This document shows positions 1-64,000 of a stretch of 64,000 bases of DNA, one piece after another. The stretch spans positions 186,001 to 250,000 of IMG/VR virus record IMGVR_UViG_3300005253_001115, one strand, 5' to 3'. The position numbers and the translations under genes are program-made. Each line of letters starts with the position of its first letter. The first letter of the stretch is position 1. Source of the DNA: a virus. The notes under the pieces were generated by a model that saw only the letters and a program-made list of their open reading frames with translations, ran no database searches and was not told where the DNA came from.

Positions 1-43
1 GGGCTTCAACTCGTTCTTCTAGCGTAGGGGTTTCATTTTCCAT
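1..43 (-). CDS. Partial small protein, N-terminus only
   Basis: Only the first 14 codons lie in the window (MENETPTLEERVEA). The ATG at 43 is preceded by an AAGGGG-like ribosome binding site, and a CTAAAG box lies at 51-56 between this gene and the upstream gene. It is the next member of the minus-strand run that includes the ligase. No function can be assigned from so short a piece. Confidence 0.55.
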   Translation of the reverse strand, partial: MENETPTLEERVEA

Positions 44-57
44 GCCCCTTCTTTAGC

Positions 58-357
58 CTAAGGACTATCTTCGTCCCTTACCAACTGGATGACGGGTGCG
101 TCTGGATGGCTGCCCTTCCTCAGAGGGGTTTTCATGACCGTTACAATGTAACCCTCCTGTAGTCCTCGGAGCTTGTCCCACAGCCGTCCAAATACGCCGG
201 ACCGTGCCAGCACCACAACGTGAGAAGCACAGAAATCTTCGAACTCTTCCTGGGTAAGTTTGAGGTGTCCCTCGTCCCCCAGGAACGCGATTAGTGCCTC
301 CTTGACCTGATTAGCCAGTCTGTCCAGGTCTTCGCCTGTGTAGGTGTAAACGTTCAT
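58..357 (-). CDS. Hypothetical protein, 99 aa
   Basis: Acidic soluble protein that I do not recognise. It starts at an ATG overlapping the ligase stop (ATGA), so it is translationally coupled to the ligase gene and belongs to the same minus-strand operon. No membrane segment or metal-binding cluster is visible. The coupling suggests early or replication-time expression, but this is inference. Confidence 0.7.
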   Translation of the reverse strand: MNVYTYTGEDLDRLANQVKEALIAFLGDEGHLKLTQEEFEDFCASHVVVLARSGVFGRLWDKLRGLQEGYIVTVMKTPLRKGSHPDAPVIQLVRDEDSP

Positions 358-1739
358 ACAGTCTCCTTGGGAAGGTCGTCTCGTAGCCGCATGAAGACCG
401 GGTTCCGGGCAGCGTCACCGAGAGCGTGAGCATCCTTCTGTTGTGTCATTTCGATGATCATGCCGACAAGTTCATCTCGCCGAGTCCAGTGGTCCGCTCG
501 GTTCGCGTCACCCCGGACGTTACAGCGGGTCTCGGCACCGTTCGCCAGCCGAACCCGGTACCGACCGGCCCAATGCTCGTTACGCTTGCCCGCAGTTCCG
601 GGCATCACTTCTAGGAGGATGCCGTCAATGAACTCCTCTTCCTTACGCTTGAGCATGATGGGCGACCGGGACGGAAGATAAGGTGAGTTGAGATCCTTAA
701 TCATCGAGCCTTCGTGCTTCTCGCTCATGTACTGCTGGTGCGCGTCGGTAAGCTCCTCGTGGTTGTTGCAGATGACCTGGGGCATCAAGTTCGTAGAAGC
801 GTCCTCCTCACCTAGCGAGGCCACCAGCTTAACGAGATTCGCCCGCCGCTCATGGTGCGGCGTCCTGTCCATAGCGATCGTCGGATCGTACACGTCGAGA
901 CTGATGCGGTCGAAAGCCCAAAACTTCAACTCACTCTGAAGCTCAAGCCACATGTCGGGAGTAACCCGCTCCGGGCGGAAAATACCCTGGTAGGTGCCCG
1001 TCTTCAGCATGGCTGAAGTCTTTCCCCACGGCGACCTGTACTTCTTGCCACCGTAGGTGGAAAGAGGACCATTGGGTTCCCAATCAGCGTAGATTTCTCC
1101 ATCGACTGCGCCGTTGACGACTATCGGGGCCAACTCGTCAATGATGTGCTTGAGGACTTCGTTGTACTCCTTGCCGGAGCGGGTCTTCGCGACCCCTTTG
1201 CCGTCCGTGAAGACCATGGTAATGCGAAGCCCGTCATACTTGGGCTCGCAAGCTACCGGGAACTGAATCCCCATGTGGTGATCCTTGAACTTTTCTGCGA
1301 GGGAGACAGCGAAACTGGACGCTAGGTCAGGCCAGATCTCGCCGAAAGTGTTGACGTTCGCGCCAATCTGAAGGTTCCGGTTGAGGACGCGGCCGTACCA
1401 CTGAGCCCGATTGGGGTCGATGGCTCGCATGAAGCGGGTAATGGTGTCAATCGCTTCCTGCCCGGTGATGTTCCGAGCGGCAAGCTCATCGAGTATGGCG
1501 AGGAAAACGTCCCATTCCTCTTCCATCGAATACGAGTCGCCGAAGATGGCTTTTGCCTTGGGAAGGTCGAGCTGCTTCCATGTGATCCCATAGGTGGTCT
1601 TCCAGTCATAAGCCCGCCGAAACAACTCCTTCAAGATGGGGTTATTTGCGGCAGACCGCAGAAGATCCTTCTTCTCAGTCCGCTTGGAGGTGGCTTCGAC
1701 ATTCTCCAGGCACTTGATAGCGCGCTCTAGGTTCTGCAT
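354..1739 (-). CDS. ATP-dependent DNA ligase (T4 gp30-like)
   Basis: Seals nicks in duplex DNA by the ATP-dependent three-step mechanism during phage replication and repair. The nucleotidyltransferase motif I is EPKYDGLR, with the adenylated lysine near residue 167. It is followed by an arginine-containing RSGKEY segment, a DGEIY motif near residue 217 (motif III) and a C-terminal MLKRKEEE segment that fits motif V. The N-terminal ~150 residues are helical, as in T4-type ligases, and 461 aa is close to T4 ligase (487 aa). The start at 1739 has GAGAGATGA upstream and a CTAAAG box about 30 bp further upstream. Confidence 0.95.
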   Translation of the reverse strand: MQNLERAIKCLENVEATSKRTEKKDLLRSAANNPILKELFRRAYDWKTTYGITWKQLDLPKAKAIFGDSYSMEEEWDVFLAILDELAARNITGQEAIDTITRFMRAIDPNRAQWYGRVLNRNLQIGANVNTFGEIWPDLASSFAVSLAEKFKDHHMGIQFPVACEPKYDGLRITMVFTDGKGVAKTRSGKEYNEVLKHIIDELAPIVVNGAVDGEIYADWEPNGPLSTYGGKKYRSPWGKTSAMLKTGTYQGIFRPERVTPDMWLELQSELKFWAFDRISLDVYDPTIAMDRTPHHERRANLVKLVASLGEEDASTNLMPQVICNNHEELTDAHQQYMSEKHEGSMIKDLNSPYLPSRSPIMLKRKEEEFIDGILLEVMPGTAGKRNEHWAGRYRVRLANGAETRCNVRGDANRADHWTRRDELVGMIIEMTQQKDAHALGDAARNPVFMRLRDDLPKETV

Positions 1740-1768
1740 TCATCTCTCTTCGGCGGTTAGCAGAGGAA

Positions 1769-1774
1769 CTTTAG
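1769..1774 (-). promoter_or_regulatory. CTAAAG box upstream of ligase gene
   Basis: Minus-strand TTATCTAAAG lies 30 bp before the ligase start, in the short gap after the deaminase gene. It is one of about 17 copies of the same box in front of gene clusters in this window, and may be a phage-sigma-dependent promoter. Confidence 0.35.
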
Positions 1775-2343
1775 ATAAAAACCAGTGCTTCGCTAACATC
1801 CGTAATTTCGTATCCCCAGCGTTCGTATTCGATTCCTGCGTTTGCTAGGTTAATAAGCGCCTGGGGATCGGTACCTGTGGCGTCGCCTTCCCATCGCTTG
1901 CCGGTCTCCGGGTCGCACTCAAACTTGTTCAGAGTGGGCCACACCACTCTGGTGATACCTGCTTGGATGATAGCCTGCGTGCAATTCGTACATGGAGGAC
2001 CAGTAAGATACATCGTCGCGCCCTTGAGCGCAACACCCTGGAAAGCAGCCGCGAAAACGGCGTTCCGGTCGCAGTGGGCGATATTAGCGTACTTGTACTC
2101 GCGATCAGCGTACAGCGCTTCATCGTCCGGGGCTCCCATCGGAAACCCGTTGTAACCCGTCGTGAGGATTCTCTTGTCCCTCTGGACAACGCAGCCAGTC
2201 TTGGTGCTGGGGTCCTTGGACTTCCGAGCCACAAGAAAGGCGATAGCGAGGAAATACTCGTCCCAGTTATCAATGTAGTCCTGCCTGCTAACGTCGTGCA
2301 ACAGGTCTTCCTTCGATACGGAACTGAATCTAAAGTCACTCAT
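1771..2343 (-). CDS. dCMP deaminase family protein
   Basis: Predicted zinc-dependent deoxycytidylate deaminase, which makes dUMP for thymidylate synthesis. The 190-aa product has the zinc cysteines in PCTNC (C118, C121) and the histidine in AHCDRNAV (H90). At the catalytic proton-shuttle position the usual HAE reads HCD, so glutamate is replaced by aspartate (D92). The start at 2343 overlaps the upstream gene by 8 bp, and the longer in-frame extension to 2601 lies entirely inside that gene, so I rejected it. Whether the E-to-D change keeps activity cannot be told from sequence. Confidence 0.88.
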   Translation of the reverse strand: MSDFRFSSVSKEDLLHDVSRQDYIDNWDEYFLAIAFLVARKSKDPSTKTGCVVQRDKRILTTGYNGFPMGAPDDEALYADREYKYANIAHCDRNAVFAAAFQGVALKGATMYLTGPPCTNCTQAIIQAGITRVVWPTLNKFECDPETGKRWEGDATGTDPQALINLANAGIEYERWGYEITDVSEALVFI

Positions 2344-2875
2344 TGTCAAAATTTTCTCCCCAGTTAGGATTGCTGAAATCGTATTCTTCGCCCTCTTCTT
2401 CGGGCTGATAATTATCATCTTGCCACTGCGTGTCGAACTCATGCAGGTCGCTCTCGTCCAGGCTAGCCTTGGGCTTACGCCCTCTACGCTTAGGCTTCGC
2501 GCTGTTGTTCCTCTTCTTGCCTTCGTCGGACTCGGGGTCGAACTTATCAAAGACCTCCAGAAGGCAATCCAGGCCAACACTCCACGTATCAATGTCGTCA
2601 TACACCTTTAGGGTTATGCCCCGAGTCTTCGTATCGTATGCTTCGCTGAAGTAACAAGAGATGTCTGAGCCTTTTTGCCCATATTCTTTGTTGGAATCTT
2701 CATTGTAGATGCGAATAGACTGGCCCCGCTTGATCTTACGGATCATCTTGCTGGAGAGCTTATCTAGAGCGACAATCACATCAGTGGCCACCATGTGCAG
2801 GTCTTCCAGCGTGGTCTCTTCAGTACGCACAAGTTCACGTACACCGCTTCGCAGTCTTTTAGAATGATTGGACAT
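2336..2875 (-). CDS. Hypothetical protein with acidic C-terminus
   Basis: 179 aa. Residues 1-110 look like a folded domain, followed by a basic KPKRRGRKPK stretch and then a strongly acidic tail ending in FDNE. The basic-then-acidic layout is typical of nucleic-acid-associated phage proteins, but I do not recognise the family. It is first in the deaminase-ligase operon. The start at 2875 lies 9 bp after a CTAAAG box (885-890 of the third kilobase, i.e. 2885-2890). Confidence 0.75.
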   Translation of the reverse strand: MSNHSKRLRSGVRELVRTEETTLEDLHMVATDVIVALDKLSSKMIRKIKRGQSIRIYNEDSNKEYGQKGSDISCYFSEAYDTKTRGITLKVYDDIDTWSVGLDCLLEVFDKFDPESDEGKKRNNSAKPKRRGRKPKASLDESDLHEFDTQWQDDNYQPEEEGEEYDFSNPNWGENFDNE

Positions 2876-2884
2876 GTCACAACT

Positions 2885-2890
2885 CTTTAG
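2885..2890 (-). promoter_or_regulatory. CTAAAG box upstream of deaminase-ligase operon
   Basis: Minus-strand TACTCTAAAG sits 9 bp before the ATG at 2875, in the 92-bp divergent gap between the minus operon and the plus operon beginning at 2968. It matches the recurrent box described in the findings. Confidence 0.35.
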
Positions 2891-2967
2891 AGTAGCAAGG
2901 AAGAAATTCTCAACTTTTTCTCAAGTTCCTCCCGAATCCTCCGAAGAGGAGATCAAAGGAGGCAGAG

Positions 2968-3537
2968 ATGCCCGCATCGAAACGAATGGTCCGAGGGGGT
3001 GGAGACTTGCCCAGGAACCCTGCCCGTCTCAAGAAGAAGTCCGCAGACGCCGCAGGAGCGCCGCAGGAGTCCGCGCAGTTGGAACTAGTACCGGAGCCCC
3101 AGTCGGCTTCCGTTCCGGGTTCTGCGCCCGCTCAGACCATCTGTCGTGTCGTGGGCCTCGTCATTACGATCAAGTCCAGCACCTTGAGGGAGTCGGAGGG
3201 CAAGAGCCGTGATGGAAAGCCCCCGGTATATCGCTCGGTTATAGGTAAAGATGCCGGTGGGAAGTCCTACTGGATGGCCCTTGAAATGAAGGAGGCCAAT
3301 CCCCAGAAGGGAGAGCAGTGGGTCGTCCAGGGACGTGAGCGGAAGGCTTTCGGCAAGGAAAAAGATCCGCTACATCCCATTGACGTTACGTCCTTTAAGC
3401 CATTCGAGGAAGATTCTTCAGAATGTGCTAAAGTCTCGTCCACGTCAGCCGATACTCTGGTGCAGACCATGGCAGGGTTGGTCCGAGAGCATGGCAACTA
3501 CACCGTTCTCAAGGCGCTCGCCGAAGCTATCAAATAG
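2968..3537 (+). CDS. Hypothetical protein, 189 aa
   Basis: Basic, low-complexity N-terminus (about 55 residues rich in Lys, Ala, Pro) followed by a compact domain of about 100 residues with a beta-rich pattern (CRVVGLVITIKSS, SYWMALEMKE, QWVVQGRE) that could be an OB-like fold, though I cannot confirm it. A strong AAAGGAGG site precedes the ATG. First gene of the plus-strand operon diverging from the ligase operon; function unknown. Confidence 0.75.
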   Translation: MPASKRMVRGGGDLPRNPARLKKKSADAAGAPQESAQLELVPEPQSASVPGSAPAQTICRVVGLVITIKSSTLRESEGKSRDGKPPVYRSVIGKDAGGKSYWMALEMKEANPQKGEQWVVQGRERKAFGKEKDPLHPIDVTSFKPFEEDSSECAKVSSTSADTLVQTMAGLVREHGNYTVLKALAEAIK

Positions 3538-3545
3538 GAGCGAAC

Positions 3546-4367
3546 ATGGCATCCAAGATCAAGAGCCTCAAAGTGATCGAAATCATCCGAGACGGTGATT
3601 ATTTCTGGCAGACCGACGCCAAGATCCCCGCCACTATGCAGACCAAGCTCGGGTGGAAAGAGGTTGACGACGGCATTTTCGAGGTCCATCGTCCCCCGCG
3701 TTCTGGGCGGGCCGCTTACGGACGCGAGGTCGAGAGTTTCGGCTTCAAAATCAAGCGCACTGAGCAGCAGAAGGTAATTGCTCCTCCAGTCCTAGAGGAC
3801 GAGGAGAAATCCGAGGGCGAGAATAGGCTCCAGCTTTACCTCGACGCCAAGGATGAGGCTGCGCAGGCGAAGGAAACGTCCGACGACATGCGGGACGAGT
3901 TGAAGGATTGGATGGTGGCGCACGCTGCTCCCAAGGACCCCGCTCACGCCGACGCACGTATCGCGCAGATCGGCAAGTACAAGGTTCACAATTCCTGGGT
4001 GAACGGACGCGAGACGAAGTGGGACGACCGAGACCACAAGCCGGTTGGCGATTGGGCCATAGGTGAGGGTTGCGCCGACGAGTTGGTTCAGGTGATAATC
4101 CACCGAACGGTCACGTTTTCGGACTACGAAGAGAACGGTATCCCGGACGGCTTCGAGGGCAATATCTCAATTGACCCGGATGTTTACGACTTCTACGTGC
4201 GCACGGGTGCGGTCCCGAAAGAGATCCACGACACATTCGAGGCCCGGGGTAAGGGTTACTACGGGGTCAAGGTATACGAGACAAAGGACACCTCTTGCAC
4301 GAACTGCGGATCAAAGGTCGCGAAGACGGCGAAGTTCTGCGGTGAGTGTGGAACGAAGCAGGCATGA
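3546..4367 (+). CDS. Hypothetical protein with C-terminal zinc ribbon
   Basis: 273 aa. The middle (about 90-130) is charged and helical. The C-terminus has two CxxC knuckles (CTNC and CGEC, about residues 250-270), forming a classic zinc ribbon. The start at 3546 follows AGGAGCGAAC. Its stop overlaps the next start (ATGA), so the two are coupled. A nucleic-acid or protein-binding role is plausible; the family is not recognised. Confidence 0.8.
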   Translation: MASKIKSLKVIEIIRDGDYFWQTDAKIPATMQTKLGWKEVDDGIFEVHRPPRSGRAAYGREVESFGFKIKRTEQQKVIAPPVLEDEEKSEGENRLQLYLDAKDEAAQAKETSDDMRDELKDWMVAHAAPKDPAHADARIAQIGKYKVHNSWVNGRETKWDDRDHKPVGDWAIGEGCADELVQVIIHRTVTFSDYEENGIPDGFEGNISIDPDVYDFYVRTGAVPKEIHDTFEARGKGYYGVKVYETKDTSCTNCGSKVAKTAKFCGECGTKQA

Positions 4368-4687
4368 GCGACTATCCTGCTACTCCCGAGCTAGACAAGA
4401 TACGGGCGCATCGAGACACGTCCCAGGCGATAGGGTCATTCATTGACTGGCTCGCCACCGAGGCCCGATTTGGACCGCAGAGCGGAGAAGGTCGTAAAGC
4501 GGCAATACGCGCGCAAAAGCTCAACAACTCGCCCGTAAAGCTGTGCTTGTTTGATGAGCACTGGAATGAGTGGAGGCCGGTTGCCCTCAGGATAGAGGAA
4601 ATGCTGGCCCGGTACTTTGAGATTGACCTCAACAAGGTTGAAGAGGAGCGTAGAGCCCTCTTGGAGCACATACGAGAAGAAGGTTAG
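4364..4687 (+). CDS. Hypothetical protein, 107 aa
   Basis: Small, mostly helical acidic protein. The ATG at 4364 overlaps the upstream stop. Around residues 43-52 it contains GRKAAIRAQK, an internal match to the RRxAIxAQK motif that ends several other small proteins here. The C-terminal half (EEMLARYFEIDLNKVEEERRALL) resembles a conserved phage family seen next to plus-strand accessory genes, but I cannot name it. Confidence 0.75.
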   Translation: MSDYPATPELDKIRAHRDTSQAIGSFIDWLATEARFGPQSGEGRKAAIRAQKLNNSPVKLCLFDEHWNEWRPVALRIEEMLARYFEIDLNKVEEERRALLEHIREEG

Positions 4688-4702
4688 AATAAAGACAAAG
4701 GG

Positions 4703-4759
4703 CTAAAGATTCGGCCTGCCAGGCCGAAGAGTAGAATATGCCTCACAGATGGGTGAGGC
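4703..4759 (+). promoter_or_regulatory. Structured leader of the MoxR gene: CTAAAG box and two hairpins
   Basis: In the 103-bp gap before 4791: a CTAAAG box (4703-4708), then a perfect hairpin (4710-4728, arms TTCGGCC/GGCCGAA), then an A/T-rich TAGAATATG, then a second hairpin (4740-4759, arms GCCTCAC/GTGAGGC). The leader of the nadM gene at 10474 has the same order of parts. Could be a promoter with a 5' stabilising structure, or a processing site. Confidence 0.5.
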
Positions 4760-4790
4760 AGACTGAAGCGTAAGAAAAGGAATCAATCAA

Positions 4791-6008
4791 ATGGGAAAGT
4801 CCTATTTCGTAGAACTGGGTATCATTGGGTGGGAGCATATCGAACCTATCATTCTCGGTGCGATACTCTGTAACAAGTCGGTACTCCTCAACGGCATGCA
4901 CGGTTCCAATAAGACGGAAGGCTGCGCGCTAATCAGCGAAGCGGTCTTCGGCGAGGGAACTAAGTTCGTACCCTACGATACGTCTCTCGTCAATGCTGAC
5001 GATCTGCTCGGGTTCCTGAACCCGGCGTGTCTTCAGGCTGGAGAGATCGAGTACATTTCCACTCCTGACTCGATCTGGGATGCTACGTCCTGTCTTCTCG
5101 ATGAAATCAACCGATGTAACCCCTACAATGCTGCGAAGTTCTTCGAAATCGTCCGTGCTCGCACGATCAACGGTCGCCCGACTGACCTTCAGTTCGTGTG
5201 GGCGGCTTGTAATCCCCCGGACAAGTACAACACTGCGCACATGGACCCTGCCCAGGTGTCCCGATTCGTGGTGCTGAACGTTCCGACCTACGGTGAACTC
5301 TCGAACTCTGACCAAAAGAGGATCATGAATCTTGGGGAGCATGGGGCGGCTGGTTCGCTCAAGCCTTTGCTCGATCAGGCTAGAGCAGCAAGCATCCCCG
5401 CTGGACAGGCCAAGGCGATCGAGGCGAAGGTCACCAAGCTCGCCGAGACCATGAACAAGTCTGGTATCCAGTTCTCCGGTCGTCAGGTTCGGGATCTGCA
5501 CAACATATTCTCGAACATGGATCGCATTTCTCAGGTCTTCGATGGTCTGGAAATCAATGAACAGATTCTCTGTACTGCGGTCATGGGTCTGATTCCCGAG
5601 ACTACAGGATTGATTCGAACTACGATCGACAGGATGAAGGTCGAGGCGGAAATCGCTACGGTCCTCCACGGGTTCAAGCTGAGCGATCCGGTTCTGACTG
5701 CCGCCAACGTGGCTGAACTCTGCAAGGCTAAGATCAGGGATGGTGCAGGACTCGCCGCTGCCATCGCAGACATGCTCCATACTGAGGACGACCCGAAGAT
5801 GATCGAAAAGGCATGGCAGAACATCACGGCGCGACAGGATATTCAGCCTGACGTGTTCAAAACTCTGCGGCAGACGTTTGCAGCGCGGGTAGCTCTAATC
5901 AAGCTTCCCAAGGATGCCAAGATCGAAGACGCTGCGGCGGCGGTCAAGGTAGAACTCAACAACTACGGTCCCAAAGCTGCCCGCTCGGGACGAAAGAAGA
6001 AGGCATAG
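4791..6008 (+). CDS. MoxR-type AAA+ ATPase
   Basis: 405-aa AAA+ ATPase. Walker A is unusual (GMHGSNKTE, residues ~36-44), Walker B is SCLLDEINR (~105), and WAACNPPDKYN (~145) is sensor 1. This pattern fits MoxR/RavA-type ATPases, which work with a VWA-domain partner to remodel protein complexes or insert metals. The partner is encoded two genes downstream (6729-8825). A structured leader with a CTAAAG box precedes it. In phages the substrate of such pairs is unknown. Confidence 0.85.
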   Translation: MGKSYFVELGIIGWEHIEPIILGAILCNKSVLLNGMHGSNKTEGCALISEAVFGEGTKFVPYDTSLVNADDLLGFLNPACLQAGEIEYISTPDSIWDATSCLLDEINRCNPYNAAKFFEIVRARTINGRPTDLQFVWAACNPPDKYNTAHMDPAQVSRFVVLNVPTYGELSNSDQKRIMNLGEHGAAGSLKPLLDQARAASIPAGQAKAIEAKVTKLAETMNKSGIQFSGRQVRDLHNIFSNMDRISQVFDGLEINEQILCTAVMGLIPETTGLIRTTIDRMKVEAEIATVLHGFKLSDPVLTAANVAELCKAKIRDGAGLAAAIADMLHTEDDPKMIEKAWQNITARQDIQPDVFKTLRQTFAARVALIKLPKDAKIEDAAAAVKVELNNYGPKAARSGRKKKA

Positions 6009-6017
6009 GAGAAAGAG

Positions 6018-6608
6018 ATGACTACCGGAAAACGACTGAAGGAACAGTGGCACAAGGGTACTGATAAGTACGAGGAGGGAAAGACACTCACAGATATCTT
6101 CGCCCATGAGGTGGAGAACCCGAAGATGGCATGGTACGTCGATTACTACACCGAAGACCCGGGACGTTACCGGGTGCGCTATCTGGCAGTGTCGCCCCGG
6201 AACACGATTTTCATGACTAATGAAAACAAGGACGAGCGCGATCCGGCGGATCTTGAATCATCACAGTGGGGCGGCGCGGACGTTGCCGAGTGGTTCTCTC
6301 CCGATGGCTCGAATGTCGAGCATCGTTGGGTGTTCCTCTTCCAGCATGCCTCAGGTGAGGTGTACGGGATTCACTGCGAGGCGAACCGGGTGTTTGCCTT
6401 CGGCCCGGCGAGCCTGTCTCTCCCGATGGTGAACCTCTGGGAAGAGTATGTAGAGCATGGCATCCTCGGCCCGGTACAGGCTTGCTCCAAGATCTCTGAG
6501 TCGAAGCTCTTCGGCATCATTGAGGACCCGAACGTACAGGGTCAGTTGGTGAAGGCGGGGCTGCTACAGGAGTACCTGGGCGCTCTCGCGGCGCTTCTGG
6601 ACGAGTAG
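6018..6608 (+). CDS. Hypothetical protein between MoxR and VWA genes
   Basis: 196 aa, soluble, no recognised motif. GGAGAAAGAG precedes the ATG. Its place between the MoxR ATPase and the metallopeptidase/VWA gene suggests it belongs to the same complex. Two strong terminator-like hairpins follow it. Confidence 0.75.
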   Translation: MTTGKRLKEQWHKGTDKYEEGKTLTDIFAHEVENPKMAWYVDYYTEDPGRYRVRYLAVSPRNTIFMTNENKDERDPADLESSQWGGADVAEWFSPDGSNVEHRWVFLFQHASGEVYGIHCEANRVFAFGPASLSLPMVNLWEEYVEHGILGPVQACSKISESKLFGIIEDPNVQGQLVKAGLLQEYLGALAALLDE

Positions 6609-6612
6609 GGCA

Positions 6613-6685
6613 CGGGGGCAGGGTCCATCTCTCCCTGTCCCCGAGGGGCCTCCAGGTAGTTGTGATTCCTCTGCCGGGAGGCCCC
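6613..6685 (+). terminator. Tandem terminator hairpins
   Basis: Hairpin 1 at 6613-6643 pairs CGGGGGCAGGG with CCCTGTCCCCG. Hairpin 2 at 6645-6685 pairs GGGGCCTCC with GGAGGCCCC and is followed by ACTTTTC, a plausible Rho-independent terminator. A fresh CTAAAG box (6694-6699) comes just after, so transcription of the VWA gene probably restarts here. Confidence 0.65.
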
Positions 6686-6693
6686 ACTTTTCA

Positions 6694-6699
6694 CTAAAG
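6694..6699 (+). promoter_or_regulatory. CTAAAG box upstream of metallopeptidase/VWA gene
   Basis: TTCACTAAAG immediately follows the terminator pair and lies 30 bp before the ATG at 6729. A second A-rich box, AGTAAAGT, abuts the start codon with the same 23-bp spacing seen in the MoxR leader. Confidence 0.4.
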
Positions 6700-6728
6700 T
6701 AATCCGACGGGAGACCGAAGAGTAAAGT

Positions 6729-8825
6729 ATGGCTACAGACTACCTCACGGGGATCAAAACGAAGATCGAGCGGGGCGACCTCAAAGGTGCCGAGCGTGAT
6801 CTTCATCTCCTCATCACCACTAAGGACTTCATGAGGGTCTGGGGTCGTAATGACCTTCCCGTCCTCTGGGGACATATTTCCCACATTACGCTGGACGAGT
6901 CAATTGGTACTGCAAGCGTGAACCTTTATACCGGCAGGCTCATGATCGCTCCCTCTCTTCTTCTGAAGACGGTCCACTCGATCCATGATCTCCTGTTCAT
7001 CATTATGCACGAGCGCGACCATCGTCTGCTCCGGCGCATTTACCGGGTGGACTGGTTCCGCCTACGTAAGCTCCTCGACTACAATGAAGACTGGTTCGAC
7101 AAGGTGTCGGGAGTGGTTGAGGATGCCTGGATCAATGCTAGCGTGCGGTCTTCGATGGGCATCAAGTCTGGCTTTCCCGAGCAGTTCTATTGCTGGACTC
7201 AGGCAGACATTGACAATCCAGGAAAACCCACTCCCGAGAACCCAAGAACTTCTGGCTTCGATCCAGCTAAGAGGCACAAGCTCGGCGACCCCCGGTCCCC
7301 GGAGTTCGCGCTTTTTACCTGCCTTTCTCCCTTCGTCCATGACGACATTCAGAAAGGGCACGAGGGTTTGTACTCGGACACTGACGAACTGCTGAAGGAG
7401 CACGGTCTTACTCCGGTCTCGCACCGAACCAGCAATCCTCGTCGCCGCCATCACCGATACGACTACGGGCGATACGGTACCATGCTCTCGTTCCCAGAGT
7501 GGTACACTGTATTCTGTGATTGGCTGGAGATACACAAGGACGACCTTGCTCGGCCTGCCCCCGGTACCGAGCACGAGGAAGATTGCCCACAGCACCCAGA
7601 TAACAGCGAAGACGAAGGCGAGGGCGAAGGCGAGGGCGAAGGCGAGGGTGAAGGCGAGGGTGAAGGCGAGGGTGAAGGCGAGGGTGAAGGCGAGGGTGAA
7701 GGCGAAGGCGAGGGTGAAGGCGAGGGTGAAGGCGAGGGTGAAGGCGAGGGTGAAGGCGAGGGTGAAGGCGAGGGTGAAGGCTCTGGTTCGGGTGATGACG
7801 CCGATAAGAACGACCCCGCAAAAGGTCACGGACACGGCGGACGAAAGCCTTGCACCTGCAACGGTGGTAACGGCCTGCTCGACGAGCCGATGACTTTGAA
7901 GGAGCGCCTTGCCCGGATACCGGGTCTCATCAAGTCGATTGATGAAATCATGAACAAAGCTCTCGATAAGGACATTCGGCGGGATGCCGGGGACAAGGAC
8001 CCAAACGGCAAGGATCAGCCCATCGAGGTTATGGAAATGTCTGGTCCCAAGGGTGTTAGTTGGGGCGGCAAGGTCCACGGTACAGAGATCGTTCCTAAAG
8101 AGATAGAGGATCTTGACGACTTCGATCGTGGGCTCCTCGAAATGGGTGGCTCGACACTGACCGATTCCCATAAGACTGATACGGTACAAATCAAGGGTGC
8201 GGTAAAGCGCTACGCTGACGATCTGGTACAAAACATCGCTACCATGCGAGTAACGGACCACAGGATTATTCGACCGGATTTCAACATCCCCGCGCGACCG
8301 TCGCGGCGGGATATAATGAGCCTCGGTATGGGTTACATGCCGCCGATGTGGGACCACAACCAGTACCTTGAGCAGAACGAATTGATCGTTTACACGGATG
8401 TATCGGGCTCGATGAGTAACTGGTACTCGGTTGCCCTGTACCTAACGAAGCAACTGCGAGAGTTCGGCTGCACTGCCTACCAGTTTTCGACGGTGATTTG
8501 CCAGCCTGTTCCGGGTCGCGACGACAACATTTTCTGGGGTACGGGCGGGACGCACTTCAATGCAGTCGCCGCCCACATTAAGGCAAAGGGCTTCAAGTCG
8601 GTTATCATCATTACCGACAACTGCGACAACCTGTCTCCTGACTGGCACGAGTTTCTGAGGGATGAGGTTCCCGAGCTATACCTTGTGTTCCTTGAGGATG
8701 GTAATCGACCCCCAAACCTCGATGAGCAGAAGTACGGTTGGGGTGGTGGAAGTCGCGCTCGCGGTTTCTTTGGCACCTCTGAGAACATCACGGGTATTTT
8801 CGACTCGGATGTGGGGAAGAAGTAA
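6729..8825 (+). CDS. Putative metallopeptidase with C-terminal VWA-like domain
   Basis: 698 aa. The N-terminal domain has an HExxH-like zinc site (MHERDH, ~residue 97) and downstream EDAWIN, as in DUF2201-type metallopeptidases. Residues ~297-350 are an almost pure Glu-Gly repeat. The C-terminus is a VWA-like domain with the MIDAS motif DVSGS (~558), GTGGTHF and ITDNCD. MoxR ATPases are normally paired with such VWA proteins, and this pair is separated by one gene only. The Glu-Gly stretch is probably a flexible or metal-binding linker. Confidence 0.85.
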   Translation: MATDYLTGIKTKIERGDLKGAERDLHLLITTKDFMRVWGRNDLPVLWGHISHITLDESIGTASVNLYTGRLMIAPSLLLKTVHSIHDLLFIIMHERDHRLLRRIYRVDWFRLRKLLDYNEDWFDKVSGVVEDAWINASVRSSMGIKSGFPEQFYCWTQADIDNPGKPTPENPRTSGFDPAKRHKLGDPRSPEFALFTCLSPFVHDDIQKGHEGLYSDTDELLKEHGLTPVSHRTSNPRRRHHRYDYGRYGTMLSFPEWYTVFCDWLEIHKDDLARPAPGTEHEEDCPQHPDNSEDEGEGEGEGEGEGEGEGEGEGEGEGEGEGEGEGEGEGEGEGEGEGEGEGEGEGEGEGSGSGDDADKNDPAKGHGHGGRKPCTCNGGNGLLDEPMTLKERLARIPGLIKSIDEIMNKALDKDIRRDAGDKDPNGKDQPIEVMEMSGPKGVSWGGKVHGTEIVPKEIEDLDDFDRGLLEMGGSTLTDSHKTDTVQIKGAVKRYADDLVQNIATMRVTDHRIIRPDFNIPARPSRRDIMSLGMGYMPPMWDHNQYLEQNELIVYTDVSGSMSNWYSVALYLTKQLREFGCTAYQFSTVICQPVPGRDDNIFWGTGGTHFNAVAAHIKAKGFKSVIIITDNCDNLSPDWHEFLRDEVPELYLVFLEDGNRPPNLDEQKYGWGGGSRARGFFGTSENITGIFDSDVGKK
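7615..7782 (+). repeat. 12-bp tandem repeat coding Glu-Gly
   Basis: About 14 head-to-tail copies of a 12-bp unit (GAGGGTGAAGGC and close variants) inside the metallopeptidase/VWA gene. Near-identical copies point to slippage or unequal recombination as the source, so length probably varies between relatives. Confidence 0.9.
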
Positions 8826-8827
8826 TT

Positions 8828-9181
8828 GTGACGATCTCGGTGTACACGATAGGTTGGTGCGCGTTGGCGCTGTCGTTGGTTTACCTGTGGTACTGTAACT
8901 TCGGCGTCAATATTCGTAGCAGGGTTTCAAAACGGTTCACAAAAAGTGTGCCGTTACAGTTCGCCGTCGTGTACGACCAGTTCGGGGAGGTTGTTCCGGT
9001 TTGCGGGTATATTCGTCCCGGTGAGTGGCAATGCAACTGCAAGGCGAAGCCGTGTTGTAGCGTCCTTGTACGCATACGAGCAAAGGCGAAGGCGGATGCC
9101 CAGCAGCACGACAAGCCGGAGATCACCGACCGCCGTGGGTTGATTGCCGCCCAGAAAGCAAGGAAACGGAATGGAAGTTAA
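8828..9181 (+). CDS. Small membrane-anchored protein with RRxxIxAQK C-terminus
   Basis: 117 aa from a GTG start right after the VWA gene. Residues 3-25 are hydrophobic (single N-terminal membrane segment). A cysteine cluster (CNCKAKPCC, ~72-80) may bind metal. The C-terminus reads DRRGLIAAQKARKRNGS, a member of the recurrent tag family. The tag codons contain AAGGAAACGG, which serves as ribosome binding site for the next gene starting at 9171 inside this one. Confidence 0.75.
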   Translation: MTISVYTIGWCALALSLVYLWYCNFGVNIRSRVSKRFTKSVPLQFAVVYDQFGEVVPVCGYIRPGEWQCNCKAKPCCSVLVRIRAKAKADAQQHDKPEITDRRGLIAAQKARKRNGS

Positions 9182-9398
9182 GGCAGGCTGCTATTACAGG
9201 CGAGAAGACGGACCGATCGTTAAAGTCCTTCACGGAAACGTGACCCCTTTCTGCGGGCACAAAAATCATCGGTCTGTAGTATACAGGTACCGGGAAGGCG
9301 AGTGGCCTACCCCGTCTGAATACATGTCTTACGACCTGTTCGTAGAGATGCACGAAGGCCCACTAGGTTGGGACGAAGCACTGAAGGAGTTTAAGTGA
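9171..9398 (+). CDS. Hypothetical protein, 75 aa
   Basis: Starts inside the last codons of the preceding gene; AAGGAAACGGA gives the ribosome binding site. The sequence has CGHKNH and several aromatic residues; no known domain recognised. It ends with a TGATG overlap with the next gene. Confidence 0.7.
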   Translation: MEVKAGCYYRREDGPIVKVLHGNVTPFCGHKNHRSVVYRYREGEWPTPSEYMSYDLFVEMHEGPLGWDEALKEFK

Positions 9399-9592
9399 TG
9401 GCTGAAGAATTGATCCATGGACTACAGCTTCTCGTGGAGGCTGGAGGCAAGAACTTCTTGTGCTGCGCTGAGCACGACGTTATCTATGCCGATGCGAGAA
9501 TCACCCCGGATAGCATGGAACCCAGTGTAGTGTCCGCTCTGGAAAAGGCCGGGTGGGGCTACGGAGAACACGGGTGGTATCATTTTGTCTAA
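9398..9592 (+). CDS. Hypothetical protein, 64 aa
   Basis: Very small acidic protein. The ATG at 9398 shares its A with the upstream stop. Its last codons run into a CTAAAG box (9589-9594). Function unknown. Confidence 0.65.
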   Translation: MAEELIHGLQLLVEAGGKNFLCCAEHDVIYADARITPDSMEPSVVSALEKAGWGYGEHGWYHFV

Positions 9593-9594
9593 AG
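9589..9594 (+). promoter_or_regulatory. CTAAAG box
   Basis: TTTGTCTAAAG overlaps the stop of the 64-aa gene and lies 14 bp before the ATG at 9609. Confidence 0.35.
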
Positions 9595-9608
9595 TGGAGA
9601 ACACGAGA

Positions 9609-10004
9609 ATGAGTGAATACACCCGATTCTCAAACTTGGCCGGGTCTGAGGCTTCAGATGAGGTTTGTACTCGTGAGCTAGAAAGGGCTGGTATCGAGGT
9701 GGTCAAACTGCCGGAGATCTGCCGATACGGCGAGCCTAAGACCGTCGTCATGGGGCAGCTTGGACCGTGGGGTTTCCGGCGAACATGGTACTACTGGGTA
9801 GCAGAGGGTCCGGGTATTCCGCCCGTAGAGGCTGAGGCTCTGCACGAGGAGCACGGCAAGGTCGTCCGTGTAGACGGGCACTGTGGTGCTCCGTCTCCTC
9901 TGGAGTGGTTCAAAGGATTCGCAGTCGGCCACTATCACGTCGATGCCCAAGAGGGTCTGACAGCACTGGCCGAAACCATTAACACATTGAGGAGAGACCG
10001 ATGA
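9609..10004 (+). CDS. Hypothetical protein, 131 aa
   Basis: Soluble protein; the ATG at 9609 follows GGAGAACACGAGA, which decides it against an upstream in-frame start lying in the previous gene. Trp- and Tyr-rich central segment (RRTWYYWV). Its stop overlaps the next start (ATGA). Family not recognised. Confidence 0.7.
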   Translation: MSEYTRFSNLAGSEASDEVCTRELERAGIEVVKLPEICRYGEPKTVVMGQLGPWGFRRTWYYWVAEGPGIPPVEAEALHEEHGKVVRVDGHCGAPSPLEWFKGFAVGHYHVDAQEGLTALAETINTLRRDR

Positions 10005-10477
10005 ACATCATTAGCCGCGTGAGAGACTTCTTTTCACCTGCAACCAAACAGGTCACTACTGACATTTCACCTGCAACCAAACAGGTCACTACTGACAAGT
10101 GGGGCGACCTCTGGCTTGACCCACGCATCACGTACTCAGGAAATCAGCCGGACTTGGCAGCCTGCCAGCGGCGGAATTCCTTTGCGCACAACAAATGTCC
10201 GCATTGCGGACAAGAAGAATTGCGGCTGGGGCCGCGTGGAGGCATGTCGCAGAACATTCTGTGCGCAGCTTGCGGGTCTAAGTTCAACGATACTGGTATC
10301 TTTGGTATCGATCTTCTGCGGGATTGTACCAATCCAATCCCGGAAATGGACAACACCCCTGCAACACACGACCATTTCGGCACCGTACAGCCATCTGCGC
10401 CTGTAGTTCGCCAAGTAAGTACAGGACATCATCACCGACCGCCGTGGAGAAAGAACCCGTATATGAAAGAATCCTAA
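10001..10477 (+). CDS. Hypothetical zinc-ribbon protein with internal duplication
   Basis: 158 aa. Residues 12-32 are a perfect tandem repeat (SPATKQVTTD twice). CPHCG and CAACG (~65-90) form a zinc ribbon. Near the 3' end the DNA contains ATCACCGACCGCCGTGG, identical to the coding sequence of the C-terminal tag in the gene at 8828, but here read in a different frame, so this may be a decayed tag copy. Confidence 0.7.
   Translation: MNIISRVRDFFSPATKQVTTDISPATKQVTTDKWGDLWLDPRITYSGNQPDLAACQRRNSFAHNKCPHCGQEELRLGPRGGMSQNILCAACGSKFNDTGIFGIDLLRDCTNPIPEMDNTPATHDHFGTVQPSAPVVRQVSTGHHHRPPWRKNPYMKES
10032..10097 (+). repeat. Perfect 33-bp tandem duplication
   Basis: 10032-10064 and 10065-10097 are identical and keep the reading frame (11 codons). 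The lack of any difference suggests a very recent duplication. Confidence 0.95.
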
Positions 10478-10555
10478 AGTTTCGGTCAAATTGGCCGATT
10501 AGACTAAAGAATCCACAGAGAGTGTTATCTCTGTACTGTAGGGCCGAAAAATCGG
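10474..10555 (+). promoter_or_regulatory. Structured leader of the NAD salvage operon
   Basis: Two CTAAAG boxes (10474-10479, overlapping the upstream stop, and 10504-10509) surround a hairpin at 10482-10498 (TCGGTC/GGCCGA). A second hairpin at 10515-10534 pairs ACAGAGA with TCTCTGT, and a short third pairs CCGA with TCGG at 10544-10555. The arrangement parallels the MoxR leader. A ligand-sensing RNA cannot be excluded. Confidence 0.5.
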
Positions 10556-10580
10556 TTCGAAAGAAGAAAAGAGGTGAAGC

Positions 10581-11693
10581 ATGCACCACGATTATTCGTG
10601 TGCCGTCATTATCGGACGGTTCCAACCCTTCCATAGTACCCACCAAGCATTGGTCGAGCAGGCCCTCAGGATCGCCGACAAGGTTCTGATCCTCGTGGGC
10701 AGCTCCCACGCAGCTCGCACTCCCAAGAACCCGTTTACGTTCGAAGAACGGCGTCAGATGATCTTCGACTCGATGGGCGTCGATATCCCTGGCCTGCCCA
10801 GCGGACGCATCTTTGTCGAGCCCATCCGGGACTTCTTCTACAGCGACGAAGTGTGGTTGTCCCAGGTGCAGTCCGTCACATCGGAGTACATCGAGGACGG
10901 CGAGACCGTGGCACTTTTGGGAGGATACAGGGATTCGTCCTCGTATTACCTGAATCTATTCCCGCAGTGGGAGTATGTGGCTCCTACGACGCTATCAAAG
11001 ATGGACGCGACACAGGTCAGGGAAGTGCTATTCGATGTGACCCTCGGGCGTACTTGGGGAGACCGGGCCTCTGAGGGGGTTCCTACCATCACGGAAGAGG
11101 ACACCTTCTCGCACACGAAACATTTCAACGAAATGGTTCCCCATACTACGATGCTGTTTCTGGAGAGTTTCCGCACTACCCAGGCATACGGCAGGCTGGT
11201 GGAAGAGTTCCACGCTAACAGGGCCTACAGGGACGCCTGGGAGTCGGCCCCATTTCCTCCGGTCTTCGTTACTGCTGACGCCGTTGTTACTTGCTCCGGC
11301 CACGTTCTCGTGGTCAAGCGAGGAGGCAATCCGGGTAAGGGGCTACTGGCCCTCCCAGGCGGCTTTGTAAGATCGAACGAAAGGATCAAAGATGCTGCCC
11401 TTAGGGAACTGAAGGAAGAAACCCGCATCAAGGTGGATAAACTAATCTTGAAGTCCAACATTGTTACCAGTGCCGTGTTTGATTACCCTGGCCGTAGTTT
11501 GCGTGGTAGAACCGTTACACATGCGTTTCATGTAAGGCTACGAGATGGAAAATTGCCGGAAGTGAAAGGGTCGGACGATGCCGTAGGAGCTTTTTGGCTG
11601 CCCCTTGCCGAAGTATTCAAAAGAGAGGAAGAATTCTTTGAAGACCACTTGACAATTATCCAAAAAATGATCGGAGGGGGGCTTTATGGCTAG
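10581..11693 (+). CDS. nadM: Bifunctional NMN adenylyltransferase / Nudix hydrolase
   Basis: 370 aa. The N-terminal nucleotidyltransferase domain has [10 protein letters not shown] (HxGH-like, ~10-19) and an ISSTxxR-type region ([10 protein letters not shown], ~137), joining NMN and ATP to give NAD+. The C-terminal Nudix box (GGF...E...RELKEET, ~255-277) would hydrolyse ADP-ribose. The fusion is known from phages and bacteria of the NadM-Nudix type. With NadV downstream it makes a complete route from nicotinamide to NAD+. The next gene overlaps the stop by 8 bp. Confidence 0.93.
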
Positions 11694-12243
11694 TGTTGTC
11701 AAAAAGAAACCATGGGTCAAAAGAATACCTGAAGACATGGTTGGCAGGCGTTTCAAAAATCTTACAGTAATGTGTTTTTCTCGTAGATTGAAAAACAGAA
11801 GGATGTGGAAATGTTCATGTGTATGCGGGGGAGAAAAAGAAGTAGCCACTAGCGATTTGAACAGCGGACATGTAAAATCTTGCGGGTGTCTTGGTAGAGT
11901 AAACGCCTTAGCTTATGGAGAATCCTCTTTCAACAAGCTATTCGGGGCGTACAGACACCAAGCAAAAACACGCGGTCTGGGATTTAGCCTTTCCAAGAAA
12001 CATTTTAGAGAACTGGTAACTAATAGTTGCCACTACTGTGGCATACCACCAAGTAATAGCGTTAAAAAGAAAGGATCTAACGGAGAATTCGTCTATAGCG
12101 GTATTGACCGAGTAGCTACCAAGTACGGTTATTCCGTAAAAAATTGCGTCCCTTGTTGCAAAACTTGCAACTGGGCGAAGGGTACCATGAACCTAGAAGA
12201 GTTCAAATCATGGATAACACGGATCGCAGCACATAACTCGTAG
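11686..12243 (+). CDS. HNH homing endonuclease
   Basis: 185 aa. The N-terminus carries a CSCVCG...SCGC zinc-binding module. The C-terminal HNH core is CHYCG (~118), IDRV (~142) and NCVPCCKTCNWAKG (~156-169). It is more A+T-rich than its neighbours and sits between nadM and nadV, typical of free-standing phage homing endonucleases. No intron or intein is seen, as both flanking genes are intact. Confidence 0.88.
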   Translation: MASVVKKKPWVKRIPEDMVGRRFKNLTVMCFSRRLKNRRMWKCSCVCGGEKEVATSDLNSGHVKSCGCLGRVNALAYGESSFNKLFGAYRHQAKTRGLGFSLSKKHFRELVTNSCHYCGIPPSNSVKKKGSNGEFVYSGIDRVATKYGYSVKNCVPCCKTCNWAKGTMNLEEFKSWITRIAAHNS

Positions 12244-12274
12244 GACCGCAGAAGCCGGTCTGAAAGGAAACACA

Positions 12275-13726
12275 ATGATTACTGGAATGCTTGAAGACAA
12301 TTTCATCCTGGCGGCTGACTCATACAAGGTCGGCCACATCAACCACCTCCCGATAGGGACTCGCAAGACCCACACCTCCATGGTGCCACGGAAGCCCTTC
12401 GTGGACGAGGAACACGGTATCTTGATTGACGAAATCGTCGTTCTCGGTCCCCAGGTCGTCGCTGCGGTCCTCCAGTCTGTAGTCATCACCGATGCGATGA
12501 TTGACGAGGCCGAAATCGAAATCACGGAACAGGGTTACGACTTCCCCCGAGCACAATGGGAATACCTTCGTGACCTTGGGTACCTGCCTCTCGACGTGCG
12601 GGCGATGCCGGAAGGCACTATCGTACAGCCCGGTATCCCGATCATGACGATCGAGAACACGGACGACCGCTCCGCGTGGCTCCCCGCCTACGTCGAGACG
12701 TGGACCCAGGATATCGTGTGGTGTCTTTCGACTATTGCCTCCAAGGTTCGCTGGCTTCGTAATCAGGTGGATATCTTCAACGAGAACACCGGCTGCGACT
12801 ACGAGAACGGCGAGTACATGATCCACAACTTTGGGGATCGTGGGGCTGGTGGACGAGACGGGGCCATCATGGCTGGCATCGCTCACGCCGTGTTCTTCAG
12901 TGGGTCCGACTGCCTTTCGGCTAACCGTTACATCAAGCGGATCTACAACATGGACGGCCCGGTGCTGTCCTCGGTGGATGCCAACGAACACTCGACGGTA
13001 TGTGCCAACTCTGACTGCGATAACAAGGACGACTCGGCAGCGTTCGAGATGACCCTCGCGAATCTGGAGAAGGTGGTAGAGCGCGCCAACCGGGGCATCG
13101 GGGTTCCGGTCCAGTCATGCTTGATCGACACTTTCGATGACGAGCGGTACATCAAGGAGTTCGTGATTCCGAACATCAAGCGGATCAGAGAAAGCGGCGG
13201 CAAGTACGTATGCCGCCCGGACTCGGGAAACGCCATCACGAAGCCTATCGAGGTATGCCAGTGGCTTCTCGATGGATTCGGTCCCGGTCGGCTACTAAAT
13301 TGCAGGGAGTTCGAGATGCTTCCCGAGTACCTTGGAGTCATCCAAGGTGACGGGCTGAAGCTGTGGGACTTCACTACCATCTTCCGGCTTGCCGAGAAGA
13401 ACAAGCTGGCGGCTAGCAACTTCGTCTTCGGCTTCGGTGGTGGCCTGACCAATGGCTCCGGTCGGGACGACTTCAGCTTCTCGATGAAGGCCACAGCCCG
13501 CCAGAACGCTGCCGGTGTATGGGAAGCCATGCACAAGCAACCCAAGACGGACCCGGGCAAGAACTCGCTCCGGGGCCGGGTCGGGGTAATCTCCAAGGGT
13601 GGACAGTTCGTCGTATCAGAATACGAATACGGTGAGTATCATCAGGAAATGGTCTCCATCTATTTCGACGGCGGTCTGCTCTACACCCGGGCCTTCGATG
13701 AGGTCCGAGAAGCAGCGAGGATGTAG
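12275..13726 (+). CDS. nadV: Nicotinamide phosphoribosyltransferase
   Basis: 483 aa, the usual length for NadV/NAMPT. It makes NMN from nicotinamide and PRPP. Visible landmarks are GDRGAGGRDGA (~187), the FSGSD segment, CRPDSGNAITKP (~308) and a GFGGGLTNG loop (~388), all typical of the family. It works with NadM-Nudix and the PRPP synthase at 62555. It starts from an ATG after GAAAGGAAAC. Confidence 0.95.
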   Translation: MITGMLEDNFILAADSYKVGHINHLPIGTRKTHTSMVPRKPFVDEEHGILIDEIVVLGPQVVAAVLQSVVITDAMIDEAEIEITEQGYDFPRAQWEYLRDLGYLPLDVRAMPEGTIVQPGIPIMTIENTDDRSAWLPAYVETWTQDIVWCLSTIASKVRWLRNQVDIFNENTGCDYENGEYMIHNFGDRGAGGRDGAIMAGIAHAVFFSGSDCLSANRYIKRIYNMDGPVLSSVDANEHSTVCANSDCDNKDDSAAFEMTLANLEKVVERANRGIGVPVQSCLIDTFDDERYIKEFVIPNIKRIRESGGKYVCRPDSGNAITKPIEVCQWLLDGFGPGRLLNCREFEMLPEYLGVIQGDGLKLWDFTTIFRLAEKNKLAASNFVFGFGGGLTNGSGRDDFSFSMKATARQNAAGVWEAMHKQPKTDPGKNSLRGRVGVISKGGQFVVSEYEYGEYHQEMVSIYFDGGLLYTRAFDEVREAARM

Positions 13727-13727
13727 C

Positions 13728-14108
13728 GTGGGTCTACGTGCAAAACTTCTTTGGATGCTGCTCGGACAAGCTCTACTTCTGCTGTTTGTGTGGGCCAACC
13801 TTACACTTTGGGCTGGTGAACTCATCGACGCAACATGTACGGAAGGCAGACTCAGCAGTCACCAAGCAGAGTGCATCAACGTCCGAGAGTGGGACAAATG
13901 TCCTAAGTACCGACATGCTCAATCTGGCCTTGTCCGCAACGACGTTTGCGGTCACGGCCCGTCCGGGGCCTGTCAGGCAGAAGTGGGCTATAGAGTCATC
14001 GTTCGAGAATGCTCAGAATTCATGCGAAAGTGGTCTCTGAGAGACAATGAAACGTGGGAGCCTATTCGAAAGAGGCTACAGATCTTTTTCTTTGGAAAGA
14101 AGATTTAG
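13728..14108 (+). CDS. Small secreted or membrane-anchored protein
   Basis: 126 aa from a GTG immediately after nadV; GAGGATGTAGC upstream is a good binding site. Residues 5-27 are a hydrophobic segment rich in Leu and Trp after two basic residues, fitting a signal anchor. Six cysteines follow in the exported part, which could form disulfides. Function unknown. Confidence 0.65.
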   Translation: MGLRAKLLWMLLGQALLLLFVWANLTLWAGELIDATCTEGRLSSHQAECINVREWDKCPKYRHAQSGLVRNDVCGHGPSGACQAEVGYRVIVRECSEFMRKWSLRDNETWEPIRKRLQIFFFGKKI

Positions 14109-14122
14109 AGAGGAAGACAGAA

Positions 14123-14548
14123 ATGAAATTTGGATTCGACATTCACGGGGTACTAGACACCCACCCGGAAGTATACGCAGCAATGACCCAGGCTCTAGTA
14201 GCGGCAGGTCACGAAGTCCACGTCATCACCGGGGCCATCTGGACTCAAAAAGCAGACGACCAGCTCAAAGAATTCGGGATCGCGTGGACCCACTTCTTCT
14301 CCATCACCACCTACCACGAAGAAAAGGGTGAGATAGAGGTCAAGTGGGTCGATGGGAAGCCCTACATGGACGCTGACGCCTGGAACTGCACCAAGGCTGA
14401 ATACTGCCGGGACAACGACATCGCTTGGCTCATTGACGACAGTCCTGTCTATGGGAAACATTTCGATGACGCCAACATCTATGTCCTACAGCGGGACCCC
14501 AGAGCGACCGAGCGCTGGAACATTCTGGGAGCTACGGGGCATCGCTAG
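14123..14548 (+). CDS. HAD-like protein with altered catalytic motif
   Basis: 141 aa. Motif I reads FDIHGVLD: the nucleophilic Asp is present, but the Asp two residues on is His. Motif II is VITG, and the metal motif is LIDDSP (~112). Start chosen at 14123 (GAGGAAGACAGAA upstream), since the longer frame overlaps the preceding gene. Probably a 5'-nucleotidase-like HAD phosphatase, or a binding protein if the change kills catalysis. Convergent with the minus operon. Confidence 0.75.
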   Translation: MKFGFDIHGVLDTHPEVYAAMTQALVAAGHEVHVITGAIWTQKADDQLKEFGIAWTHFFSITTYHEEKGEIEVKWVDGKPYMDADAWNCTKAEYCRDNDIAWLIDDSPVYGKHFDDANIYVLQRDPRATERWNILGATGHR

Positions 14549-14566
14549 AGCGGCGATTGGCGTGTC

Positions 14567-15337
14567 CTATTCTCGGGCAGCTCGCAATTTTGTGGGAACC
14601 TCGAAATCGAACTTGATGTCGGCCTCCGGCGGAACGAGCGTCACAATCTGCCTGAGATCCTCAAGATCCGCATCTGAGAACAGTGCGGCTTGTTTGCTTT
14701 CGGTGCCATACAGGGCCATGTCCATGAAGGCGTGGGTCAGATTAACACCAGCGTCTCCCTCTACGTATTGCTGGACCTTCAGCACTCGGGCCTGATCCTT
14801 ACGCCCGGAACGCTTCAGGGCGGCAAAAGTGACGAGACCTAGAAGGTACTTCGTAGCAGTCTTCTGGAAGGGCACGGAAGCTCCAGCCAAGGTAGCCACG
14901 AGCACACCATCTCGATTTGCAATCTCTATCTTCTCGTCACCTGTGTAGTTCTTGCGGTAGTCTTCGAGAGCCGTCATGGCCATCTTCTGGAGAGCCGGGT
15001 TCAGAGACGTAGGCTTCAAGGGCAGCAGCTTCTTAATGTCTCCGTCAACCCCCATGTCGATTAGGGTGTCGGTCACAGTCTCCAGCCGGTCACAAACATC
15101 GAAGATGACTAGGCGAACCTTCTGTTCAGGGAACAGGGCAGCAACCTTGTGTAGAGTATCCACACCCTCAACAAGCAGCAGCTTCCGAGCGCCGCCTCGT
15201 GCCTTCTTCGAGAATAGAGTTTCCAGGGCTTCCTGGGTTCCCTCCTCAAATTCTGAGGGGACCACAACGGTAGCAAACCGCTCACGATCAATCATGAGAC
15301 TCACTAGCGACGGGGGATGAAAGACTATTCCGAACAT
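14567..15337 (-). CDS. Hypothetical protein, 256 aa
   Basis: Last gene of the long minus-strand replication operon. The N-terminal half alternates strands and helices (LLLVEGVDTLHKVA, VRLVIFDVCDRLETV) like a Rossmann-type or receiver-like fold. No catalytic motif is recognised. It overlaps the upstream gene by 13 bp. Being next to the gp46/gp47-type nuclease hints at DNA metabolism. Confidence 0.7.
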   Translation of the reverse strand: MFGIVFHPPSLVSLMIDRERFATVVVPSEFEEGTQEALETLFSKKARGGARKLLLVEGVDTLHKVAALFPEQKVRLVIFDVCDRLETVTDTLIDMGVDGDIKKLLPLKPTSLNPALQKMAMTALEDYRKNYTGDEKIEIANRDGVLVATLAGASVPFQKTATKYLLGLVTFAALKRSGRKDQARVLKVQQYVEGDAGVNLTHAFMDMALYGTESKQAALFSDADLEDLRQIVTLVPPEADIKFDFEVPTKLRAARE

Positions 15338-15597
15338 TCTGTTCCTCGATTATGATCACGCATCTGATTGATGGTGTACGTCCCAAAGGAGTAAAAGATT
15401 CCCTGGACGAACCCAAGCCAGCGATTGGCTTTGCCTAGCTTGTCTTCGGCAACGAATTCCTCGATCTTGTCGAGCATCCACTTGGCGTGAGCGTGAGCCT
15501 CAAGCGGCTCCGGCTCGGCGTCATCGGAAAATCTTGAGGCATTTACGTTCTCAAGCAATTCACGATATTGTTCTACTACGGCTAGATGGTGGTCCAT
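15325..15597 (-). CDS. Hypothetical protein, 90 aa
   Basis: Small helical acidic protein. Minus-strand TAGACTAAAGGAAAACC precedes the ATG, so the CTAAAG box and ribosome binding site merge. It follows the SbcC-like gene with a 9-bp gap. I do not recognise the family, although small proteins of this kind are common beside phage recombination genes. Confidence 0.7.
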   Translation of the reverse strand: MDHHLAVVEQYRELLENVNASRFSDDAEPEPLEAHAHAKWMLDKIEEFVAEDKLGKANRWLGFVQGIFYSFGTYTINQMRDHNRGTECSE

Positions 15598-15604
15598 GGT
15601 TTTC

Positions 15605-15610
15605 CTTTAG
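15605..15610 (-). promoter_or_regulatory. CTAAAG box
   Basis: Minus-strand ATAGACTAAAG overlaps the TAA stop of the SbcC-like gene and lies directly before the gene at 15597; also usable as a Shine-Dalgarno (TAAAGGA). Confidence 0.35.
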
Positions 15611-17967
15611 TCTATGCTGAAGGTACTGACGTTATCTTTTTTCGTCACCGTCCAATGGGTGTCGAACTGGGCAGCAGCGATGCCAGACCTGTGAGATGTA
15701 CAAATAACTGTATCTTGGATCAGCTTCGGAAGGAGTTGCGAGGCAAACGCCTCCTCACCGATCGGATCGAGTCCGTCACCGACCTCATCGAGAATGACCA
15801 AGTTGCAACGCTTCCGGGGTGATACCAGCTCGGCTAGGGAGAAGATCATGGCAACCGCCAGCCGCTTCTTCTCGCCGCCGCTCAGCTTGCCGACCGGGTA
15901 CTCTGATGTCCCCTCGGGGGTGAATCTCCGCACGAAAAACTCGATGTCTGTAGAGTCCGGGTCGTTGTCCACGAAGAACTCGACTCTGGGCTCCTGAAAC
16001 ATGATCGTGGTGTATTTGGGCAGGGTCCGACAGATCGCGTTACAGACCTTCTTCAGTTGGTGGATCTTCAGCCCCTTGGGACCGTAGGCAGCCTTCATGG
16101 CCTCGAAGAGCGACCTTCTGAGCTGCACGCTCTCCCAGACCGATAGCTGGGTATCAAGTTCACTGAGGCGATTCTGGAGCGTCTCAGCCGTCTTCTTGCT
16201 GGCTTCCGCCTGCTGCTTCTGGACTGCCAGCTCTGTCACGGCGTTCTGGTAAAATTCGGACATTTCCGAGATGTGGACGTACTCATCATCGGGGATAATG
16301 TCAATCTCCTCCATGCCAGAGAACTGCTCTTTCAGCACCTTGATGGTCTCCAGCTTCCCGAGGGACTTCTCCAGCTTGGATGACTTTTCGCGGTAATCCT
16401 CCAGCTTGGATACGTCAAGAGAGTCAGGGAACTCGACCAGAGACTCGACTATCTCAGCCAGTCGCTTGGAGATACGGACGTTCTCTCTAGCCTGCTCCAG
16501 AACTTCCTGCATCGGTGGGATGCTCTTCTCTGTCTCGTCAATGCTCTCCCTGTGCTCTGTAAGATCAATCGTCGGAAGCTCACCAATCTGAGCTGCCAGT
16601 TTGTTGTACTCGTCCAAAGTATCGCACAAGCCTCTGAGTGCCACGACCTCTGTTGTGGTGGTCTTCAGAGCTGACTTCATGGTCCTGGCCATTCCCTCGG
16701 CCTTGGTAAGCTGCTCGGCAATGGCTTCGGTATCGAGCGGCTGTCCACAAGTGGGGCACTCCGACTCTGTGAGTTTGGCTAGCTTGGTAATGTTTGTCTT
16801 GGACTCCTCAAGCTGGTGCTCGATGACGCTCAACGCGCCTTGTGCATCCTTCAAACGTTCGGGCACGTCGTCACCGATTTGTCTTACCTGGGGGAGCTTC
16901 TCCTCCAGAACAATACGCCGCCTAATGCCATCAAGCTCCGCTTGCAGCTTAGCCAGACGGGTCTGAGACCTGCCTAGAGACGCAGCCGCCTCTTGTTCCG
17001 TCATGCCTACGTCTGAATCGTAGGCTGCCTCCAACTCGGTCTTCTCAGAAACTAGAGCCTCAAGCTCTTCCAGTTTCGAGATGCGAGCGTTGAGCTTGCG
17101 CAACTTGGCTTGCCGTGTTTCGGACACGTCATTCACATCTAGTTCATCCCACTTGGGAAACATCAGGTCTAGCTTCTGCCGGACACCCTTACGGTCCGCA
17201 TAGCGCGATAGAGTCGAATCGGCTTCCTTGATGCGAGCACCCCACACGGCGTTTTTGTCATGTACGAACTGGGACGTGTTCTCGATACTGTCGGACATGG
17301 CCGCGAAGTCGGCGGAAGACATGGGGAGGGCAGCAAGCTGGGATTCTACCTCGTCCCTTACAGCAGCCTTCTCTGATAGAGCTGCAATCTGTGCCTTAAC
17401 TGCCTCCAGCTCGTCATCAACACCCTCCTTCACAAGGTCGTAGCGGTCGAGGCTGAACAGGTCAGACAGGTAATTCCGCTTCTCTGCTCCCTTGCCAGAG
17501 ATTAGTACGTGACCCGCGCCCTCCTGGGCTAGATACACGTACCCTCGGAATTCCTCTTCGGTGATCCCGATGATTTCCTTGATGTAGGTGATGCAATCGG
17601 CCATGTGACGAGTACCCTTAGGGGTAACGTCTACCTTGTCCTTGTAGATCTTGTAGCCGTTGGTGCGCTCTTGCTTCTTGGCACCACGGAACTGAAGGAT
17701 CTTGTACTCGTGGGAATCGACTTCTAGGATCAACTCTGCGAAGTAGCCGTCACCAGCGAACTGGTTCCGGGCGAAGCCTTTGGAGGTGGAAGAGAACAGG
17801 ATGTGCTGTAGCACCTCGAAGATGGTACTCTTGCCAGCGCCGTTGCTGCCGCCGGTATCCTTGTTATCGCCCTTGAGAAACACCCGTCCCTGGTGCTCCA
17901 AAGGGATCAATACAGTTTCTTGGAATGTAACGGCGTTCTTATACCGCAGACTTTTGAATCGAATCAT
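15607..17967 (-). CDS. SbcC/gp46-like recombination endonuclease ATPase subunit
   Basis: 786 aa SMC-like ATPase. Walker A is GGSNGAGKST (~36-45), then a long coiled coil interrupted by the zinc hook CPTCG (~405), and a C-terminal half with the ABC signature KLSGGEKKRLAVA (~690) and Walker B VILDEVGDGLD (~728). With the SbcD/gp47-like subunit at 24738 it forms the Mre11/Rad50-type nuclease that resects DNA ends for recombination-dependent replication. The start overlaps the sulfotransferase-like gene by 29 bp. Confidence 0.93.
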   Translation of the reverse strand: MIRFKSLRYKNAVTFQETVLIPLEHQGRVFLKGDNKDTGGSNGAGKSTIFEVLQHILFSSTSKGFARNQFAGDGYFAELILEVDSHEYKILQFRGAKKQERTNGYKIYKDKVDVTPKGTRHMADCITYIKEIIGITEEEFRGYVYLAQEGAGHVLISGKGAEKRNYLSDLFSLDRYDLVKEGVDDELEAVKAQIAALSEKAAVRDEVESQLAALPMSSADFAAMSDSIENTSQFVHDKNAVWGARIKEADSTLSRYADRKGVRQKLDLMFPKWDELDVNDVSETRQAKLRKLNARISKLEELEALVSEKTELEAAYDSDVGMTEQEAAASLGRSQTRLAKLQAELDGIRRRIVLEEKLPQVRQIGDDVPERLKDAQGALSVIEHQLEESKTNITKLAKLTESECPTCGQPLDTEAIAEQLTKAEGMARTMKSALKTTTTEVVALRGLCDTLDEYNKLAAQIGELPTIDLTEHRESIDETEKSIPPMQEVLEQARENVRISKRLAEIVESLVEFPDSLDVSKLEDYREKSSKLEKSLGKLETIKVLKEQFSGMEEIDIIPDDEYVHISEMSEFYQNAVTELAVQKQQAEASKKTAETLQNRLSELDTQLSVWESVQLRRSLFEAMKAAYGPKGLKIHQLKKVCNAICRTLPKYTTIMFQEPRVEFFVDNDPDSTDIEFFVRRFTPEGTSEYPVGKLSGGEKKRLAVAMIFSLAELVSPRKRCNLVILDEVGDGLDPIGEEAFASQLLPKLIQDTVICTSHRSGIAAAQFDTHWTVTKKDNVSTFSID

Positions 17968-18688
17968 ATCCGTATCTCATCATTGTCAACTGTGCAACTA
18001 CTGGCAACATGGAAGTAGTGATTCTGGTGTTGGGCTCCCGGTGCCTGTTTGTAGTACAGGAAATGTCCCCGAGAACCGCTTTGATCTCTCCCTCACCTTT
18101 AGTGTGTTCGGGGTCGATCACCTTGCAAATATCCTGTAACAGAGTCCAGTTCTCTGTTGTAAGGTCTTCGAGGCGGTACCTAATATACTGGAGGTCCGCA
18201 CGCCGCAGGACCGCAGACTCAATCCACAGGTTCCAGTTCATCCACCAGTGGATTAACCTCTGGATCTCCCCAGGCCCTTCATGTTCTTCTGCCGCACCCT
18301 CGGGCCATACCCAGTCCTGGGTGGTGTCCCAGATGAACCTCTTCCAGGGGATGCTCTTGTTGTACAGCGGGTCGGACTCCAGACCTGCATTCTCGTCCCA
18401 AGTCCTGAAGTAGCTATCACCATCCGGCGGGAGATTCGAGTTCAGCACGTTAATGGGATTCCGTAGCTGGTGGAACACAACGGTGCCGGGTGGCAGTCCT
18501 TTCAAGTAAGGCACAGACATCCAGCTCGCGTCGCCCCAGATTCCATCCTCTGTCCGTTCCACAGTAGCTTTCTCGTACCCAAAGTGGCGCTCGTGGCCAC
18601 AATCGAGACTCATACTCGTGAGAACCTTGGCTATATATTTGGTGCCGGACCTAGGAAGCCCGGCAACTACGTACCGGATATTGCCCAC
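17939..18688 (-). CDS. Sulfotransferase-like P-loop protein
   Basis: 249 aa. The N-terminal GLPRSGTKYIA (~9-19) matches the 5'-phosphosulfate-binding loop of PAPS-dependent sulfotransferases, and HQLRNPINVLNS (~76-87) matches the 3'-phosphate binding motif. It starts at a GTG that overlaps the upstream stop (TAGTG). Predicted to move sulfate from PAPS to an unknown acceptor, perhaps a host glycan. Unusual within a replication operon. Confidence 0.8.
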   Translation of the reverse strand: MGNIRYVVAGLPRSGTKYIAKVLTSMSLDCGHERHFGYEKATVERTEDGIWGDASWMSVPYLKGLPPGTVVFHQLRNPINVLNSNLPPDGDSYFRTWDENAGLESDPLYNKSIPWKRFIWDTTQDWVWPEGAAEEHEGPGEIQRLIHWWMNWNLWIESAVLRRADLQYIRYRLEDLTTENWTLLQDICKVIDPEHTKGEGEIKAVLGDISCTTNRHREPNTRITTSMLPVVAQLTMMRYGYDSIQKSAV

Positions 18689-18978
18689 TACTCCCCCTTC
18701 TTGTCCGGGATGTTGAGGATGGATCGAACGCCGAGCTTGCGACTGCTGGCACCCAGTATGTGGCGCAGGGCACCCGCCGTCTTTCCGCTTCGACCGATAA
18801 GCTTTCCAACGTCGTCCTTGTCCACATCCACCACGAACAGGAACGTAGGACCAATCCCCTTATCAGGATCTCCTGCCGCTTCTGTGTGAGCTATGTGAAT
18901 CGCTTCTTCGTTGTCAACAAGAGCCATCACCATTGCAAGTAACAACTCTACTAGAATGTCCGCTGCGTGTCTTCCCAT
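18688..18978 (-). CDS. KhpA-like KH-domain RNA-binding protein
   Basis: 96 aa. The C-terminal two-thirds carry a KH fold with the GxxG loop in VGKLIGRSGKTAGALRHIL (~59-77), very like bacterial KhpA/YlqC, which binds RNA, often with a KhpB partner. The N-terminal AADILVELLLAMV also fits KhpA. No KhpB-like gene is visible in the window. May modulate host or phage small RNA or mRNA. Confidence 0.85.
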   Translation of the reverse strand: MGRHAADILVELLLAMVMALVDNEEAIHIAHTEAAGDPDKGIGPTFLFVVDVDKDDVGKLIGRSGKTAGALRHILGASSRKLGVRSILNIPDKKGE

Positions 18979-18992
18979 TTATACATTCCCTT

Positions 18993-21149
18993 TCATCTAT
19001 TATTGATATCGAACTCGATTGGGCAACCACCGCTGTCGCATTCGAGTGCATCCCCTACGGCTTCATTCGTGTATCGGTCGATGTTGCCCGCGAGGCTCTC
19101 GTAATACTCTTTAGTGATTTTCTCCTCCGGCACATAGACATACGCGCTTTTGGAGATGCTGGGCATGACAGCGCATGCCTTCACAGTAGGTTGATTCTCC
19201 AGAAGCATGTCAGCAAACTCTACGAAACTAACTACTTCCGGGTCATACTTCAGCGTGTAGCTAACTTGGTTATGGCATCCACGCCCCCCAAGCCAGTGCT
19301 TCTCCAGCAAACGAATCCATTCGTATTGCTCCATAGGAGACGCCGCGCTAGCAATGGTAACGTCATCGCCCATCAGGTCTGAAATAGGCTGCCTCGTCGG
19401 AAACCCTATCGCGCAATGTCCAGAATATTGCTCGTCGATGTCCTTGACTGGGTAACCTCGCTTTTTGTGTGCCGCGACCTGCGAATCGCCCTTAGGGTAC
19501 TGGACCCACCGGATGTACCAAAGCAGGGCAGCCAAGTGAGCACCCTCAGTGCAATTCATCACCTTACTGACTGTACCACTAGGCTTAATGGTAGTCATGG
19601 TATGGGGAATAGCCACACCAATCTCTTCGGCGTAGTCCACCGCAGAGATCTCTACAGCTCGCCGCATTTCGTCAATGAACGACCAGAACTCAAGGGACTT
19701 CTCTTCGTCAAGGATATCTAGGAACGTCAGGCCGAATTGCTTGTAGGCAAACTCGTGAATTCCTGTAAGCCCAACACCAATACGATTTGTTCGTGTCACC
19801 TCGCTAGCGTATAACGAAGGCATGAGGTTGACTCTCATCAGGAATCGTGCCATTAGGCGTGCAGCGTTCAAGCAGTCCTGTGTGTTTTCGGCATTGGCCA
19901 GACACAGGTCACCAATAACGCAATAGCCTCCCATAAGAGATATACAGATCTCTGCACAAGGGTTCACGATGAACTTGTATCTCTTCTTCTTGGCCCACCG
20001 TAGGGTGTGCTCAATCAACTCCATCGTCTTGGGGTGCAAATCGAGCATCTTCTGCATCTTGGCACTGATGTAGGTGTCAGGTGTGATGTTATCTAGACCT
20101 GTCTCATTATTCGTGAGTAGATCCACATTGAGGAAGCCGGGCTCTCCTGTCTTGTCGAAGTACGCCGCTCCAACAGCAGCCTCATATACACGACGGGCAT
20201 GAGAAGGCTCAGGACGCAGAGCACCAGCCCAAAACTCAGCATCCACAGCAATAGAGTTATTCGCACTATAGAGCTTGGCTCTAGGCGATGCGACACGCTT
20301 AATGTCGATGAACTCGATGACATCCTTGTCTCTCCAGCTCTTCACTGCGATACGAGCAGACCTGCGAATACCACCGACAGCTACACAAGATGATAGGTAG
20401 TGGTCAATGAACATCGCCTGCTTCCAGGGCTTCATGCCAGCACCTTTGATGGTGGACACCTTGCCTAGAGAGTGCATGAAGGGAACAGGACCAGAAGCCG
20501 GTCGTCCCTGCTGTCCCTTAATAGGCTCACCCGCCCCGCGCACCTTAGAGAAGTCGAAGATATACAACTTGTCTTGATGCTTGGCCTGAGAAGAGGCAGT
20601 CTCAAGAATCTCTACGACCTTGACCCACCCCTCCCCAGAATCCGCAACCTCGAACCAACGAACATCCTCAGACTCGCTATCGTACTTATGAACAGCCTCT
20701 TCTAGAGACTCAATTCCCTCTTGGTAGTCCGGGTGCTTCTCGGAAAGCACAAACCGGCAGTTCGGCATGAAGTCCCAGTTAACTCGACACAGATCCGAGT
20801 CGTAACAACGGCCTACACCAGAGCCCTTCAGCAAAAGCCAGAATTCAATAAAGCTGAACATAGCTGTAGAGCAATTGACGAATACCTCGCCAATCTTGTC
20901 CGGCTGCCGCAGATCTCCGTGCTGTAGATGACGACCCGAGAAGGGCATAATACCTGCTCTCGCAAGTTCCATGGTCTCCCGCATCTCTTCTTCGTAGTCG
21001 TCCCGTGTACGGGGGTCTAATAGAAAGTTGCCCTCTACAACCTCAGTGACCCGCTCGCTCCACGTCTGGAAACCCGTATCGGTTTTCCGAGCGTATTTGT
21101 TCTCCCAAACCGATCGGGGCATTCCCTCCGGCACCTCAAATACTTGCAT
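18993..21149 (-). CDS. nrdJ: Adenosylcobalamin-dependent (class II) ribonucleotide reductase
   Basis: 718 aa, close to the monomeric L. leichmannii-type enzyme (739 aa). Landmarks are CSTAM for the first redox Cys (~92), the catalytic-site motif NPCAEI (~398) and a C-terminal Cys pair (CDSGGC, ~704-709) that re-reduces the active site. It converts ribonucleoside triphosphates to dNTPs. No NrdB, NrdD or NrdG is seen, so no other class is present here. Gene gap to the clamp loader is 4 bp. Confidence 0.92.
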   Translation of the reverse strand: MQVFEVPEGMPRSVWENKYARKTDTGFQTWSERVTEVVEGNFLLDPRTRDDYEEEMRETMELARAGIMPFSGRHLQHGDLRQPDKIGEVFVNCSTAMFSFIEFWLLLKGSGVGRCYDSDLCRVNWDFMPNCRFVLSEKHPDYQEGIESLEEAVHKYDSESEDVRWFEVADSGEGWVKVVEILETASSQAKHQDKLYIFDFSKVRGAGEPIKGQQGRPASGPVPFMHSLGKVSTIKGAGMKPWKQAMFIDHYLSSCVAVGGIRRSARIAVKSWRDKDVIEFIDIKRVASPRAKLYSANNSIAVDAEFWAGALRPEPSHARRVYEAAVGAAYFDKTGEPGFLNVDLLTNNETGLDNITPDTYISAKMQKMLDLHPKTMELIEHTLRWAKKKRYKFIVNPCAEICISLMGGYCVIGDLCLANAENTQDCLNAARLMARFLMRVNLMPSLYASEVTRTNRIGVGLTGIHEFAYKQFGLTFLDILDEEKSLEFWSFIDEMRRAVEISAVDYAEEIGVAIPHTMTTIKPSGTVSKVMNCTEGAHLAALLWYIRWVQYPKGDSQVAAHKKRGYPVKDIDEQYSGHCAIGFPTRQPISDLMGDDVTIASAASPMEQYEWIRLLEKHWLGGRGCHNQVSYTLKYDPEVVSFVEFADMLLENQPTVKACAVMPSISKSAYVYVPEEKITKEYYESLAGNIDRYTNEAVGDALECDSGGCPIEFDINNR

Positions 21150-21153
21150 TTAT

Positions 21154-22224
21154 TTACTCCTCTGGCTGTGCATTTCTTTTGATGATGGTTACAAGTCGCG
21201 CAGTCAGAGCCACAAGTACATGGTTAGCGTCTACGGTTCGTTCCTTTGCAAGGACCAAACTCTTGAGCATCTCGTCAAGAACTTCAGACATCACCTCTAC
21301 AGAGATCGAGTCCCGAGTGATGCCCTTAGAGGTAAGCAAAGCAATCCAGCGATCAGAATATGATGTCAACAATTTCGAGCTAATGAAAGAGAACATGGCT
21401 TCCTTGTGCGTATCCATCGCACAAGACAGGAAGTAATCTACGTTCTCTACAAGACCGGCTATACCCAGGGCAGTAGTGTACTTACCTCGGTAAATAGAGA
21501 GCATGTAACGGCGCAGGTAATCGCTAGGTGGTACTTGAACAACCTGCTCCACTGCGGAGACTACGTTTTCAGCATTAGTAACGTCTCCCCCGCCAGCAAT
21601 ATAGTTGACGACCGCTTCAAGCGCTTGCAGTGCATCTCTTGGGTGTCCTTTGGTTAGACGTGCAATTTGCTTGAACACGTCCACGGGTAGATCTTGTCCC
21701 TCTTTCTCAGCAGTTCGCTTCAATAGGGCGAAGCAATCCTTGAGAGAAACCTTGCTGAGCCTGATCGGGTGGCACCTATTAATAATGGTATTCGGCAGCT
21801 TCTCGGGCTCGTTGGTGCAAAGGATGAAGATGGTCTTCGACGGCGGCTCCTCAAGCATTTTGAGGAACGCCTGCTTGGCCTGGGGGGTCCATTGGTGGAT
21901 CTCATCGAGAATGAAGACGCGGTAATTCCTCTTCGGAGCGTACTTCGCAGCCTTGATGAGCTGACGAACGTCGTCAATTCCCCGGGCCTCCGCTCCGTTC
22001 AGCTCTACTACGTCAACGAGCTTGGTAGCGTCGGCGGGGAGATCATTTGCCATTCTGGCGATGATTCTGGCGATAGTGGTCTTGCCGCTTCCCGTGGGGC
22101 CGGACAGGAGAATCGAGTTCGCAATATTCCCTGTGGAGAACATTCCCTTGATTTGGAGGACGGCAGCTTCTTGGCCAACCAAATCTTCGAGCACGAGGGG
22201 GCGATATTTCAAGGCATATGACAT
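21154..22224 (-). CDS. Clamp loader ATPase (DnaX/RFC/gp44-like)
   Basis: 356-aa AAA+ protein. The N-terminal KYRPLVLEDLVGQE is typical of clamp loaders, Walker A is GPTGSGKTT (~42-50), Walker B FILDEIH (~104) and sensor 1 CTNEP; the SRC motif appears as INRC (~147). It loads the sliding clamp on DNA. A separate clamp is not seen in the window. GATAAGGAGC precedes the ATG, and a CTAAAG box lies 55 bp upstream. Confidence 0.93.
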   Translation of the reverse strand: MSYALKYRPLVLEDLVGQEAAVLQIKGMFSTGNIANSILLSGPTGSGKTTIARIIARMANDLPADATKLVDVVELNGAEARGIDDVRQLIKAAKYAPKRNYRVFILDEIHQWTPQAKQAFLKMLEEPPSKTIFILCTNEPEKLPNTIINRCHPIRLSKVSLKDCFALLKRTAEKEGQDLPVDVFKQIARLTKGHPRDALQALEAVVNYIAGGGDVTNAENVVSAVEQVVQVPPSDYLRRYMLSIYRGKYTTALGIAGLVENVDYFLSCAMDTHKEAMFSFISSKLLTSYSDRWIALLTSKGITRDSISVEVMSEVLDEMLKSLVLAKERTVDANHVLVALTARLVTIIKRNAQPEE

Positions 22225-22278
22225 TACAGCTCCTTATCAACTATCAGCTTAGGGTTTACATAACCCCTTGCACAACGT

Positions 22279-22284
22279 CTTTAG
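22279..22284 (-). promoter_or_regulatory. CTAAAG box upstream of clamp-loader gene
   Basis: Minus-strand GAGACTAAAG lies in the 75-bp gap between the kinase stop and the clamp-loader start. Confidence 0.4.
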
Positions 22285-22299
22285 TCTCACCGCTCTCGG

Positions 22300-22830
22300 T
22301 TAGATCAGGGTGCTTAGCTTCGAGTGCAAATTCTCGTAACTTGACCCCAAAATTAGGGCAAAAAGACGCTCGATTTTTTCGATCAGCTCCTCTTCCGTAC
22401 CATTGTTGTCGATGATAATATCGCAATCGGTAGCCAGGATTTTGCATGTCGGGTCCACTTGGGGTACTCTTTTCCCCGCCTCGACCCAGATCGCCATATC
22501 TGACAGATGCCTAGAGGCGATAAACTCAACCCTGCTCCGAATTCCTACGTACATGTCGTAGCTTGCGAAAATCGCCGCAGACAGCTTAGACTCATCGTTC
22601 TCGTTGAAGGCCCGGATCGCATTGTACCACTCGACCCGGTGATTCACCCGGTCCTCGTAACACTCATCGAGAGAGTCGTAAGTGATTCCCAGCTTCTCCA
22701 ACCAAGGGGTGACTACGTGCTCAGCACAGAACATCGAGGAGGACTCGAACGTCAGCCCCGTCATGTCCCTAATGACCTCCCCCACTGTGTCCTTCCCGTG
22801 CCGCCCGTGACCTATGACAAAGATTTTCAT
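22300..22830 (-). CDS. Deoxynucleoside monophosphate kinase-like P-loop protein
   Basis: 176 aa. N-terminal P-loop GHGRHGKDT (~7-15) resembles phage dNMP kinases such as T4 gp1, which phosphorylate dNMPs to dNDPs. The middle segment with RSRVEF (~98) and the late strand CDIIIDNNGTEEEL (~134) fit adenylate-kinase-like folds. Lies with RNR and GMP reductase, so a role in dNTP supply is likely. Confidence 0.8.
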   Translation of the reverse strand: MKIFVIGHGRHGKDTVGEVIRDMTGLTFESSSMFCAEHVVTPWLEKLGITYDSLDECYEDRVNHRVEWYNAIRAFNENDESKLSAAIFASYDMYVGIRSRVEFIASRHLSDMAIWVEAGKRVPQVDPTCKILATDCDIIIDNNGTEEELIEKIERLFALILGSSYENLHSKLSTLI

Positions 22831-23180
22831 TACTCGAAGTCCTTCATGCGGGAATCAATTGCGCCCCATACGCTGATGAGCATTTCGTCCCGGTTAGGCC
22901 AATCTTGTGGGAGAGCAATCTCGAAGAGGAACTGATTAGCACCGTTGAATGTGATGGACACTGGAACGGTTAAGCTAGACATTACCTTTTGCCGCAGGTT
23001 CTCCAGTGTACGTAGATCCTTTACTGTAAACAAGATGAAAGGGTGTTCCGGCAAGTTATGGTGACCTTCGTAGTCGTAGCCAGAACATGCCGACAGCACC
23101 GAGACAGACTTCAGCCCGTCCAATCTACCAAGTAAATTAGTGATGGGAGATCCCGGCTGCCTGCACTGCTTACATTTCAT
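22830..23180 (-). CDS. Hypothetical protein, 116 aa
   Basis: Starts MKCKQC at 23180, overlapping the GMP reductase stop (ATGA); the longer frame is inside that gene. N-terminal CKQC may be half of a metal site. The rest looks like an alpha/beta domain. Function unknown. Confidence 0.7.
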   Translation of the reverse strand: MKCKQCRQPGSPITNLLGRLDGLKSVSVLSACSGYDYEGHHNLPEHPFILFTVKDLRTLENLRQKVMSSLTVPVSITFNGANQFLFEIALPQDWPNRDEMLISVWGAIDSRMKDFE

Positions 23181-24199
23181 CCTTCCCGTACTCCGTTCTC
23201 TAGATTGGCTCCTGCGGACACGCTCCAAAAGTTGCCACGGCACTTTCTCTGAAGCTCGTACACGTCTCTGGCCCCACCGTAGGTCAGGGCGCTTCTGAGA
23301 GAGCCTGATAGATAATCGAGGTAGTCCTCGGCGGAGCCCCAAACCTCGGCGTACATGGACTCCCCTTCCGGGACAGTACCGGGACGCAGCCCTCCGTAGT
23401 ATTCCAACTGGAACTCGGCGCTTGCTTGCCCGCGATACTTGGCAACGTAAGGGCCTGTTCGGTTTAGCTCTCCATCAAGGTGCCCCTTCCAGGCAGCACT
23501 CTCGTCGCAAACAGCGAACTGCTTGCCCATCATAACGGTACTAGCACCCGCAGCCAGAGCCTTAGCGATATCATCAGGACCGCTGATACCTCCGTCTGCG
23601 ATGAAGGGGACGTGTAGCTTCATAGCCTCTTTCCCGATCTCGTAGACGGCTGTGAATTGGGGTACCCCGAACCCGGTGATTTTGCGGGTGGTGCAGGCAG
23701 CACCCGGGCCGATTCCCACCTTAACGGCGTCGGCTCCCCATTCTACCAAGTCCTTGTATCCATCAACCGAGCATACGTTGCCAGCGATTACCTTGGTTCC
23801 GGCTTGCTTCAGCGTCGCGATGGCGGGCTTCATGCGAGAATCGTGACCATGGGCGATATCAATACAGACACCTGTCAAACCCATATCTACCAGACGAAGG
23901 GCTTCCTTGATCTCAGAATCTTTGATGCCTGACGAAATGAAGCAACCCTCGAAGTCGTTGATCCACCCTACCTTCGTATCGAAGTCGGTGAACCTGTGAA
24001 AGATCGGTACGCCGCCACGCTCGAAGATGATCTTAGCTAGCGCCGGTCCGATCACTGTGTCCATGTTGGCCGGGATGAACGGAAGCTCTGTTTCCACACC
24101 CACGGCTAATTTGGTAGTCAGGGTCGGCTCTCCGCGAGAAGCTACGTTGTTGTACACCGGCTCGATGCAAACGTCACTATAGGTATATGCCCGCCTCAC
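23177..24199 (-). CDS. GMP reductase / IMP dehydrogenase family enzyme
   Basis: 340-aa TIM-barrel enzyme. The catalytic Cys loop is [16 protein letters not shown] (~180-195), with the phosphate-binding segment [14 protein letters not shown] (~220) and the [10 protein letters not shown] strand. Length and absence of a CBS insert fit GMP reductase (GMP + NADPH to IMP + NH3) more than IMP dehydrogenase. May rebalance purine pools. Confidence 0.87.
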
Positions 24200-24492
24200 G
24201 TCTTCACCCCTACAATCAGACCAGCCTTCTCGCCCTCAGTCTGAATAGCTTCACACTTCACTCGGACTTTGGCTCCGGGTAGTGCCGCCATGCCCTTCAG
24301 GGATGTCAGGGGAGCCTCCATTGCAGATGCCGTGTCTTCTGCGGCCATCTTGATAGGGTCCGGGTCTGTGTAAGTCTCAGGGTCCACTTCGTATTCGACC
24401 TGAAAGGACAGAATGAATCTCATCTTCTGCCTCTTGGGTCCACTAATGATCTTCGTCATCTTAGATCTCAAATCCTCTATTGATTTTCTCAC
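24196..24492 (-). CDS. Hypothetical protein, 98 aa
   Basis: Starts at GTG 24492, supported by AAAGGTGG six bases upstream; alternative ATGs at 24459 and 24423. A beta-rich middle follows a basic N-terminus. Its stop overlaps the GMP reductase start (ATGA). Unrecognised. Confidence 0.6.
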   Translation of the reverse strand: MRKSIEDLRSKMTKIISGPKRQKMRFILSFQVEYEVDPETYTDPDPIKMAAEDTASAMEAPLTSLKGMAALPGAKVRVKCEAIQTEGEKAGLIVGVKT

Positions 24493-24537
24493 ACCAATCC
24501 ACCTTTATCCCTATTGGGACTGCCCATTGCATGAATC

Positions 24538-24741
24538 TCATTCTCGTGCCCATCCCATCACTTTGTATTTTAGGAATTCCCCAGCTCTACGAGCTATGTC
24601 GCAGTGACTCTTGTTAACCCCGTATGTCGTACAATGTTCACGACCACTGTCACCAACTTTTCGAGCGATTATGATTACCTGATCGTAATCATACTTTTCC
24701 GCTATTTCCTTTGCAGCAGCTATCGGTATATCTTGAGTCAT
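24538..24741 (-). CDS. Small conserved phage-type protein, 67 aa
   Basis: Short alpha/beta protein (DYDQVIIIARK, SHCDIARRAGEFL) overlapping the SbcD-like stop by ATGA. Similar small proteins often accompany phage nuclease genes, but I cannot name a function. Confidence 0.7.
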   Translation of the reverse strand: MTQDIPIAAAKEIAEKYDYDQVIIIARKVGDSGREHCTTYGVNKSHCDIARRAGEFLKYKVMGWARE

Positions 24742-25769
24742 TTTACGTATTTCTCCTGCACCCAGCGAACACCCTCTTCTTGAAGCTCCGCTGATACTCC
24801 TTTAGTGTGGAGGAAGTCTGTGAGGCCCTCTGTCAGAGAGTCCGTGAACTCCATCTGGACAGGTCCGTCTTCTGAATCCTCGCCTTCTGCCTCAGGAGCG
24901 ACTCCTTCAGTCTTTATGACGTTTTCGGGCAGCTCCATCAGGCTCTCTAGGGGACCCAAATACCTGATGTAACAGTCCGTGGGCCACTCCTCAGGCAGCT
25001 CTGTAATCGTAACTAGGGACTTGATGCCATCCAGCTCGACCAGCTCCGTGGTGGGGTTTCCGTCTTTTTCGGCCCCTACGACCAGAACGCCCTTTGGCTG
25101 GTGATCGCCGAAATCGTGCTGGATCGGGCTACCGCTGTACCAAGCATTGTGCCCAATCTCCTGGGATCGGTGAATGTCCCCAACAGCCCAATAATCCACA
25201 AATGCCAGGTCAGGAATACGGGGTCCTCCGCTGATATTGTAGCCGATATCTGTGTTCGCGCCACTGATGGTGGCATGTAGCATCACCACGAAAGGTCGTT
25301 CGTCTTCGATGGTGCCGTGCCACATTCTTGTTACTTCAGCCGCCAACTCCTTGGTCGTCATGTTGTTGTTCACAACGGGGATGACGGCAATGTCGAAATC
25401 TGGCAGGTTGATTACACGGGGATCTCCGTCAATAATGTAGGTTCGCTTCAGACCACCAGCCTTCTCCACCATGGCAGGGAGCCAAAGATGCGACACACCT
25501 GTAGCCAATTCGTCATGGTTGCCGTTGCAAATGACCGTGGTGAAGCCATTGGCGTCGGCCTCGAACATCTTCTCCATGAAGAGTTGCTGCTCTTCCCACT
25601 TGATGTTCTTCGACTCGAAGATGTCACCGGCCATAAGGACGGTCTTGATGCCTCTGGCTTTGGCTACCTTGTAGATTCCATCCAGCATTAGCTCCTGCCG
25701 CTCCAGATAATCCGGTAGCGTCCGGCTCTTGCCGATGTGCAGGTCCGCTGTGTGGATGAATTTGGTCAT
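24738..25769 (-). CDS. SbcD/gp47-like recombination endonuclease nuclease subunit
   Basis: 343-aa metallophosphoesterase of the Mre11 family: motifs DLHIG (~9-13), GDIF (~48-51), GNHDE (~81-85) and a later H-containing ILDG/VGDIHRS segment. Partner of the SbcC/gp46-like ATPase at 15607. An acidic insertion (EGEDSEDGP) lies near the C-terminus. Confidence 0.92.
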   Translation of the reverse strand: MTKFIHTADLHIGKSRTLPDYLERQELMLDGIYKVAKARGIKTVLMAGDIFESKNIKWEEQQLFMEKMFEADANGFTTVICNGNHDELATGVSHLWLPAMVEKAGGLKRTYIIDGDPRVINLPDFDIAVIPVVNNNMTTKELAAEVTRMWHGTIEDERPFVVMLHATISGANTDIGYNISGGPRIPDLAFVDYWAVGDIHRSQEIGHNAWYSGSPIQHDFGDHQPKGVLVVGAEKDGNPTTELVELDGIKSLVTITELPEEWPTDCYIRYLGPLESLMELPENVIKTEGVAPEAEGEDSEDGPVQMEFTDSLTEGLTDFLHTKGVSAELQEEGVRWVQEKYVK

Positions 25770-26758
25770 TACTTACACTCGTCGCATATCAATCTGGGCT
25801 TGCCGAAGCTATACATGTACGAGAAGTTCTTCTTACACTTCTTGCACGTAACTTCCTTTAGAGAATGGGGCTTGTATGTGAGCTTCCTCTTCGGCTTCTC
25901 AGTAGGTTCATCGAGATCTATTGTCTCTGATGACGCCACGTCGATTTTTACGGCCTTTGCGGGCTCTTTCTTGGGCTTGGATGCCTTACGCCTATTCTTA
26001 GGTTCCTTCTCTTCCGTGCTCCATGTGCTCAGCCAAGCGCCAGCAAAGTAAACCCCTACAGCTTCGATATCGCCGTCATAGTGACCGGCTACTCGCATGG
26101 ATCTTGTGTCCAGCGGTGTGATGCCACGCTGCTCTAGATTTGATAGTCTGTCAAATATGACAATGGCTTTGGCGTGGTGTTTAAGGCCATCCACGTAATT
26201 CCAGTATGCTCCGTAGCTGAAGTTAGATACGTTATATGCGGCTTGAGATCCGTCATAAGGCGGATCAAGAATAGCTACCCTACCGTGCGCGAGACCGTAG
26301 GGCAGCTCAGAATAGTGCATGTCCGTAACAATAGGCTTCAGCTCTTCCCATCTGGCTAGAGCCTCAGCGTACTCCTCTACAACACTTACAGGACCGATAG
26401 GTTCTCCATCTTTGGATTTCTTTATGGGTACGTTGTATCCGTTCTTGCTGTACCTAAACACGCCGGAGAAGCTCATTCTTTGCAAGCAGTACGCATGCCT
26501 CCACCAGTCCGGCTCACTGCGTACCCTGTAGTAATCGTGAGACGAAAACGTCTCTGGAACCTCCTGCCTGTTGAAGTATTTCAGAATTTTATAGATTTCG
26601 GGATCTATGTCATTCAAAATAGCTTTGCTGGCCAAATTGGCCGATAGGACTGCGCTCCCGCAGAAATACTCAATGAACTCGTCGCCCTTGAATAAAGGTG
26701 CAAGACGATCAACCCACTGCTTCTTGCTTCCCACGTATGAGGGGAGAAACTTTATCAT
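25769..26758 (-). CDS. D12-class N6-adenine DNA methyltransferase with C-terminal zinc ribbon
   Basis: 329 aa. Dam/D12-type motifs: YVGSKKQ (~8-14), EYFCGSAVL (motif I, ~29) and ILDPPYDGS (catalytic DPPY, ~160). A charged Lys/Pro linker leads to a CKKC...CDEC ribbon at the C-terminus, probably a DNA-binding add-on. It overlaps the PD-(D/E)XK-like gene by ATGA, so the two may act as a pair. Confidence 0.87.
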   Translation of the reverse strand: MIKFLPSYVGSKKQWVDRLAPLFKGDEFIEYFCGSAVLSANLASKAILNDIDPEIYKILKYFNRQEVPETFSSHDYYRVRSEPDWWRHAYCLQRMSFSGVFRYSKNGYNVPIKKSKDGEPIGPVSVVEEYAEALARWEELKPIVTDMHYSELPYGLAHGRVAILDPPYDGSQAAYNVSNFSYGAYWNYVDGLKHHAKAIVIFDRLSNLEQRGITPLDTRSMRVAGHYDGDIEAVGVYFAGAWLSTWSTEEKEPKNRRKASKPKKEPAKAVKIDVASSETIDLDEPTEKPKRKLTYKPHSLKEVTCKKCKKNFSYMYSFGKPRLICDECK

Positions 26759-27309
26759 TTAGGCTTTCCTAGTGGCGTGCCAATAGCAGACAATGGATGC
26801 TGCCTGAAGCCCTCGCATTCTTTTATATCGTCGATAGGGATTGGACGAAATAGAGTGTTATTGGGTTGTGTGTCATTAACGTGGGGGCCTAGTAGCGAAT
26901 ACTGTTGTTCTGCGTTTGCTTCACGATACCAGTCCCTTAAAGGTCCCATTGTCATAGAGAACATCTTGGGGATCTTTATGTCGTACTTTGATTGGCTGTT
27001 GGGCTCCAACCCCACAGCATACAGCAGAAGGGTGTCATCATTTAGGGTTTCGAACCACCCTGGAGAGTTGAGATCGTGCCCCTCTTCAATGAAGTTCGAC
27101 CAAATCTCTATAGCAAGGTTTCCATGATAGTTCTTCTCCGCCTTGACCTCCAGATTCCAGATCTTACCGTCTTTGCTTACTAGGAAATCTCCTCTTGGAT
27201 CCTTTTTAGGGTGTTTTTCGACGGTGTAGCCCTTCCGTGCAAGCCACGGCAAAAAGTGATCTCTGTTCATGCGCGCTTCAAAAGCTAAGTCCGCGTCAAA
27301 CTGGCTCAT
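26755..27309 (-). CDS. Putative PD-(D/E)XK nuclease
   Basis: 184 aa. RGDFLVSKDGKIWNLEVKAEK (~39-59) has the D...ExK arrangement of PD-(D/E)XK nucleases. Directly upstream of and coupled to the D12 methyltransferase, like a restriction-modification or nuclease-protection pair. Not a recognised restriction enzyme, so specificity is unknown. Confidence 0.6.
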   Translation of the reverse strand: MSQFDADLAFEARMNRDHFLPWLARKGYTVEKHPKKDPRGDFLVSKDGKIWNLEVKAEKNYHGNLAIEIWSNFIEEGHDLNSPGWFETLNDDTLLLYAVGLEPNSQSKYDIKIPKMFSMTMGPLRDWYREANAEQQYSLLGPHVNDTQPNNTLFRPIPIDDIKECEGFRQHPLSAIGTPLGKPK

Positions 27310-27608
27310 TTCAAATCCTCCTCAATCTTGCGCAGAAACTCTCGCCAGTCTTTTGGAGAGGAGTTCATGTCTGCTTCGTTCTCTACAGGATTGGAAATAG
27401 TTGGACCCAGATATTCGAAGTCATCGCCCTCTGGAAACCCAAATTGGCTATACCCAGGAATGCGGGCAGCGTACATGGCATCCCACTGCTCTAGTTCTTC
27501 TTCGATCTGGGCTTCCGTGTCTGCCTGGGCCTCTGCCTGGGCCTCTGCCTGGGCCTCTGCCTGGGCCTCTGCATCGTCTTGTATAGCCTTCGGGTGTCTA
27601 GACATCAT
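27306..27608 (-). CDS. Hypothetical protein with AEAQ repeats
   Basis: 100 aa. Residues ~12-33 are repeats of Ala-Glu-Ala-Gln coded by a 12-bp tandem DNA repeat. The remainder is acidic. Overlaps both neighbours by ATGA. Likely a linker or coiled-coil-type protein; unrecognised. Confidence 0.65.
   Translation of the reverse strand: MMSRHPKAIQDDAEAQAEAQAEAQAEAQADTEAQIEEELEQWDAMYAARIPGYSQFGFPEGDDFEYLGPTISNPVENEADMNSSPKDWREFLRKIEEDLK
27520..27571 (-). repeat. 12-bp tandem repeat coding AEAQ
   Basis: Four to five near-perfect copies of GCCTCTGCCTGG (plus-strand view) within the preceding gene; a probable slippage product. Confidence 0.85.
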
Positions 27609-28360
27609 CTAGCCTTGAACACATAATCTCCGTGGCCTACACCGTTACCTACGGACTCGTAGATAAGCTGTAGACCCGCTAACTCACACATCATCTTTAG
27701 TGCTTTTTGCGAAAAGATTATTGGGTGAACCTGAAAGTGATACTCGGTAAGATGCCAGCGTGTCAGACCATCCGTGTCGTTGAGTGGAGTCCTTAGGAAA
27801 ATCACGCCGTTATGATTCAACAAGCTCTTCATCTTCAGTAATGCGACCACCGGCTCGTGGAAATGCTCGATGACATGCACCATCGAGATAAGGTCAAACC
27901 GCTTAGGTCCGAAGTCGTGCTCCATGAAGTCTGCTTGGATCATTGGCACACCCAGCTCGTTGCCATAGGTCTCAGCATAGGGGCTACCATCCACCCCTAG
28001 GGTGGTCAAAACGCCCTTGTCCTGCATGTACTTCAGCAGTAGTGGATAACTAGGTCCAATGTCCAGAACGGAGTCTGGATCGTATTCCTTCACTAGGAAG
28101 TCAGCAAGCCACTGGAAGTGGCCTGCCTCTGACAGTATGCCAGCTTTCATACCTGCTTCGCTTTTGTCGTCCGCTTCGTACTGGAATGGCGGCGGAGGGA
28201 ACTGAAGCCAGAGCCCGCACCGAGAACAAGCCTCGTAGGGCAGAACGTCCGGTACGTTCTGTCGAACGGCCTCTTGGGCTTCAGTCAGTTGGACAGGATT
28301 CAACTTAGTGGTACCACAAATGGTACACCGGATCACTTTTATTTCAACAGCAACGTCCAT
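27605..28360 (-). CDS. Class I SAM-dependent methyltransferase with N-terminal zinc ribbon
   Basis: 251 aa from the ATG overlapping the RecA stop (TAATG). N-terminal CTIC...CSRC ribbon (~13-50). SAM-binding motif I is VLDIGPSYPLLL (~98), motif II LGVDGS, and HVIEHFHEP (~160) is typical of ubiG-like and sugar or small-molecule methyltransferases. The substrate is unknown; DNA base methylation is unlikely as no DPPY or PCQ motif is present. Confidence 0.82.
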   Translation of the reverse strand: MDVAVEIKVIRCTICGTTKLNPVQLTEAQEAVRQNVPDVLPYEACSRCGLWLQFPPPPFQYEADDKSEAGMKAGILSEAGHFQWLADFLVKEYDPDSVLDIGPSYPLLLKYMQDKGVLTTLGVDGSPYAETYGNELGVPMIQADFMEHDFGPKRFDLISMVHVIEHFHEPVVALLKMKSLLNHNGVIFLRTPLNDTDGLTRWHLTEYHFQVHPIIFSQKALKMMCELAGLQLIYESVGNGVGHGDYVFKAR

Positions 28361-29724
28361 TATGCGTTTCCATCCTGGGGGGTATTGAAGTATCGCTGGA
28401 ATCCATCGCCTTCGCGCATTTGGGTCCAGCACGCCTGTCGAAGCGCGTCCTTGTTGGCGGGATCGAGCACCAGAGCCTTGAAGCCAGCACTGTCTACCTG
28501 GGTCTCGTGCCCAGGAAGCTCGATACCGAACTTGGTTCCGCTCTTAGAGAGCTGCCCCGTCATCTTGAGGTACTGGAACGTGTCGAACACGGGATCAATA
28601 CCGGGTCCCGGAGCGCCATTGGCTTCGAACCACCAACGTACCCATGCGACCTTGTGCGGCATGAAGTCCTTCGACTTCTCGCTCTTCAGGATCGAGAACG
28701 TGTAGCGGTCCTTGCCTTTGCCGTCCCAGCAGGTCTCCTCTTGGATACCGCTAGTGCCAGACCAGCCTGCGGGCGGAGCCCGCTTGGTCATCTTCACACG
28801 GTTATCGTGGGAGTGTGCCAGCATGTGACCACCCGGTGCGTAACCCGGGTCACCATAGGTGACGCCCGGCTTCTCACGGAACTGGTTGGTAACCACGAGG
28901 GTGAACCGCTTCTCCACCATGGCTGACGTGATACCTGCAAGGTGGTTCGATAGAGTTCTGGCCAGAAGTGCTTGAGCACCCGTGCCGTCCTTCCATTCAT
29001 CCTTTTTCTTCTTACCAATCATCGCTTCCGGCTTCATAGCCGCAATCGAATCGATGTAAATGACAGCCTGGGCTCGTCCATCCTCAGCGGGTACCCAGAC
29101 ACCGGCACCGCATTCGCGGGTGACCTTCGGGTCGAAAGGAATGTTCTGGGCCTTCGCTTCCTTTTGGGTCATCCCCAACATGACGTAGTACCACTGATCG
29201 TTGTACTGCCTCTTGTCCGGGTAGCTGTGCATGAGTCTGCTGATGAACTTCAGGGACTTCTCCGCAGAATCAGGAGCGTAGTACCGGAGGTTCGGACCAG
29301 CCGAGAACCCCTGTGCGGTCTTGGCCTCTTGCTGCGCTTCATCGTCCTTGAAGTTACCGTAAAGCTCTATGCCAATGCGTCCCCAGTACCCCGGATCAGC
29401 AGAACCCTCGTGATCGAAAAAGATCGACCGGATTCCACGCTTCTGGGATTGAGCGATGCTACTGGCACAGGCGGTGGACTTTCCACCAGCCTCAGGACCG
29501 TACTGGCCGCAGAAGCGACCGGGCCCAAAGCCACCACCCACAGCAAGGTCATAGGCAAGAAGCCCTGTGGACACGCAATTTTTTACGTGGTCCGACCTGT
29601 CTAGGGAGATGGGGACAAGACCGACGCTCTGGCTGATAGCCTCGTCAATCGTGTCATAATCAGGAGTCCAGGCGGCGGGAGCCTCCTCGACTGCCTCAGT
29701 CTTCTTTTTCTTGCGTGCTGCCAT
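28360..29724 (-). CDS. RecA/UvsX-type recombinase
   Basis: 454 aa. Walker A is GPEAGGKST (~76-84), FFDHEGSADP follows (~100), Walker B-like VIYIDSIAAMK (~217), and VTNQFREKPG (~283) is in the L2/DNA-binding region. The N-terminus is basic (ARKKKK). Catalyses strand exchange for recombination-dependent replication and repair, together with the adjacent single-strand binding protein. Confidence 0.93.
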   Translation of the reverse strand: MAARKKKKTEAVEEAPAAWTPDYDTIDEAISQSVGLVPISLDRSDHVKNCVSTGLLAYDLAVGGGFGPGRFCGQYGPEAGGKSTACASSIAQSQKRGIRSIFFDHEGSADPGYWGRIGIELYGNFKDDEAQQEAKTAQGFSAGPNLRYYAPDSAEKSLKFISRLMHSYPDKRQYNDQWYYVMLGMTQKEAKAQNIPFDPKVTRECGAGVWVPAEDGRAQAVIYIDSIAAMKPEAMIGKKKKDEWKDGTGAQALLARTLSNHLAGITSAMVEKRFTLVVTNQFREKPGVTYGDPGYAPGGHMLAHSHDNRVKMTKRAPPAGWSGTSGIQEETCWDGKGKDRYTFSILKSEKSKDFMPHKVAWVRWWFEANGAPGPGIDPVFDTFQYLKMTGQLSKSGTKFGIELPGHETQVDSAGFKALVLDPANKDALRQACWTQMREGDGFQRYFNTPQDGNA

Positions 29725-29764
29725 GACAATTCCTCCTTCGATGGGTTATACGGGCAGGGAAGAA

Positions 29765-29784
29765 GGCGGGGCCGAAGCCCCGCC
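29765..29784 (-). terminator. GC-rich hairpin after the SSB gene
   Basis: Arms GGCGGGGC and GCCCCGCC with a TTCG tetraloop on the minus strand, followed by CTTCTTCCC. Lies in the 71-bp gap between the SSB and RecA genes and may partially terminate or stabilise the SSB mRNA. Confidence 0.6.
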
Positions 29785-29795
29785 AACTCTAGTTC

Positions 29796-30899
29796 CTACT
29801 CGAAATCGTCATCATCGAAATCGAACTCGTCATCGTCGTCTTCGACGACTTCGGCCTTAGCCTTGGACTTCTTGGTCTTTGCCTTGGACTTTGCCTTGAC
29901 GGGCTCCTCATCGAACTCGTCGTCGTCATCGTCGTCGGCAACTTCGGAATCATCGTCCAGTCCGAGATCATCGTCCTCGTCCTCAAACGAATCATCCTCT
30001 TCGACAACAGGCTTGGAAGCCTTGGCGGGGGTCTCCTCCGCACCCTCGTCGTCGTCGTCGAGAAGCTCAGCGCCCCCCTTCATGGTGGACTTGCTTACCT
30101 TCGTAGACGAACCAGCCGCCGCAACCTCTGCGGGGTCCTCATCCGGCTCCACGATAATGTAACCGTGTCGCTTGAGGGAAGCCGCGATCTTCTCGGGGCT
30201 GTCCTTCGGGTAGATGCTGACCGACTCAGGGATCAATTCGCACTGCTTCATCTCAGCCTTGGTAAGCTCCACAGCATCGCCAAGCATGATGTTGTACTTA
30301 GCTTCTGCCGCTGCCGAGGAGTCGAACTTGAAGAAGAGATCGAAACCGTCCTTAGGATCGGTCGGATCTGCCGTGCTCTTGGTCTTCTTCTCGAACATCT
30401 CGATGGCGTTCTGGACCTCGCGTGCGAATGCCGTCGGAACAGTTGCGCACTTGATGTCACTGAACTTGACCGGCTGCTGGAACTTCTTCTTGAGGGGGAT
30501 GCCCTCAGTCTCTTCCTGACGCTCGCGGTCGATGAAGAAGATGAGGTAGTTCTTCGTGGGCTTCAAGCGCCCCCACGATGTAGAACCGTCATCCTCTATC
30601 TTCGGGTAGTGAGCCTTGCGGTAGAGACAATCGTTCGCATTGAACTCTTCCGTTTCGGCATCGAAGTCCATGCAGATCGACGGGTACATCTTGCACTTCG
30701 TCTTGTACGGATCGTAAGCCTTCTTGGCTTCGGTAGGAACCCAGAACCGCATGAACGGCTCGATGTGTCCGACAAGTCGGATACCGTGGTACTCACCCTT
30801 GGCAATCTGGCGGATATCCACCAGTTCGAAGGGAAGTTCGTCTTCCCACTTGTCGCCGTCGTCTACCTTGGTTTTTGCTGTCTTGAATGTCTTACCCAT
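29796..30899 (-). CDS. Single-stranded DNA-binding protein (gp32-like)
   Basis: 367 aa. N-terminal two-thirds look like the gp32 OB-fold core, with a Cys/His cluster (CKMYPSIC ... CLYRKAH, ~67-98) that could hold the structural zinc. The C-terminal ~110 residues are extremely acidic with Lys-rich interruptions and end in DDDDFE, the hallmark tail that recruits partners. Its place between the sigma factor and RecA genes matches T4-like layouts. Confidence 0.85.
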   Translation of the reverse strand: MGKTFKTAKTKVDDGDKWEDELPFELVDIRQIAKGEYHGIRLVGHIEPFMRFWVPTEAKKAYDPYKTKCKMYPSICMDFDAETEEFNANDCLYRKAHYPKIEDDGSTSWGRLKPTKNYLIFFIDRERQEETEGIPLKKKFQQPVKFSDIKCATVPTAFAREVQNAIEMFEKKTKSTADPTDPKDGFDLFFKFDSSAAAEAKYNIMLGDAVELTKAEMKQCELIPESVSIYPKDSPEKIAASLKRHGYIIVEPDEDPAEVAAAGSSTKVSKSTMKGGAELLDDDDEGAEETPAKASKPVVEEDDSFEDEDDDLGLDDDSEVADDDDDDEFDEEPVKAKSKAKTKKSKAKAEVVEDDDDEFDFDDDDFE

Positions 30900-30978
30900 T
30901 GTCTCTTTCCTTTTCTCGTGTTTATGCCCAGTTGGCGTTTTGATGAGATCGGCATGGGTGCCGATGTCAAAGAGATCT

Positions 30979-32181
30979 TTATTCTACTGTATGGAAGCGC
31001 ATGAGCGCGAGCGTTTGTCTGAGTTGCTCCTTTAGAATGTCCGGTTCAGTAAGGGCCTCATCGGCCTCTATATGAGAGATAACACCGAATTTCAGGCAGA
31101 TGAACTTCTGGGACGTAGAATCAAGCGAGGTAAGCATTTTTCCGATCGCCATCCCCAACTCCCTCTCCGCAACGTCTTCCTCGTAGTCGGCATCAATCAA
31201 GGTATCTAGCAATTTGGCTATTTCTTCACCCTGTTGGACAGGCTGCTCAAGCGGAACCAACTTAATGACACTCACGTACTGACGAATCTTCTCGCTATTT
31301 TCGTCAACCTTTTCGCCTCTTTCTATCTTGTTGTACACATGCCACACGGCACCGGGGATGCGAAAGAAGCTGACCTCTTCCTTCAGAGAGAGGAGAATTG
31401 CCTGCCGGACCCACCACCGGGCGTAGGAAGAAAAGTACGTCTGGCGGCTCAGGAAAAAGGTCGAGATGGACCTGATAAGGCCAAATACCCCAGACTGGAA
31501 CACGTCCTCGAAAATAGACCTCTGGTCCCCGGAAAGTTTTCCTGCCTCAGCGAAAACAAGTCTCAGGTAAGGCTGGATGATAATGTTCCTCAGTTCCAGA
31601 TAGCGATCGTAATGATACTGTACTCCGCTGATGGTTCCGTAGAGTCGCTCTTGAGAGAGCCCTGTGGCTCTCTCAATGGCGTCCTTGCCCAATCGGATGC
31701 TGCCTAGCTTGGCCCCCAGAGCGGGCCGCAGAGAGGCACACAGGATGGCCTCGTCGGCGCACATTTCCTTATAGCCCTCTGTGATCCGCAGAAAGTCATC
31801 AGCTAGTTCCTCGAACAGTAGGCGTACCCAACACATCTTCCGAAGAAGCTTCTTCGTTTCACGTATGTTAGAATACGTCTTTCGGCTAGCCGTGAGGTGT
31901 AGAAGTTCCCCGCCCAGAGCGTGCCACTGATCTTGGCTAGCTTCGGTTTTGTTAAATAGAACCCTATTGTAGGTCATATTGCCCATCGAGCGTATCGTCA
32001 CCTCAGACAAGCGGTTCTCCACGAAGCGCGTGGGGGCGTCCAGCATGTACCCCATACACTTCCAGATCTCCTCATCCATCATCTCGAAGGTGCTGTTGCT
32101 CTTTTCTCGGCTCAAAAGATCGTCGTTTCCGAAGACTCCTGCCCGGATGTGTTCTAGTGCGTCGGTTGTTTGTAATTCCAT
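30979..32181 (-). CDS. Phage-encoded sigma-70-family factor
   Basis: 400 aa. Sigma region 2 is clear: DVFQSGVFGLIRSI (region 2.2, ~225) followed by YFSSYARWWVRQAI (2.3-2.4, ~248-261), then region 3-like FFRIPGAVWHVYN. The C-terminal LTSLDSTSQKFICLKFGV (~358) fits region 4.1, though the helix-turn-helix is weak. Expected to redirect host RNA polymerase to phage promoters. Only 12 bp separate it from the divergent SWIM gene. Confidence 0.85.
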   Translation of the reverse strand: MELQTTDALEHIRAGVFGNDDLLSREKSNSTFEMMDEEIWKCMGYMLDAPTRFVENRLSEVTIRSMGNMTYNRVLFNKTEASQDQWHALGGELLHLTASRKTYSNIRETKKLLRKMCWVRLLFEELADDFLRITEGYKEMCADEAILCASLRPALGAKLGSIRLGKDAIERATGLSQERLYGTISGVQYHYDRYLELRNIIIQPYLRLVFAEAGKLSGDQRSIFEDVFQSGVFGLIRSISTFFLSRQTYFSSYARWWVRQAILLSLKEEVSFFRIPGAVWHVYNKIERGEKVDENSEKIRQYVSVIKLVPLEQPVQQGEEIAKLLDTLIDADYEEDVAERELGMAIGKMLTSLDSTSQKFICLKFGVISHIEADEALTEPDILKEQLRQTLALMRFHTVE

Positions 32182-32193
32182 TATCTCTCTACT

Positions 32194-32910
32194 ATGACCA
32201 TGTTGACTTTAGGACAGCTTCTCAAGGCCACCCAGTCAGCCTCCCAGAGAGGCAGCGGGCGGAGTGTCTCCGAGCGTGCCTCCAAGGTTTCTATTTCAGG
32301 TGTTAAGACAGGCTTCCGCGATGGCTGGAAGGTCCCTGACACTGCTTACTGGGGTTCCCCCGGGGTGCAGGAAATCCTCTTTGTGACCCAGGCTTCGGAC
32401 TCCAAGACCGACCGGCGTTTCAGGAAGCCCTACCGGACGATGTATAGGTTCCCACTGAATCAGGCGTCTGGGAGCCCCTACCCGTCCGGTGCTAGTGCTA
32501 ATGACTTGCCAGTATGGGTCAACTGCACTTGTCCCGCATTCCGGTATTACAGTGAAGTCGCCCTCACCAAGAAGAACAGCTCCGATGTCATCGAGTCTGA
32601 CGGCTCCCTCCCCAGGCAGAACAATCCCCAGATGGAGCCCTACATTTGCAAGCACCTCTACGCCACTGCCAAAATGGCTATGGACAAGAGACGTACTATC
32701 GGGGTGACTGCCTCTATTGCTACTCTGCAAGATGATCCCATGAAGCCCAAGGGTCGAGACCCTGAAAGAGTTGATACCCAGACGCCGAAATCCCAGAAGG
32801 GTCGTAAGACCCCCAAGGTCAGTGCTACTGCTGCTAAGCCCACCACCATCCCTCAAACGTGGTTGGGCCGTTTGGCTTACATTCTCTTTAATGAACGGGC
32901 TGGACGCTAG
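32194..32910 (+). CDS. SWIM-type zinc-finger protein
   Basis: 238 aa. The CxC...CxH SWIM signature is seen as NCTCPAF (~108) and ICKHLYA (~148). SWIM domains bind DNA or protein partners. The C-terminal ~70 residues are basic and Pro/Lys-rich. No clear ribosome binding site precedes the ATG, and a second in-frame ATG lies 6 bp on. Divergent from the sigma gene. Confidence 0.75.
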   Translation: MTMLTLGQLLKATQSASQRGSGRSVSERASKVSISGVKTGFRDGWKVPDTAYWGSPGVQEILFVTQASDSKTDRRFRKPYRTMYRFPLNQASGSPYPSGASANDLPVWVNCTCPAFRYYSEVALTKKNSSDVIESDGSLPRQNNPQMEPYICKHLYATAKMAMDKRRTIGVTASIATLQDDPMKPKGRDPERVDTQTPKSQKGRKTPKVSATAAKPTTIPQTWLGRLAYILFNERAGR

Positions 32911-33188
32911 GCGAACGCATCCCGATAGGATCGAAGCAGACCCACCACCTCGTCCCACATTAACATCACTATCTGTTCCCTACCTGTACAACTGGCGACT
33001 TGTAGATTCAGGTCCCGGATATCTTGTCCGAGCAGAGAATCCACATCAACGTGAATTCGCAGTTTGTTCAACATTACAACGCCTATTCTAAGTAGGCTAG
33101 CTTTTTCTTCTTCTTTGTCCGCGTTATCACAAAAGACCAAAAATCGGTCGAGAACGTTCTTGAACCGAATCCGGCTAATCTGATCCAT
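32907..33188 (-). CDS. Hypothetical protein, 93 aa
   Basis: Helical protein coupled to the Cas4-like nuclease (14-bp overlap). Convergent with the SWIM gene (4-bp overlap of stops). No motif recognised. Confidence 0.65.
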   Translation of the reverse strand: MDQISRIRFKNVLDRFLVFCDNADKEEEKASLLRIGVVMLNKLRIHVDVDSLLGQDIRDLNLQVASCTGREQIVMLMWDEVVGLLRSYRDAFA

Positions 33189-34131
33189 CCGTCTCCTCTC
33201 CGAGCACCTCTCGCTCGGCTTTCTTGATCTTAATGAGTTCCCTGCGTTTTCCCTTCAGGAACTTAGTCCGGTCCGGTCGGAAACATTGACCGGCGAACTC
33301 ACAATAGCGCATCTTACGCGCATATTTCTCGTTGGGGCAGATGGCCCTGGCATCCTCGATGTTGCCCTTCTTCATGATCTCCTTGACCTCGGGGTACTCG
33401 ACCCGGAAGTCCTCTAGCGCCTGGGGCGCAAGATCATGGAACATGAAGCGCATCTTATTGGGGTAATCCCTCGGAATGTAACAGAAAGCGATTCCCTCGA
33501 TATCCTGATCCAGACCCCAATCCCTCGGGGTGCAGAGTTCGGCGTATGTTCCCGCTTGGGCTACGTGTGGGGGATCAGGCTCCTTCAGGGCTCTCACAAC
33601 AGACGAGGACGCCTTCGTTTTGACCTCAAGTAGGTACAGGTGCCCCCCGATAAGAATGAGGCCGTCACAGGAGCCCTTGAGCCCTGAGACGGGATCTATC
33701 AGCTCGAACTCGACGTACCGAGTAGCGAAACCCTTGCAGCAAGGGCCTTCCTCGGGTCCGATAGGGTTGCCTTCCCTGTCCTCCCCACGGGTCCATTCTG
33801 ACCGATGATCCCCGCAATAGGGTGTCCCCAGACCCGGGGATGAGGTATACCAGCACTTCTTGCACTTCCACCTACCGTAAAGGAGCCCTACGCGCCCCAG
33901 GTAAGTCTGGATGACCTCATGGGTCGCAGTTCCGATATTGACGAAGATCTTTCCCATGAAATTGTCACCCACGGAGGCGTTAATGGGGTCCAACATCGCG
34001 AAAAGGTACTCGATTTGACAGAAGGGGAACGAAGATGGCCGAATCCGCACCTTGTACGGGGCCTTCCAGCTCTCGTTCTCAAGCAGCTCCTTCGAGACGT
34101 TCTCAAGGATCTTGTCATGGTTCGCTGTCAT
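33175..34131 (-). CDS. RecB/Cas4-like PD-(D/E)XK exonuclease
   Basis: 318 aa. Nuclease core: GSCDGLILIGGHLYLLEVKTK (D...ExK, ~157-177). Four cysteines flanking it (FPFC near residue 37; CPN... YCEFAGQC near 275-295) could hold an Fe-S cluster as in Cas4/AddB nucleases. A second zinc-like set (CKKC...C..H, ~88-108) is inserted. Divergent from the primase gene across the 13-bp palindrome. Confidence 0.82.
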   Translation of the reverse strand: MTANHDKILENVSKELLENESWKAPYKVRIRPSSFPFCQIEYLFAMLDPINASVGDNFMGKIFVNIGTATHEVIQTYLGRVGLLYGRWKCKKCWYTSSPGLGTPYCGDHRSEWTRGEDREGNPIGPEEGPCCKGFATRYVEFELIDPVSGLKGSCDGLILIGGHLYLLEVKTKASSSVVRALKEPDPPHVAQAGTYAELCTPRDWGLDQDIEGIAFCYIPRDYPNKMRFMFHDLAPQALEDFRVEYPEVKEIMKKGNIEDARAICPNEKYARKMRYCEFAGQCFRPDRTKFLKGKRRELIKIKKAEREVLGEETDGSD

Positions 34132-34138
34132 GCAACTT

Positions 34139-34151
34139 CTTTAGTCTAAAG
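34139..34151. promoter_or_regulatory. Palindromic double CTAAAG box
   Basis: CTTTAGTCTAAAG is a perfect 13-bp palindrome occupying half of the 27-bp gap between the divergent nuclease (start 34131) and primase (start 34159) genes. Each half faces one gene at 7 bp from its ATG. Neither start has another clear ribosome binding site. Confidence 0.6.
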
Positions 34152-34158
34152 GCTTGTC

Positions 34159-35100
34159 ATGGAACGAAAACCAAAACCCGAACTAGACAGAGATTTTATT
34201 GTTGACCAGTTGGAGCGAGTTTGCTCAGATACCAAGATCCACCGGCATGATATAGCCATCCCCTGTCCATTCAAGGCCCACTCCAATCCCAAGCCGTCCT
34301 GCATGGTACACCTATCCGGCCACAAGACCGGAGTGGGCGTGTTCCATTGCTGGAAGTGCGATGCTAAGGGCGGGTGGCCCCGACTAGCCGAGGCTCTGGG
34401 CCTGGAATACGGCGAGAACTACGCTCCCCAGAACCCCTTTAGTGCAAAAAGCCGCGCCATGAAGCAAATTCGGGCGGATGCCGACGAGCAGCTTGAGGCC
34501 CGGTATCGCGATTTCATGCCTCTTGGGGTGACACCTTGGGAGCATGGAGCCTTTCGAGGGCTGCCAGAAGAGTTTCTAGTCAAGGTCGGGGCGAAGAGGT
34601 TCTACGACGACCAGACCGAGTGTTACCGAATCGTATTCCCCGTTAAGAACAAGAACGGGACCACGTTGGGTAGCGTTGCTCGAAGGACTGACAAGGGCAC
34701 CTTCATGCCCTGGCTTAACGCTCCCGGACCCTGGGCTCGGCGAGCGCTGTTCCCTCTACACATCTTGGATCGGCCCCTGGAAACCGTGGTTCTGGTTGAG
34801 GGTTCTTTCGACTCTCTGCGCCTCTGCTATCTGGGAATCCCTGCCCTCTCCATCCTCGGAGCATCTAATTGGACGCCCACCAAACTGAGTACACTGCAAG
34901 GTATGGGCTGCAAGAAGCTCATCATCTGTATGGACGGTGATAAAGCAGGTCGAATAGCTGAGGCACAGATCTTCGAGGAAACAGCAGACAAGATCAAGCG
35001 CAAGAGGTTCCGGTTGCCCATCAACGTAGCAGATCCCGTTGACCCAGGTAACATGAACGAGGAGTTGATCGAGGCTCTCAGAGAGTTCGGCGGCTTTTAG
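34159..35100 (+). CDS. DnaG-type primase
   Basis: 313 aa. N-terminal zinc-binding domain PCPFKAHSNPKPSC...FHCWKC (~35-72), then a TOPRIM domain with VVLVEGSFDSL (~212) and ICMDGDKAGR (~258). Shorter than cellular DnaG and lacking a helicase-interaction domain. Synthesises RNA primers at phage forks. Its stop overlaps the convergent LamG gene. Confidence 0.9.
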   Translation: MERKPKPELDRDFIVDQLERVCSDTKIHRHDIAIPCPFKAHSNPKPSCMVHLSGHKTGVGVFHCWKCDAKGGWPRLAEALGLEYGENYAPQNPFSAKSRAMKQIRADADEQLEARYRDFMPLGVTPWEHGAFRGLPEEFLVKVGAKRFYDDQTECYRIVFPVKNKNGTTLGSVARRTDKGTFMPWLNAPGPWARRALFPLHILDRPLETVVLVEGSFDSLRLCYLGIPALSILGASNWTPTKLSTLQGMGCKKLIICMDGDKAGRIAEAQIFEETADKIKRKRFRLPINVADPVDPGNMNEELIEALREFGGF

Positions 35101-38100
35101 GGGGAATCTATAGTTCGGTTAGACACGTCCATGTTGACACCGCTCAAATCAATCAGCGTGCTGTGGTTGCCCGTATCCTCACCAATATTAGCGATATTTT
35201 GGCCTAGCTGCCACCAGTGCAGCAGAGTGGCGGAAGACACGTAACTGCCAGAGTCAGTGAGCAAGTCGAATCCCGTAGAGCCGCCATTGTAAATTGCGGT
35301 CACCTCACCCGCCGTTAGTGCATTGCTCCACATGGACATTTGGTGATTGACACCCGGCCATTCAGTGCCACCGAAAGCGGCAGTGCCGCCTATTTCCACA
35401 AGCCGAACGATGGTATTGTCCTGAGGCCCAAGATTGTCCTTAGAAGCAGAATCCGCCACTCCTTGGTCAACTCCGTCAATGTAGAGTGTTACAGGGTCCC
35501 CGCCAACTGCTCCGTCGTAGGTGAATACGAAGTGAATCCAAGTGTCATCTGGTATCACATTGAACCATTCCAAATCCTTGAACTCAAAACCCCCAGGTTG
35601 GTTCGCATTGATTTGGATGCGTCCATTGGGCTGTGCAAGAACAGGTGTCTTGGTTTGGATAGTGATCGAGTTCCCTGCCGCCGTGGCTCGCCACAATACG
35701 TCAAATGTGGAAGAGGTAATTTGATCGTTCTTGATCCAACCCATGATGCTCCAAGCATCCACTGAACCCAGATCCTTGGCGATCCCTCCGGTCATGTACT
35801 CGTCAGTACCGTTGAAGACCAGACTGAAACTGGTCGGGGATGAACCGTCCACAGACCCGGGAGCGTCTCCCAGAACGATGACTGTTCCGTTCTCTACCGT
35901 CATTGATCTGACGTTTATGCCGCGCATAGTGTTCATGAAGTCCCTTCCCTTCAGAAAGGTATCTTCGCCCAGCTTGTGGTAGTGTTGTAGGTTAGCTCCA
36001 CTAACGTACTCATTCTTGTTATACCGGAGGTCAAGACCGTGACCTAGTGATGCAACTGTGCGCGCTTCGTTTGCACTTAGAGCCGAGTCCCACATCCCCA
36101 CATGGCTGATCTTACCGGTGAAGGCTAGACCGGCCGAAGCTGCTAGCACCTCGTTAGAACCGCCCAGCTCCACGAAGCGTGACGAGTCAATCATAGTACC
36201 GGCGTTTGTTGTATCCACAACAGGAGCTACGAACCCTCCGTTATAGTACATCGTGATAAAGTTGTCGAACCATACCATGGTGACATGTTGCCACTCTCCC
36301 TCCACTAGAAGGTTGTTGTACCTAACACGCTGCAACACTGTACCTGCCGAATCGGTGACTTGCAGGATAAGTGGCTTTTGTGCGTCGTCGGCGTCAATTT
36401 GCCATGTGATCTCATTGGCGGACAGACCTGCTTGTGCTGGTCCCACGAACACGGGGTACTGCATGCCTGCACTAAGATCGTTCGGCTTTATCCAGGCTGA
36501 AATAGTCCACGAGTTGACCAAACCAATGGGAAGGGCTGTTGCGGTTGCAAGGTTGGCAGTGTCATCAAAGTCTGCGCAGTTACCCACTAGGCTGGTCTCG
36601 ATGATGCCACGGTTACGCATCTCGGCACCAACCCCAGTCTGTTCCGTGGAGATGGTGTATCCACCCGGTACACGATCAGGGAACTGTGTATCTCCTGCGG
36701 GATGTGTTAGGCTGGCTGAAGGGTCTCCAAGCACCCACCAGTGTACCAAGGACGGAGCCTCACCGTAGCACGGGTGCTCTACACGAAGATCTAGATTCTT
36801 CCAACCACCACTATAGACTGCCTTAACCCCGTTTTCCGTTACAGGAACAGACCACAGAGCTACAGAGTGTAGATCACCGTCAAACTGGTCGTTGACGCCT
36901 CGGCCATCGTAAAGGAAGTGGGTGCTTCGGGAAACGTTCGTTGTCGAGACAATACCACCGATCACAGGAGGCAGGTCATCCAGCCCATTAACAAAGAACC
37001 TAGCCGAGAACGTATCCTGCTTGCAGCCGAGGATATGGTACCACTGATCCTCTACTACCGGAGTGGTTCCTGTCAGAACGTTGAACGTCCCTGCCGCGTT
37101 GGAGAACTCGTACTCCCAAAAAGACACGCCGCCAGATGTGACAAGACTGAGAGCGATCTGGTCGAAGTTGCTGATGCCGTTAGTGACTCGCCAAACTTCC
37201 CGAGTAACGCCCTCAGCAGGAAGGCTTGTGGGCTTGACCCAGGCGGCAACTGTATGAGCGTTACCGACACCCTGAAACTTGTCGGTCTCGCCAACGGTAC
37301 CTGCTGCATCCTTACGGTAGAAAGATCCTTCAGGAGCAGAACGACGAACCTTTTCCGCTGTCTGCGTGCTATCAACATCAGGGATAGCTGTAGGAGCAAA
37401 GTTTGTGTGGACGGCACTACTAGGGGAGTCCCCATACCTGTACCACGTCTCTAGGTTGCCGTTACTGACGTAATCTCCGTGCCCCAGATTGAAATCGACA
37501 TCGGTGCCAGAACCAGCATTGTAAATGGTTGAGATCTCGGCTTGCCCCAGTGGAAGGTTCCAGTGTGCGTGCGAATGGATGAAACCTTCAAACTTCTGGG
37601 CGAGGGAGGGGGTGTGAAGATTCCCCGCCGTGATGGACCGCAGTGTGTTGGTCTGGCTACCTGAGATGTCCGTCACGTTCGTCATGTAGGAGTTCATGTT
37701 AAGGCCGTTACGATAGACCGTCAGGGTCGCGCCGTCCCAGGTAACAACAATCTGGTGCCAGGAATTAACCCCGAAGAAGAACCCGTCTACTCCCGCCGTG
37801 TCGGTGTCTTCGACAGCGATCTGTCGCTTCTTGAAGACGGTGCCACCAGAGTTGTACATTGTGACGGAGAAGATGCCGCCCGTCTCAATAGCGATATCTA
37901 AAGAATTGGTAAGGCCACCGTTAAGAGTACCCATGCTGTAGATGGTTTGGTTGCTGGCAGGGGACAGAGAGGTGGGGGCGCACCAAACCATGTGGGTCCA
38001 AGCGTTAGTTACGTTTAGATCCGAGTCACCAGAAATAACAGCGGAGTCGCTGGTGCCGTTGAAGAACATGGCGGCGTTGTGGTGCGTCTTGGACTGGGGG

Positions 38101-38192
38101 TTCGCCAAAAAACTGTTCGAGCGATTACACGACTGGGTAGGCTGGCCACCTCCGAGTAGTCGGTACGGGATATCTCCTGCAAGTCTAGGCAT
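35097..38192 (-). CDS. Large protein with four LamG-like domains
   Basis: 1031 aa. Four successive concanavalin/LamG-like modules of about 220-250 residues share the pattern of a jelly-roll core (FNGTSD, WTISAWIKP, WHQIVVTWDGATLTVYRNG, then VDFNLGHGDYVS...LxHWWxLG). Such modules bind glycans and usually sit in phage tail or head-decoration proteins. No membrane segment or signal peptide. Its position among replication genes is unusual. Confidence 0.85.
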   Translation of the reverse strand: MPRLAGDIPYRLLGGGQPTQSCNRSNSFLANPQSKTHHNAAMFFNGTSDSAVISGDSDLNVTNAWTHMVWCAPTSLSPASNQTIYSMGTLNGGLTNSLDIAIETGGIFSVTMYNSGGTVFKKRQIAVEDTDTAGVDGFFFGVNSWHQIVVTWDGATLTVYRNGLNMNSYMTNVTDISGSQTNTLRSITAGNLHTPSLAQKFEGFIHSHAHWNLPLGQAEISTIYNAGSGTDVDFNLGHGDYVSNGNLETWYRYGDSPSSAVHTNFAPTAIPDVDSTQTAEKVRRSAPEGSFYRKDAAGTVGETDKFQGVGNAHTVAAWVKPTSLPAEGVTREVWRVTNGISNFDQIALSLVTSGGVSFWEYEFSNAAGTFNVLTGTTPVVEDQWYHILGCKQDTFSARFFVNGLDDLPPVIGGIVSTTNVSRSTHFLYDGRGVNDQFDGDLHSVALWSVPVTENGVKAVYSGGWKNLDLRVEHPCYGEAPSLVHWWVLGDPSASLTHPAGDTQFPDRVPGGYTISTEQTGVGAEMRNRGIIETSLVGNCADFDDTANLATATALPIGLVNSWTISAWIKPNDLSAGMQYPVFVGPAQAGLSANEITWQIDADDAQKPLILQVTDSAGTVLQRVRYNNLLVEGEWQHVTMVWFDNFITMYYNGGFVAPVVDTTNAGTMIDSSRFVELGGSNEVLAASAGLAFTGKISHVGMWDSALSANEARTVASLGHGLDLRYNKNEYVSGANLQHYHKLGEDTFLKGRDFMNTMRGINVRSMTVENGTVIVLGDAPGSVDGSSPTSFSLVFNGTDEYMTGGIAKDLGSVDAWSIMGWIKNDQITSSTFDVLWRATAAGNSITIQTKTPVLAQPNGRIQINANQPGGFEFKDLEWFNVIPDDTWIHFVFTYDGAVGGDPVTLYIDGVDQGVADSASKDNLGPQDNTIVRLVEIGGTAAFGGTEWPGVNHQMSMWSNALTAGEVTAIYNGGSTGFDLLTDSGSYVSSATLLHWWQLGQNIANIGEDTGNHSTLIDLSGVNMDVSNRTIDSP

Positions 38193-38556
38193 TCTTTTCC
38201 CATCTCCCGGGCTTTGGATTCTCTACCAGAAAAGACAGCAGGCCATTGAAGCTTCCATCGAATCTGTAACCCCTGTCGTCTACGTAAATTGCGGCCTCAG
38301 GCTTCTCAAGGCTCACCGGAATAGGGGGGAACCCCCAGTGTTGTAACCAATTCTCGATCGCTTCGACCCCGCCCGGCTCATTTGCTCTTGCGGAGAAGAT
38401 CACCAGATTGTATCTTTGCCCCATCCACGCTACTGCGCCTTTGGCTCCGGGAACCGGCTTGCCCCCTGGGGTAGGAAAGTTCTCTTCTCGCTCTTTGTAT
38501 TCGTGCAGCACACCGTCAAAGTCTAAAGCAATGGTGAGGTCTCGGTCGTAAGTCAC
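38185..38556 (-). CDS. HAD-superfamily phosphatase-like protein
   Basis: 123 aa. Motif I ALDFDGVLHEY (~11-21), motif II VIFSAR (~53) and IYVDDRGYRFDG (~90). Minimal cap-less HAD fold as found in phage polynucleotide-phosphatase-like proteins. Substrate unknown. Overlaps the LamG gene by 8 bp, so the two are coupled. Confidence 0.82.
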   Translation of the reverse strand: MTYDRDLTIALDFDGVLHEYKEREENFPTPGGKPVPGAKGAVAWMGQRYNLVIFSARANEPGGVEAIENWLQHWGFPPIPVSLEKPEAAIYVDDRGYRFDGSFNGLLSFLVENPKPGRWEKNA

Positions 38557-38604
38557 TTGATTCTCCGCTATTTGAAAGATAACAGGCCCTACCCCCTCTT
38601 TACT

Positions 38605-38610
38605 CTAAAG
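38605..38610 (+). promoter_or_regulatory. CTAAAG box
   Basis: TTACTCTAAAGGAG combines the box with the ribosome binding site of the gene at 38618. Confidence 0.4.
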
Positions 38611-38617
38611 GAGTAGC

Positions 38618-38806
38618 ATGTCTAGAAAAGTCCAAATTCGGGTCGATCTCCCCCAGGAAGAATACGAGGCAGTCAAGCTGGTGGCGGGAAGCTCCGCTAG
38701 CGTCCCGGGCTACATGAGAAATGCTCTGAAGGAGCACATCGAGAGATGGCGAAGAAGTCTGGCTGGCACAAGCTCTTCGGTAGAGCCTACCACAAGGCAA
38801 CGCTAA
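38618..38806 (+). CDS. Putative ribbon-helix-helix DNA-binding protein
   Basis: 62 aa. KVQIRVDLPQEEYEAVKLVA (ribbon plus helix) and SVPGYMRNALKEHIERWRR (second helix) fit the MetJ/Arc-type ribbon-helix-helix fold. Strong AAAGGAG site. Coupled to the next gene by TAATG. Probably a small transcriptional regulator. Confidence 0.7.
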   Translation: MSRKVQIRVDLPQEEYEAVKLVAGSSASVPGYMRNALKEHIERWRRSLAGTSSSVEPTTRQR

Positions 38807-39036
38807 TGGCACCTGTGTATGAATATCTGTGTAACAAAGGCCACGAGACCGAGATAGAACAGCGAATCGTAGAGGATGCCCTCACGGTATGCCCTAAGAA
38901 GGGGTGCAGATGTAAGGCTAAGCGCCTGATTTCCCGAACGAATTTTCAGTTGAAGGGCAACGGCTGGTTCAACCAGGGCTACTCTGGTTCCAGCAACGTG
39001 GCCCCGACAACCAGGGCAAAAGCGAAGGGTAAATAG
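38806..39036 (+). CDS. FmdB-type zinc-ribbon protein
   Basis: 76 aa. The start MAPVYEYLC matches the FmdB family N-terminus, with CNKGH, then CPKKGC and SRTNFQLKGNGWF near the middle, all typical. The ATG shares its A with the preceding stop; an in-frame ATG at 38746 lies inside the preceding gene and has a GGAG nearby, so a longer form is possible. Role unknown. Confidence 0.8.
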   Translation: MAPVYEYLCNKGHETEIEQRIVEDALTVCPKKGCRCKAKRLISRTNFQLKGNGWFNQGYSGSSNVAPTTRAKAKGK

Positions 39037-39053
39037 GGGGTTATCTCTACGAT

Positions 39054-39416
39054 ATGTACTGGGGCGGTGTTACACCTGAAATGCTGGCAGCAATGCAGAG
39101 AGGCACCTATGTGTCTCCTGCCTCGAAGGAGGCGAAGGAGAAGGCTGAGCAAGTTGCTGCCGACGCCAAGAAAACGCCTGATGAGAAGTTGCGGGACGGG
39201 TTTCGGTCTTGCAAAGAGGCCGGAAAGAAGCTACCAAGAAGGCTCCTTGGGATCGTAGATCGCGAGACCGGAAAGATGACCGACCAGTACACTGTCATGG
39301 AAGGCCATGAGAAAGAAGTTTCCAAGATCATCATGGATGCGTTCCTAGAACAGCTTGACATTGAACTGCTGGAACGAGGCTTGATTGTAGATGAAAAGCA
39401 GGAACAAGCACGATAG
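39054..39416 (+). CDS. Hypothetical protein, 120 aa
   Basis: Helical, highly charged protein (Lys/Glu-rich residues 20-50) that ends in EKQEQAR. A GGGGGTTATC stretch precedes the ATG. No family recognised. Confidence 0.65.
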   Translation: MYWGGVTPEMLAAMQRGTYVSPASKEAKEKAEQVAADAKKTPDEKLRDGFRSCKEAGKKLPRRLLGIVDRETGKMTDQYTVMEGHEKEVSKIIMDAFLEQLDIELLERGLIVDEKQEQAR

Positions 39417-39501
39417 CTCATGCGCGTACTCGGAGGGGCTAGGGCCTTCAATCCCATCGCCCGAGGGATCATGCCCCTCTATGCGCTCCACTAACCCGAT
39501 C

Positions 39502-39526
39502 CTGGGGACATTATCATGTCCCAGGC
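39502..39526 (+). terminator. Hairpin downstream of 39054-39416
   Basis: CCTGGGGACA pairs with TGTCCCAGG (one bulged G) around a TTATCA loop. It lies about 90 bp after the stop, with no long T run, so termination is tentative. Confidence 0.4.
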
Positions 39527-39594
39527 TCATCAAGAAGATCATCTAAAATGTCCATCACCTGAAGACAGACACCGTAGCCGCGAGCCGCCCTAGT

Positions 39595-39634
39595 TGTTCG
39601 ATACGATCAATGTACTCTGTACACCAATCGAACA
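39595..39634 (+). promoter_or_regulatory. Stem-loop in the leader of 39651-40091
   Basis: TGTTCGAT pairs with ATCGAACA across 24 nt, and the loop holds a second small stem (GTAC/GTAC around TCT). It ends 4 nt before the AAGGAG site of the next gene and could hide or expose it. Confidence 0.5.
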
Positions 39635-39650
39635 TCTAAGGAGCGCTAAA

Positions 39651-40091
39651 ATGCGTACTGAAACAATCCGTGAAAACGGCTACTTCTACATCAAAGTCAA
39701 GATCCTCTCCCTGGCCGCAGAGGCCAAAATCATCCGCAAACAAGAGCAGAAGGCTCGCGCACACGGGAATCGTTCCCTGCGCATTGGCCTTGCCGACCAC
39801 CGTCGGGGCATCGTGCGTCACGAGGCGCGTCATGCCCAACTGGCGTATGGCTTCCTTCGTGGTATGCCCTACAAGAGGATGGAGGCCAAGTGCCACCCCG
39901 GTTGTGGGCCGGACTTCGCCAAGGTGAAGTCTTCCATCGAGCGGTACGTCTGTGCCCGCCGGGAGATCGGCACAGAAGTGGACGAGTACGGCTACACTGT
40001 CACTAAGTGGGAGCCCATCGAGGAGTTCAATGCGCGTAAGGCGCAGCTCCTAGCTGACTTCGACAAGTGGGTGGCCGAAGCCAAGGCGTAG
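39651..40091 (+). CDS. Hypothetical protein, 146 aa
   Basis: Basic protein with many Arg, Lys and His residues in the first 75 residues, then CHPGCG and an acidic C-terminus. AAGGAGCGCTAAA precedes the ATG, which favours this start over an upstream in-frame one at 39594. Nucleic-acid binding is plausible. Confidence 0.75.
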   Translation: MRTETIRENGYFYIKVKILSLAAEAKIIRKQEQKARAHGNRSLRIGLADHRRGIVRHEARHAQLAYGFLRGMPYKRMEAKCHPGCGPDFAKVKSSIERYVCARREIGTEVDEYGYTVTKWEPIEEFNARKAQLLADFDKWVAEAKA

Positions 40092-40098
40092 CGAGAAG

Positions 40099-40119
40099 CC
40101 CGGGAGGGTGCCTCCCGGG
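40099..40119. terminator. GC-rich hairpin between convergent genes
   Basis: CCCGGGAGG and CCTCCCGGG with a GTG loop, in the 32-bp gap between the plus gene ending at 40091 and the minus gene ending at 40124. It can serve both directions; T runs are short. Confidence 0.6.
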
Positions 40120-40123
40120 TTAC

Positions 40124-40726
40124 CTACCCCACGCGAGAGGTAAAGACGTACTGTGCCATCACAGTGCTTCGTCCCATGTAGCAATAGTATTCGTAGTCCC
40201 GATTGAACCAGATATCTCTTTCCTTCTGAGAAAGCTTCTCTCCCAAGTTGTGAATGAAGTCTTCGGAATTCCAGCGATCATTGGAATACGCTGGGTTATT
40301 CAGCATAACGTTGACGCATAGCATGGTATTAAACGGGCACCTGTGCATAGTGTTTACGGTCATGCTAACCAGTGCTGACGAGATAGCTGTACTGGTGGTA
40401 TCCAAATACACCAAGGCGGGGTTAAATGCTGACAGGTTCGTTGACAGCACCATATCCCACATGCCGTAAAACCATTCGGCCTCAGGCCAACACAGCCTGT
40501 TACCTAGAATGAACTCTTCATTGTTATCCACACCCCGAAGCTGCTCGGCGGTGGCCAAACCAGAAGCCACAATCTGTGCAGATTCAGAATTGGTTCTGGT
40601 TTGCTTGTTGCACAAGAACCAGTATTGGCGGTCCAGCGGAATAACGTAACCGAACACTTTCATGTACAGATTGAACAGCCACGCTCGGGCCGCTATCTTT
40701 TCATCGTTGTTGTATTCTTCTAGCAT
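40124..40726 (-). CDS. Hypothetical protein, 200 aa
   Basis: Start at 40726 follows GAGGAGCATAAT; the in-frame ATG at 40753 lies inside the upstream gene. Aromatic-rich protein (RQYWFLCNK, AEWFYGMWDM). No recognised domain. Last gene of the repeat-protein operon. Confidence 0.7.
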   Translation of the reverse strand: MLEEYNNDEKIAARAWLFNLYMKVFGYVIPLDRQYWFLCNKQTRTNSESAQIVASGLATAEQLRGVDNNEEFILGNRLCWPEAEWFYGMWDMVLSTNLSAFNPALVYLDTTSTAISSALVSMTVNTMHRCPFNTMLCVNVMLNNPAYSNDRWNSEDFIHNLGEKLSQKERDIWFNRDYEYYCYMGRSTVMAQYVFTSRVG

Positions 40727-40727
40727 A

Positions 40728-41594
40728 TTATGCTCCTCTGGTGTTGAAGACATCAGTGTATCCTCGTTTTTTAGCGAGCTTCAAGAGCTTAGGTCCGTAG
40801 AGAGGCCAACCATCTTTGTTGTTCTTTTTCTTCTCTCTCATAGTAGAGAGCTTATTTCCTAGGGACTTCTCTACATGATCCTTAGAGACAGTGCTAGGAG
40901 CCCTGTCTTCGTGAGAATTCATCCACAGGAAAAGCTCTTCAGCCCATTCTAGAGCTTCACGGGTTAGATCGACCCTATTGAAAACAGCAGGGTAACCCCG
41001 TTTCTTAGCAAGCTTCATGAGCTTAGAACCATAGATAAGCCAGCCTCTTTTGTTGTTCTTTTTGATGTCTCTCATAGTAGAGAGTTTGCTTCCGAGAGCT
41101 TTCTCTACTGTGTCTTTAGACACAGCGCTAGGAGTCTTACTTTCGTGAGAATCCATCCACTCGAAAAGTTCTTCGGCCCGGGCCATAGCTACCTTGGTAA
41201 GATCGGTTCTGTTGAAGACATCAAGATAACCACGTTTTTTAGAGAGCTTTAGAAGCTCTGATCCGTAGATAGGCCAGCCCTCTTTGTTGTTCTTCTTGTT
41301 GGTTCTCATCTTAGAAAGCTTTCTACCTAGAACCTTTTCTGTCCGGTCTTTGGATTTCTGACTAGGAATCTTGCCTCCGTGGGAATCCATAAAGGAGAAA
41401 AGAGTTTTGGCCCACTCTATCGCTGAAGCAGTAAGATCCCCATCAGAGTCAGACAAGAACCACGCCAAGTCTTCGGCGTTTCTTTCCCAATACACCATGT
41501 CTTCGGGTCTATGTGAAGACGGCAAGCCTTTGTCGTACCTGTGTCTCTGGTTCCTAAGGTACACGGCGTAGTTGTCGTATGCTTCAGTGTTCAT
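40728..41594 (-). CDS. Repeat protein C, three helicase-associated-like repeats
   Basis: 288 aa. An N-terminal domain of ~60 residues (LRNQRHRYDKGLPSSH, VYWERNAEDLAWFLSD) precedes three ~77-residue repeats with the pattern aELFxWMdSHxxKxPS..SKD.vEKaLGxKLSxMRxxKKNNxxGWxxYGxKLLKLAKKRGYxDVFN. The pattern resembles the helicase-associated (HA) repeat found at the C-termini of DExH helicases. Coupled to gene B by ATGA. Confidence 0.75.
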   Translation of the reverse strand: MNTEAYDNYAVYLRNQRHRYDKGLPSSHRPEDMVYWERNAEDLAWFLSDSDGDLTASAIEWAKTLFSFMDSHGGKIPSQKSKDRTEKVLGRKLSKMRTNKKNNKEGWPIYGSELLKLSKKRGYLDVFNRTDLTKVAMARAEELFEWMDSHESKTPSAVSKDTVEKALGSKLSTMRDIKKNNKRGWLIYGSKLMKLAKKRGYPAVFNRVDLTREALEWAEELFLWMNSHEDRAPSTVSKDHVEKSLGNKLSTMREKKKNNKDGWPLYGPKLLKLAKKRGYTDVFNTRGA

Positions 41595-42466
41595 CTGGAG
41601 CCTCTGGTGTTGAAGACACGGGGATAACCACGTTGCTTAGCAAGCTTCAACAGTTTTGCACCGTAGGTGGTCCAACCATCTTTGTTGTTCTTTTTTCTTC
41701 TTTTCATATTAGAAAGCTTAGTTCCTAGAACCTTTTCTACTGGGTCTGTAGACATCTGGCTGGGAGCCTTTCCACCGTGGGAATCCATCCAATCAAAAAT
41801 CTCACCAGCTCCCTTTAGGGCTTCACTGTTTAGATCAATAGTGTCAAAGACATCTTGGTAACCACGTTTCTTAGCGAGCTTCAAGAGCTTAGGTCCGTAG
41901 AGTTTCCAACCACCCCTGTTGTTCTTTTTCTTCCTTCTCATGTCGGAGAGCTTACTTCCTAGAGCTTTTTCTACCGGGTCTTTAGAAGACATTCTAGGAG
42001 TTTTTTCGTCGTGAGAGTCCATCCAACCGAAAAGCTCTTTTGCCCACTCTAGAGCTTCTCTGGTTAGATCTGTGGTGTTGAAGACATCAGGGTAACCACG
42101 TTTCTTAGCGAGCGTCAGAAGCTCTGATCCGTAGGTAGTAGTCCAACCACCCCTGTTGTTCTTTTTGTTATGTCTCCAATATGACAGCTTAGTTCCTAGA
42201 ACCTTTTCTACTTGGTCTATAGACCCCTGGGTGGGAGCCTTTCCGCCGTGGGAATCCATCCAATCAAAAACCTCACCAGCTCCCCTTAGAGCTGAGGTAA
42301 CAAGTCCCACGTCAGTGTCGGACAAGAACCACGCCAAGTCCTCAGGATTCCTTTCCCAGTACACTATGTCTTCTGGTTTGTGCGAAGACGGCAAGCCGTT
42401 GTCATACCGGCGTCTCTGGTTCCTCAAGTGTAGAGCATAGTTGTCGTATTTGTCGGAGGCTAGCAT
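41591..42466 (-). CDS. Repeat protein B, three helicase-associated-like repeats
   Basis: 291 aa paralogue of the genes on either side, with the same N-terminal domain and three repeats. Repeat 1 has a one-residue insertion (GWTTTYG) relative to the consensus. Overlaps both neighbours, so the three paralogues are one translation unit. Confidence 0.75.
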   Translation of the reverse strand: MLASDKYDNYALHLRNQRRRYDNGLPSSHKPEDIVYWERNPEDLAWFLSDTDVGLVTSALRGAGEVFDWMDSHGGKAPTQGSIDQVEKVLGTKLSYWRHNKKNNRGGWTTTYGSELLTLAKKRGYPDVFNTTDLTREALEWAKELFGWMDSHDEKTPRMSSKDPVEKALGSKLSDMRRKKKNNRGGWKLYGPKLLKLAKKRGYQDVFDTIDLNSEALKGAGEIFDWMDSHGGKAPSQMSTDPVEKVLGTKLSNMKRRKKNNKDGWTTYGAKLLKLAKQRGYPRVFNTRGSR

Positions 42467-43818
42467 TTGGAGCCTCCGGTATTGAAGACACAGGGGTAAC
42501 CTCGTTGCTTGGCGAGCTTCAGAAGCTTAGAACCGTAGGTGGTCCAACCATTTTTGTTGTTCTTTTTGTTCTTTCTCATATTGGAGAGCTTAATCCCTAA
42601 AGCCTTTTCTACTGGGTCTTTGGACCTCCTGCTAGGAAATTTCTCTTCGTGAGCATACATCCAATCGAAAAGTTCGTCAGCCCACTCTAGAGCCTCGCTG
42701 GTTAGATCAACCCTGTTGAAGACACGGGGGTAACCACGTTTCTTAGCAAGCTTCAAGAGCTTAGAGCCGTAGGTAGTCCAGCCATCTTTGTTGTTCTTTT
42801 TGTTCTTTCTCATATTGGAGAGCTTACTGATAAGAGCTTTTTCCACTGGATCTTTGGACCTTTCCTTAGGAACTTTGCCTCCATGGGAAGCCATCCAATC
42901 AAAAAGCTCCTCTGCCCATATTAGAGCCTCGCTGGTTAGATCAACCCTGTTGAAGACACGGGGGTAACCACGTTTCTTAGCAAGCTTCAAGAGCTTAGAA
43001 CCATAGGTAGTCCATCCTCTATCGTTATTCTTTTTGATCTGTTTCATAGCGGAGAGCTTGACCCCTAAAGACTTTTCTACAGGGTCTTTAGCCGTCGTAA
43101 TTGGAGCTTTACCTTCGTGCGAGTCCATCCAAAGGAAAAGCTCTTCAGCCCACTCTAGAGCGTTATAGGTTAGATCAGCCATGTTGAAAACATCAGGATA
43201 ATCACGTTTCTTAGCAAGCTTCAGAAGCTCTGATCCGTAGATGGGCCAGCCTCTATTGTTGCTCATTTGATTCTGCCTCATAGTAGAAAGCTTACTACCT
43301 AGAGATTTTTCTATAAGATCTTTGGACTTCTTGCTAGGAAGCTTGTCCTCGTGCGAGTCCATCCAAAGGAAAAGCTCTTCAGCCCACTCTAGAGTTTCGC
43401 TGATGGGGTCACGACTATTGAAAACATCAGGATAACCCCGCTTCTTAGCGCTCTTTAAGAGGCTGGAACCGTAGGTAGTCCAACCATTTTTGTTGCTTTT
43501 TTTATCTTGTTTCGTATTGGAGAGCTTACTACCTAGAGCTTTTTCTACAGGGTCTTTGCTTCCATCGCGGGGAGCCTTGCCCTCGTTAGAGTCCATCCAA
43601 AGGAAAAGCTCTTCAGCCCGCTCTAGAGCTGAAGCGGTAAGGTCCCCACTAGAGTCAGACAAGAACCATGCTAGGTCTTCGGCGTTTCTTTCCCAGTACA
43701 CGATGTCTTCGGGTATGTGAGAAGATGGCAAGCCATTTTCGTACCTGACACGCTCGTTGCGCAGGAACTTAGCCTTGGCGTCGAAAAAGTCTTCCTTGCT
43801 CTTCTCAGTCCTACGCAT
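42460..43818 (-). CDS. Repeat protein A, five helicase-associated-like repeats
   Basis: 452 aa, the longest of the three paralogues. N-terminal domain (~65 residues) followed by five repeats. Repeats 3, 4 and 5 are nearly identical at their C-terminal halves (GWTTYGSKLLKLAKKRGYPRVFN), which suggests recent internal duplication or gene conversion. Overlaps the helicase stop by 8 bp. Confidence 0.75.
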   Translation of the reverse strand: MRRTEKSKEDFFDAKAKFLRNERVRYENGLPSSHIPEDIVYWERNAEDLAWFLSDSSGDLTASALERAEELFLWMDSNEGKAPRDGSKDPVEKALGSKLSNTKQDKKSNKNGWTTYGSSLLKSAKKRGYPDVFNSRDPISETLEWAEELFLWMDSHEDKLPSKKSKDLIEKSLGSKLSTMRQNQMSNNRGWPIYGSELLKLAKKRDYPDVFNMADLTYNALEWAEELFLWMDSHEGKAPITTAKDPVEKSLGVKLSAMKQIKKNNDRGWTTYGSKLLKLAKKRGYPRVFNRVDLTSEALIWAEELFDWMASHGGKVPKERSKDPVEKALISKLSNMRKNKKNNKDGWTTYGSKLLKLAKKRGYPRVFNRVDLTSEALEWADELFDWMYAHEEKFPSRRSKDPVEKALGIKLSNMRKNKKNNKNGWTTYGSKLLKLAKQRGYPCVFNTGGSKC

Positions 43819-45697
43819 TGGAGGGCCTTATTCTCTTACGGTCCCAGAACTCATCACGCCAGTCCTTGCAAATTTCGTAGAACTTCTTCAACTCTTTCTC
43901 TGAAAAGCTTCCGTAGTGTGTGGTCTTGTCCTTATCAATCCTCTCGAACAACACCTCACCGTATTTCTTCAAGAACTCAGCAAGCTCTTTGTAGCAGGCC
44001 ACACGGATCTTCTTGGCACCGAACAAATTCAAGAGCTTGAGCTTGAAATGGTCGGCAGCATGCTGCATGTGCTCCTCTGGGGTGTTGTATTGCACCAAGA
44101 GCTTCTCGATAAACAGGACTATATGCTCCATGTCCGTCAGACCCTCGGGCTTCGGGGCACATCTATACTCTTCCAGAACAGCCCCCAGAAGCCTCTGGTA
44201 CACCTCATGACCGTACATATCCTCGATTGTAGTGGCGTCGGGATCGCTCTCGCCCCGAGCTGACTTAGTTTTCATCGAAGGCAGCATACAAGGGTACGCC
44301 AAATTATCAACAATCAGGAAGAACAGCAGAATACGAGTACGGTGCCCCAGAAGCTCCGCTCGGCTAGAGCAGCCTTTAGGGATTACGAACTTGGGAATGT
44401 AAGCCACGTACTTGACTGTAGTCTTTCCGTGAAACGATCGGAACATTCGACCCATCGTCTGGATGTTGTTCGTAATGGACTTCTTGGGAGCCGACTCGTG
44501 AATACGGTCGCAAATGACCCAATCTGTACCCTCACGCACGATGTCGCAAGCAACCACGATGTCGAAAGCGTGCGCGTCCCCTCGCTGGAGAGCTTCGTTG
44601 TCCTCCAGCAAAAGGTGCTTGTTAAAGTCTCGTTCGGATGCTGACAACCCTTCTCTGATTACCAGATCACAAATTCGCCCAGGCTTTAGAGCCTTGAGCC
44701 CTTTGATTAGCTTTCGCAGTAGCTTTTCTCCCTTGGCACCCTTCCTCCACGCTTCTCCCGTTCGCGGACAAGGCAGCAGGTGATATCTGTTAGGCTCCTG
44801 TGCTACAGCGTCAAGCATCATCTGCACAGGGTCTCTATTGTACTCCGTGTATTCCATCTTGAATGATCGAATACCCAAAGTCTTCCAGTTGTCCAGCCAT
44901 TTGTGTTCGTACACCGTGAACTGTACGTCGTCCGGGAAGATCTTCTGGCAATCCCCACGAAACGGAGTAGCAGTGCTGTAGCAGACCTTGTACGACTTGC
45001 ACCGGCTAGCGAACAAAAACCGATAGAATCGCCCCAGACCGTTAATGTCTGATTCGTCAGAAGAGGCAATGTGGTGCATTTCGTCGGGGCGGAATGTGGT
45101 GTTCTTGGGGATGCTATTGAGGCGCGCTCTTGCGGCCTTTCGCTCAGCCGCGCTCCCTTCCAGGGTCCGTGCCACCAATCTGTCGAACACAGCAACCAGT
45201 AGCGCATTTGAACATACTGCCACGAGCCCCCTGAAGCTGTCAGGGTCCTTACATGCTCCACGCTTTGCGGCGGACGTAAGGCACATCCAGTGCTCCAGAG
45301 CGTCCATCTTGGACTCTAAAGAGGAAAAGTCTCGCGTGAAGTTCTCGCTGTCGCTCACCATGTATTTGTATACTGGACCATCAACATCAAATTGGAAGTC
45401 TTGCTTCTTGACGAAGCCGAAGCCAATGTGCAGTTGGGGGACTGGGATCAACTGGGCTTGGGTGAAGTTACTATCCACCATGTCTAGAATTGACATGAAG
45501 ATCTGAAATGTGGTCTTACCACATCCGCAGGGTGCAATTATCCCACACAAGCGGCAGCCATGCAGAGCTTCAACGCCCATTCGCTGCCATTCGCGAGGCC
45601 AACGCTTCTTCATGTATTCGGAGAAAGAGGGGAGTGGAGGCTTGTGCAGTTTCCAGTCCGGGTTGTCCAGAGCAACTGTAGCGAGATTCTTTGGCAT
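43811..45697 (-). CDS. DExH-box superfamily 2 helicase
   Basis: 628 aa. Walker A APCGCGKTT (~54-62), DExH-like RPDEMHH (~213), motif III YSTATPF (~250), REGTDW (~406) and motif VI QTMGRMFR (~428) are all present. The C-terminal ~150 residues are helical. Many phage and bacterial helicases with this motif set carry HA repeats in the same chain; here these seem to be supplied in trans by the three downstream paralogues. Could act in replication restart, repair or defence evasion. Confidence 0.85.
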   Translation of the reverse strand: MPKNLATVALDNPDWKLHKPPLPSFSEYMKKRWPREWQRMGVEALHGCRLCGIIAPCGCGKTTFQIFMSILDMVDSNFTQAQLIPVPQLHIGFGFVKKQDFQFDVDGPVYKYMVSDSENFTRDFSSLESKMDALEHWMCLTSAAKRGACKDPDSFRGLVAVCSNALLVAVFDRLVARTLEGSAAERKAARARLNSIPKNTTFRPDEMHHIASSDESDINGLGRFYRFLFASRCKSYKVCYSTATPFRGDCQKIFPDDVQFTVYEHKWLDNWKTLGIRSFKMEYTEYNRDPVQMMLDAVAQEPNRYHLLPCPRTGEAWRKGAKGEKLLRKLIKGLKALKPGRICDLVIREGLSASERDFNKHLLLEDNEALQRGDAHAFDIVVACDIVREGTDWVICDRIHESAPKKSITNNIQTMGRMFRSFHGKTTVKYVAYIPKFVIPKGCSSRAELLGHRTRILLFFLIVDNLAYPCMLPSMKTKSARGESDPDATTIEDMYGHEVYQRLLGAVLEEYRCAPKPEGLTDMEHIVLFIEKLLVQYNTPEEHMQHAADHFKLKLLNLFGAKKIRVACYKELAEFLKKYGEVLFERIDKDKTTHYGSFSEKELKKFYEICKDWRDEFWDRKRIRPSNA

Positions 45698-45756
45698 GTC
45701 AGGTATATCGACCCCGAGCTGAGAATCTTGAGCTAAATCTTAGACAAGTGGCTGCT

Positions 45757-45790
45757 GAGACGAAAGAAACGGCCCCGGGAGACCGGGGGC
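45757..45790 (-). terminator. GC-rich terminator hairpin
   Basis: On the minus strand GGCCCCCGG ... CCGGGGCC is followed by GTTTCTTTCG, just after the stop of the gene at 45805 and before the helicase operon. A good Rho-independent terminator candidate. Confidence 0.7.
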
Positions 45791-45804
45791 CACGGGCGCG
45801 TCGC

Positions 45805-46830
45805 CTAGGAAAGGAGCTTTTCAATCCTCTCTTCCGTTCGTTCGCGCTTCCCGCTCTTTCCCGACGTGATGTCAGGGATCAACCCATCCAGCTTGAAGCC
45901 GTGCTTGTTGAGCTTCGCCGCGAAAATCTTCGTGGACCGGACGCTCAGGCACTTTTTGCCAGCGACGTGCCACATCATCAGCAGCCCGATGAAAGCCGTC
46001 TTTTTGAGAGGGATGGCACCAGAGTTCTTGTCCACATTGGCGCAAACACCCTCGATCCACTGCATCGCAGCAATGATCTTCTGGCGATTGGCGGGGGAAA
46101 GGCCAACAGGGGAGACGGTAGCGGACTCGCCTGCCTGCGGACCCACCTGACTACGCAAAGGAAACACATCTGAATAGTTGCCGGATACGGGAACGCTTCC
46201 CCTGGTCGCCAGGTACTCGATGATGTAAGCAAGCTGGATGGTCTCCGTCTTTCCTACTTGGGCGATGCCCGCCCTGATCGCCATGTCTAGGATGATATCC
46301 CCGTAGCGAAGAAGGGGATTGGAGGTCTTCTCACCCGTGTTGTGCGACCGGTTGGTATTGAGGATCGAGTAGACTTGCTGGAACTCCGTAGCAGGAACAA
46401 TGGAAAGCGAAACAACAGTCCGCAGGTCGGAGGCCGACAACACACCTGCCTCGTAGGCTGCCATCAGCCCGCCAATGGTTCGATTGTGTCCATCAGCCAG
46501 CTTGATGTAAGGCTTTCCCTGCTCGTCCTTGAACACGGCCCCTGTGATTTGTCCGAAGGCTGCCGCACAGAAGTCCGAGACCATCTTTTTGATGAGCCTG
46601 GGACTGAATTGGTCTCCAGTCCCTCGATTGAACTCGAACGGCTTGATGCGCCTGTGAATGATGTTCTGGATCAGAGCGTCCAGAGTAAACACCCAAAGGT
46701 TTTTGGAGCCACCTTCTTTGATAGAAGCCGCTTTGGCGAAGCCAGGAGTGAGGGGAAAATCGTGCAGACAGTCGAACCCTTTGATGGCTTTCGCAGCCGC
46801 TTCTACGTCAATGTAGGTCTTACCACTCAT
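45805..46830 (-). CDS. ParB/DGQHR-like protein
   Basis: 341 aa. The segment KLADGHNRTIGGLMAAYEAG (~122-141) plus SILNTNRSHNTG (~166) resemble the DGQHR-type fold of DndB/ParB-like nuclease domains, with DGH in place of DGQHR. It overlaps the methyltransferase gene by ATGA. A role in DNA modification or nuclease regulation is inferred only from neighbour and motif. Confidence 0.55.
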   Translation of the reverse strand: MSGKTYIDVEAAAKAIKGFDCLHDFPLTPGFAKAASIKEGGSKNLWVFTLDALIQNIIHRRIKPFEFNRGTGDQFSPRLIKKMVSDFCAAAFGQITGAVFKDEQGKPYIKLADGHNRTIGGLMAAYEAGVLSASDLRTVVSLSIVPATEFQQVYSILNTNRSHNTGEKTSNPLLRYGDIILDMAIRAGIAQVGKTETIQLAYIIEYLATRGSVPVSGNYSDVFPLRSQVGPQAGESATVSPVGLSPANRQKIIAAMQWIEGVCANVDKNSGAIPLKKTAFIGLLMMWHVAGKKCLSVRSTKIFAAKLNKHGFKLDGLIPDITSGKSGKRERTEERIEKLLS

Positions 46831-47585
46831 CCTTGTTCTCCTTCGGCTTTCAGCCTATTTTCAGCAATTTCAAAAAAACTCTCGTCCATCTCGAAACCCA
46901 GTCCAACCCTGTTGGTTCTCTGGGCTGCCAGAAGCGTCGTACCCGATCCTGCGAATGGATCGAGCACTGTAGCACCTTCTTGGGTCATCCACAAGAGGAA
47001 TTGTTTAGCGAGCGCCACCGGTTTCTGTGTGGGGTGTCCGCACTTCTCCTTGCTTCCCAGAGTAAACACCCAATCTTCAATCTCCGATATTCTCTTGCGC
47101 TCTACTAACTCACCTTTCCTCTTCACATCTATGGGGTTGAGAGAAGGCTTGCCTTTGGCAAGGTAGATAATTGGTTCCCAGTCCCGCTTCGCGGCACCTT
47201 TCAAATCACCGCCGATAGCGAACCGCTTGTTCCAGGCGATTGTTCCTTTGTACGTGAACCCCGACCGTTTTATGTTCTCCCAACGCTGTCCCAAGAAGGG
47301 CGGATTAGCGTGCAGCACGCAATAACTGTCGTCTTTCAACACCCTGAAGCACTCTGAGAAGAAGTCGTCCCAGGCAATAGCGGCGTTCTCTTCCGGTTCG
47401 TCCCCCGCGATGGGTTTTGAGAAACGGCTCTTAGATTCGCCGGATTTGTTCCAATTTTTCGATCCGGGTATATTTGAAACGTACCCAAGGCCATACGGTG
47501 GGTCCGTCAATACCAGATCCACAGACCCCTCTGTCACCTTCGGCAACAGGTCTTCCCACCTACCCCAGTGCATTCCGTTTAGCAT
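46827..47585 (-). CDS. Beta-class DNA methyltransferase (N4-C or N6-A)
   Basis: 252 aa. Catalytic motif DPPYGLGY near the N-terminus (~33) and SAM motif FAGSGTT near the C-terminus (~219), the order of beta-class amino-methyltransferases. Modifies adenine or cytosine at an unknown site. The ribosome binding site AGAGGAG lies between a CTAAAG box and the ATG. Confidence 0.9.
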   Translation of the reverse strand: MLNGMHWGRWEDLLPKVTEGSVDLVLTDPPYGLGYVSNIPGSKNWNKSGESKSRFSKPIAGDEPEENAAIAWDDFFSECFRVLKDDSYCVLHANPPFLGQRWENIKRSGFTYKGTIAWNKRFAIGGDLKGAAKRDWEPIIYLAKGKPSLNPIDVKRKGELVERKRISEIEDWVFTLGSKEKCGHPTQKPVALAKQFLLWMTQEGATVLDPFAGSGTTLLAAQRTNRVGLGFEMDESFFEIAENRLKAEGEQG

Positions 47586-47591
47586 ACTCCT

Positions 47592-47597
47592 CTTTAG
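47592..47597 (-). promoter_or_regulatory. CTAAAG box upstream of methyltransferase gene
   Basis: Minus-strand GTAGACTAAAG lies 6-11 bp before the ATG at 47585, in the short gap to the HNH gene. Confidence 0.4.
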
Positions 47598-47598
47598 T

Positions 47599-48318
47599 CT
47601 ACCACTCTACAAGAGTGCCGAGGGATGTTTTTGCTTCTTCAAGAATCTTCTCCGCTTCCTCCAAAGAAGTAAAAGTGCCAAGAGAAAGGACAACCCGGTA
47701 CTGGTCTTCGAGCCCAGCCACCCGTTTTTTTCCTTTGTGGCTAAGGGGTTTTGTGGTAGCTTTTTGCCTGTAAATCCCCGGAGGTAAATCTCTGTTAAGG
47801 GTTGTGCGCCTGTTGAGTGTTTGTTGCCTATGTGTTGCCCACCGCAAATTACCGGGTTCATAGTTTCCGTCGTTGTTAATTCGATCAAGAGAGTGCTCTT
47901 CGGGGCGTGGTCCCAGGTTTTCCTCCAGCCACCGTATAAACGCGCCTGCGTCGTCTATCCACGGCTCATACATCTTAATGCCACGAGCACTGTAGTAGGC
48001 ATGATACTTGCGACTTTTTCCACCACATCTTTCTTTAATGGAACACCACAGAGAGTACATAGGATTCTTTCCTCCTACTGGACTATATCCGTGCTTCTGT
48101 CTGTGCATATTTGCGCCGCAACTTTTGGTTACACCACTCACACAATTGCCCAAATATACAATTTTCTCGACACCGCATTCACATATAGTGGCGACCTGAC
48201 GACCGTTCTTTATTGTGGGAAACACCTCGTGTAGTACGGTCAGGGTTCCATAGACATTCCCCACCACATCCTTAGGCAAGGAACTACGTCGGCGCTTCCA
48301 GTTTTCTCCTCGGGGCAT
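47599..48318 (-). CDS. HNH homing endonuclease
   Basis: 239 aa from ATG 48318 (AGGA upstream). N-terminal CECG...SCG zinc module, HNH core HSLDRINNDGNYEPGNLRW (~139-157), and a C-terminal AP2-like region. More A+T-rich than flanking genes. Similar module order to the HNH at 11686, so the two may be relatives. Free-standing, inserted between a methyltransferase and the gene at 48336. Confidence 0.85.
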   Translation of the reverse strand: MPRGENWKRRRSSLPKDVVGNVYGTLTVLHEVFPTIKNGRQVATICECGVEKIVYLGNCVSGVTKSCGANMHRQKHGYSPVGGKNPMYSLWCSIKERCGGKSRKYHAYYSARGIKMYEPWIDDAGAFIRWLEENLGPRPEEHSLDRINNDGNYEPGNLRWATHRQQTLNRRTTLNRDLPPGIYRQKATTKPLSHKGKKRVAGLEDQYRVVLSLGTFTSLEEAEKILEEAKTSLGTLVEW

Positions 48319-48335
48319 GTAAATTCCTAGTTCGC

Positions 48336-48761
48336 CTATATCTTCGCCACCTTCGCACATTTGTCGCACTTCTGCCTATGGATTTTGGCGTACCCAAATA
48401 GCTCATGGCTACAGTCAGTACCTGTGCAGAACACTCGGTGCTCGCCAGCGTTGGGCGTAATGGCAAACAGGTCTCCGGGTCCAGCCTCCGAGGGTTTCAC
48501 CTTCGTGAACCACCCATCGGCGTTCAAGTCTGCCAGGAACCGGGAGAGCTTGCCTCGCGTGGACAGATGCCCGCCCCCGCTCTTGAAGCCAGAAATGCGC
48601 TCGTAATCGCCTTTCTTCAACTTCTCAATCCAGATGTAAACAAAAGTCCGCTCGCCGTTCATGTCCGTGATCCAAAGGCTATCGGGATTGATCCCGAACT
48701 CCTTGGCAATGAAGTCAGTCCATTTGTGAGTGAACTCTTTTGCTTTCTTTGTAACGGGCAT
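48336..48761 (-). CDS. Hypothetical protein with C-terminal zinc cluster
   Basis: 141 aa from the ATG overlapping the Nudix stop (TAATG). The C-terminal 35 residues have C..C.SH...H..KC.KC (TGTDCSH, HRQKCDKC), a likely zinc knuckle. The middle has a winged-helix-like pattern (SRFLADLNADGWFTKVKP). Possibly a DNA-binding protein. Confidence 0.7.
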   Translation of the reverse strand: MPVTKKAKEFTHKWTDFIAKEFGINPDSLWITDMNGERTFVYIWIEKLKKGDYERISGFKSGGGHLSTRGKLSRFLADLNADGWFTKVKPSEAGPGDLFAITPNAGEHRVFCTGTDCSHELFGYAKIHRQKCDKCAKVAKI

Positions 48762-49228
48762 TAGCGATACACCTGCATTGTAGGTAGCGGCTGCGGATCG
48801 AGAGACAACGGGATCAGCCAACGCAGATTGAATAGCACAGACCCAGGCAGTTGGTCAACATACGTGATGACAACTTTCTCGTCTGTCGTGGATTTCAGTT
48901 GCTCAAGCGGGATGTTGAAAGCCTTGAAGCACTCTACCTGCCACGAGTCGTTACCCATTATATGGAATGATTGCCAGACCTCGACTTGCGTACTGAATCC
49001 GGTTTCTTCTCGAAACTCCCGAACCATGGCCTCTAGACCGGCACAGCTAGCGCCATGATCGCGATCGAAGTCCTCTATCATACCACCGATGCCATTCAGG
49101 TGCCCTGCCTGCCACTCAGGCTTGATTTTGCGGATCAATGCCACCCTACCCCGTTGGGGCCACATGTTTGGCTTAGGCTGGGGGATGTCGAATGCGAATC
49201 CGAGACAGTAACTCGTGAATTCTGTCAT
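48761..49228 (-). CDS. Nudix hydrolase
   Basis: 155 aa. The Nudix box GGMIE...EAMVREFREETGF (~45-78) has a short insertion between the first Gly and the REFREET helix. Hydrolyses a nucleoside diphosphate linked to another group; substrate unknown. Coupled by ATGA to the gene upstream. Confidence 0.82.
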   Translation of the reverse strand: MTEFTSYCLGFAFDIPQPKPNMWPQRGRVALIRKIKPEWQAGHLNGIGGMIEDFDRDHGASCAGLEAMVREFREETGFSTQVEVWQSFHIMGNDSWQVECFKAFNIPLEQLKSTTDEKVVITYVDQLPGSVLFNLRWLIPLSLDPQPLPTMQVYR

Positions 49229-49602
49229 TCGCTGACCTTGCGGTCAGGGTTGCGGGCGCTCCACTTCTTGCCCCTCTGGGCACGGCGGCGCTCCTCGAAT
49301 GCAGACTGCCCATCGTCACCAAGAGGGTGACGGTCGGACATGGCAATCTTCGTATTGACAGCCGCAGCCATCCCTTTCACCGCATCCTTGAGGCCACGGA
49401 TGCGATCCTTCTCATCGCCGTCCATGTTGCCCGTCCAGATACGGAGGGTATTCTTGCGGAACTTACGACGACGCGCAACGTCCGGGTCCCCGGAGGACAT
49501 GGGGACAGCATCAAGGAAAACTGCCGAGGGGTCAATCCCGAGGAACGTAGCGACATCATCAACAAGGCCGACCTGCTTTCTGCGAGACTTGGGCACGGGC
49601 AT
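49225..49602 (-). CDS. Hypothetical basic protein, 125 aa
   Basis: Basic at both ends (MPVPKSRRKQ, RRRAQRGKKWSARNPDRK). Strong GAGGAG upstream and a CTAAAG box at 49633. No family recognised. First gene of this short operon. Confidence 0.7.
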   Translation of the reverse strand: MPVPKSRRKQVGLVDDVATFLGIDPSAVFLDAVPMSSGDPDVARRRKFRKNTLRIWTGNMDGDEKDRIRGLKDAVKGMAAAVNTKIAMSDRHPLGDDGQSAFEERRRAQRGKKWSARNPDRKVSE

Positions 49603-49632
49603 CTCTTACTCCTCGGTCTCTGCGGCTCAGAA

Positions 49633-49638
49633 CTTTAG
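49633..49638 (-). promoter_or_regulatory. CTAAAG box
   Basis: Minus-strand TTCGCTAAAG lies 31 bp before the ATG at 49602. The surrounding 113-bp gap (49603-49715) shows no gene. Confidence 0.4.
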
Positions 49639-49715
49639 CGAAAACTTATACCGGGTGTGGTTTCCCACTTGAACGGCTTCTCAGCGGTTTCCCGCTCCAC
49701 CACGCAGCCCGGCGG

Positions 49716-49967
49716 CTACGAAGGGTTTGTGTATCTCTCCACGAGGAGAGGCGCGGCATCAAGGATCGACATGATATCCTTCTTGCCAACCCCCGTTGCG
49801 TCGTGCAACAGTAGCACAATCGCTCGTCTTTTCAAGCCAGATTCGTTGATCTGGTCGAAGCCGTCTGCCACTTTGTGGAGGCTGGAGACTATGATGCTGA
49901 GCGGCTCCTCAGTATCGTTATCGACCGTAACATGGGAGTTCTTGAGTTCTTTCTTAGGTCTGGGCAT
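49716..49967 (-). CDS. Hypothetical protein, 83 aa
   Basis: Basic N-terminus then a helical body. Its ATG lies inside the tag codons of the upstream gene (14-bp overlap), whose AGGAAGA is its ribosome binding site. Function unknown. Confidence 0.7.
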   Translation of the reverse strand: MPRPKKELKNSHVTVDNDTEEPLSIIVSSLHKVADGFDQINESGLKRRAIVLLLHDATGVGKKDIMSILDAAPLLVERYTNPS

Positions 49968-50229
49968 TCTTCCTCGCTTTCTGCGCCTCTATTGCTGCTC
50001 GTCTACCTGTAGATGCGGCGTTCTTGGGCGTGGCCTCTGCAAGATCGCTGGGCCAGTGTTTCGGGTTGTCCGTCCAGTCATTGCCATCTTGATGCAAGAA
50101 GACACCCCACATCTTACCTTCATGCTCTGTCTTAGCAAAACAGTCCAGCCCTTGACTGTGCCCTTTGGGTCGGATACATCCCAGACCCAGACTGGGATAG
50201 CCCATGCTGCACAGTTCACCGCCCGGCAT
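49954..50229 (-). CDS. Small protein with RRAAIEAQKARK C-terminus
   Basis: 91 aa from ATG 50229. Middle segment has H, C and aromatic residues (DCFAKTEHEGKMWGVFLHQDG). It ends in TGRRAAIEAQKARKNAQT, the recurrent tag. The tag DNA (49963-50010) is almost identical to that of the next upstream gene (50225-50272). I reject a longer frame that overlaps the upstream gene. Confidence 0.75.
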   Translation of the reverse strand: MPGGELCSMGYPSLGLGCIRPKGHSQGLDCFAKTEHEGKMWGVFLHQDGNDWTDNPKHWPSDLAEATPKNAASTGRRAAIEAQKARKNAQT

Positions 50230-50398
50230 TTTTCCTCGCTTTCTGCGCCGCGATTGCTGCTCGTCTGCCTGTCGGCTCGACCTTAGGTAGCTCGGTCTTC
50301 GCCTTGGGCATGGTACTGATAGCCTCAGCACACAGATTAAACGCCCAGATGGCGTAGTCCCCAGGATACGATACGTCTTCATTCTTTTTATACGGCAT
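50216..50398 (-). CDS. Small protein with RRAAIAAQKARK C-terminus
   Basis: 60 aa. Ends in TGRRAAIAAQKARKNAGR. The GCGAGGAAAA within the tag codons is the ribosome binding site for the following ATG at 50229. The N-terminal part (~40 residues) shares nothing with the neighbour, so only the tail is common. Confidence 0.75.
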   Translation of the reverse strand: MPYKKNEDVSYPGDYAIWAFNLCAEAISTMPKAKTELPKVEPTGRRAAIAAQKARKNAGR

Positions 50399-50573
50399 TT
50401 TTCCACCACTCCTTGTCTATCTTCTCAAGCTCCGGCCCGAGTTTACTAGGAAAGACCACGGCGTAGCCCTCATCGTCGTTGATCTCGATGTGGTCGTGGT
50501 TGGTAGTGAGACGTGCAACTGCCTTGTAGAAAGCGCGCAACTTATCTAGTTCGGCTGCTTCTTTCTCAGTCAT
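50388..50573 (-). CDS. Hypothetical protein, 61 aa
   Basis: Acidic helical protein (MTEKEAAELDKLRAFYKAV). Overlaps the following gene by 11 bp. No motif. Confidence 0.65.
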   Translation of the reverse strand: MTEKEAAELDKLRAFYKAVARLTTNHDHIEINDDEGYAVVFPSKLGPELEKIDKEWWKNAV

Positions 50574-50583
50574 TTGCGTCTCA

Positions 50584-50796
50584 TCAATGTAACAGCGCTC
50601 TACGCTGCAACACCTGCGCCATGGCAGCCTTGAAGTTGGCTGCTGCGATCAGTATGTCCTGGGTGTTTCGGTCTTTCACCACCTGTACCAACTCATCGAG
50701 AGGCAGTGGCTCCAACGATTCTGCGAACGTAACGAACGCCCGAGACAGCGTGGGCAGATCTGCAAGTACATCGTTAACTGATAGATTCTTCATCAA
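50584..50796 (-). CDS. Hypothetical protein, 70 aa
   Basis: Helical protein; starts at ATG 50796 within the last codons of the upstream gene. No motif recognised. Confidence 0.6.
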   Translation of the reverse strand: MMKNLSVNDVLADLPTLSRAFVTFAESLEPLPLDELVQVVKDRNTQDILIAAANFKAAMAQVLQRRALLH

Positions 50797-51088
50797 AAAA
50801 CTGCCTCAAGACCACTTTGGTACGGTCGGCAATGACCATACCCATCGCTTCCACCACGGCTTCCACCGGACCGTTGTATGAGCCTACTAGCAAGTTTCCC
50901 GCCAACACCCGGGAAGGACCCTCGTCCCGTATGTGGACAGTGTATCCCTTGATCGTCAGGATTCCGGTTGAGGAGTCTGCCTTGACGTGGAAGTCGTGAG
51001 AGTCCTCAGGACCGCCCTCAAACAGCTCCACTGCCCTTTCGGCTGCCATCAGGGCCTTGCTGAAATTACTCATCTTGCTCTGGTCCAT
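50774..51088 (-). CDS. Hypothetical protein, 104 aa
   Basis: Alpha/beta protein (TGILTIKGYTVHIRDEG, GPVEAVVEAMGMVIAD). Overlaps both neighbours by about 23 bp. The alternative ATG six codons in (MSNFSK) is equally possible. Confidence 0.65.
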   Translation of the reverse strand: MDQSKMSNFSKALMAAERAVELFEGGPEDSHDFHVKADSSTGILTIKGYTVHIRDEGPSRVLAGNLLVGSYNGPVEAVVEAMGMVIADRTKVVLRQFFDEESIS

Positions 51089-51290
51089 ACTGAACTCCCA
51101 TTCGCTCCTCGTAGGAGGGCGTCTTAGGGTAGAGATCTTTTACCCTTTGTTGGCGTTTTTCTTCCTCATCCCACGCAACCGCTCTATTTTTTGCGTCCTG
51201 CCACAAAAGAAAATGCACCCAGCCAAACACAGAGATGACGATCCCTGCGGGAAGCCATGCAACTACAGTGACCCAGACCTCAGCGTTCAT
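51066..51290 (-). CDS. Small membrane protein
   Basis: 74 aa. Residues 5-30 (VWVTVVAWLPAGIVISVFGWVHFLLW) form one membrane segment, followed by a charged cytoplasmic tail. Overlaps both neighbours. Could be a small inhibitor or anchor. Confidence 0.7.
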   Translation of the reverse strand: MNAEVWVTVVAWLPAGIVISVFGWVHFLLWQDAKNRAVAWDEEEKRQQRVKDLYPKTPSYEERMGVQYGPEQDE

Positions 51291-51600
51291 GACGCTTTCT
51301 CAGGCCGAACCAGAACTCTTGCATCTTGCCCAGCATGTAGTGGGTGATCTCCCCCACGCTGAGTTTGGCGATCACTGAATCGATGCCACAAAAGGGGCAC
51401 AGTGCCGTGGCGTTACCGTGCATACCTGCATCCGGCATGCGAGATAAGAACGGGGTATCGTCAATCCACTCCTTGATAGGAAAATCCAGAGGGTCCCAGA
51501 TGCGCTCGCAACAGAAACACCCCACCTGATTCGATGCCTCGATGGCGTGTCGATTCAGAGTGGACTTGCTGTGGATCTCGTGAAGCTGGCTTTCATTCAT
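51280..51600 (-). CDS. Zinc-binding protein (CxxC...CPFCGIDSVI)
   Basis: 106 aa. CFCCERIW (~28-35) and ALCPFCGIDSVIAKL (~66-80) are the two halves of a zinc site; this pattern occurs in a conserved bacterial and phage family of unknown role. TGTCTAAAGGTAACTC precedes the ATG, merging a CTAAAG box with the ribosome binding site. Confidence 0.78.
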   Translation of the reverse strand: MNESQLHEIHSKSTLNRHAIEASNQVGCFCCERIWDPLDFPIKEWIDDTPFLSRMPDAGMHGNATALCPFCGIDSVIAKLSVGEITHYMLGKMQEFWFGLRKRHER

Positions 51601-51830
51601 GAGTTACCTTTAGACAAGCTGAAAAAGTTTGGCTCCAATCCCGAATTTCTAAAAAGCTGGCGTATCTCTGTGGTAGTTCCGGGAACGATCAACCCGGGTA
51701 CGATAGCAGCAGACGTGGAGAATGTACGGAGTTCTCTCCCGATGGCCACTGGCGCTGCGCCAATAGGCGATTCTGGTTTTGGGGCGTCTCCCTGAGGTCC
51801 AGATGAATTGTATCCAAAGACCAGAGACAT
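51597..51830 (-). CDS. Doubtful small protein, 77 aa
   Basis: Open frame whose stop overlaps the next start (ATGA), but with no good ribosome binding site and a low-complexity sequence rich in Pro, Gly and Ser. The rest of 51831-51957 shows no gene; it holds an A+T-rich stretch with TGATATCA and is the divergent region before the plus-strand gene at 51958. Confidence 0.25.
   Translation of the reverse strand: MSLVFGYNSSGPQGDAPKPESPIGAAPVAIGRELRTFSTSAAIVPGLIVPGTTTEIRQLFRNSGLEPNFFSLSKGNS
51608..51613 (-). promoter_or_regulatory. CTAAAG box
   Basis: Minus-strand TTGTCTAAAGG sits 8 bp before the ATG at 51600. Confidence 0.4.
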
Positions 51831-51957
51831 CTGCGAGGACTAGGGCAACCAGAGAACAACTGCTCCACTGTAACACATGATATCACCCCAATATTGATAT
51901 GAAATAGAGTAGATAGCATGACTCTGATACACAAGCCACCCACCAACTTGAAGGAAT

Positions 51958-52485
51958 ATGATAGTGAAATCACTCAAAGAAATGATGGAATTAGGACATA
52001 CTGTACAACTCGATGATGCCGAAGAGGAGATATATGCGGCACTCGCTGGCTCTGGTCACCTTGATTCGCACATGTTGACACTTGCCGGACCGCTCGACGG
52101 GAAGCCTCGGCCACCTGAATGGTTTCGGGAGGAATTCCACACTATGTGTGCCGCTTACTTGCGCATGTACGACGAAAACCCTCAATGGCACATGGTGATA
52201 AATCGAGGCTGGTCCGGCACTGGTCAATGGAGTGCGCACGTAACTTGGGTGAACGAGAAGCCCCGGAAATTGAAATTCTTCACTTGGTGGTGGAATAAGC
52301 GTTTCGGCACGATGCGTTGTGTGCTATCTGTACACTCGAATGGTCTCCGGTATATCGTAAAGAACATGGTGCAACCCGACGCCCGGACCTACGAAGGAGC
52401 ACGAAATCGCCGAAATACCAAAAAAAGAGGTAAAGGTTTCCGTGGGGTTACCGATAAAGAGACCGATGCCGAAATCGAAGGATGA
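51958..52485 (+). CDS. Hypothetical protein, 175 aa
   Basis: Soluble protein with a Trp-rich core (FFTWWWNKRFG) and a basic C-terminal segment (RNRRNTKKRGKGFRG). AAGGA is 4 bp before the ATG. No family recognised. Confidence 0.65.
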   Translation: MIVKSLKEMMELGHTVQLDDAEEEIYAALAGSGHLDSHMLTLAGPLDGKPRPPEWFREEFHTMCAAYLRMYDENPQWHMVINRGWSGTGQWSAHVTWVNEKPRKLKFFTWWWNKRFGTMRCVLSVHSNGLRYIVKNMVQPDARTYEGARNRRNTKKRGKGFRGVTDKETDAEIEG

Positions 52486-52750
52486 CCCCAGAGAATTCAA
52501 GAACGAGAGCCTGCGAGACTGCTCAATGGACCGAGACGCCCAAGATATCCGCCGTCACGGGGAGCTTGAGAAGGCCAAGGACCGGGGCACCGCCAACATC
52601 GCCGAATACTTCTCTGGGATTCCGGCCGATCTGCTGACTGGGCTACCGGAGGTCATCAAGTCCCTTCCTGGGAAACTCGATGAGGACATGCTCGATATTT
52701 TGGCTGGTGCTCAACAAGCTCTGGAGATGCGGGACGCAGAAGACGACTAG
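52442..52750 (+). CDS. Hypothetical acidic protein, 102 aa
   Basis: GTG start at 52442 (AAAGG upstream); the ATG at 52466 is an alternative. Overlaps the previous gene. Acidic C-terminus (DMLDILAGAQQALEMRDAEDD). Convergent with the minus gene ending at 52747. Confidence 0.65.
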   Translation: MGLPIKRPMPKSKDDPREFKNESLRDCSMDRDAQDIRRHGELEKAKDRGTANIAEYFSGIPADLLTGLPEVIKSLPGKLDEDMLDILAGAQQALEMRDAEDD

Positions 52751-52938
52751 GGCCTGTGCTGCCAACACTGGATAACGTCCTCGATATCCTCCCGCTGGCG
52801 TTTGCATCTCGAACCGGCCCGGGTATCTTCAACGCAGCGCATCAAGTCTGCCTCAAGATACTCCATGATGTGCTTGAGACGAGTACGCAACTCGTTCGTG
52901 ACGCGCTCGGAATCCCAGTCTAAATCGCTGTCGGCCAT
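52747..52938 (-). CDS. Hypothetical protein, 63 aa
   Basis: Short helical protein with two Cys near the C-terminus (CKRQREDIEDVIQC). GGGAGCGAGGCAGC precedes the ATG. No motif recognised. Confidence 0.6.
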   Translation of the reverse strand: MADSDLDWDSERVTNELRTRLKHIMEYLEADLMRCVEDTRAGSRCKRQREDIEDVIQCWQHRP

Positions 52939-52954
52939 GCTGCCTCGCTCCCTA

Positions 52955-53296
52955 TTAGTGTATCCTACCTTTCATGGTCGCAGTTGAGACTGAAGTGGTG
53001 TCCTTCAGCGGATCTTGTCCTGCGGGAACGATGTAATCGAAACCCCGTATTTCTTGCTTTACTTTATTCAAGGTCGCTACCACACCATCCCAATACATCG
53101 AGAGATCCGGTGGCATGTCCCCGCCAGAGACCACTACGTGGTAGGCATTCGTCCTGATCTTCTGCTCAATCGCGAATCCAAGCTGGTGAGGGCCGGTGAT
53201 AATGGAACCCATCTGGCCCAGCTTGTCATTCCAGTTGACGATCTCGTAATCGAGGTATCCGATGCCTTTGCCGTTTAGCGTGAATCTGATACGCAT
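52955..53296 (-). CDS. Hypothetical protein, 113 aa
   Basis: Beta-rich protein coupled to the zincin gene by a one-base overlap (TAATG). Alternating strands and a C-terminal Ser/Thr stretch could suit a small virion component. No family recognised. Confidence 0.65.
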   Translation of the reverse strand: MRIRFTLNGKGIGYLDYEIVNWNDKLGQMGSIITGPHQLGFAIEQKIRTNAYHVVVSGGDMPPDLSMYWDGVVATLNKVKQEIRGFDYIVPAGQDPLKDTTSVSTATMKGRIH

Positions 53297-55557
53297 TAGT
53301 AGCCCCTCAGCGTGGCGATGATAAGGGCCATGTGCTCAGGGTCGTCCCGAACCATAGCACCCCACATGTGCTCGTTGTAGAATGCCTGGACCCCCATAGA
53401 GACTAGCTCGCCATGCCCTTCCCGGTCACCGTAGCTCTTACCACAGTAGACAGAGAAGAAGTGGTCAGGAATGAACTCCTCGTTTTTGTCATAGTGCCTC
53501 AGGTCAGGATACGGCTGCCCTGTTTTGGGGTCAATATCCCCGTTCCTGACGAGGGGCTGGCCTTCTGTCCGGTTCTTGTAGAAACCAGAGAAACGTCGAG
53601 CTGTATCGGGGTTGCTAAACTCCATGTGGTGCGCGAATTCGTGGATGGCGATATCGTCCCTGTCCGAAGCCGACCCCCCGCTGTACTTGCGTGTGGTGTC
53701 CCACATCTCATGCTTAGGTACCTTCTTGAGGTCCGCCCCTACACTGAGGCAGATACGCCCGTCGGACGAGCTGGCGTAGGCTCGCACCATAACCTCCGAT
53801 TCCCATGTTATGCCCACCATCCCCGGCCCACCCACCACATCACGGTGGGCAATCGAGAACAGGTCTTGTAGGCTCTCTTGGATCTTAGCGGAATTCGGAT
53901 AGCGTGAGCTTTCCTCCAGCGTCTCCTTGGATATCTGGTCTCGGTGCTTCTGTCTCAAGACCAACAGCTTCTTTCCTGTCAAGCCAGCGATGCCCTTGCC
54001 TTTCGCGACTGTGTAGTCCTCATCTTTTTCGTTAATCTCAGCCCACGCAGCATTCCCTACATTGTGCAGTATTTCACCAGCGCTTTCGGCATCAATTTGG
54101 GTGTATTGGTTGACTTTCCTCATTGCATTTTTGATGGGTTGGCGAATTTTCTCCGCCTCCTTCAGGATCTTTTCGCTCGCCCGTAGTACGCCCATGTGCG
54201 CGTTTCTTCCGAGTTGGTCGATGGCATCTTTGTCGTCTTCTAGGTCAGAGACCAGTTTAGCGAATTCACCCGTCTCCAGAGACTTGCTGTCTCTACGCTT
54301 TAGGATGTCAGCCTTTCTAGTTTGGTACTCCTTTTCGAATTCCTCAGAAGCGTATTCTGCCTCTGCCAGGGCGGACCCTGCCAGCATGTAAGCTCTTTGT
54401 GCCGCGTCGATACCAGACCAATCAGCCCACTGCTTCATTTCCGTGGTCGCTTTCTCAGCAGCTTTGCGGTGATCGTGAAGATAGGAGTTCGGTGTCCATG
54501 ATTCACTTAGACCGAAGCTCTCCCACAACATCCTGTTCGCCGACTCATCTCCAACTCTGGCCGAGCGGTCTAGTATTGCCATCGCCAGCTTCGTATTAGT
54601 CTCGAAGGGGGACCTTTCAACGGGGTCGATTTGTTGCCCCATTCGCATTCGAAGCAAGTTCTGAAGAGTAACGGGTGCATCGGGATCATCCACGAACATC
54701 CTAGCTAAGTCGGCTCCTCCGAGTGTGGGCGACTCCCGCCAACTCGCCAGAAGCTCTTTCATTTTCGTTATCTTGCGGTAGGCGAGGTCCCGCCCAGAGT
54801 CCGGGATAGCGTCCATGTCAAAATTAGACAACTGTAGTAGATCTTCTACCTCTAGAGTTTCCGGTCTATTTTGTACCTTGTCCCAGGTTTGAATGTCTCG
54901 CGGGTCGTCAGCCTTGATCGAGCTATTGAACTGATCCACAGCGAACTGGGCTTTGTCTACTTTCTTTTTGAAGTAGTTACCGCCTCTCTTGCTGGGCGGA
55001 ATATCCTTATTGCTAATAAACTCCAGCGCCTCGTTTACAGCGGCTTGTAGCGCCTCGACGGCCTTCAGGTTCTCGGCCCTGTCGTCGCTTTGGAGAGCCT
55101 GGGCAGCCTCTTTCAGCTTGATGGCTTTGGTGTTGCCCTTCGGGGTTCTAACCAGTACAGCCTGAAGGGACTCAAGAGCTTGAGCCACCATGTCCTTCTG
55201 GCGTGCCCACTGTCCTTCCGGCACCAACTCAATAGCCTCCGCAGAGGGGCCAGGCTCCTCAGGAGCGGGCTCGCTGGGCTTGTTGTCATCCCAGTCCACA
55301 TCCCGCTCGTTACGCTCGTCAGCGGAGTTCTCGTCGGTCCAGTAAGGGTTCTCTCCTGGCTCTGGTCGGTGAGCTTCTCCGTCGTGGCAGTCCTTGTCTT
55401 TTGAGATCCACCCGTCACCACAAGGGATATCGTCGGGACTGTTAGGTACTTTGTCGCCCGCGTAAGCAGGGTCCTCGTCTTCCGTAATGAAGCTGTCCCA
55501 ATTCAAAAAATCACGCATCGGTAGCCACCTAAAGGGGTTTACACTAGAAATAACCAT
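53296..55557 (-). CDS. Large protein with C-terminal zincin metallopeptidase domain
   Basis: 753 aa. The N-terminus has a short Cys motif, CGDGWISKDKDC (~47-58), seen in some phage structural proteins, then a long helical, charged region. The C-terminus has the zinc site HEFAHH (~639-644) and a downstream Glu in GHGELVSMGV (~717), fitting a zincin protease. May be a head-associated protein that is ejected or that matures a partner; the large helical body argues against a small toxin. Confidence 0.75.
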   Translation of the reverse strand: MVISSVNPFRWLPMRDFLNWDSFITEDEDPAYAGDKVPNSPDDIPCGDGWISKDKDCHDGEAHRPEPGENPYWTDENSADERNERDVDWDDNKPSEPAPEEPGPSAEAIELVPEGQWARQKDMVAQALESLQAVLVRTPKGNTKAIKLKEAAQALQSDDRAENLKAVEALQAAVNEALEFISNKDIPPSKRGGNYFKKKVDKAQFAVDQFNSSIKADDPRDIQTWDKVQNRPETLEVEDLLQLSNFDMDAIPDSGRDLAYRKITKMKELLASWRESPTLGGADLARMFVDDPDAPVTLQNLLRMRMGQQIDPVERSPFETNTKLAMAILDRSARVGDESANRMLWESFGLSESWTPNSYLHDHRKAAEKATTEMKQWADWSGIDAAQRAYMLAGSALAEAEYASEEFEKEYQTRKADILKRRDSKSLETGEFAKLVSDLEDDKDAIDQLGRNAHMGVLRASEKILKEAEKIRQPIKNAMRKVNQYTQIDAESAGEILHNVGNAAWAEINEKDEDYTVAKGKGIAGLTGKKLLVLRQKHRDQISKETLEESSRYPNSAKIQESLQDLFSIAHRDVVGGPGMVGITWESEVMVRAYASSSDGRICLSVGADLKKVPKHEMWDTTRKYSGGSASDRDDIAIHEFAHHMEFSNPDTARRFSGFYKNRTEGQPLVRNGDIDPKTGQPYPDLRHYDKNEEFIPDHFFSVYCGKSYGDREGHGELVSMGVQAFYNEHMWGAMVRDDPEHMALIIATLRGY

Positions 55558-55578
55558 CTAATGAGGGCATCGGATTCC

Positions 55579-56115
55579 CTAGTTGCCCCTTTCTTTCATC
55601 TTTTTGGCCCACTTCTTCTGCCACTCGGACTGCGGAGTGTCGTTCAGAATATCCTCGACCGAAGCCGTAGCCCTGTGTGGCCCAGAGGCTCTTGTTTGCG
55701 ATCTACGGGCTTTTCTCCTTCTAGGCGATGGCGGAGTGGCCTTAGCGAAGAGGTGGTCCCTCTGCTCGTCATAGTAACCGTCAGGGCCAGATTTGTAATA
55801 CTTCAGGGTTGGATCGTTGGTTCCCCAGTTCGGCGGGGGCGGCTTCCTTCTGGCTTCCTTCCGCTTCTTCTCCCTATGGTGGTAAGAGGTCCCCGTGGGG
55901 GGTTTTGACCTTATCACCGGCTCTCGGTACGGACACTTCCCTGCCTTGGTGGGGTTGGTGATTGCTCGGTAGGCCCAATTGACCAATTGGAACTCCATAT
56001 CTGGTAGATCCGGGTTCAGGTCAGGATGGGTTTCCCTGGAGAGCTTCCGGTAAGCGTTCTTGATCCGCTTCCTAGTGGAACCTCTTTCAATTTCGAGCAC
56101 CTTGTACGGGTCCAT
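55579..56115 (-). CDS. J-domain (DnaJ-like) protein
   Basis: 178 aa. Residues 1-65 form a J domain with the HPD motif (RETHPDLNP, ~29-37). The remainder is basic and low-complexity (RREKKRKEARRKPPPP) and lacks the zinc-finger and substrate domains of DnaJ. Probably recruits the host DnaK. Confidence 0.85.
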   Translation of the reverse strand: MDPYKVLEIERGSTRKRIKNAYRKLSRETHPDLNPDLPDMEFQLVNWAYRAITNPTKAGKCPYREPVIRSKPPTGTSYHHREKKRKEARRKPPPPNWGTNDPTLKYYKSGPDGYYDEQRDHLFAKATPPSPRRRKARRSQTRASGPHRATASVEDILNDTPQSEWQKKWAKKMKERGN

Positions 56116-56139
56116 GCGTCTAAATAGCGCATTTAGATG

Positions 56140-56277
56140 TTACAGTCTCCAAAAGATAAAGCCTCCGAAGCCTAACATAGCCAAGAGCGCAATTACCTCA
56201 ATTATGTCCATTAGTGACCAACCGCACCTCAGTAGATATATTTCGGCGCGTACCAACCGTACACCTAAACTGTTCAT
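56140..56277 (-). CDS. Tiny membrane protein, 45 aa
   Basis: MNSLGVRLVRAEIYLLRCGW then a hydrophobic segment (IIEVIALLAMLGFGGFIFW). The ATG overlaps the stop of the GGQ protein gene (ATGA), and GAGGAGAG is a strong ribosome binding site. Role unknown. Confidence 0.7.
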   Translation of the reverse strand: MNSLGVRLVRAEIYLLRCGWSLMDIIEVIALLAMLGFGGFIFWRL

Positions 56278-56678
56278 TTTCTCTCCTCTGCCGCGAAATG
56301 CTGCTGAACATCCGACAGAAGCTCGTCCAGCTTCCCCTCAAGGATGTCCTTGTAGCGATAGGTCTTCCCGGAACGGTGGTCCTTCACACGCTGATCGGAC
56401 TCGTGATAAGTCCTTACACGTTCTGTACTTGTAGCCTCTACTTGCGTTTTAGCGGCCTCTTTCATCAGAGGCACGAGGATATTCGTCATGCGCTTGAAGG
56501 CAGCCTTCTTGTTCTTTCCCTGCTCCTTATGCTCCTCGGCTTTAGCTGTAATCCCAGTTTCTACATGTGTTAATCGAACAGCCGTATCCCTTTTATTTCG
56601 ATTTTGACCACCTTTGCCGCTAGCGCGGTAGTAGTCGATTCTGATGTCTTCTTTACGAACTGTCTGTGGCCACGCCAT
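56274..56678 (-). CDS. GGQ-domain release-factor-like protein
   Basis: 134 aa from ATG 56678. The catalytic SGKGGQNRNK (GGQ at 23-25) and a C-terminal VRTYHESDQRVKDHRSGKTY match class I release factor domain 3. It has no stop-codon recognition domain, so it may rescue stalled ribosomes (ArfB or PrfH-like) rather than terminate at stop codons. All three stop codons are used in this window. Confidence 0.88.
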   Translation of the reverse strand: MAWPQTVRKEDIRIDYYRASGKGGQNRNKRDTAVRLTHVETGITAKAEEHKEQGKNKKAAFKRMTNILVPLMKEAAKTQVEATSTERVRTYHESDQRVKDHRSGKTYRYKDILEGKLDELLSDVQQHFAAEERK

Positions 56679-56716
56679 TTTGTTTCTCACATGCTTATGT
56701 TTAGGAGGGAGTATTA

Positions 56717-56722
56717 CTAAAG
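56717..56722 (+). promoter_or_regulatory. CTAAAG box upstream of LAGLIDADG gene
   Basis: GTATTACTAAAGAAAGG precedes the ATG at 56737; AAAGG within it also acts as the ribosome binding site. Confidence 0.4.
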
Positions 56723-56736
56723 AAAGGATCATCTTT

Positions 56737-57540
56737 ATGTTACTATCATTGCCTTTTGAAGAGATAATTGCACGGTACCAGAAAGGAGAATCCCAAGCAC
56801 AACTTGCTAATAGCTTTAGTGTAGACCGGCGAACTATTAGGAGAAGGCTGGTTAAAGCTGATATACCTCTTAGGTCTGGTGGAGAGGCTTCCAAGGTCCA
56901 AAAAAACAAAGCCTTTACTGCATCCACTGTGGTAAACGAATTGGTCGATGGAATGTTATTAGGTGATGCTTGGATAGAGCAAGGACAAGACAACGCTCGC
57001 CTTGGTATTGAAGTGACCAAAAAATCCGAAGGGTGGATAGAACAGATATCTGATATCCTCACAGCGCACGAGGTCAAGCATTCCATAGGGTATAGAAAAC
57101 CCAGAGAAAAAATAATAAACGGCATTCATACCCGATCAAAGGAAAGCGTTATGCTTAGGACCAGTCTATATCCTAATTTTGCTGTCCAAAGACTACGGTG
57201 GTATCCAGAAGGTACAAAAATAGTGCCCAGAGATTTAGAACTTACTGCAAGTAGTATAGCTCATTGGTATTGGGGTGACGGATCAACCAGCAAGTATATG
57301 GTCCGTCTATACACGAACAATTTCTTAGAAAAAGACTGTGAATTCCTAGTAAGCTGTCTGTTGGAGTTCGGAGTAAGTTTTTCAATAAGCAAAAGTCGCA
57401 AAAATCCTGTTCTTAGTCTGTACAACAATTCTGAAAGAGAAAGGTTTCTGGACCTAGTTCGGGACCACGTTCCAGAATGTTTCGAATACAAAGTACAAAA
57501 ACCTGTAATAGTGAGAAGAAGCAAGCCTACTCTTTTTTGA
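56737..57540 (+). CDS. LAGLIDADG-type homing endonuclease
   Basis: 267 aa. An N-terminal helix-turn-helix (ARYQKGESQAQLANSFSVDRRTIRRRLVKADI) precedes two LAGLIDADG-like motifs: LVDGMLLGDAWIEQ (~68-81) and IAHWYWGDGSTSK (~174-186). More A+T-rich than its neighbours. The stop is 8 bp before the first hairpin of the array, on the same strand, so its transcript would run into the array. Perhaps a domesticated or mobile endonuclease. Confidence 0.85.
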   Translation: MLLSLPFEEIIARYQKGESQAQLANSFSVDRRTIRRRLVKADIPLRSGGEASKVQKNKAFTASTVVNELVDGMLLGDAWIEQGQDNARLGIEVTKKSEGWIEQISDILTAHEVKHSIGYRKPREKIINGIHTRSKESVMLRTSLYPNFAVQRLRWYPEGTKIVPRDLELTASSIAHWYWGDGSTSKYMVRLYTNNFLEKDCEFLVSCLLEFGVSFSISKSRKNPVLSLYNNSERERFLDLVRDHVPECFEYKVQKPVIVRRSKPTLF

Positions 57541-57547
57541 AAATTCC

Positions 57548-57980
57548 TGCGCCGTAGACACCATAGTACCGGATTACACTGTCATGTTGGTCTACGGCGC
57601 AGAACGAGGCACGGCATTCTCCTTTTGGATTACACTGCTATGTAGGACGTTCCTCTTTGAAAATTCCTGCGCCGCAGACATCATAATGTCGGGTTACATC
57701 ACCGAGTCGGTCTGCGGCGCAAGTTAAAATGTAGTAGACACGGCAAGACCACTCGGGCTACAACTTCAACACGGCCGTGTCTACTGTGTTAGAAAAGGAG
57801 GCGCGACATTCTCCTTTTGGGTTACACTGCTATGTGGGCCGTGCCTCTTTGAAAATTCCTGCGCTGCATGGCACGGCTCTGGGGGGTTACAACATCGCTA
57901 AGGCCACACAGCGCAGGTTAAAATGTAGTAGACACGGCATATCCCAAACGGGTTACAACATTCTGCTGGCCGTGTCTACT
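57548..57980 (+). ncRNA. Hairpin array cluster 1 (seven units)
   Basis: Seven hairpins at 57548-57601, 57606-57655, 57668-57721, 57733-57785, 57798-57847, 57858-57917 and 57927-57980. Each stem of 8-13 bp closes a 30-nt loop (29 in unit 4) with the pattern A-N10-GGGTTACA-N10-G. Core variants are GGATTACA (units 1, 2) and GGGCTACA (unit 4). Units 1 and 3 differ in the stem by a compensated T-A to C-G pair; units 4 and 7 share a stem but have different loops. Upstream of units on the plus strand is an A-rich word (GAAAATT, TTAAAATG, TAGAAAAGG). No gene is seen in 57541-57989. Confidence 0.8.
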
Positions 57981-57989
57981 TTCGTTAGA

Positions 57990-58814
57990 TCAATCCGATA
58001 CCTTCCGCCACTGCTTCCACAGTTCCCGCAGGATGCGCTTCGACAGGAGCCTACGCTGGTGTAGGAAGATGTGGCCCGTTGTCCAGTCAGGGTGTGCAGC
58101 AGCAGCTTTGGCCTTCACTCCCTCAGAATATTGGTAGAATTCATTGTTGGTCTTCTTGCCGTTCTGGTGAACAGTACCCTGCACAACGAACATCATGGAT
58201 CTCCTGCTCGGGTTGTAACCGTGCAGTTTAGCCATTTCAGTGCCACGTCGAAGGCGCTGGCGAACCATGGGATCTTGCGCATTCTCGGACACCATACCTA
58301 GCCCAAAACGCTTCCACAATTTAGCGGGCGTGGCGAAATTACGCAAGTCGGCTCCGGCTTCTGCCAATATCCTTCCTACAGCTAGGAGGCTCAGGCCGGG
58401 GGTTCCTTTACCGGGGCGACCAACCCACGAAGCGATCGGCATACCTGCCACTATGGCAGTGATGTCTTTGTGGTATTGCCTTATTTGGGGGTCGAAGCCC
58501 CTGATAGCAGGGACCATAGCGAGCGCCATAATCTCCACTTTCGCAGCAAATACCTCTATTGGGTCGGTGGAGGTCCGATCAATCTCGTCAGGCTTCACAT
58601 GCAACATCCACTTTTTGTGGACGGCAGTTGCCAGCGCTCCGTCTTTTGTGCAGAGAGCGTACTTCTTAACGAAGCACGTCTTACCTTTGCAGTGGTGGTC
58701 CTGCACAGCACGCTTGATGACGCCATGTAACTGCTGGTTGAGGGACTCTCTTGCTCTCTCAAGATTCAGACAATCTCTATGGAGGCCGAGGAGTTTAGTG
58801 ATTTCGTTGTGCAT
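57990..58814 (-). CDS. Transposase_20-domain protein lacking a DEDD domain (IS110-like)
   Basis: 274 aa. The C-terminal half fits the IS110-family Transposase_20 fold: GTPGLSLLAVGRILAEAGADLRNF (helix-hairpin-helix-like, ~137-160), LWKRFGLGM (~166), a YNPSRRS segment (~200-206) and LSKRILRELWKQWR (~257-270). Residues 1-130 are helical and Cys-containing and lack the RuvC-like DEDD domain of true IS110 transposases. S176 or S203/S206 could be the catalytic serine. The ATG at 58814 has AAGGATTAGAAA upstream. Hairpins flank both ends (9 bp and 15 bp away), as bridge-RNA genes do in IS110 elements. Confidence 0.75.
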   Translation of the reverse strand: MHNEITKLLGLHRDCLNLERARESLNQQLHGVIKRAVQDHHCKGKTCFVKKYALCTKDGALATAVHKKWMLHVKPDEIDRTSTDPIEVFAAKVEIMALAMVPAIRGFDPQIRQYHKDITAIVAGMPIASWVGRPGKGTPGLSLLAVGRILAEAGADLRNFATPAKLWKRFGLGMVSENAQDPMVRQRLRRGTEMAKLHGYNPSRRSMMFVVQGTVHQNGKKTNNEFYQYSEGVKAKAAAAHPDWTTGHIFLHQRRLLSKRILRELWKQWRKVSD

Positions 58815-58829
58815 TTTCTAATCCTTGTA

Positions 58830-59152
58830 GGAGCGGCACGGAATGCTCCAAACGGGTTACACTGCATCTATGTCCGTGCCGCTCCGTAATATAGGGCGGT
58901 TGGTCAATGAGATTTCGGGTTACAAATGGGAGTTGGACCAACCATCCTGTAAAGTTGGGGCGACGCCGCACAGCGGATTCGGGTTGCATGAGCGCATCGA
59001 CAGCGTAGCCCCTTTGTAAGTTATGAGCGGCGCGACACTCTCCCAAAGGGTTGCATCACGGCGGTGGTCGCGCCGCTCTGTTATATTGAGTATTTTAGTG
59101 AGGTTGGTCACTCTTCTAGAGGGTTACACCGGTCTTTTGGACCAGCCTCACT
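58830..59152 (+). ncRNA. Hairpin array cluster 2 (five units)
   Basis: Hairpins at 58830-58885 (13-bp perfect stem), 58898-58943, 58957-59012, 59025-59078 and 59097-59152. All follow A-N10-GGGTTRCA-N10-G with a 30-nt loop; units 3 and 4 have GGGTTGCA as core. The first unit is 15 bp upstream of the transposase-like start, in its minus-strand leader. The 343-bp gap 58815-59157 holds nothing else. Confidence 0.8.
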
Positions 59153-59157
59153 GTGAT

Positions 59158-59739
59158 TTACATGTAAGTCCTCTCGCGTAGTCTCTCGACAAACTCATCC
59201 TGAACGACTGAGCCTACCGTGCGCTTGTCTCCGGCGGAGACGCCTTCGGCCTGCATCTTGTCTGCAATGGCGAAGAGCATCCGTGCGTCACGTCCGAAGG
59301 TGCCAGACTTCTTGTCTCGCATCTGCGCCTCGGTGGTCACCTGATCGAACGTAGCAGAGCGCAACTTCACGCCCCCGTGGGTCAGGTAGAATGTGTCCAT
59401 GTAGAGCGCAGCGACGGTCTCAGCACTTGCTGCGTCGGCTGCTGCTGTTCTCTTGGACTTGTTTGGCTTGGCGGCTCCGGTTGAGGGTGCCTGGGGCGTG
59501 ATAGGCAGAACCCGAGACTGCGACCGAAGTCGCTGCACGATGTTGTTGATCTGACTGTTGGCGAAGCGCTTCCAGACTTCCGTCTCGATAGCAGACGCCA
59601 TCGCAGGGCTCAGATTATCAATCTCAGCATCAGCGACAGCAAGAAAGGCAGCTTTCGCCTTCTCCCAATCTCCGCTGCTTGCTGTCCACGCTGTCTCAGC
59701 CCACTTGGCAAAGACCTCTTCTATGTCTACGGAACTCAT
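59158..59739 (-). CDS. Unknown protein embedded in the hairpin array
   Basis: 193 aa with no recognised motif. Helical N-terminus, a basic Ser/Thr/Ala linker (KPNKSKRTAAADAA, ~92-105) and a C-terminal domain. Hairpins lie 5 bp after its stop and 49 bp before its start, so it is part of the same module as the transposase-like gene. AAGGAAAACGT precedes the ATG. Possibly an RNA-binding partner. Confidence 0.65.
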   Translation of the reverse strand: MSSVDIEEVFAKWAETAWTASSGDWEKAKAAFLAVADAEIDNLSPAMASAIETEVWKRFANSQINNIVQRLRSQSRVLPITPQAPSTGAAKPNKSKRTAAADAASAETVAALYMDTFYLTHGGVKLRSATFDQVTTEAQMRDKKSGTFGRDARMLFAIADKMQAEGVSAGDKRTVGSVVQDEFVERLRERTYM

Positions 59740-59787
59740 ACGTTTTCCTTCTTTATCCCCGTGGCAAAATCGCCCGGTGGAAATGTA

Positions 59788-59903
59788 GCGGTCCTGACAC
59801 CTTGAAAGTGGGTTACAAGTTCTTTATGGTCAGGACCGCCGTTGAAGTATAGCAGGTCGGTCAGTGGCGACAAGGGTTACAAACACAGAAAGGACCGACA
59901 CTG
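59788..59903 (+). ncRNA. Hairpin array cluster 3 (two units)
   Basis: Hairpins at 59788-59839 (11-bp perfect stem) and 59853-59903 (10 pairs with one bulge), each with a 30-nt loop of the same A-N10-GGGTTACA-N10-G form. Located between the unknown embedded gene and the PRTase gene, with no gene in 59740-59931. Confidence 0.78.
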
Positions 59904-59931
59904 AATCCAATGAATAGGTAGCTTTCGAACA

Positions 59932-60387
59932 TCAGCTTTCAACCTCTTTCTTCTCCAAGTAGAAGAAATCCAGACCCTCAGGTTCTTTCTCTCCTCGAAA
60001 GATGAGAGCAGCAGCCCCCATGCAAATATTGTCACCTAGGATCTTCTGTACCTTGGCAACCGCTTGCCCAGAAGACACCACATCGTCCACGATAAGGTAC
60101 TTCTTTTTGCTGAACCCAGGGCCGCGCGTGCGGTTCTCCAGGGTTAGCACCTTCACTCGTGGCTTGTTGAGTATCCCGGCCACCACGAAGGCAAGCTCGA
60201 TGCCGCCGATAATCGGGGTGGCGATAAAGTCTATCTCGTCTCGCAACGTTTCGGGGATCAACTCTGCAAGTTGCTCTGCATACTCTGTCGTAGCTCGGCT
60301 GTCGAGTAGATCGAAGTCGTAGTAATACGGAGAACTCCTACCAGAGGTAAGTTCGTGGTCTTCTTTGATCCGGCATTCCTCGAACAT
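59932..60387 (-). CDS. Orotate phosphoribosyltransferase-like enzyme
   Basis: 151 aa. N-terminal ELTSGRSSPYYYDF and the PRPP-binding motif KYLIVDDVVSSGQA (~95-108) identify a type I PRTase close to PyrE. It would link orotate (or another base) to PRPP, using PRPP made by the Prs encoded at 62555. Slightly short for PyrE (~200 aa). Confidence 0.82.
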   Translation of the reverse strand: MFEECRIKEDHELTSGRSSPYYYDFDLLDSRATTEYAEQLAELIPETLRDEIDFIATPIIGGIELAFVVAGILNKPRVKVLTLENRTRGPGFSKKKYLIVDDVVSSGQAVAKVQKILGDNICMGAAALIFRGEKEPEGLDFFYLEKKEVES

Positions 60388-60399
60388 GCTGCCTACACC

Positions 60400-60720
60400 T
60401 TACGTATTTTCGATCCCTTTCGAGATGACCTTGTAAATTGTGTGTGGAGCATACGTTACCTTAGTTCCATCTGCAAGGGTGTGGGTATACCCTCGACGGA
60501 TGATGGACGAAACCTTGCAATCAACCAGAATCTCGGCTGCTGTTTCCCACCGGTCATTCATGTTGGTCGAGTAAGACAGCGGCAGTTTGAAGACCTGAAG
60601 CGGTCTGGGAATTCCTTGGGCGGTACCTTCGCTCGTGACGAATACCGTCACGAGGTAGTCCGTCTTCGTGAGAGTCGGAGGGCTCAAGATACCGAGCCGA
60701 ACTAGAATATGCCTAAACAT
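60400..60720 (-). CDS. Hypothetical protein, 106 aa
   Basis: Start at 60720 after AAAGGAGAAAGTG; a longer in-frame reading overlaps the tiny membrane gene. Beta-rich (YLVTVFVTSEG, YTHTLADGTKVTY). No family recognised. Confidence 0.68.
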   Translation of the reverse strand: MFRHILVRLGILSPPTLTKTDYLVTVFVTSEGTAQGIPRPLQVFKLPLSYSTNMNDRWETAAEILVDCKVSSIIRRGYTHTLADGTKVTYAPHTIYKVISKGIENT

Positions 60721-60844
60721 CACTTTCTCCTTTCGTTCCAACGGAACGGATTTGGTTTGACCGTCGGAGCCGCGATCGAATGCTACAAACAAGGGTGATA
60801 ATCGCGTAGGCCAATACGATTAGCGCGAATATCGTTGTTTTCAT
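60713..60844 (-). CDS. Tiny membrane protein, 43 aa
   Basis: MKTTIFALIVLAYAIITLVC is a single membrane segment, followed by a basic tail. AGGAG precedes the ATG. The last codons contain the ribosome binding site and start of the following gene. Confidence 0.7.
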   Translation of the reverse strand: MKTTIFALIVLAYAIITLVCSIRSRLRRSNQIRSVGTKGESDV

Positions 60845-60865
60845 GCTGGTCTCCTGGGCGAATCG

Positions 60866-61045
60866 CTAGTCCGAATCACAGCGCAAGCTGGAAGTAACAA
60901 CTACGATGTTGTTACGGGATTCTTCCCGGTCGTAGTCGTCCACATCCCGGTCTCCCGGTGAAAAGTATTTACGCAAGCACTCAGCTTCCGTTCCCTCTGT
61001 GCAAATGATACTTTCGTTTGCACCGCTGTATACTATCAGTCCCAT
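60866..61045 (-). CDS. Small acidic protein, 59 aa
   Basis: MGLIVYSGANESIICTEGTE start; the second half is Asp/Glu-rich (SPGDRDVDDYDREESRNN). TAAGGAGACAAA precedes the ATG. No motif. Found in a stretch otherwise without genes. Confidence 0.68.
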   Translation of the reverse strand: MGLIVYSGANESIICTEGTEAECLRKYFSPGDRDVDDYDREESRNNIVVVTSSLRCDSD

Positions 61046-61054
61046 TTTGTCTCC

Positions 61055-61243
61055 TTAGGTGACAGGTGTAGTTTCCTCTTCGGCAGCCAGCCTCATAGCT
61101 TTAGCCTTTTTTTGAGCTTCTATGGCTTGCCTTCGACCGGACTTTTTTAGCTCTGCTGGATAAGCATGGCCATAACAGATGATACGGTTGGGAATTGCCT
61201 CTGCCTTGCACCCCTTGACTTCGCAGGTTTTCCAAATTGCCAT
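61055..61243 (-). CDS. Small protein with SGRRQAIEAQKKAK motif
   Basis: 62 aa. CEVKGCKAEA and ICYGH could be a zinc site (C-C...C-H). SGRRQAIEAQKKAK lies at ~35-48, with 14 more residues after it. Related to the recurrent tag family, but here the ribosome binding site of the next gene (TAAGGAG at its stop) is separate. Confidence 0.7.
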   Translation of the reverse strand: MAIWKTCEVKGCKAEAIPNRIICYGHAYPAELKKSGRRQAIEAQKKAKAMRLAAEEETTPVT

Positions 61244-61267
61244 GTCGCTTCTCCAGCGGGTAGATGC

Positions 61268-61444
61268 CTATTCCATGTCTCCTTCAACTTCAACCAGCTT
61301 TCGGTCTGTGTACTTGCCTCGAACTTTATTTACCTTGTCGGTCGCTTCGGCGATTTCTCTAGCCTCTTCGTCAGACAGGTCGTGATCCAGCACGAGCCTC
61401 TTCGCGGAGAACACAATTCTTTCGAATAGGTCAAGGACTTTCAT
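61268..61444 (-). CDS. Hypothetical protein, 58 aa
   Basis: MKVLDLFERIVFSAKRLVL start, acidic helical body, KYTDRKLVEVEGDME end. AAGGAGCGTAAAA precedes the ATG, and this site is inside the tag codons of the upstream gene. No family. Confidence 0.7.
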   Translation of the reverse strand: MKVLDLFERIVFSAKRLVLDHDLSDEEAREIAEATDKVNKVRGKYTDRKLVEVEGDME

Positions 61445-61667
61445 TTTTACGCTCCTTCTGAGCCATTATCGCCTGACGGCGACTGCTCATCCGTGGTTCC
61501 TCCTTAGCCTCCTTGAGAGCGTGCCCGCGATACGCAAGGTCACCGATCCATCCACTCGGGTTGTCTATATAGTGATACTCCCCGCGCAGGGGCTTACTGT
61601 CGTCGGCGACGTACACTGCACCTAACTTGCGCAGTAACAGGTTGCTGTCCTCTAGTTTAGCAGCCAT
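61431..61667 (-). CDS. Small protein with SRRQAIMAQKERK C-terminus
   Basis: 78 aa from ATG 61667. The tail SSRRQAIMAQKERKNESP is another tag copy, and its AAGGAGCG is the ribosome binding site for the next gene at 61444. The body resembles a small alpha/beta domain. Overlaps the kinase gene by 16 bp. Confidence 0.72.
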   Translation of the reverse strand: MAAKLEDSNLLLRKLGAVYVADDSKPLRGEYHYIDNPSGWIGDLAYRGHALKEAKEEPRMSSRRQAIMAQKERKNESP

Positions 61668-62248
61668 GCCAAACCCACACAGAGGGCACCCAAAGCCGCC
61701 CCTGCCGAGAAACCGACGAGGAGCGCTGCCCGCAATGCCTTCTGCATCCGCCCTACAACCTGAGCAGCGTGCTGCACCTTGGCAACCGTGACGCAATGCT
61801 GGGCAGGCTCCCAATCGAGAACCATCTGGTTGATGCACTCGATCGGAACACCGTGGGTGTTTCGCTGAGCGGCAACAATAGTCGCAGGGTGGGGGAGTTC
61901 CACAATAACTACGCGGTAACCCTCAGCCTCAGCAGCCTTTATGTACGGGTGGTACTGTTCGGTCTTGACGTTCGTGTTGTCCACAATCACGCAAGGCTTC
62001 CCAGCGGCGCACGAGTCCTTGAAGTTCTGGAGGTTCTGGGCGTGCCGCTCCCCAGCCAGAGCCACATCGAACTTGTACTCGCCATCGACCATGCACAGAT
62101 CGTCGGTCGAGTGGATCGCTGCGTCAGTCAACCGCCGACTGCCGTCCCTGCTCGTCTTACCGGGGAAACAGCCCCGGGCGATCATTTTGGCAACAGTGGA
62201 TTTCCCAGAGCCCGGAATACCTCTCATTATGAATGCGAATTTTTTCAT
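61652..62248 (-). CDS. P-loop kinase with C-terminal membrane segment
   Basis: 198 aa from ATG 62248 (GAGGAAAGT before it; a GTG at 62266 is the alternative). Walker A GIPGSGKST (~9-17), STDD (~47) and VDNTN (~90) match the kinase domain of Pnk/NEDD4-BP2-type proteins. The C-terminal ALLVGFSAGAALGALCVGLAWLL (~175-197) is a membrane segment, which is unusual for this family. Confidence 0.8.
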   Translation of the reverse strand: MKKFAFIMRGIPGSGKSTVAKMIARGCFPGKTSRDGSRRLTDAAIHSTDDLCMVDGEYKFDVALAGERHAQNLQNFKDSCAAGKPCVIVDNTNVKTEQYHPYIKAAEAEGYRVVIVELPHPATIVAAQRNTHGVPIECINQMVLDWEPAQHCVTVAKVQHAAQVVGRMQKALRAALLVGFSAGAALGALCVGLAWLLN

Positions 62249-62300
62249 ACTTTCCTCATCGGTCACCTAGCGCAGAACATTAGCTTTTTATATCCCTGGC

Positions 62301-62537
62301 TTATTCGGTCTTTGGTTCCGGCTTCCAGTCCCCGTCGGCGTCCAAGTGTTCCGGGGGCCAACCCTGCATCGTCACCTTTATTGTTCTGAGGATTCGGTTG
62401 GGCAACACGAAGAAAATCGTCCGTAGGAACTGAAAAGTGCATAAAATCAGGAAGATAAGTCCCCAAAATGCGGTCCAGCCGAAAAATATCCAGTGTTCTC
62501 TACCCCACTCAACGAACGCCAGTAATACCTGATCCAT
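62301..62537 (-). CDS. Small membrane protein, 78 aa
   Basis: Trp/Phe-rich membrane segment (WIFFGWTAFWGLIFLILCTF, ~16-35) followed by a soluble tail ending PKTE. Between the kinase and Prs genes. No family recognised. Confidence 0.68.
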   Translation of the reverse strand: MDQVLLAFVEWGREHWIFFGWTAFWGLIFLILCTFQFLRTIFFVLPNRILRTIKVTMQGWPPEHLDADGDWKPEPKTE

Positions 62538-62554
62538 ATTTTATGCCAATTCCT

Positions 62555-63538
62555 TTAGATCGTTTCTCTGAAAAGCGAGGAGATGCTCTCTTCGTTGTTG
62601 GTGCGGCGAATTGCCTCACCCATTAGAGGTGCGATGCTTACTACCTGCACCTTGTTGTAACCGTCGTTCTCGGCGTTACGCGGGATTGGGTCTCGGGCAA
62701 TCAAAGCCACTGTATCGGTGGTGAGCAGCTTCGTGAGCCCCTTCGTGTTGCCCATAGTCTTGTAGGCGTTCCCCGAGAGAACCGGGTGTGTGATGGCCGC
62801 AATGGCGCTCGTTGCGCCCTGCTCCATCAGGGCATCGACGCCCTTGCACAAGGTACCGGCAGTGTCGATCATATCGTCAACAATCACGCAGACTTGACCC
62901 TCCACATCGCCTACGATATTCATGACTTCGTTCTCGTTGGAGCGAGCACGCCGCTTGTCGATGATGGCGATCGGTGCCTCAAGCCTCTTGGCGTAAGCCC
63001 GTGCCCTCTCTGTACCACCAGCATCCGGCGATATGATAGTGAAGGGGGTGAGTCCCACTTCCTTGCGGACAGATTCCAATAGAACAGGCTTGGCGTACAG
63101 GTTGTCTACCGGGCAATCGAAGAACGCCTGGATCTGCCCGGCATGCAGGTCCATGCACATTACACGGTCTGCGCCAGCCCTGTCGATCAGGGACGCTACC
63201 AGCTTGGAAGTGATGGGCATTCGAGCAGCGTTCTGCTGGTCCTGGCGAGAGTACCCGAAGTACGGGATGACTGCTGTGATGCGACCAGCAGAGGACCGAC
63301 GCAAGGCGTCGATCATAATGAGCAGTTCCATCAGGTTCCGGTTGGTGTGGGGCGGGCAAGTCGGTTGGACGATGAAACAATCAGCGCCTCTTACGTTCTC
63401 CCCGATTGCTACCTTGATCTCACCGTCGCTGAAACGATCTACCTCGGCCTTGCCTAGAGGGCGGTCCAGATAATCAGCCACGTCGTGGGCTAGCTGGGGG
63501 TTGGCGTTTCCAGTGAATACCCGGATATCACCCTTCAT
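62555..63538 (-). CDS. prs: Ribose-phosphate pyrophosphokinase (PRPP synthase)
   Basis: 327 aa. Start at 63538 follows AAGGAGCGAGGA. Class I Prs motifs: FSDGEIKV (~35), YFGYSRQDQ (~90), CMDLHAGQIQAFF (~129), DKRRARS (~195) and the PRPP-binding VIVDDMIDTAGTL (~220). It supplies PRPP to NadV and the orotate PRTase-like protein. A co-encoded Prs with NadV is known from NAD-salvage phages. Confidence 0.94.
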   Translation of the reverse strand: MKGDIRVFTGNANPQLAHDVADYLDRPLGKAEVDRFSDGEIKVAIGENVRGADCFIVQPTCPPHTNRNLMELLIMIDALRRSSAGRITAVIPYFGYSRQDQQNAARMPITSKLVASLIDRAGADRVMCMDLHAGQIQAFFDCPVDNLYAKPVLLESVRKEVGLTPFTIISPDAGGTERARAYAKRLEAPIAIIDKRRARSNENEVMNIVGDVEGQVCVIVDDMIDTAGTLCKGVDALMEQGATSAIAAITHPVLSGNAYKTMGNTKGLTKLLTTDTVALIARDPIPRNAENDGYNKVQVVSIAPLMGEAIRRTNNEESISSLFRETI

Positions 63539-63549
63539 TCCTCGCTCCT

Positions 63550-63774
63550 TCATTTGTTGTACCATATGACGTGGGTGAATTCACCCCGGTTTTTTCCTTG
63601 CTTGAAGTCCGATGGGAGGAACTCGATACTGGTTTTGTGGGTGGCGGTTGCATAGTACGCAATACCGTCACTATCGATGATGGCCCCGCTCTCCAGTATA
63701 GAGGAAAACTCCTCTTTAGTAAAGTGATCCCCAAAGTCAGGCAGAGGGCTGAGGGTGAAGTTGTCGTCACTCAT
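63550..63774 (-). CDS. Hypothetical protein, 74 aa
   Basis: Acidic protein; overlaps the upstream partial gene by ATGA. Ends in THVIWYNK. No motif. Confidence 0.68.
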   Translation of the reverse strand: MSDDNFTLSPLPDFGDHFTKEEFSSILESGAIIDSDGIAYYATATHKTSIEFLPSDFKQGKNRGEFTHVIWYNK

Positions 63775-64000
63775 TCGTCAATCTCCATTTTCGTGATGGT
63801 GTAATAGATGCCTAGGGGACTACCTTCACAATAGATCTCGCACCACAACTCAGTTTCCCCCTCGTCTCGGGGCTCGTGGACACAGAATGTGTACCCCGGT
63901 TCGCTCCAGCTTTCTTTGGAGTCAGCTACCGCTGCTAAAACTGCCCTGAAGAAGTCAGAGTAGACTCCCGTGTAGCTGGCATCGTTGCAGTCCTCAAAGA
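63771..64000 (-). CDS. Partial hypothetical protein, C-terminal 75 codons
   Basis: Runs off the right edge. Sequence alternates strands and acidic turns (YTFCVHEPRDEGETELWCEIYCEG) and ends in TKMEIDE. Coupled to the next gene by ATGA. Start and full length are outside the window. Confidence 0.65.
   Translation of the reverse strand, partial: FEDCNDASYTGVYSDFFRAVLAAVADSKESWSEPGYTFCVHEPRDEGETELWCEIYCEGSPLGIYYTITKMEIDE

What the first reader, a model, noticed from the sequence alone, without database searches (positions are those of the whole stretch)
57548..59903. Fourteen-unit hairpin array wrapped around an IS110-like Transposase_20 protein
Fourteen hairpins, in clusters of 7, 5 and 2, surround two minus-strand genes. 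One encodes a protein whose C-terminal half matches the IS110-family Transposase_20 domain. IS110 transposases are known to use a bridge RNA, encoded in the non-coding ends beside the transposase gene, that holds two guide segments. Here the flanking non-coding DNA holds many bipartite hairpin loops with a fixed core and variable flanks. I infer a multi-guide RNA system carried by a phage that has been separated from a mobile element: no terminal repeats or cargo are seen. Possible roles are programmable recombination, host or rival DNA recognition, or phage gene switching.
Basis: partly seen in the sequence, partly recalled or inferred. Interest (0 to 1): 0.97.

Follow-up and report, generated by a model that had tools for sequence, protein, structure and literature searches.

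The report
Stem-loop TIGR-Tas guide-RNA array in phage
A giant bacteriophage carries 14 small hairpins, each encoding a two-part guide, around a gene for an RNA-binding Tas protein; this is a new example of the recently described TIGR-Tas RNA-guided DNA-binding systems, not a transposon remnant, and what its guides aim at is still unknown.

Summary
In detail: 14 hairpins in clusters of 7, 5 and 2 surround two minus-strand genes in a 266,640-bp IMG/VR phage record. Read on the minus strand, the strand of the genes, the typical unit is stem-CC-[10 nt]-TGTAACCC-[10 nt]-TG-stem: two variable spacers between repeated box C (CC) and box D (UG) motifs. The protein is a nuclease-less Nop-domain Tas protein (TasA). 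A profile of 21 relatives matches the solved TasR (1e-19) and TasH (4e-9), and the predicted fold matches TasH best. At least ten relatives (one in Magnetospirillum molischianum) carry the same units, always on the tas strand. Faure et al. 2025 described exactly this architecture as stem-loop TIGR arrays, including a TasA locus with 13 stem-loops in three sub-arrays. So this is a new member of a known kind. Likely mechanism: each hairpin RNA loads a TasA dimer, and its two spacers pair with opposite strands of about 20 bp of DNA, binding without cutting. Targets were not found. Side finding: 74 mycobacteriophage records carry a homologous 5-unit array with invariant stems and shuffled, hypervariable spacers, a ready laboratory system.

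The parts
57993..58814 (-). tasA: solo Nop-domain Tas protein, 274 aa, no nuclease domain
   Evidence: HMM of 20 relatives without this protein finds it at 4e-41 among 1,965 ORFs of the record; profile hits TasR 9MTY 1.1e-19 and TasH 3.5e-9; AF2 pLDDT 85.9, best PDB match TasH TM 0.58
57545..57604 (-). unit 1: A AACATGACAG, core TGTAATCC, B GGTACTATGG
57606..57655 (-). unit 2 (degenerate stem): A TACATAGCAG, core TGTAATCC, B AAAAGGAGAA
57666..57723 (-). unit 3: A GACTCGGTGA, B GACATTATGA
57733..57785 (-). unit 4: A GTGTTGAAGT, core TGTAGCCC, B GAGTGGTCT (9 nt)
57798..57847 (-). unit 5 (imperfect stem): A CACATAGCAG, B AAAAGGAGAA
57858..57917 (-). unit 6: A TTAGCGATGT, B CCCAGAGCCG
57927..57980 (-). 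unit 7: A AGCAGAATGT, B GTTTGGGATA
58830..58885 (-). unit 8: A ATAGATGCAG, B GTTTGGAGCA; edge boxes AC/TT
58894..58948 (-). unit 9: A AACTCCCATT, B GAAATCTCAT
58957..59013 (-). unit 10: A GATGCGCTCA, core TGCAACCC, B GAATCCGCTG; edge box TC
59025..59078 (-). unit 11: A ACCGCCGTGA, core TGCAACCC, B TTTGGGAGAG
59097..59152 (-). unit 12: A AAAAGACCGG, B TCTAGAAGAG
59788..59839 (-). unit 13: A ATAAAGAACT, B ACTTTCAAGG
59853..59903 (-). unit 14 (short stem): A TTTCTGTGTT, B TTGTCGCCAC
59161..59739 (-). 193-aa gene of unknown function between sub-arrays 2 and 3; link to the system not shown
   Evidence: no Pfam or PHROG match of note, no relative near other tas loci or in phages

Best explanation
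This is a stem-loop TIGR-TasA system. The minus strand of 59903-57545 is probably transcribed with tasA and the 193-aa gene (inferred). Each of 14 hairpins becomes a guide RNA of about 50-60 nt whose closing helix replaces the edge repeat of classical TIGR arrays. The spacers of usually 10 nt are held between two equivalent box C/box D pairs (CC and UG at the helix end and in the UGUAACCC loop), each bound by one Nop domain of a TasA dimer (from homology). By the TasR/TasH rule, spacer A pairs with one DNA strand and spacer B with the other over adjacent stretches, unwinding and sharply bending about 18-20 bp without a PAM. With no nuclease domain TasA should bind rather than cut, blocking transcription or replication of competing phages, plasmids or host genes. 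Shown here: array anatomy, box motifs, Tas kinship, fold, strand coupling, and spacer variability in relatives. Inferred: transcription, processing, DNA targeting, purpose.
For: Unit grammar CC-N10-TG-N4-CC-N10-TG inside a stem with 14 different spacer pairs, two nearly alike. Arms pair in cis 8.4/9 versus 4.5/9 in trans. Protein matches the TasR of Faure et al. (9MTY) at 1e-19 and TasH at 4e-9 by profile; fold matches TasH, then IS621/ISCro4, Prp31 and Nop5. Relatives L051, L058, L059-L061, L064, L066, L067, L026 and L052 carry the same units: across 25 tas loci 62 stem units on the tas strand, 1 on the other, 0.1 expected. In relatives box C reads CCA and spacers are then 9 nt, as in TasR. 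The published stem-loop TIGR locus has the same anatomy: TasA, 13 stem-loops, three sub-arrays, units recovered as RNAs on TasA pull-down. In mycobacteriophages with a homologous locus the spacers are hypervariable while stems and flanks are conserved.
Against: No target found: none in the phage's own record with up to 2 mismatches, none in 50,697 phage records by BLAST, where 18-20 nt matches are near the limit of detection. The third position of box C (A in TasR and in most relatives) is not conserved here, and four stems are imperfect. No expression data. The best Foldseek E-value is only 2e-3, although its probability is 1.00.
Confidence: 0.93

Rival explanations
1. Degenerate IS110 element whose bridge RNA has been multiplied: hairpins serve RNA-guided recombination by the IS110-like protein.
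For: The Nop domain is homologous to the IS110 C-terminal domain; weak Transposase_20 hits in 10 of 21 relatives; IS621 and ISCro4 among the fold matches.
Against: No DEDD/RuvC domain by Pfam or in the nearly all-helical model; TasR and TasH are much closer; single-loop units in arrays, not one two-loop bridge RNA; the relatives form a family with arrays of their own, not IS copies.
Confidence: 0.02
2. The protein and hairpins form an RNA-targeting or RNA-modifying snoRNP-like complex (the spacers pair with host or phage RNA), not a DNA-binding one.
For: Box C/D guides with the same Nop domain act on RNA in archaea and eukaryotes; no DNA target was found for any guide tested.
Against: Characterised Tas proteins bind DNA and TasR cut no RNA (Faure et al.); no methyltransferase or other effector gene next to tasA was recognised.
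Confidence: 0.08
3. Hairpins are DNA elements (replication or packaging signals, or binding sites of a DNA-binding protein), not RNA guides.
For: Phages often carry repeated hairpins; transcripts were not observed.
Against: 62-to-1 strand bias with the tas gene, asymmetric boxes, hypervariable loops with constant stems, and recovery of the equivalent units as RNA on TasA in the published locus.
Confidence: 0.03

Closest known systems
TIGR-TasA system with stem-loop array, gut metagenome of Peromyscus leucopus (Faure et al. 2025, PMC12045711)
   Same: Solo Nop-domain TasA; 13 stem-loops in three sub-arrays; two 8-12 nt spacers between box C and box D; variable palindromic stems instead of edge repeats.
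   Different: Here 14 units around two genes in a 266-kb phage record; loop core almost constant (TGTAACCC, fixed at 8 nt); third base of box C not conserved. Sequence not compared directly (supplement not available).
Dual-repeat TIGR-Tas, e.g. Salicola phage CGphi29 TasH and Microcystis phage Mvi-JY20
   Same: Nop-domain protein, tandem split spacers, UG/CC-type boxes.
   Different: Short constant edge repeats in place of long variable stems; TasH has an HNH nuclease; these proteins fall in a separate part of the tree.
IS110-family recombinases with bridge RNA (IS621)
   Same: Homologous C-terminal RNA-binding domain; split guides in RNA loops.
   Different: DEDD RuvC plus catalytic serine, one two-loop bridge RNA, mobile element; none of these here.
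Box C/D snoRNP (Nop5, Nop56/58)
   Same: Nop fold with coiled coil; box C/D guide RNA logic.
   Different: K-turns with L7Ae and fibrillarin, RNA targets; not seen here.

Membership tests
TIGR-Tas, stem-loop array type | Nop-domain Tas protein encoded at the array | tested here: met
TIGR-Tas, stem-loop array type | Tandem units with two 8-12 nt variable spacers | tested here: met
   10+10 nt in 13 of 14 units, 10+9 in unit 4
[quoted passage not shown]
   CC and TG at the edge in 12 of 14 units, TG...CC in every loop; third base of box C degenerate
TIGR-Tas, stem-loop array type | Variable but palindromic sequence in place of edge repeats | tested here: met
   13 distinct arms, cis pairing 8.4/9 against 4.5/9 in trans
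TIGR-Tas, stem-loop array type | Array processed into unit RNAs bound by Tas | not testable with these tools
   Needs RNA sequencing; shown for the published locus
TIGR-Tas, stem-loop array type | Guides pair with both strands of a DNA target | not testable with these tools
   No natural target found in silico
TIGR-Tas, dual-repeat type | Constant 8-12 nt edge repeats | tested here: not met
   Edges are long variable stems
TasR / TasH nucleases | N-terminal RuvC or HNH domain | tested here: not met
   No such domain in Pfam; nearly all-helical model
IS110 transposase | N-terminal DEDD (RuvC-like) domain | tested here: not met
   No Pfam hit, no RuvC sheet in the model
IS110 element | Single bridge RNA with target and donor loops next to the gene | tested here: not met
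   14 single-loop units

The most novel reading that the evidence does not exclude
TIGR spacers are replaced as cassettes while the hairpin scaffold is kept, implying a spacer-renewal process without Cas1/Cas2. In this array units 4/7 and 1/3 share 23/24 and 21/24 stem bases but only 8/20 and 9/20 spacer bases; in mycobacteriophages the spacers turn over and shuffle inside invariant stems.
Probability: 0.3. Interest if true: 0.85.

Novelty: new member of a known kind. Interest (0 to 1): 0.5.

Why it matters
TIGR-Tas is a young class of RNA-guided, PAM-free DNA-binding systems whose targets, purpose and spacer origin are unknown. This locus adds a 14-guide, nuclease-less example in a very large phage and a defined unit grammar by which more can be found. 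The homologous array in 74 mycobacteriophage records that grow on a laboratory strain makes the open questions (what do the spacers hit, how do they change) directly testable.

Tried and rejected
Self-targeting: no A+rc(B) match with up to 2 mismatches in the 266-kb record. Targets in sequenced phages: none by BLAST for the 14 guides, for 7 guides of Gordonia phage Morrissey or for 3 mycobacteriophage guides; none for 2 guides in 17 actinophage genomes or for 2 guides in the Magnetospirillum genome. Guide 2 has an exact 20/20 match at a ribosome-binding site of an unrelated 240-kb phage, and 6 of 14 targets contain Shine-Dalgarno-like 4-mers on one strand only. I rejected this as evidence: a permuted control pattern found two ungapped hits, guide 8 found nothing and guide 13 only unrelated places, two of them inside ORFs. 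Considered and dropped: IS110 remnant, CRISPR, REP/RAYT, integron attC, tRNA or Rfam RNA (empty). The protein alone found no viral relatives; a three-sequence profile did.

Full report
What is there. The window is bases 186001-250000 of a 266,640-bp IMG/VR virus record with terminase and portal; the terminase is about 31-34% identical to those of jumbo phages such as PaBG, NCTB and Dickeya AD1. Fourteen hairpins lie at 57545-57980 (7), 58830-59152 (5) and 59788-59903 (2), flanking a 274-aa and a 193-aa gene, both on the minus strand.

The unit. On the minus strand the typical unit reads stem-CC-[spacer A, 10 nt]-TGTAACCC-[spacer B, 10 nt]-TG-stem. Only unit 4 has a 9-nt spacer; units 8 and 10 have altered edge boxes. 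Arms of the same unit pair at 8.4 of 9 positions against 4.5 for arms of different units, with 13 different arm sequences, so the stems are kept by compensation. Chance gives 0.3 such hairpins per 64 kb, and none were seen in shuffles of the region. Within the array, units 4 and 7 share 23 of 24 stem bases but 8 of 20 spacer bases; 1 and 3 share 21 and 9; 2 and 5 keep 19 of 20 spacer bases.

The protein. Pfam is silent and PHROG 4285 'transposase' hits at 1e-7. Finding units with a DNA pattern led to loci encoding relatives, and their profile to 22 viral loci and one in Magnetospirillum molischianum DSM 120. A profile of the relatives without the window protein finds it at 4e-41 among 1,965 ORFs of the record. 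The 21-sequence profile finds TasR (9MTY, 1.1e-19) and TasH (3.5e-9) in the PDB and nothing else; 9MTY is the TasR deposited by Faure et al.. The AlphaFold model (pLDDT 86) is nearly all helical with no RuvC sheet and matches TasH best, then IS621/ISCro4, Prp31 and Nop5.

The association. Across 25 tas loci, counting only units with N4 loops and stems of at least 7, 62 units lie on the tas strand, 1 on the opposite strand, and 0.1 are expected. Relatives with CG in place of TG boxes exist too. In most relatives box C is CCA and the spacers are then 9 nt, as published for TasR; in this phage the third base is free.

Comparison. Faure et al. 2025 (PMC12045711) describe TIGR-Tas systems and, in two clades, stem-loop arrays: two 8-12 nt spacers between box C and box D with palindromic variable sequence in place of edge repeats. 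Their tested example has a nuclease-less TasA and 13 stem-loops in three sub-arrays, each recovered as a unit RNA on TasA. The locus here meets every sequence-level feature, so I file it as a new member of that kind.

Mechanism. From the solved TasR and TasH complexes (known) I infer that a TasA dimer holds one hairpin RNA, spacer A pairing with one DNA strand and spacer B with the other, giving target A+rc(B). Without a nuclease domain the result should be binding and bending, not cutting. Purpose is inferred only: interference with other mobile elements or gene control.

Targets. No self-target, no match in known phages, and no hit better than a permuted control. This remains open, as in the literature.

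Natural variation. 74 mycobacteriophage records hold a homologous 5-unit array just upstream of a gene annotated variously as transposase, DNA-binding or hypothetical. In 16 aligned phages, stems and edge boxes average 0.12 bits of entropy (99 of 115 columns invariant), loops 0.86 bits and flanks 0.03 bits, and loop variants are shuffled between phages. This is what guides, and not structural hairpins, should look like.

Noticed in passing
L076, L078-L092 (Mycobacterium phages; Scowl MG944221.1 about 42.7-44.6 kb): A gene annotated 'transposase', 'DNA binding' or 'hypothetical' in 74 Fromanvirus records is a TasA homologue with a 5-unit stem-loop TIGR array (box D mostly CG) whose spacers are shuffled between phages; in Scowl a 'Cas4 exonuclease' gene follows directly.
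   Followed up: partly
L019 (IMGVR_UViG_3300049893_002378), 702-910 within ORF 367-1557: Five TIGR units of 45-nt period lie in frame inside the tas coding sequence, between the N-terminal helix and the rest of the domain, giving a KKDxxxxxVTH peptide repeat; outside the gene the period is 45-50 nt. The loop repeat TGTAACCC is identical to the window's.
   Followed up: partly
L077 (Gordonia phage Morrissey) and L074 (Rhodococcus phage Peregrin): Isolated actinophages with stem-loop units beside a Tas gene annotated hypothetical: seven well-formed units in Morrissey (several with perfect 13-18 bp stems), two in Peregrin.
   Followed up: partly
L067 (Magnetospirillum molischianum DSM 120, NZ_CAHP01000060.1): Stem-loop TIGR-TasA in a cultured bacterium, about five units with TGTTACCC/TGTTGCCC loops.
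   Followed up: partly
L002 6510-6830 (Microcystis phage Mvi-JY20): Unannotated dual-repeat TIGR array (TGCGAGCC / ACGAAACCC) directly after a Tas gene annotated hypothetical.
   Followed up: no
window 56644-57540: LAGLIDADG homing endonuclease gene with HTH, on the + strand, ending convergent with sub-array 1.
   Followed up: no
L029 4780 and 4831; L023 1893: Small numbers of TIGR-like stem units in short phage contigs with no tas gene detected in the stretch held.
   Followed up: no
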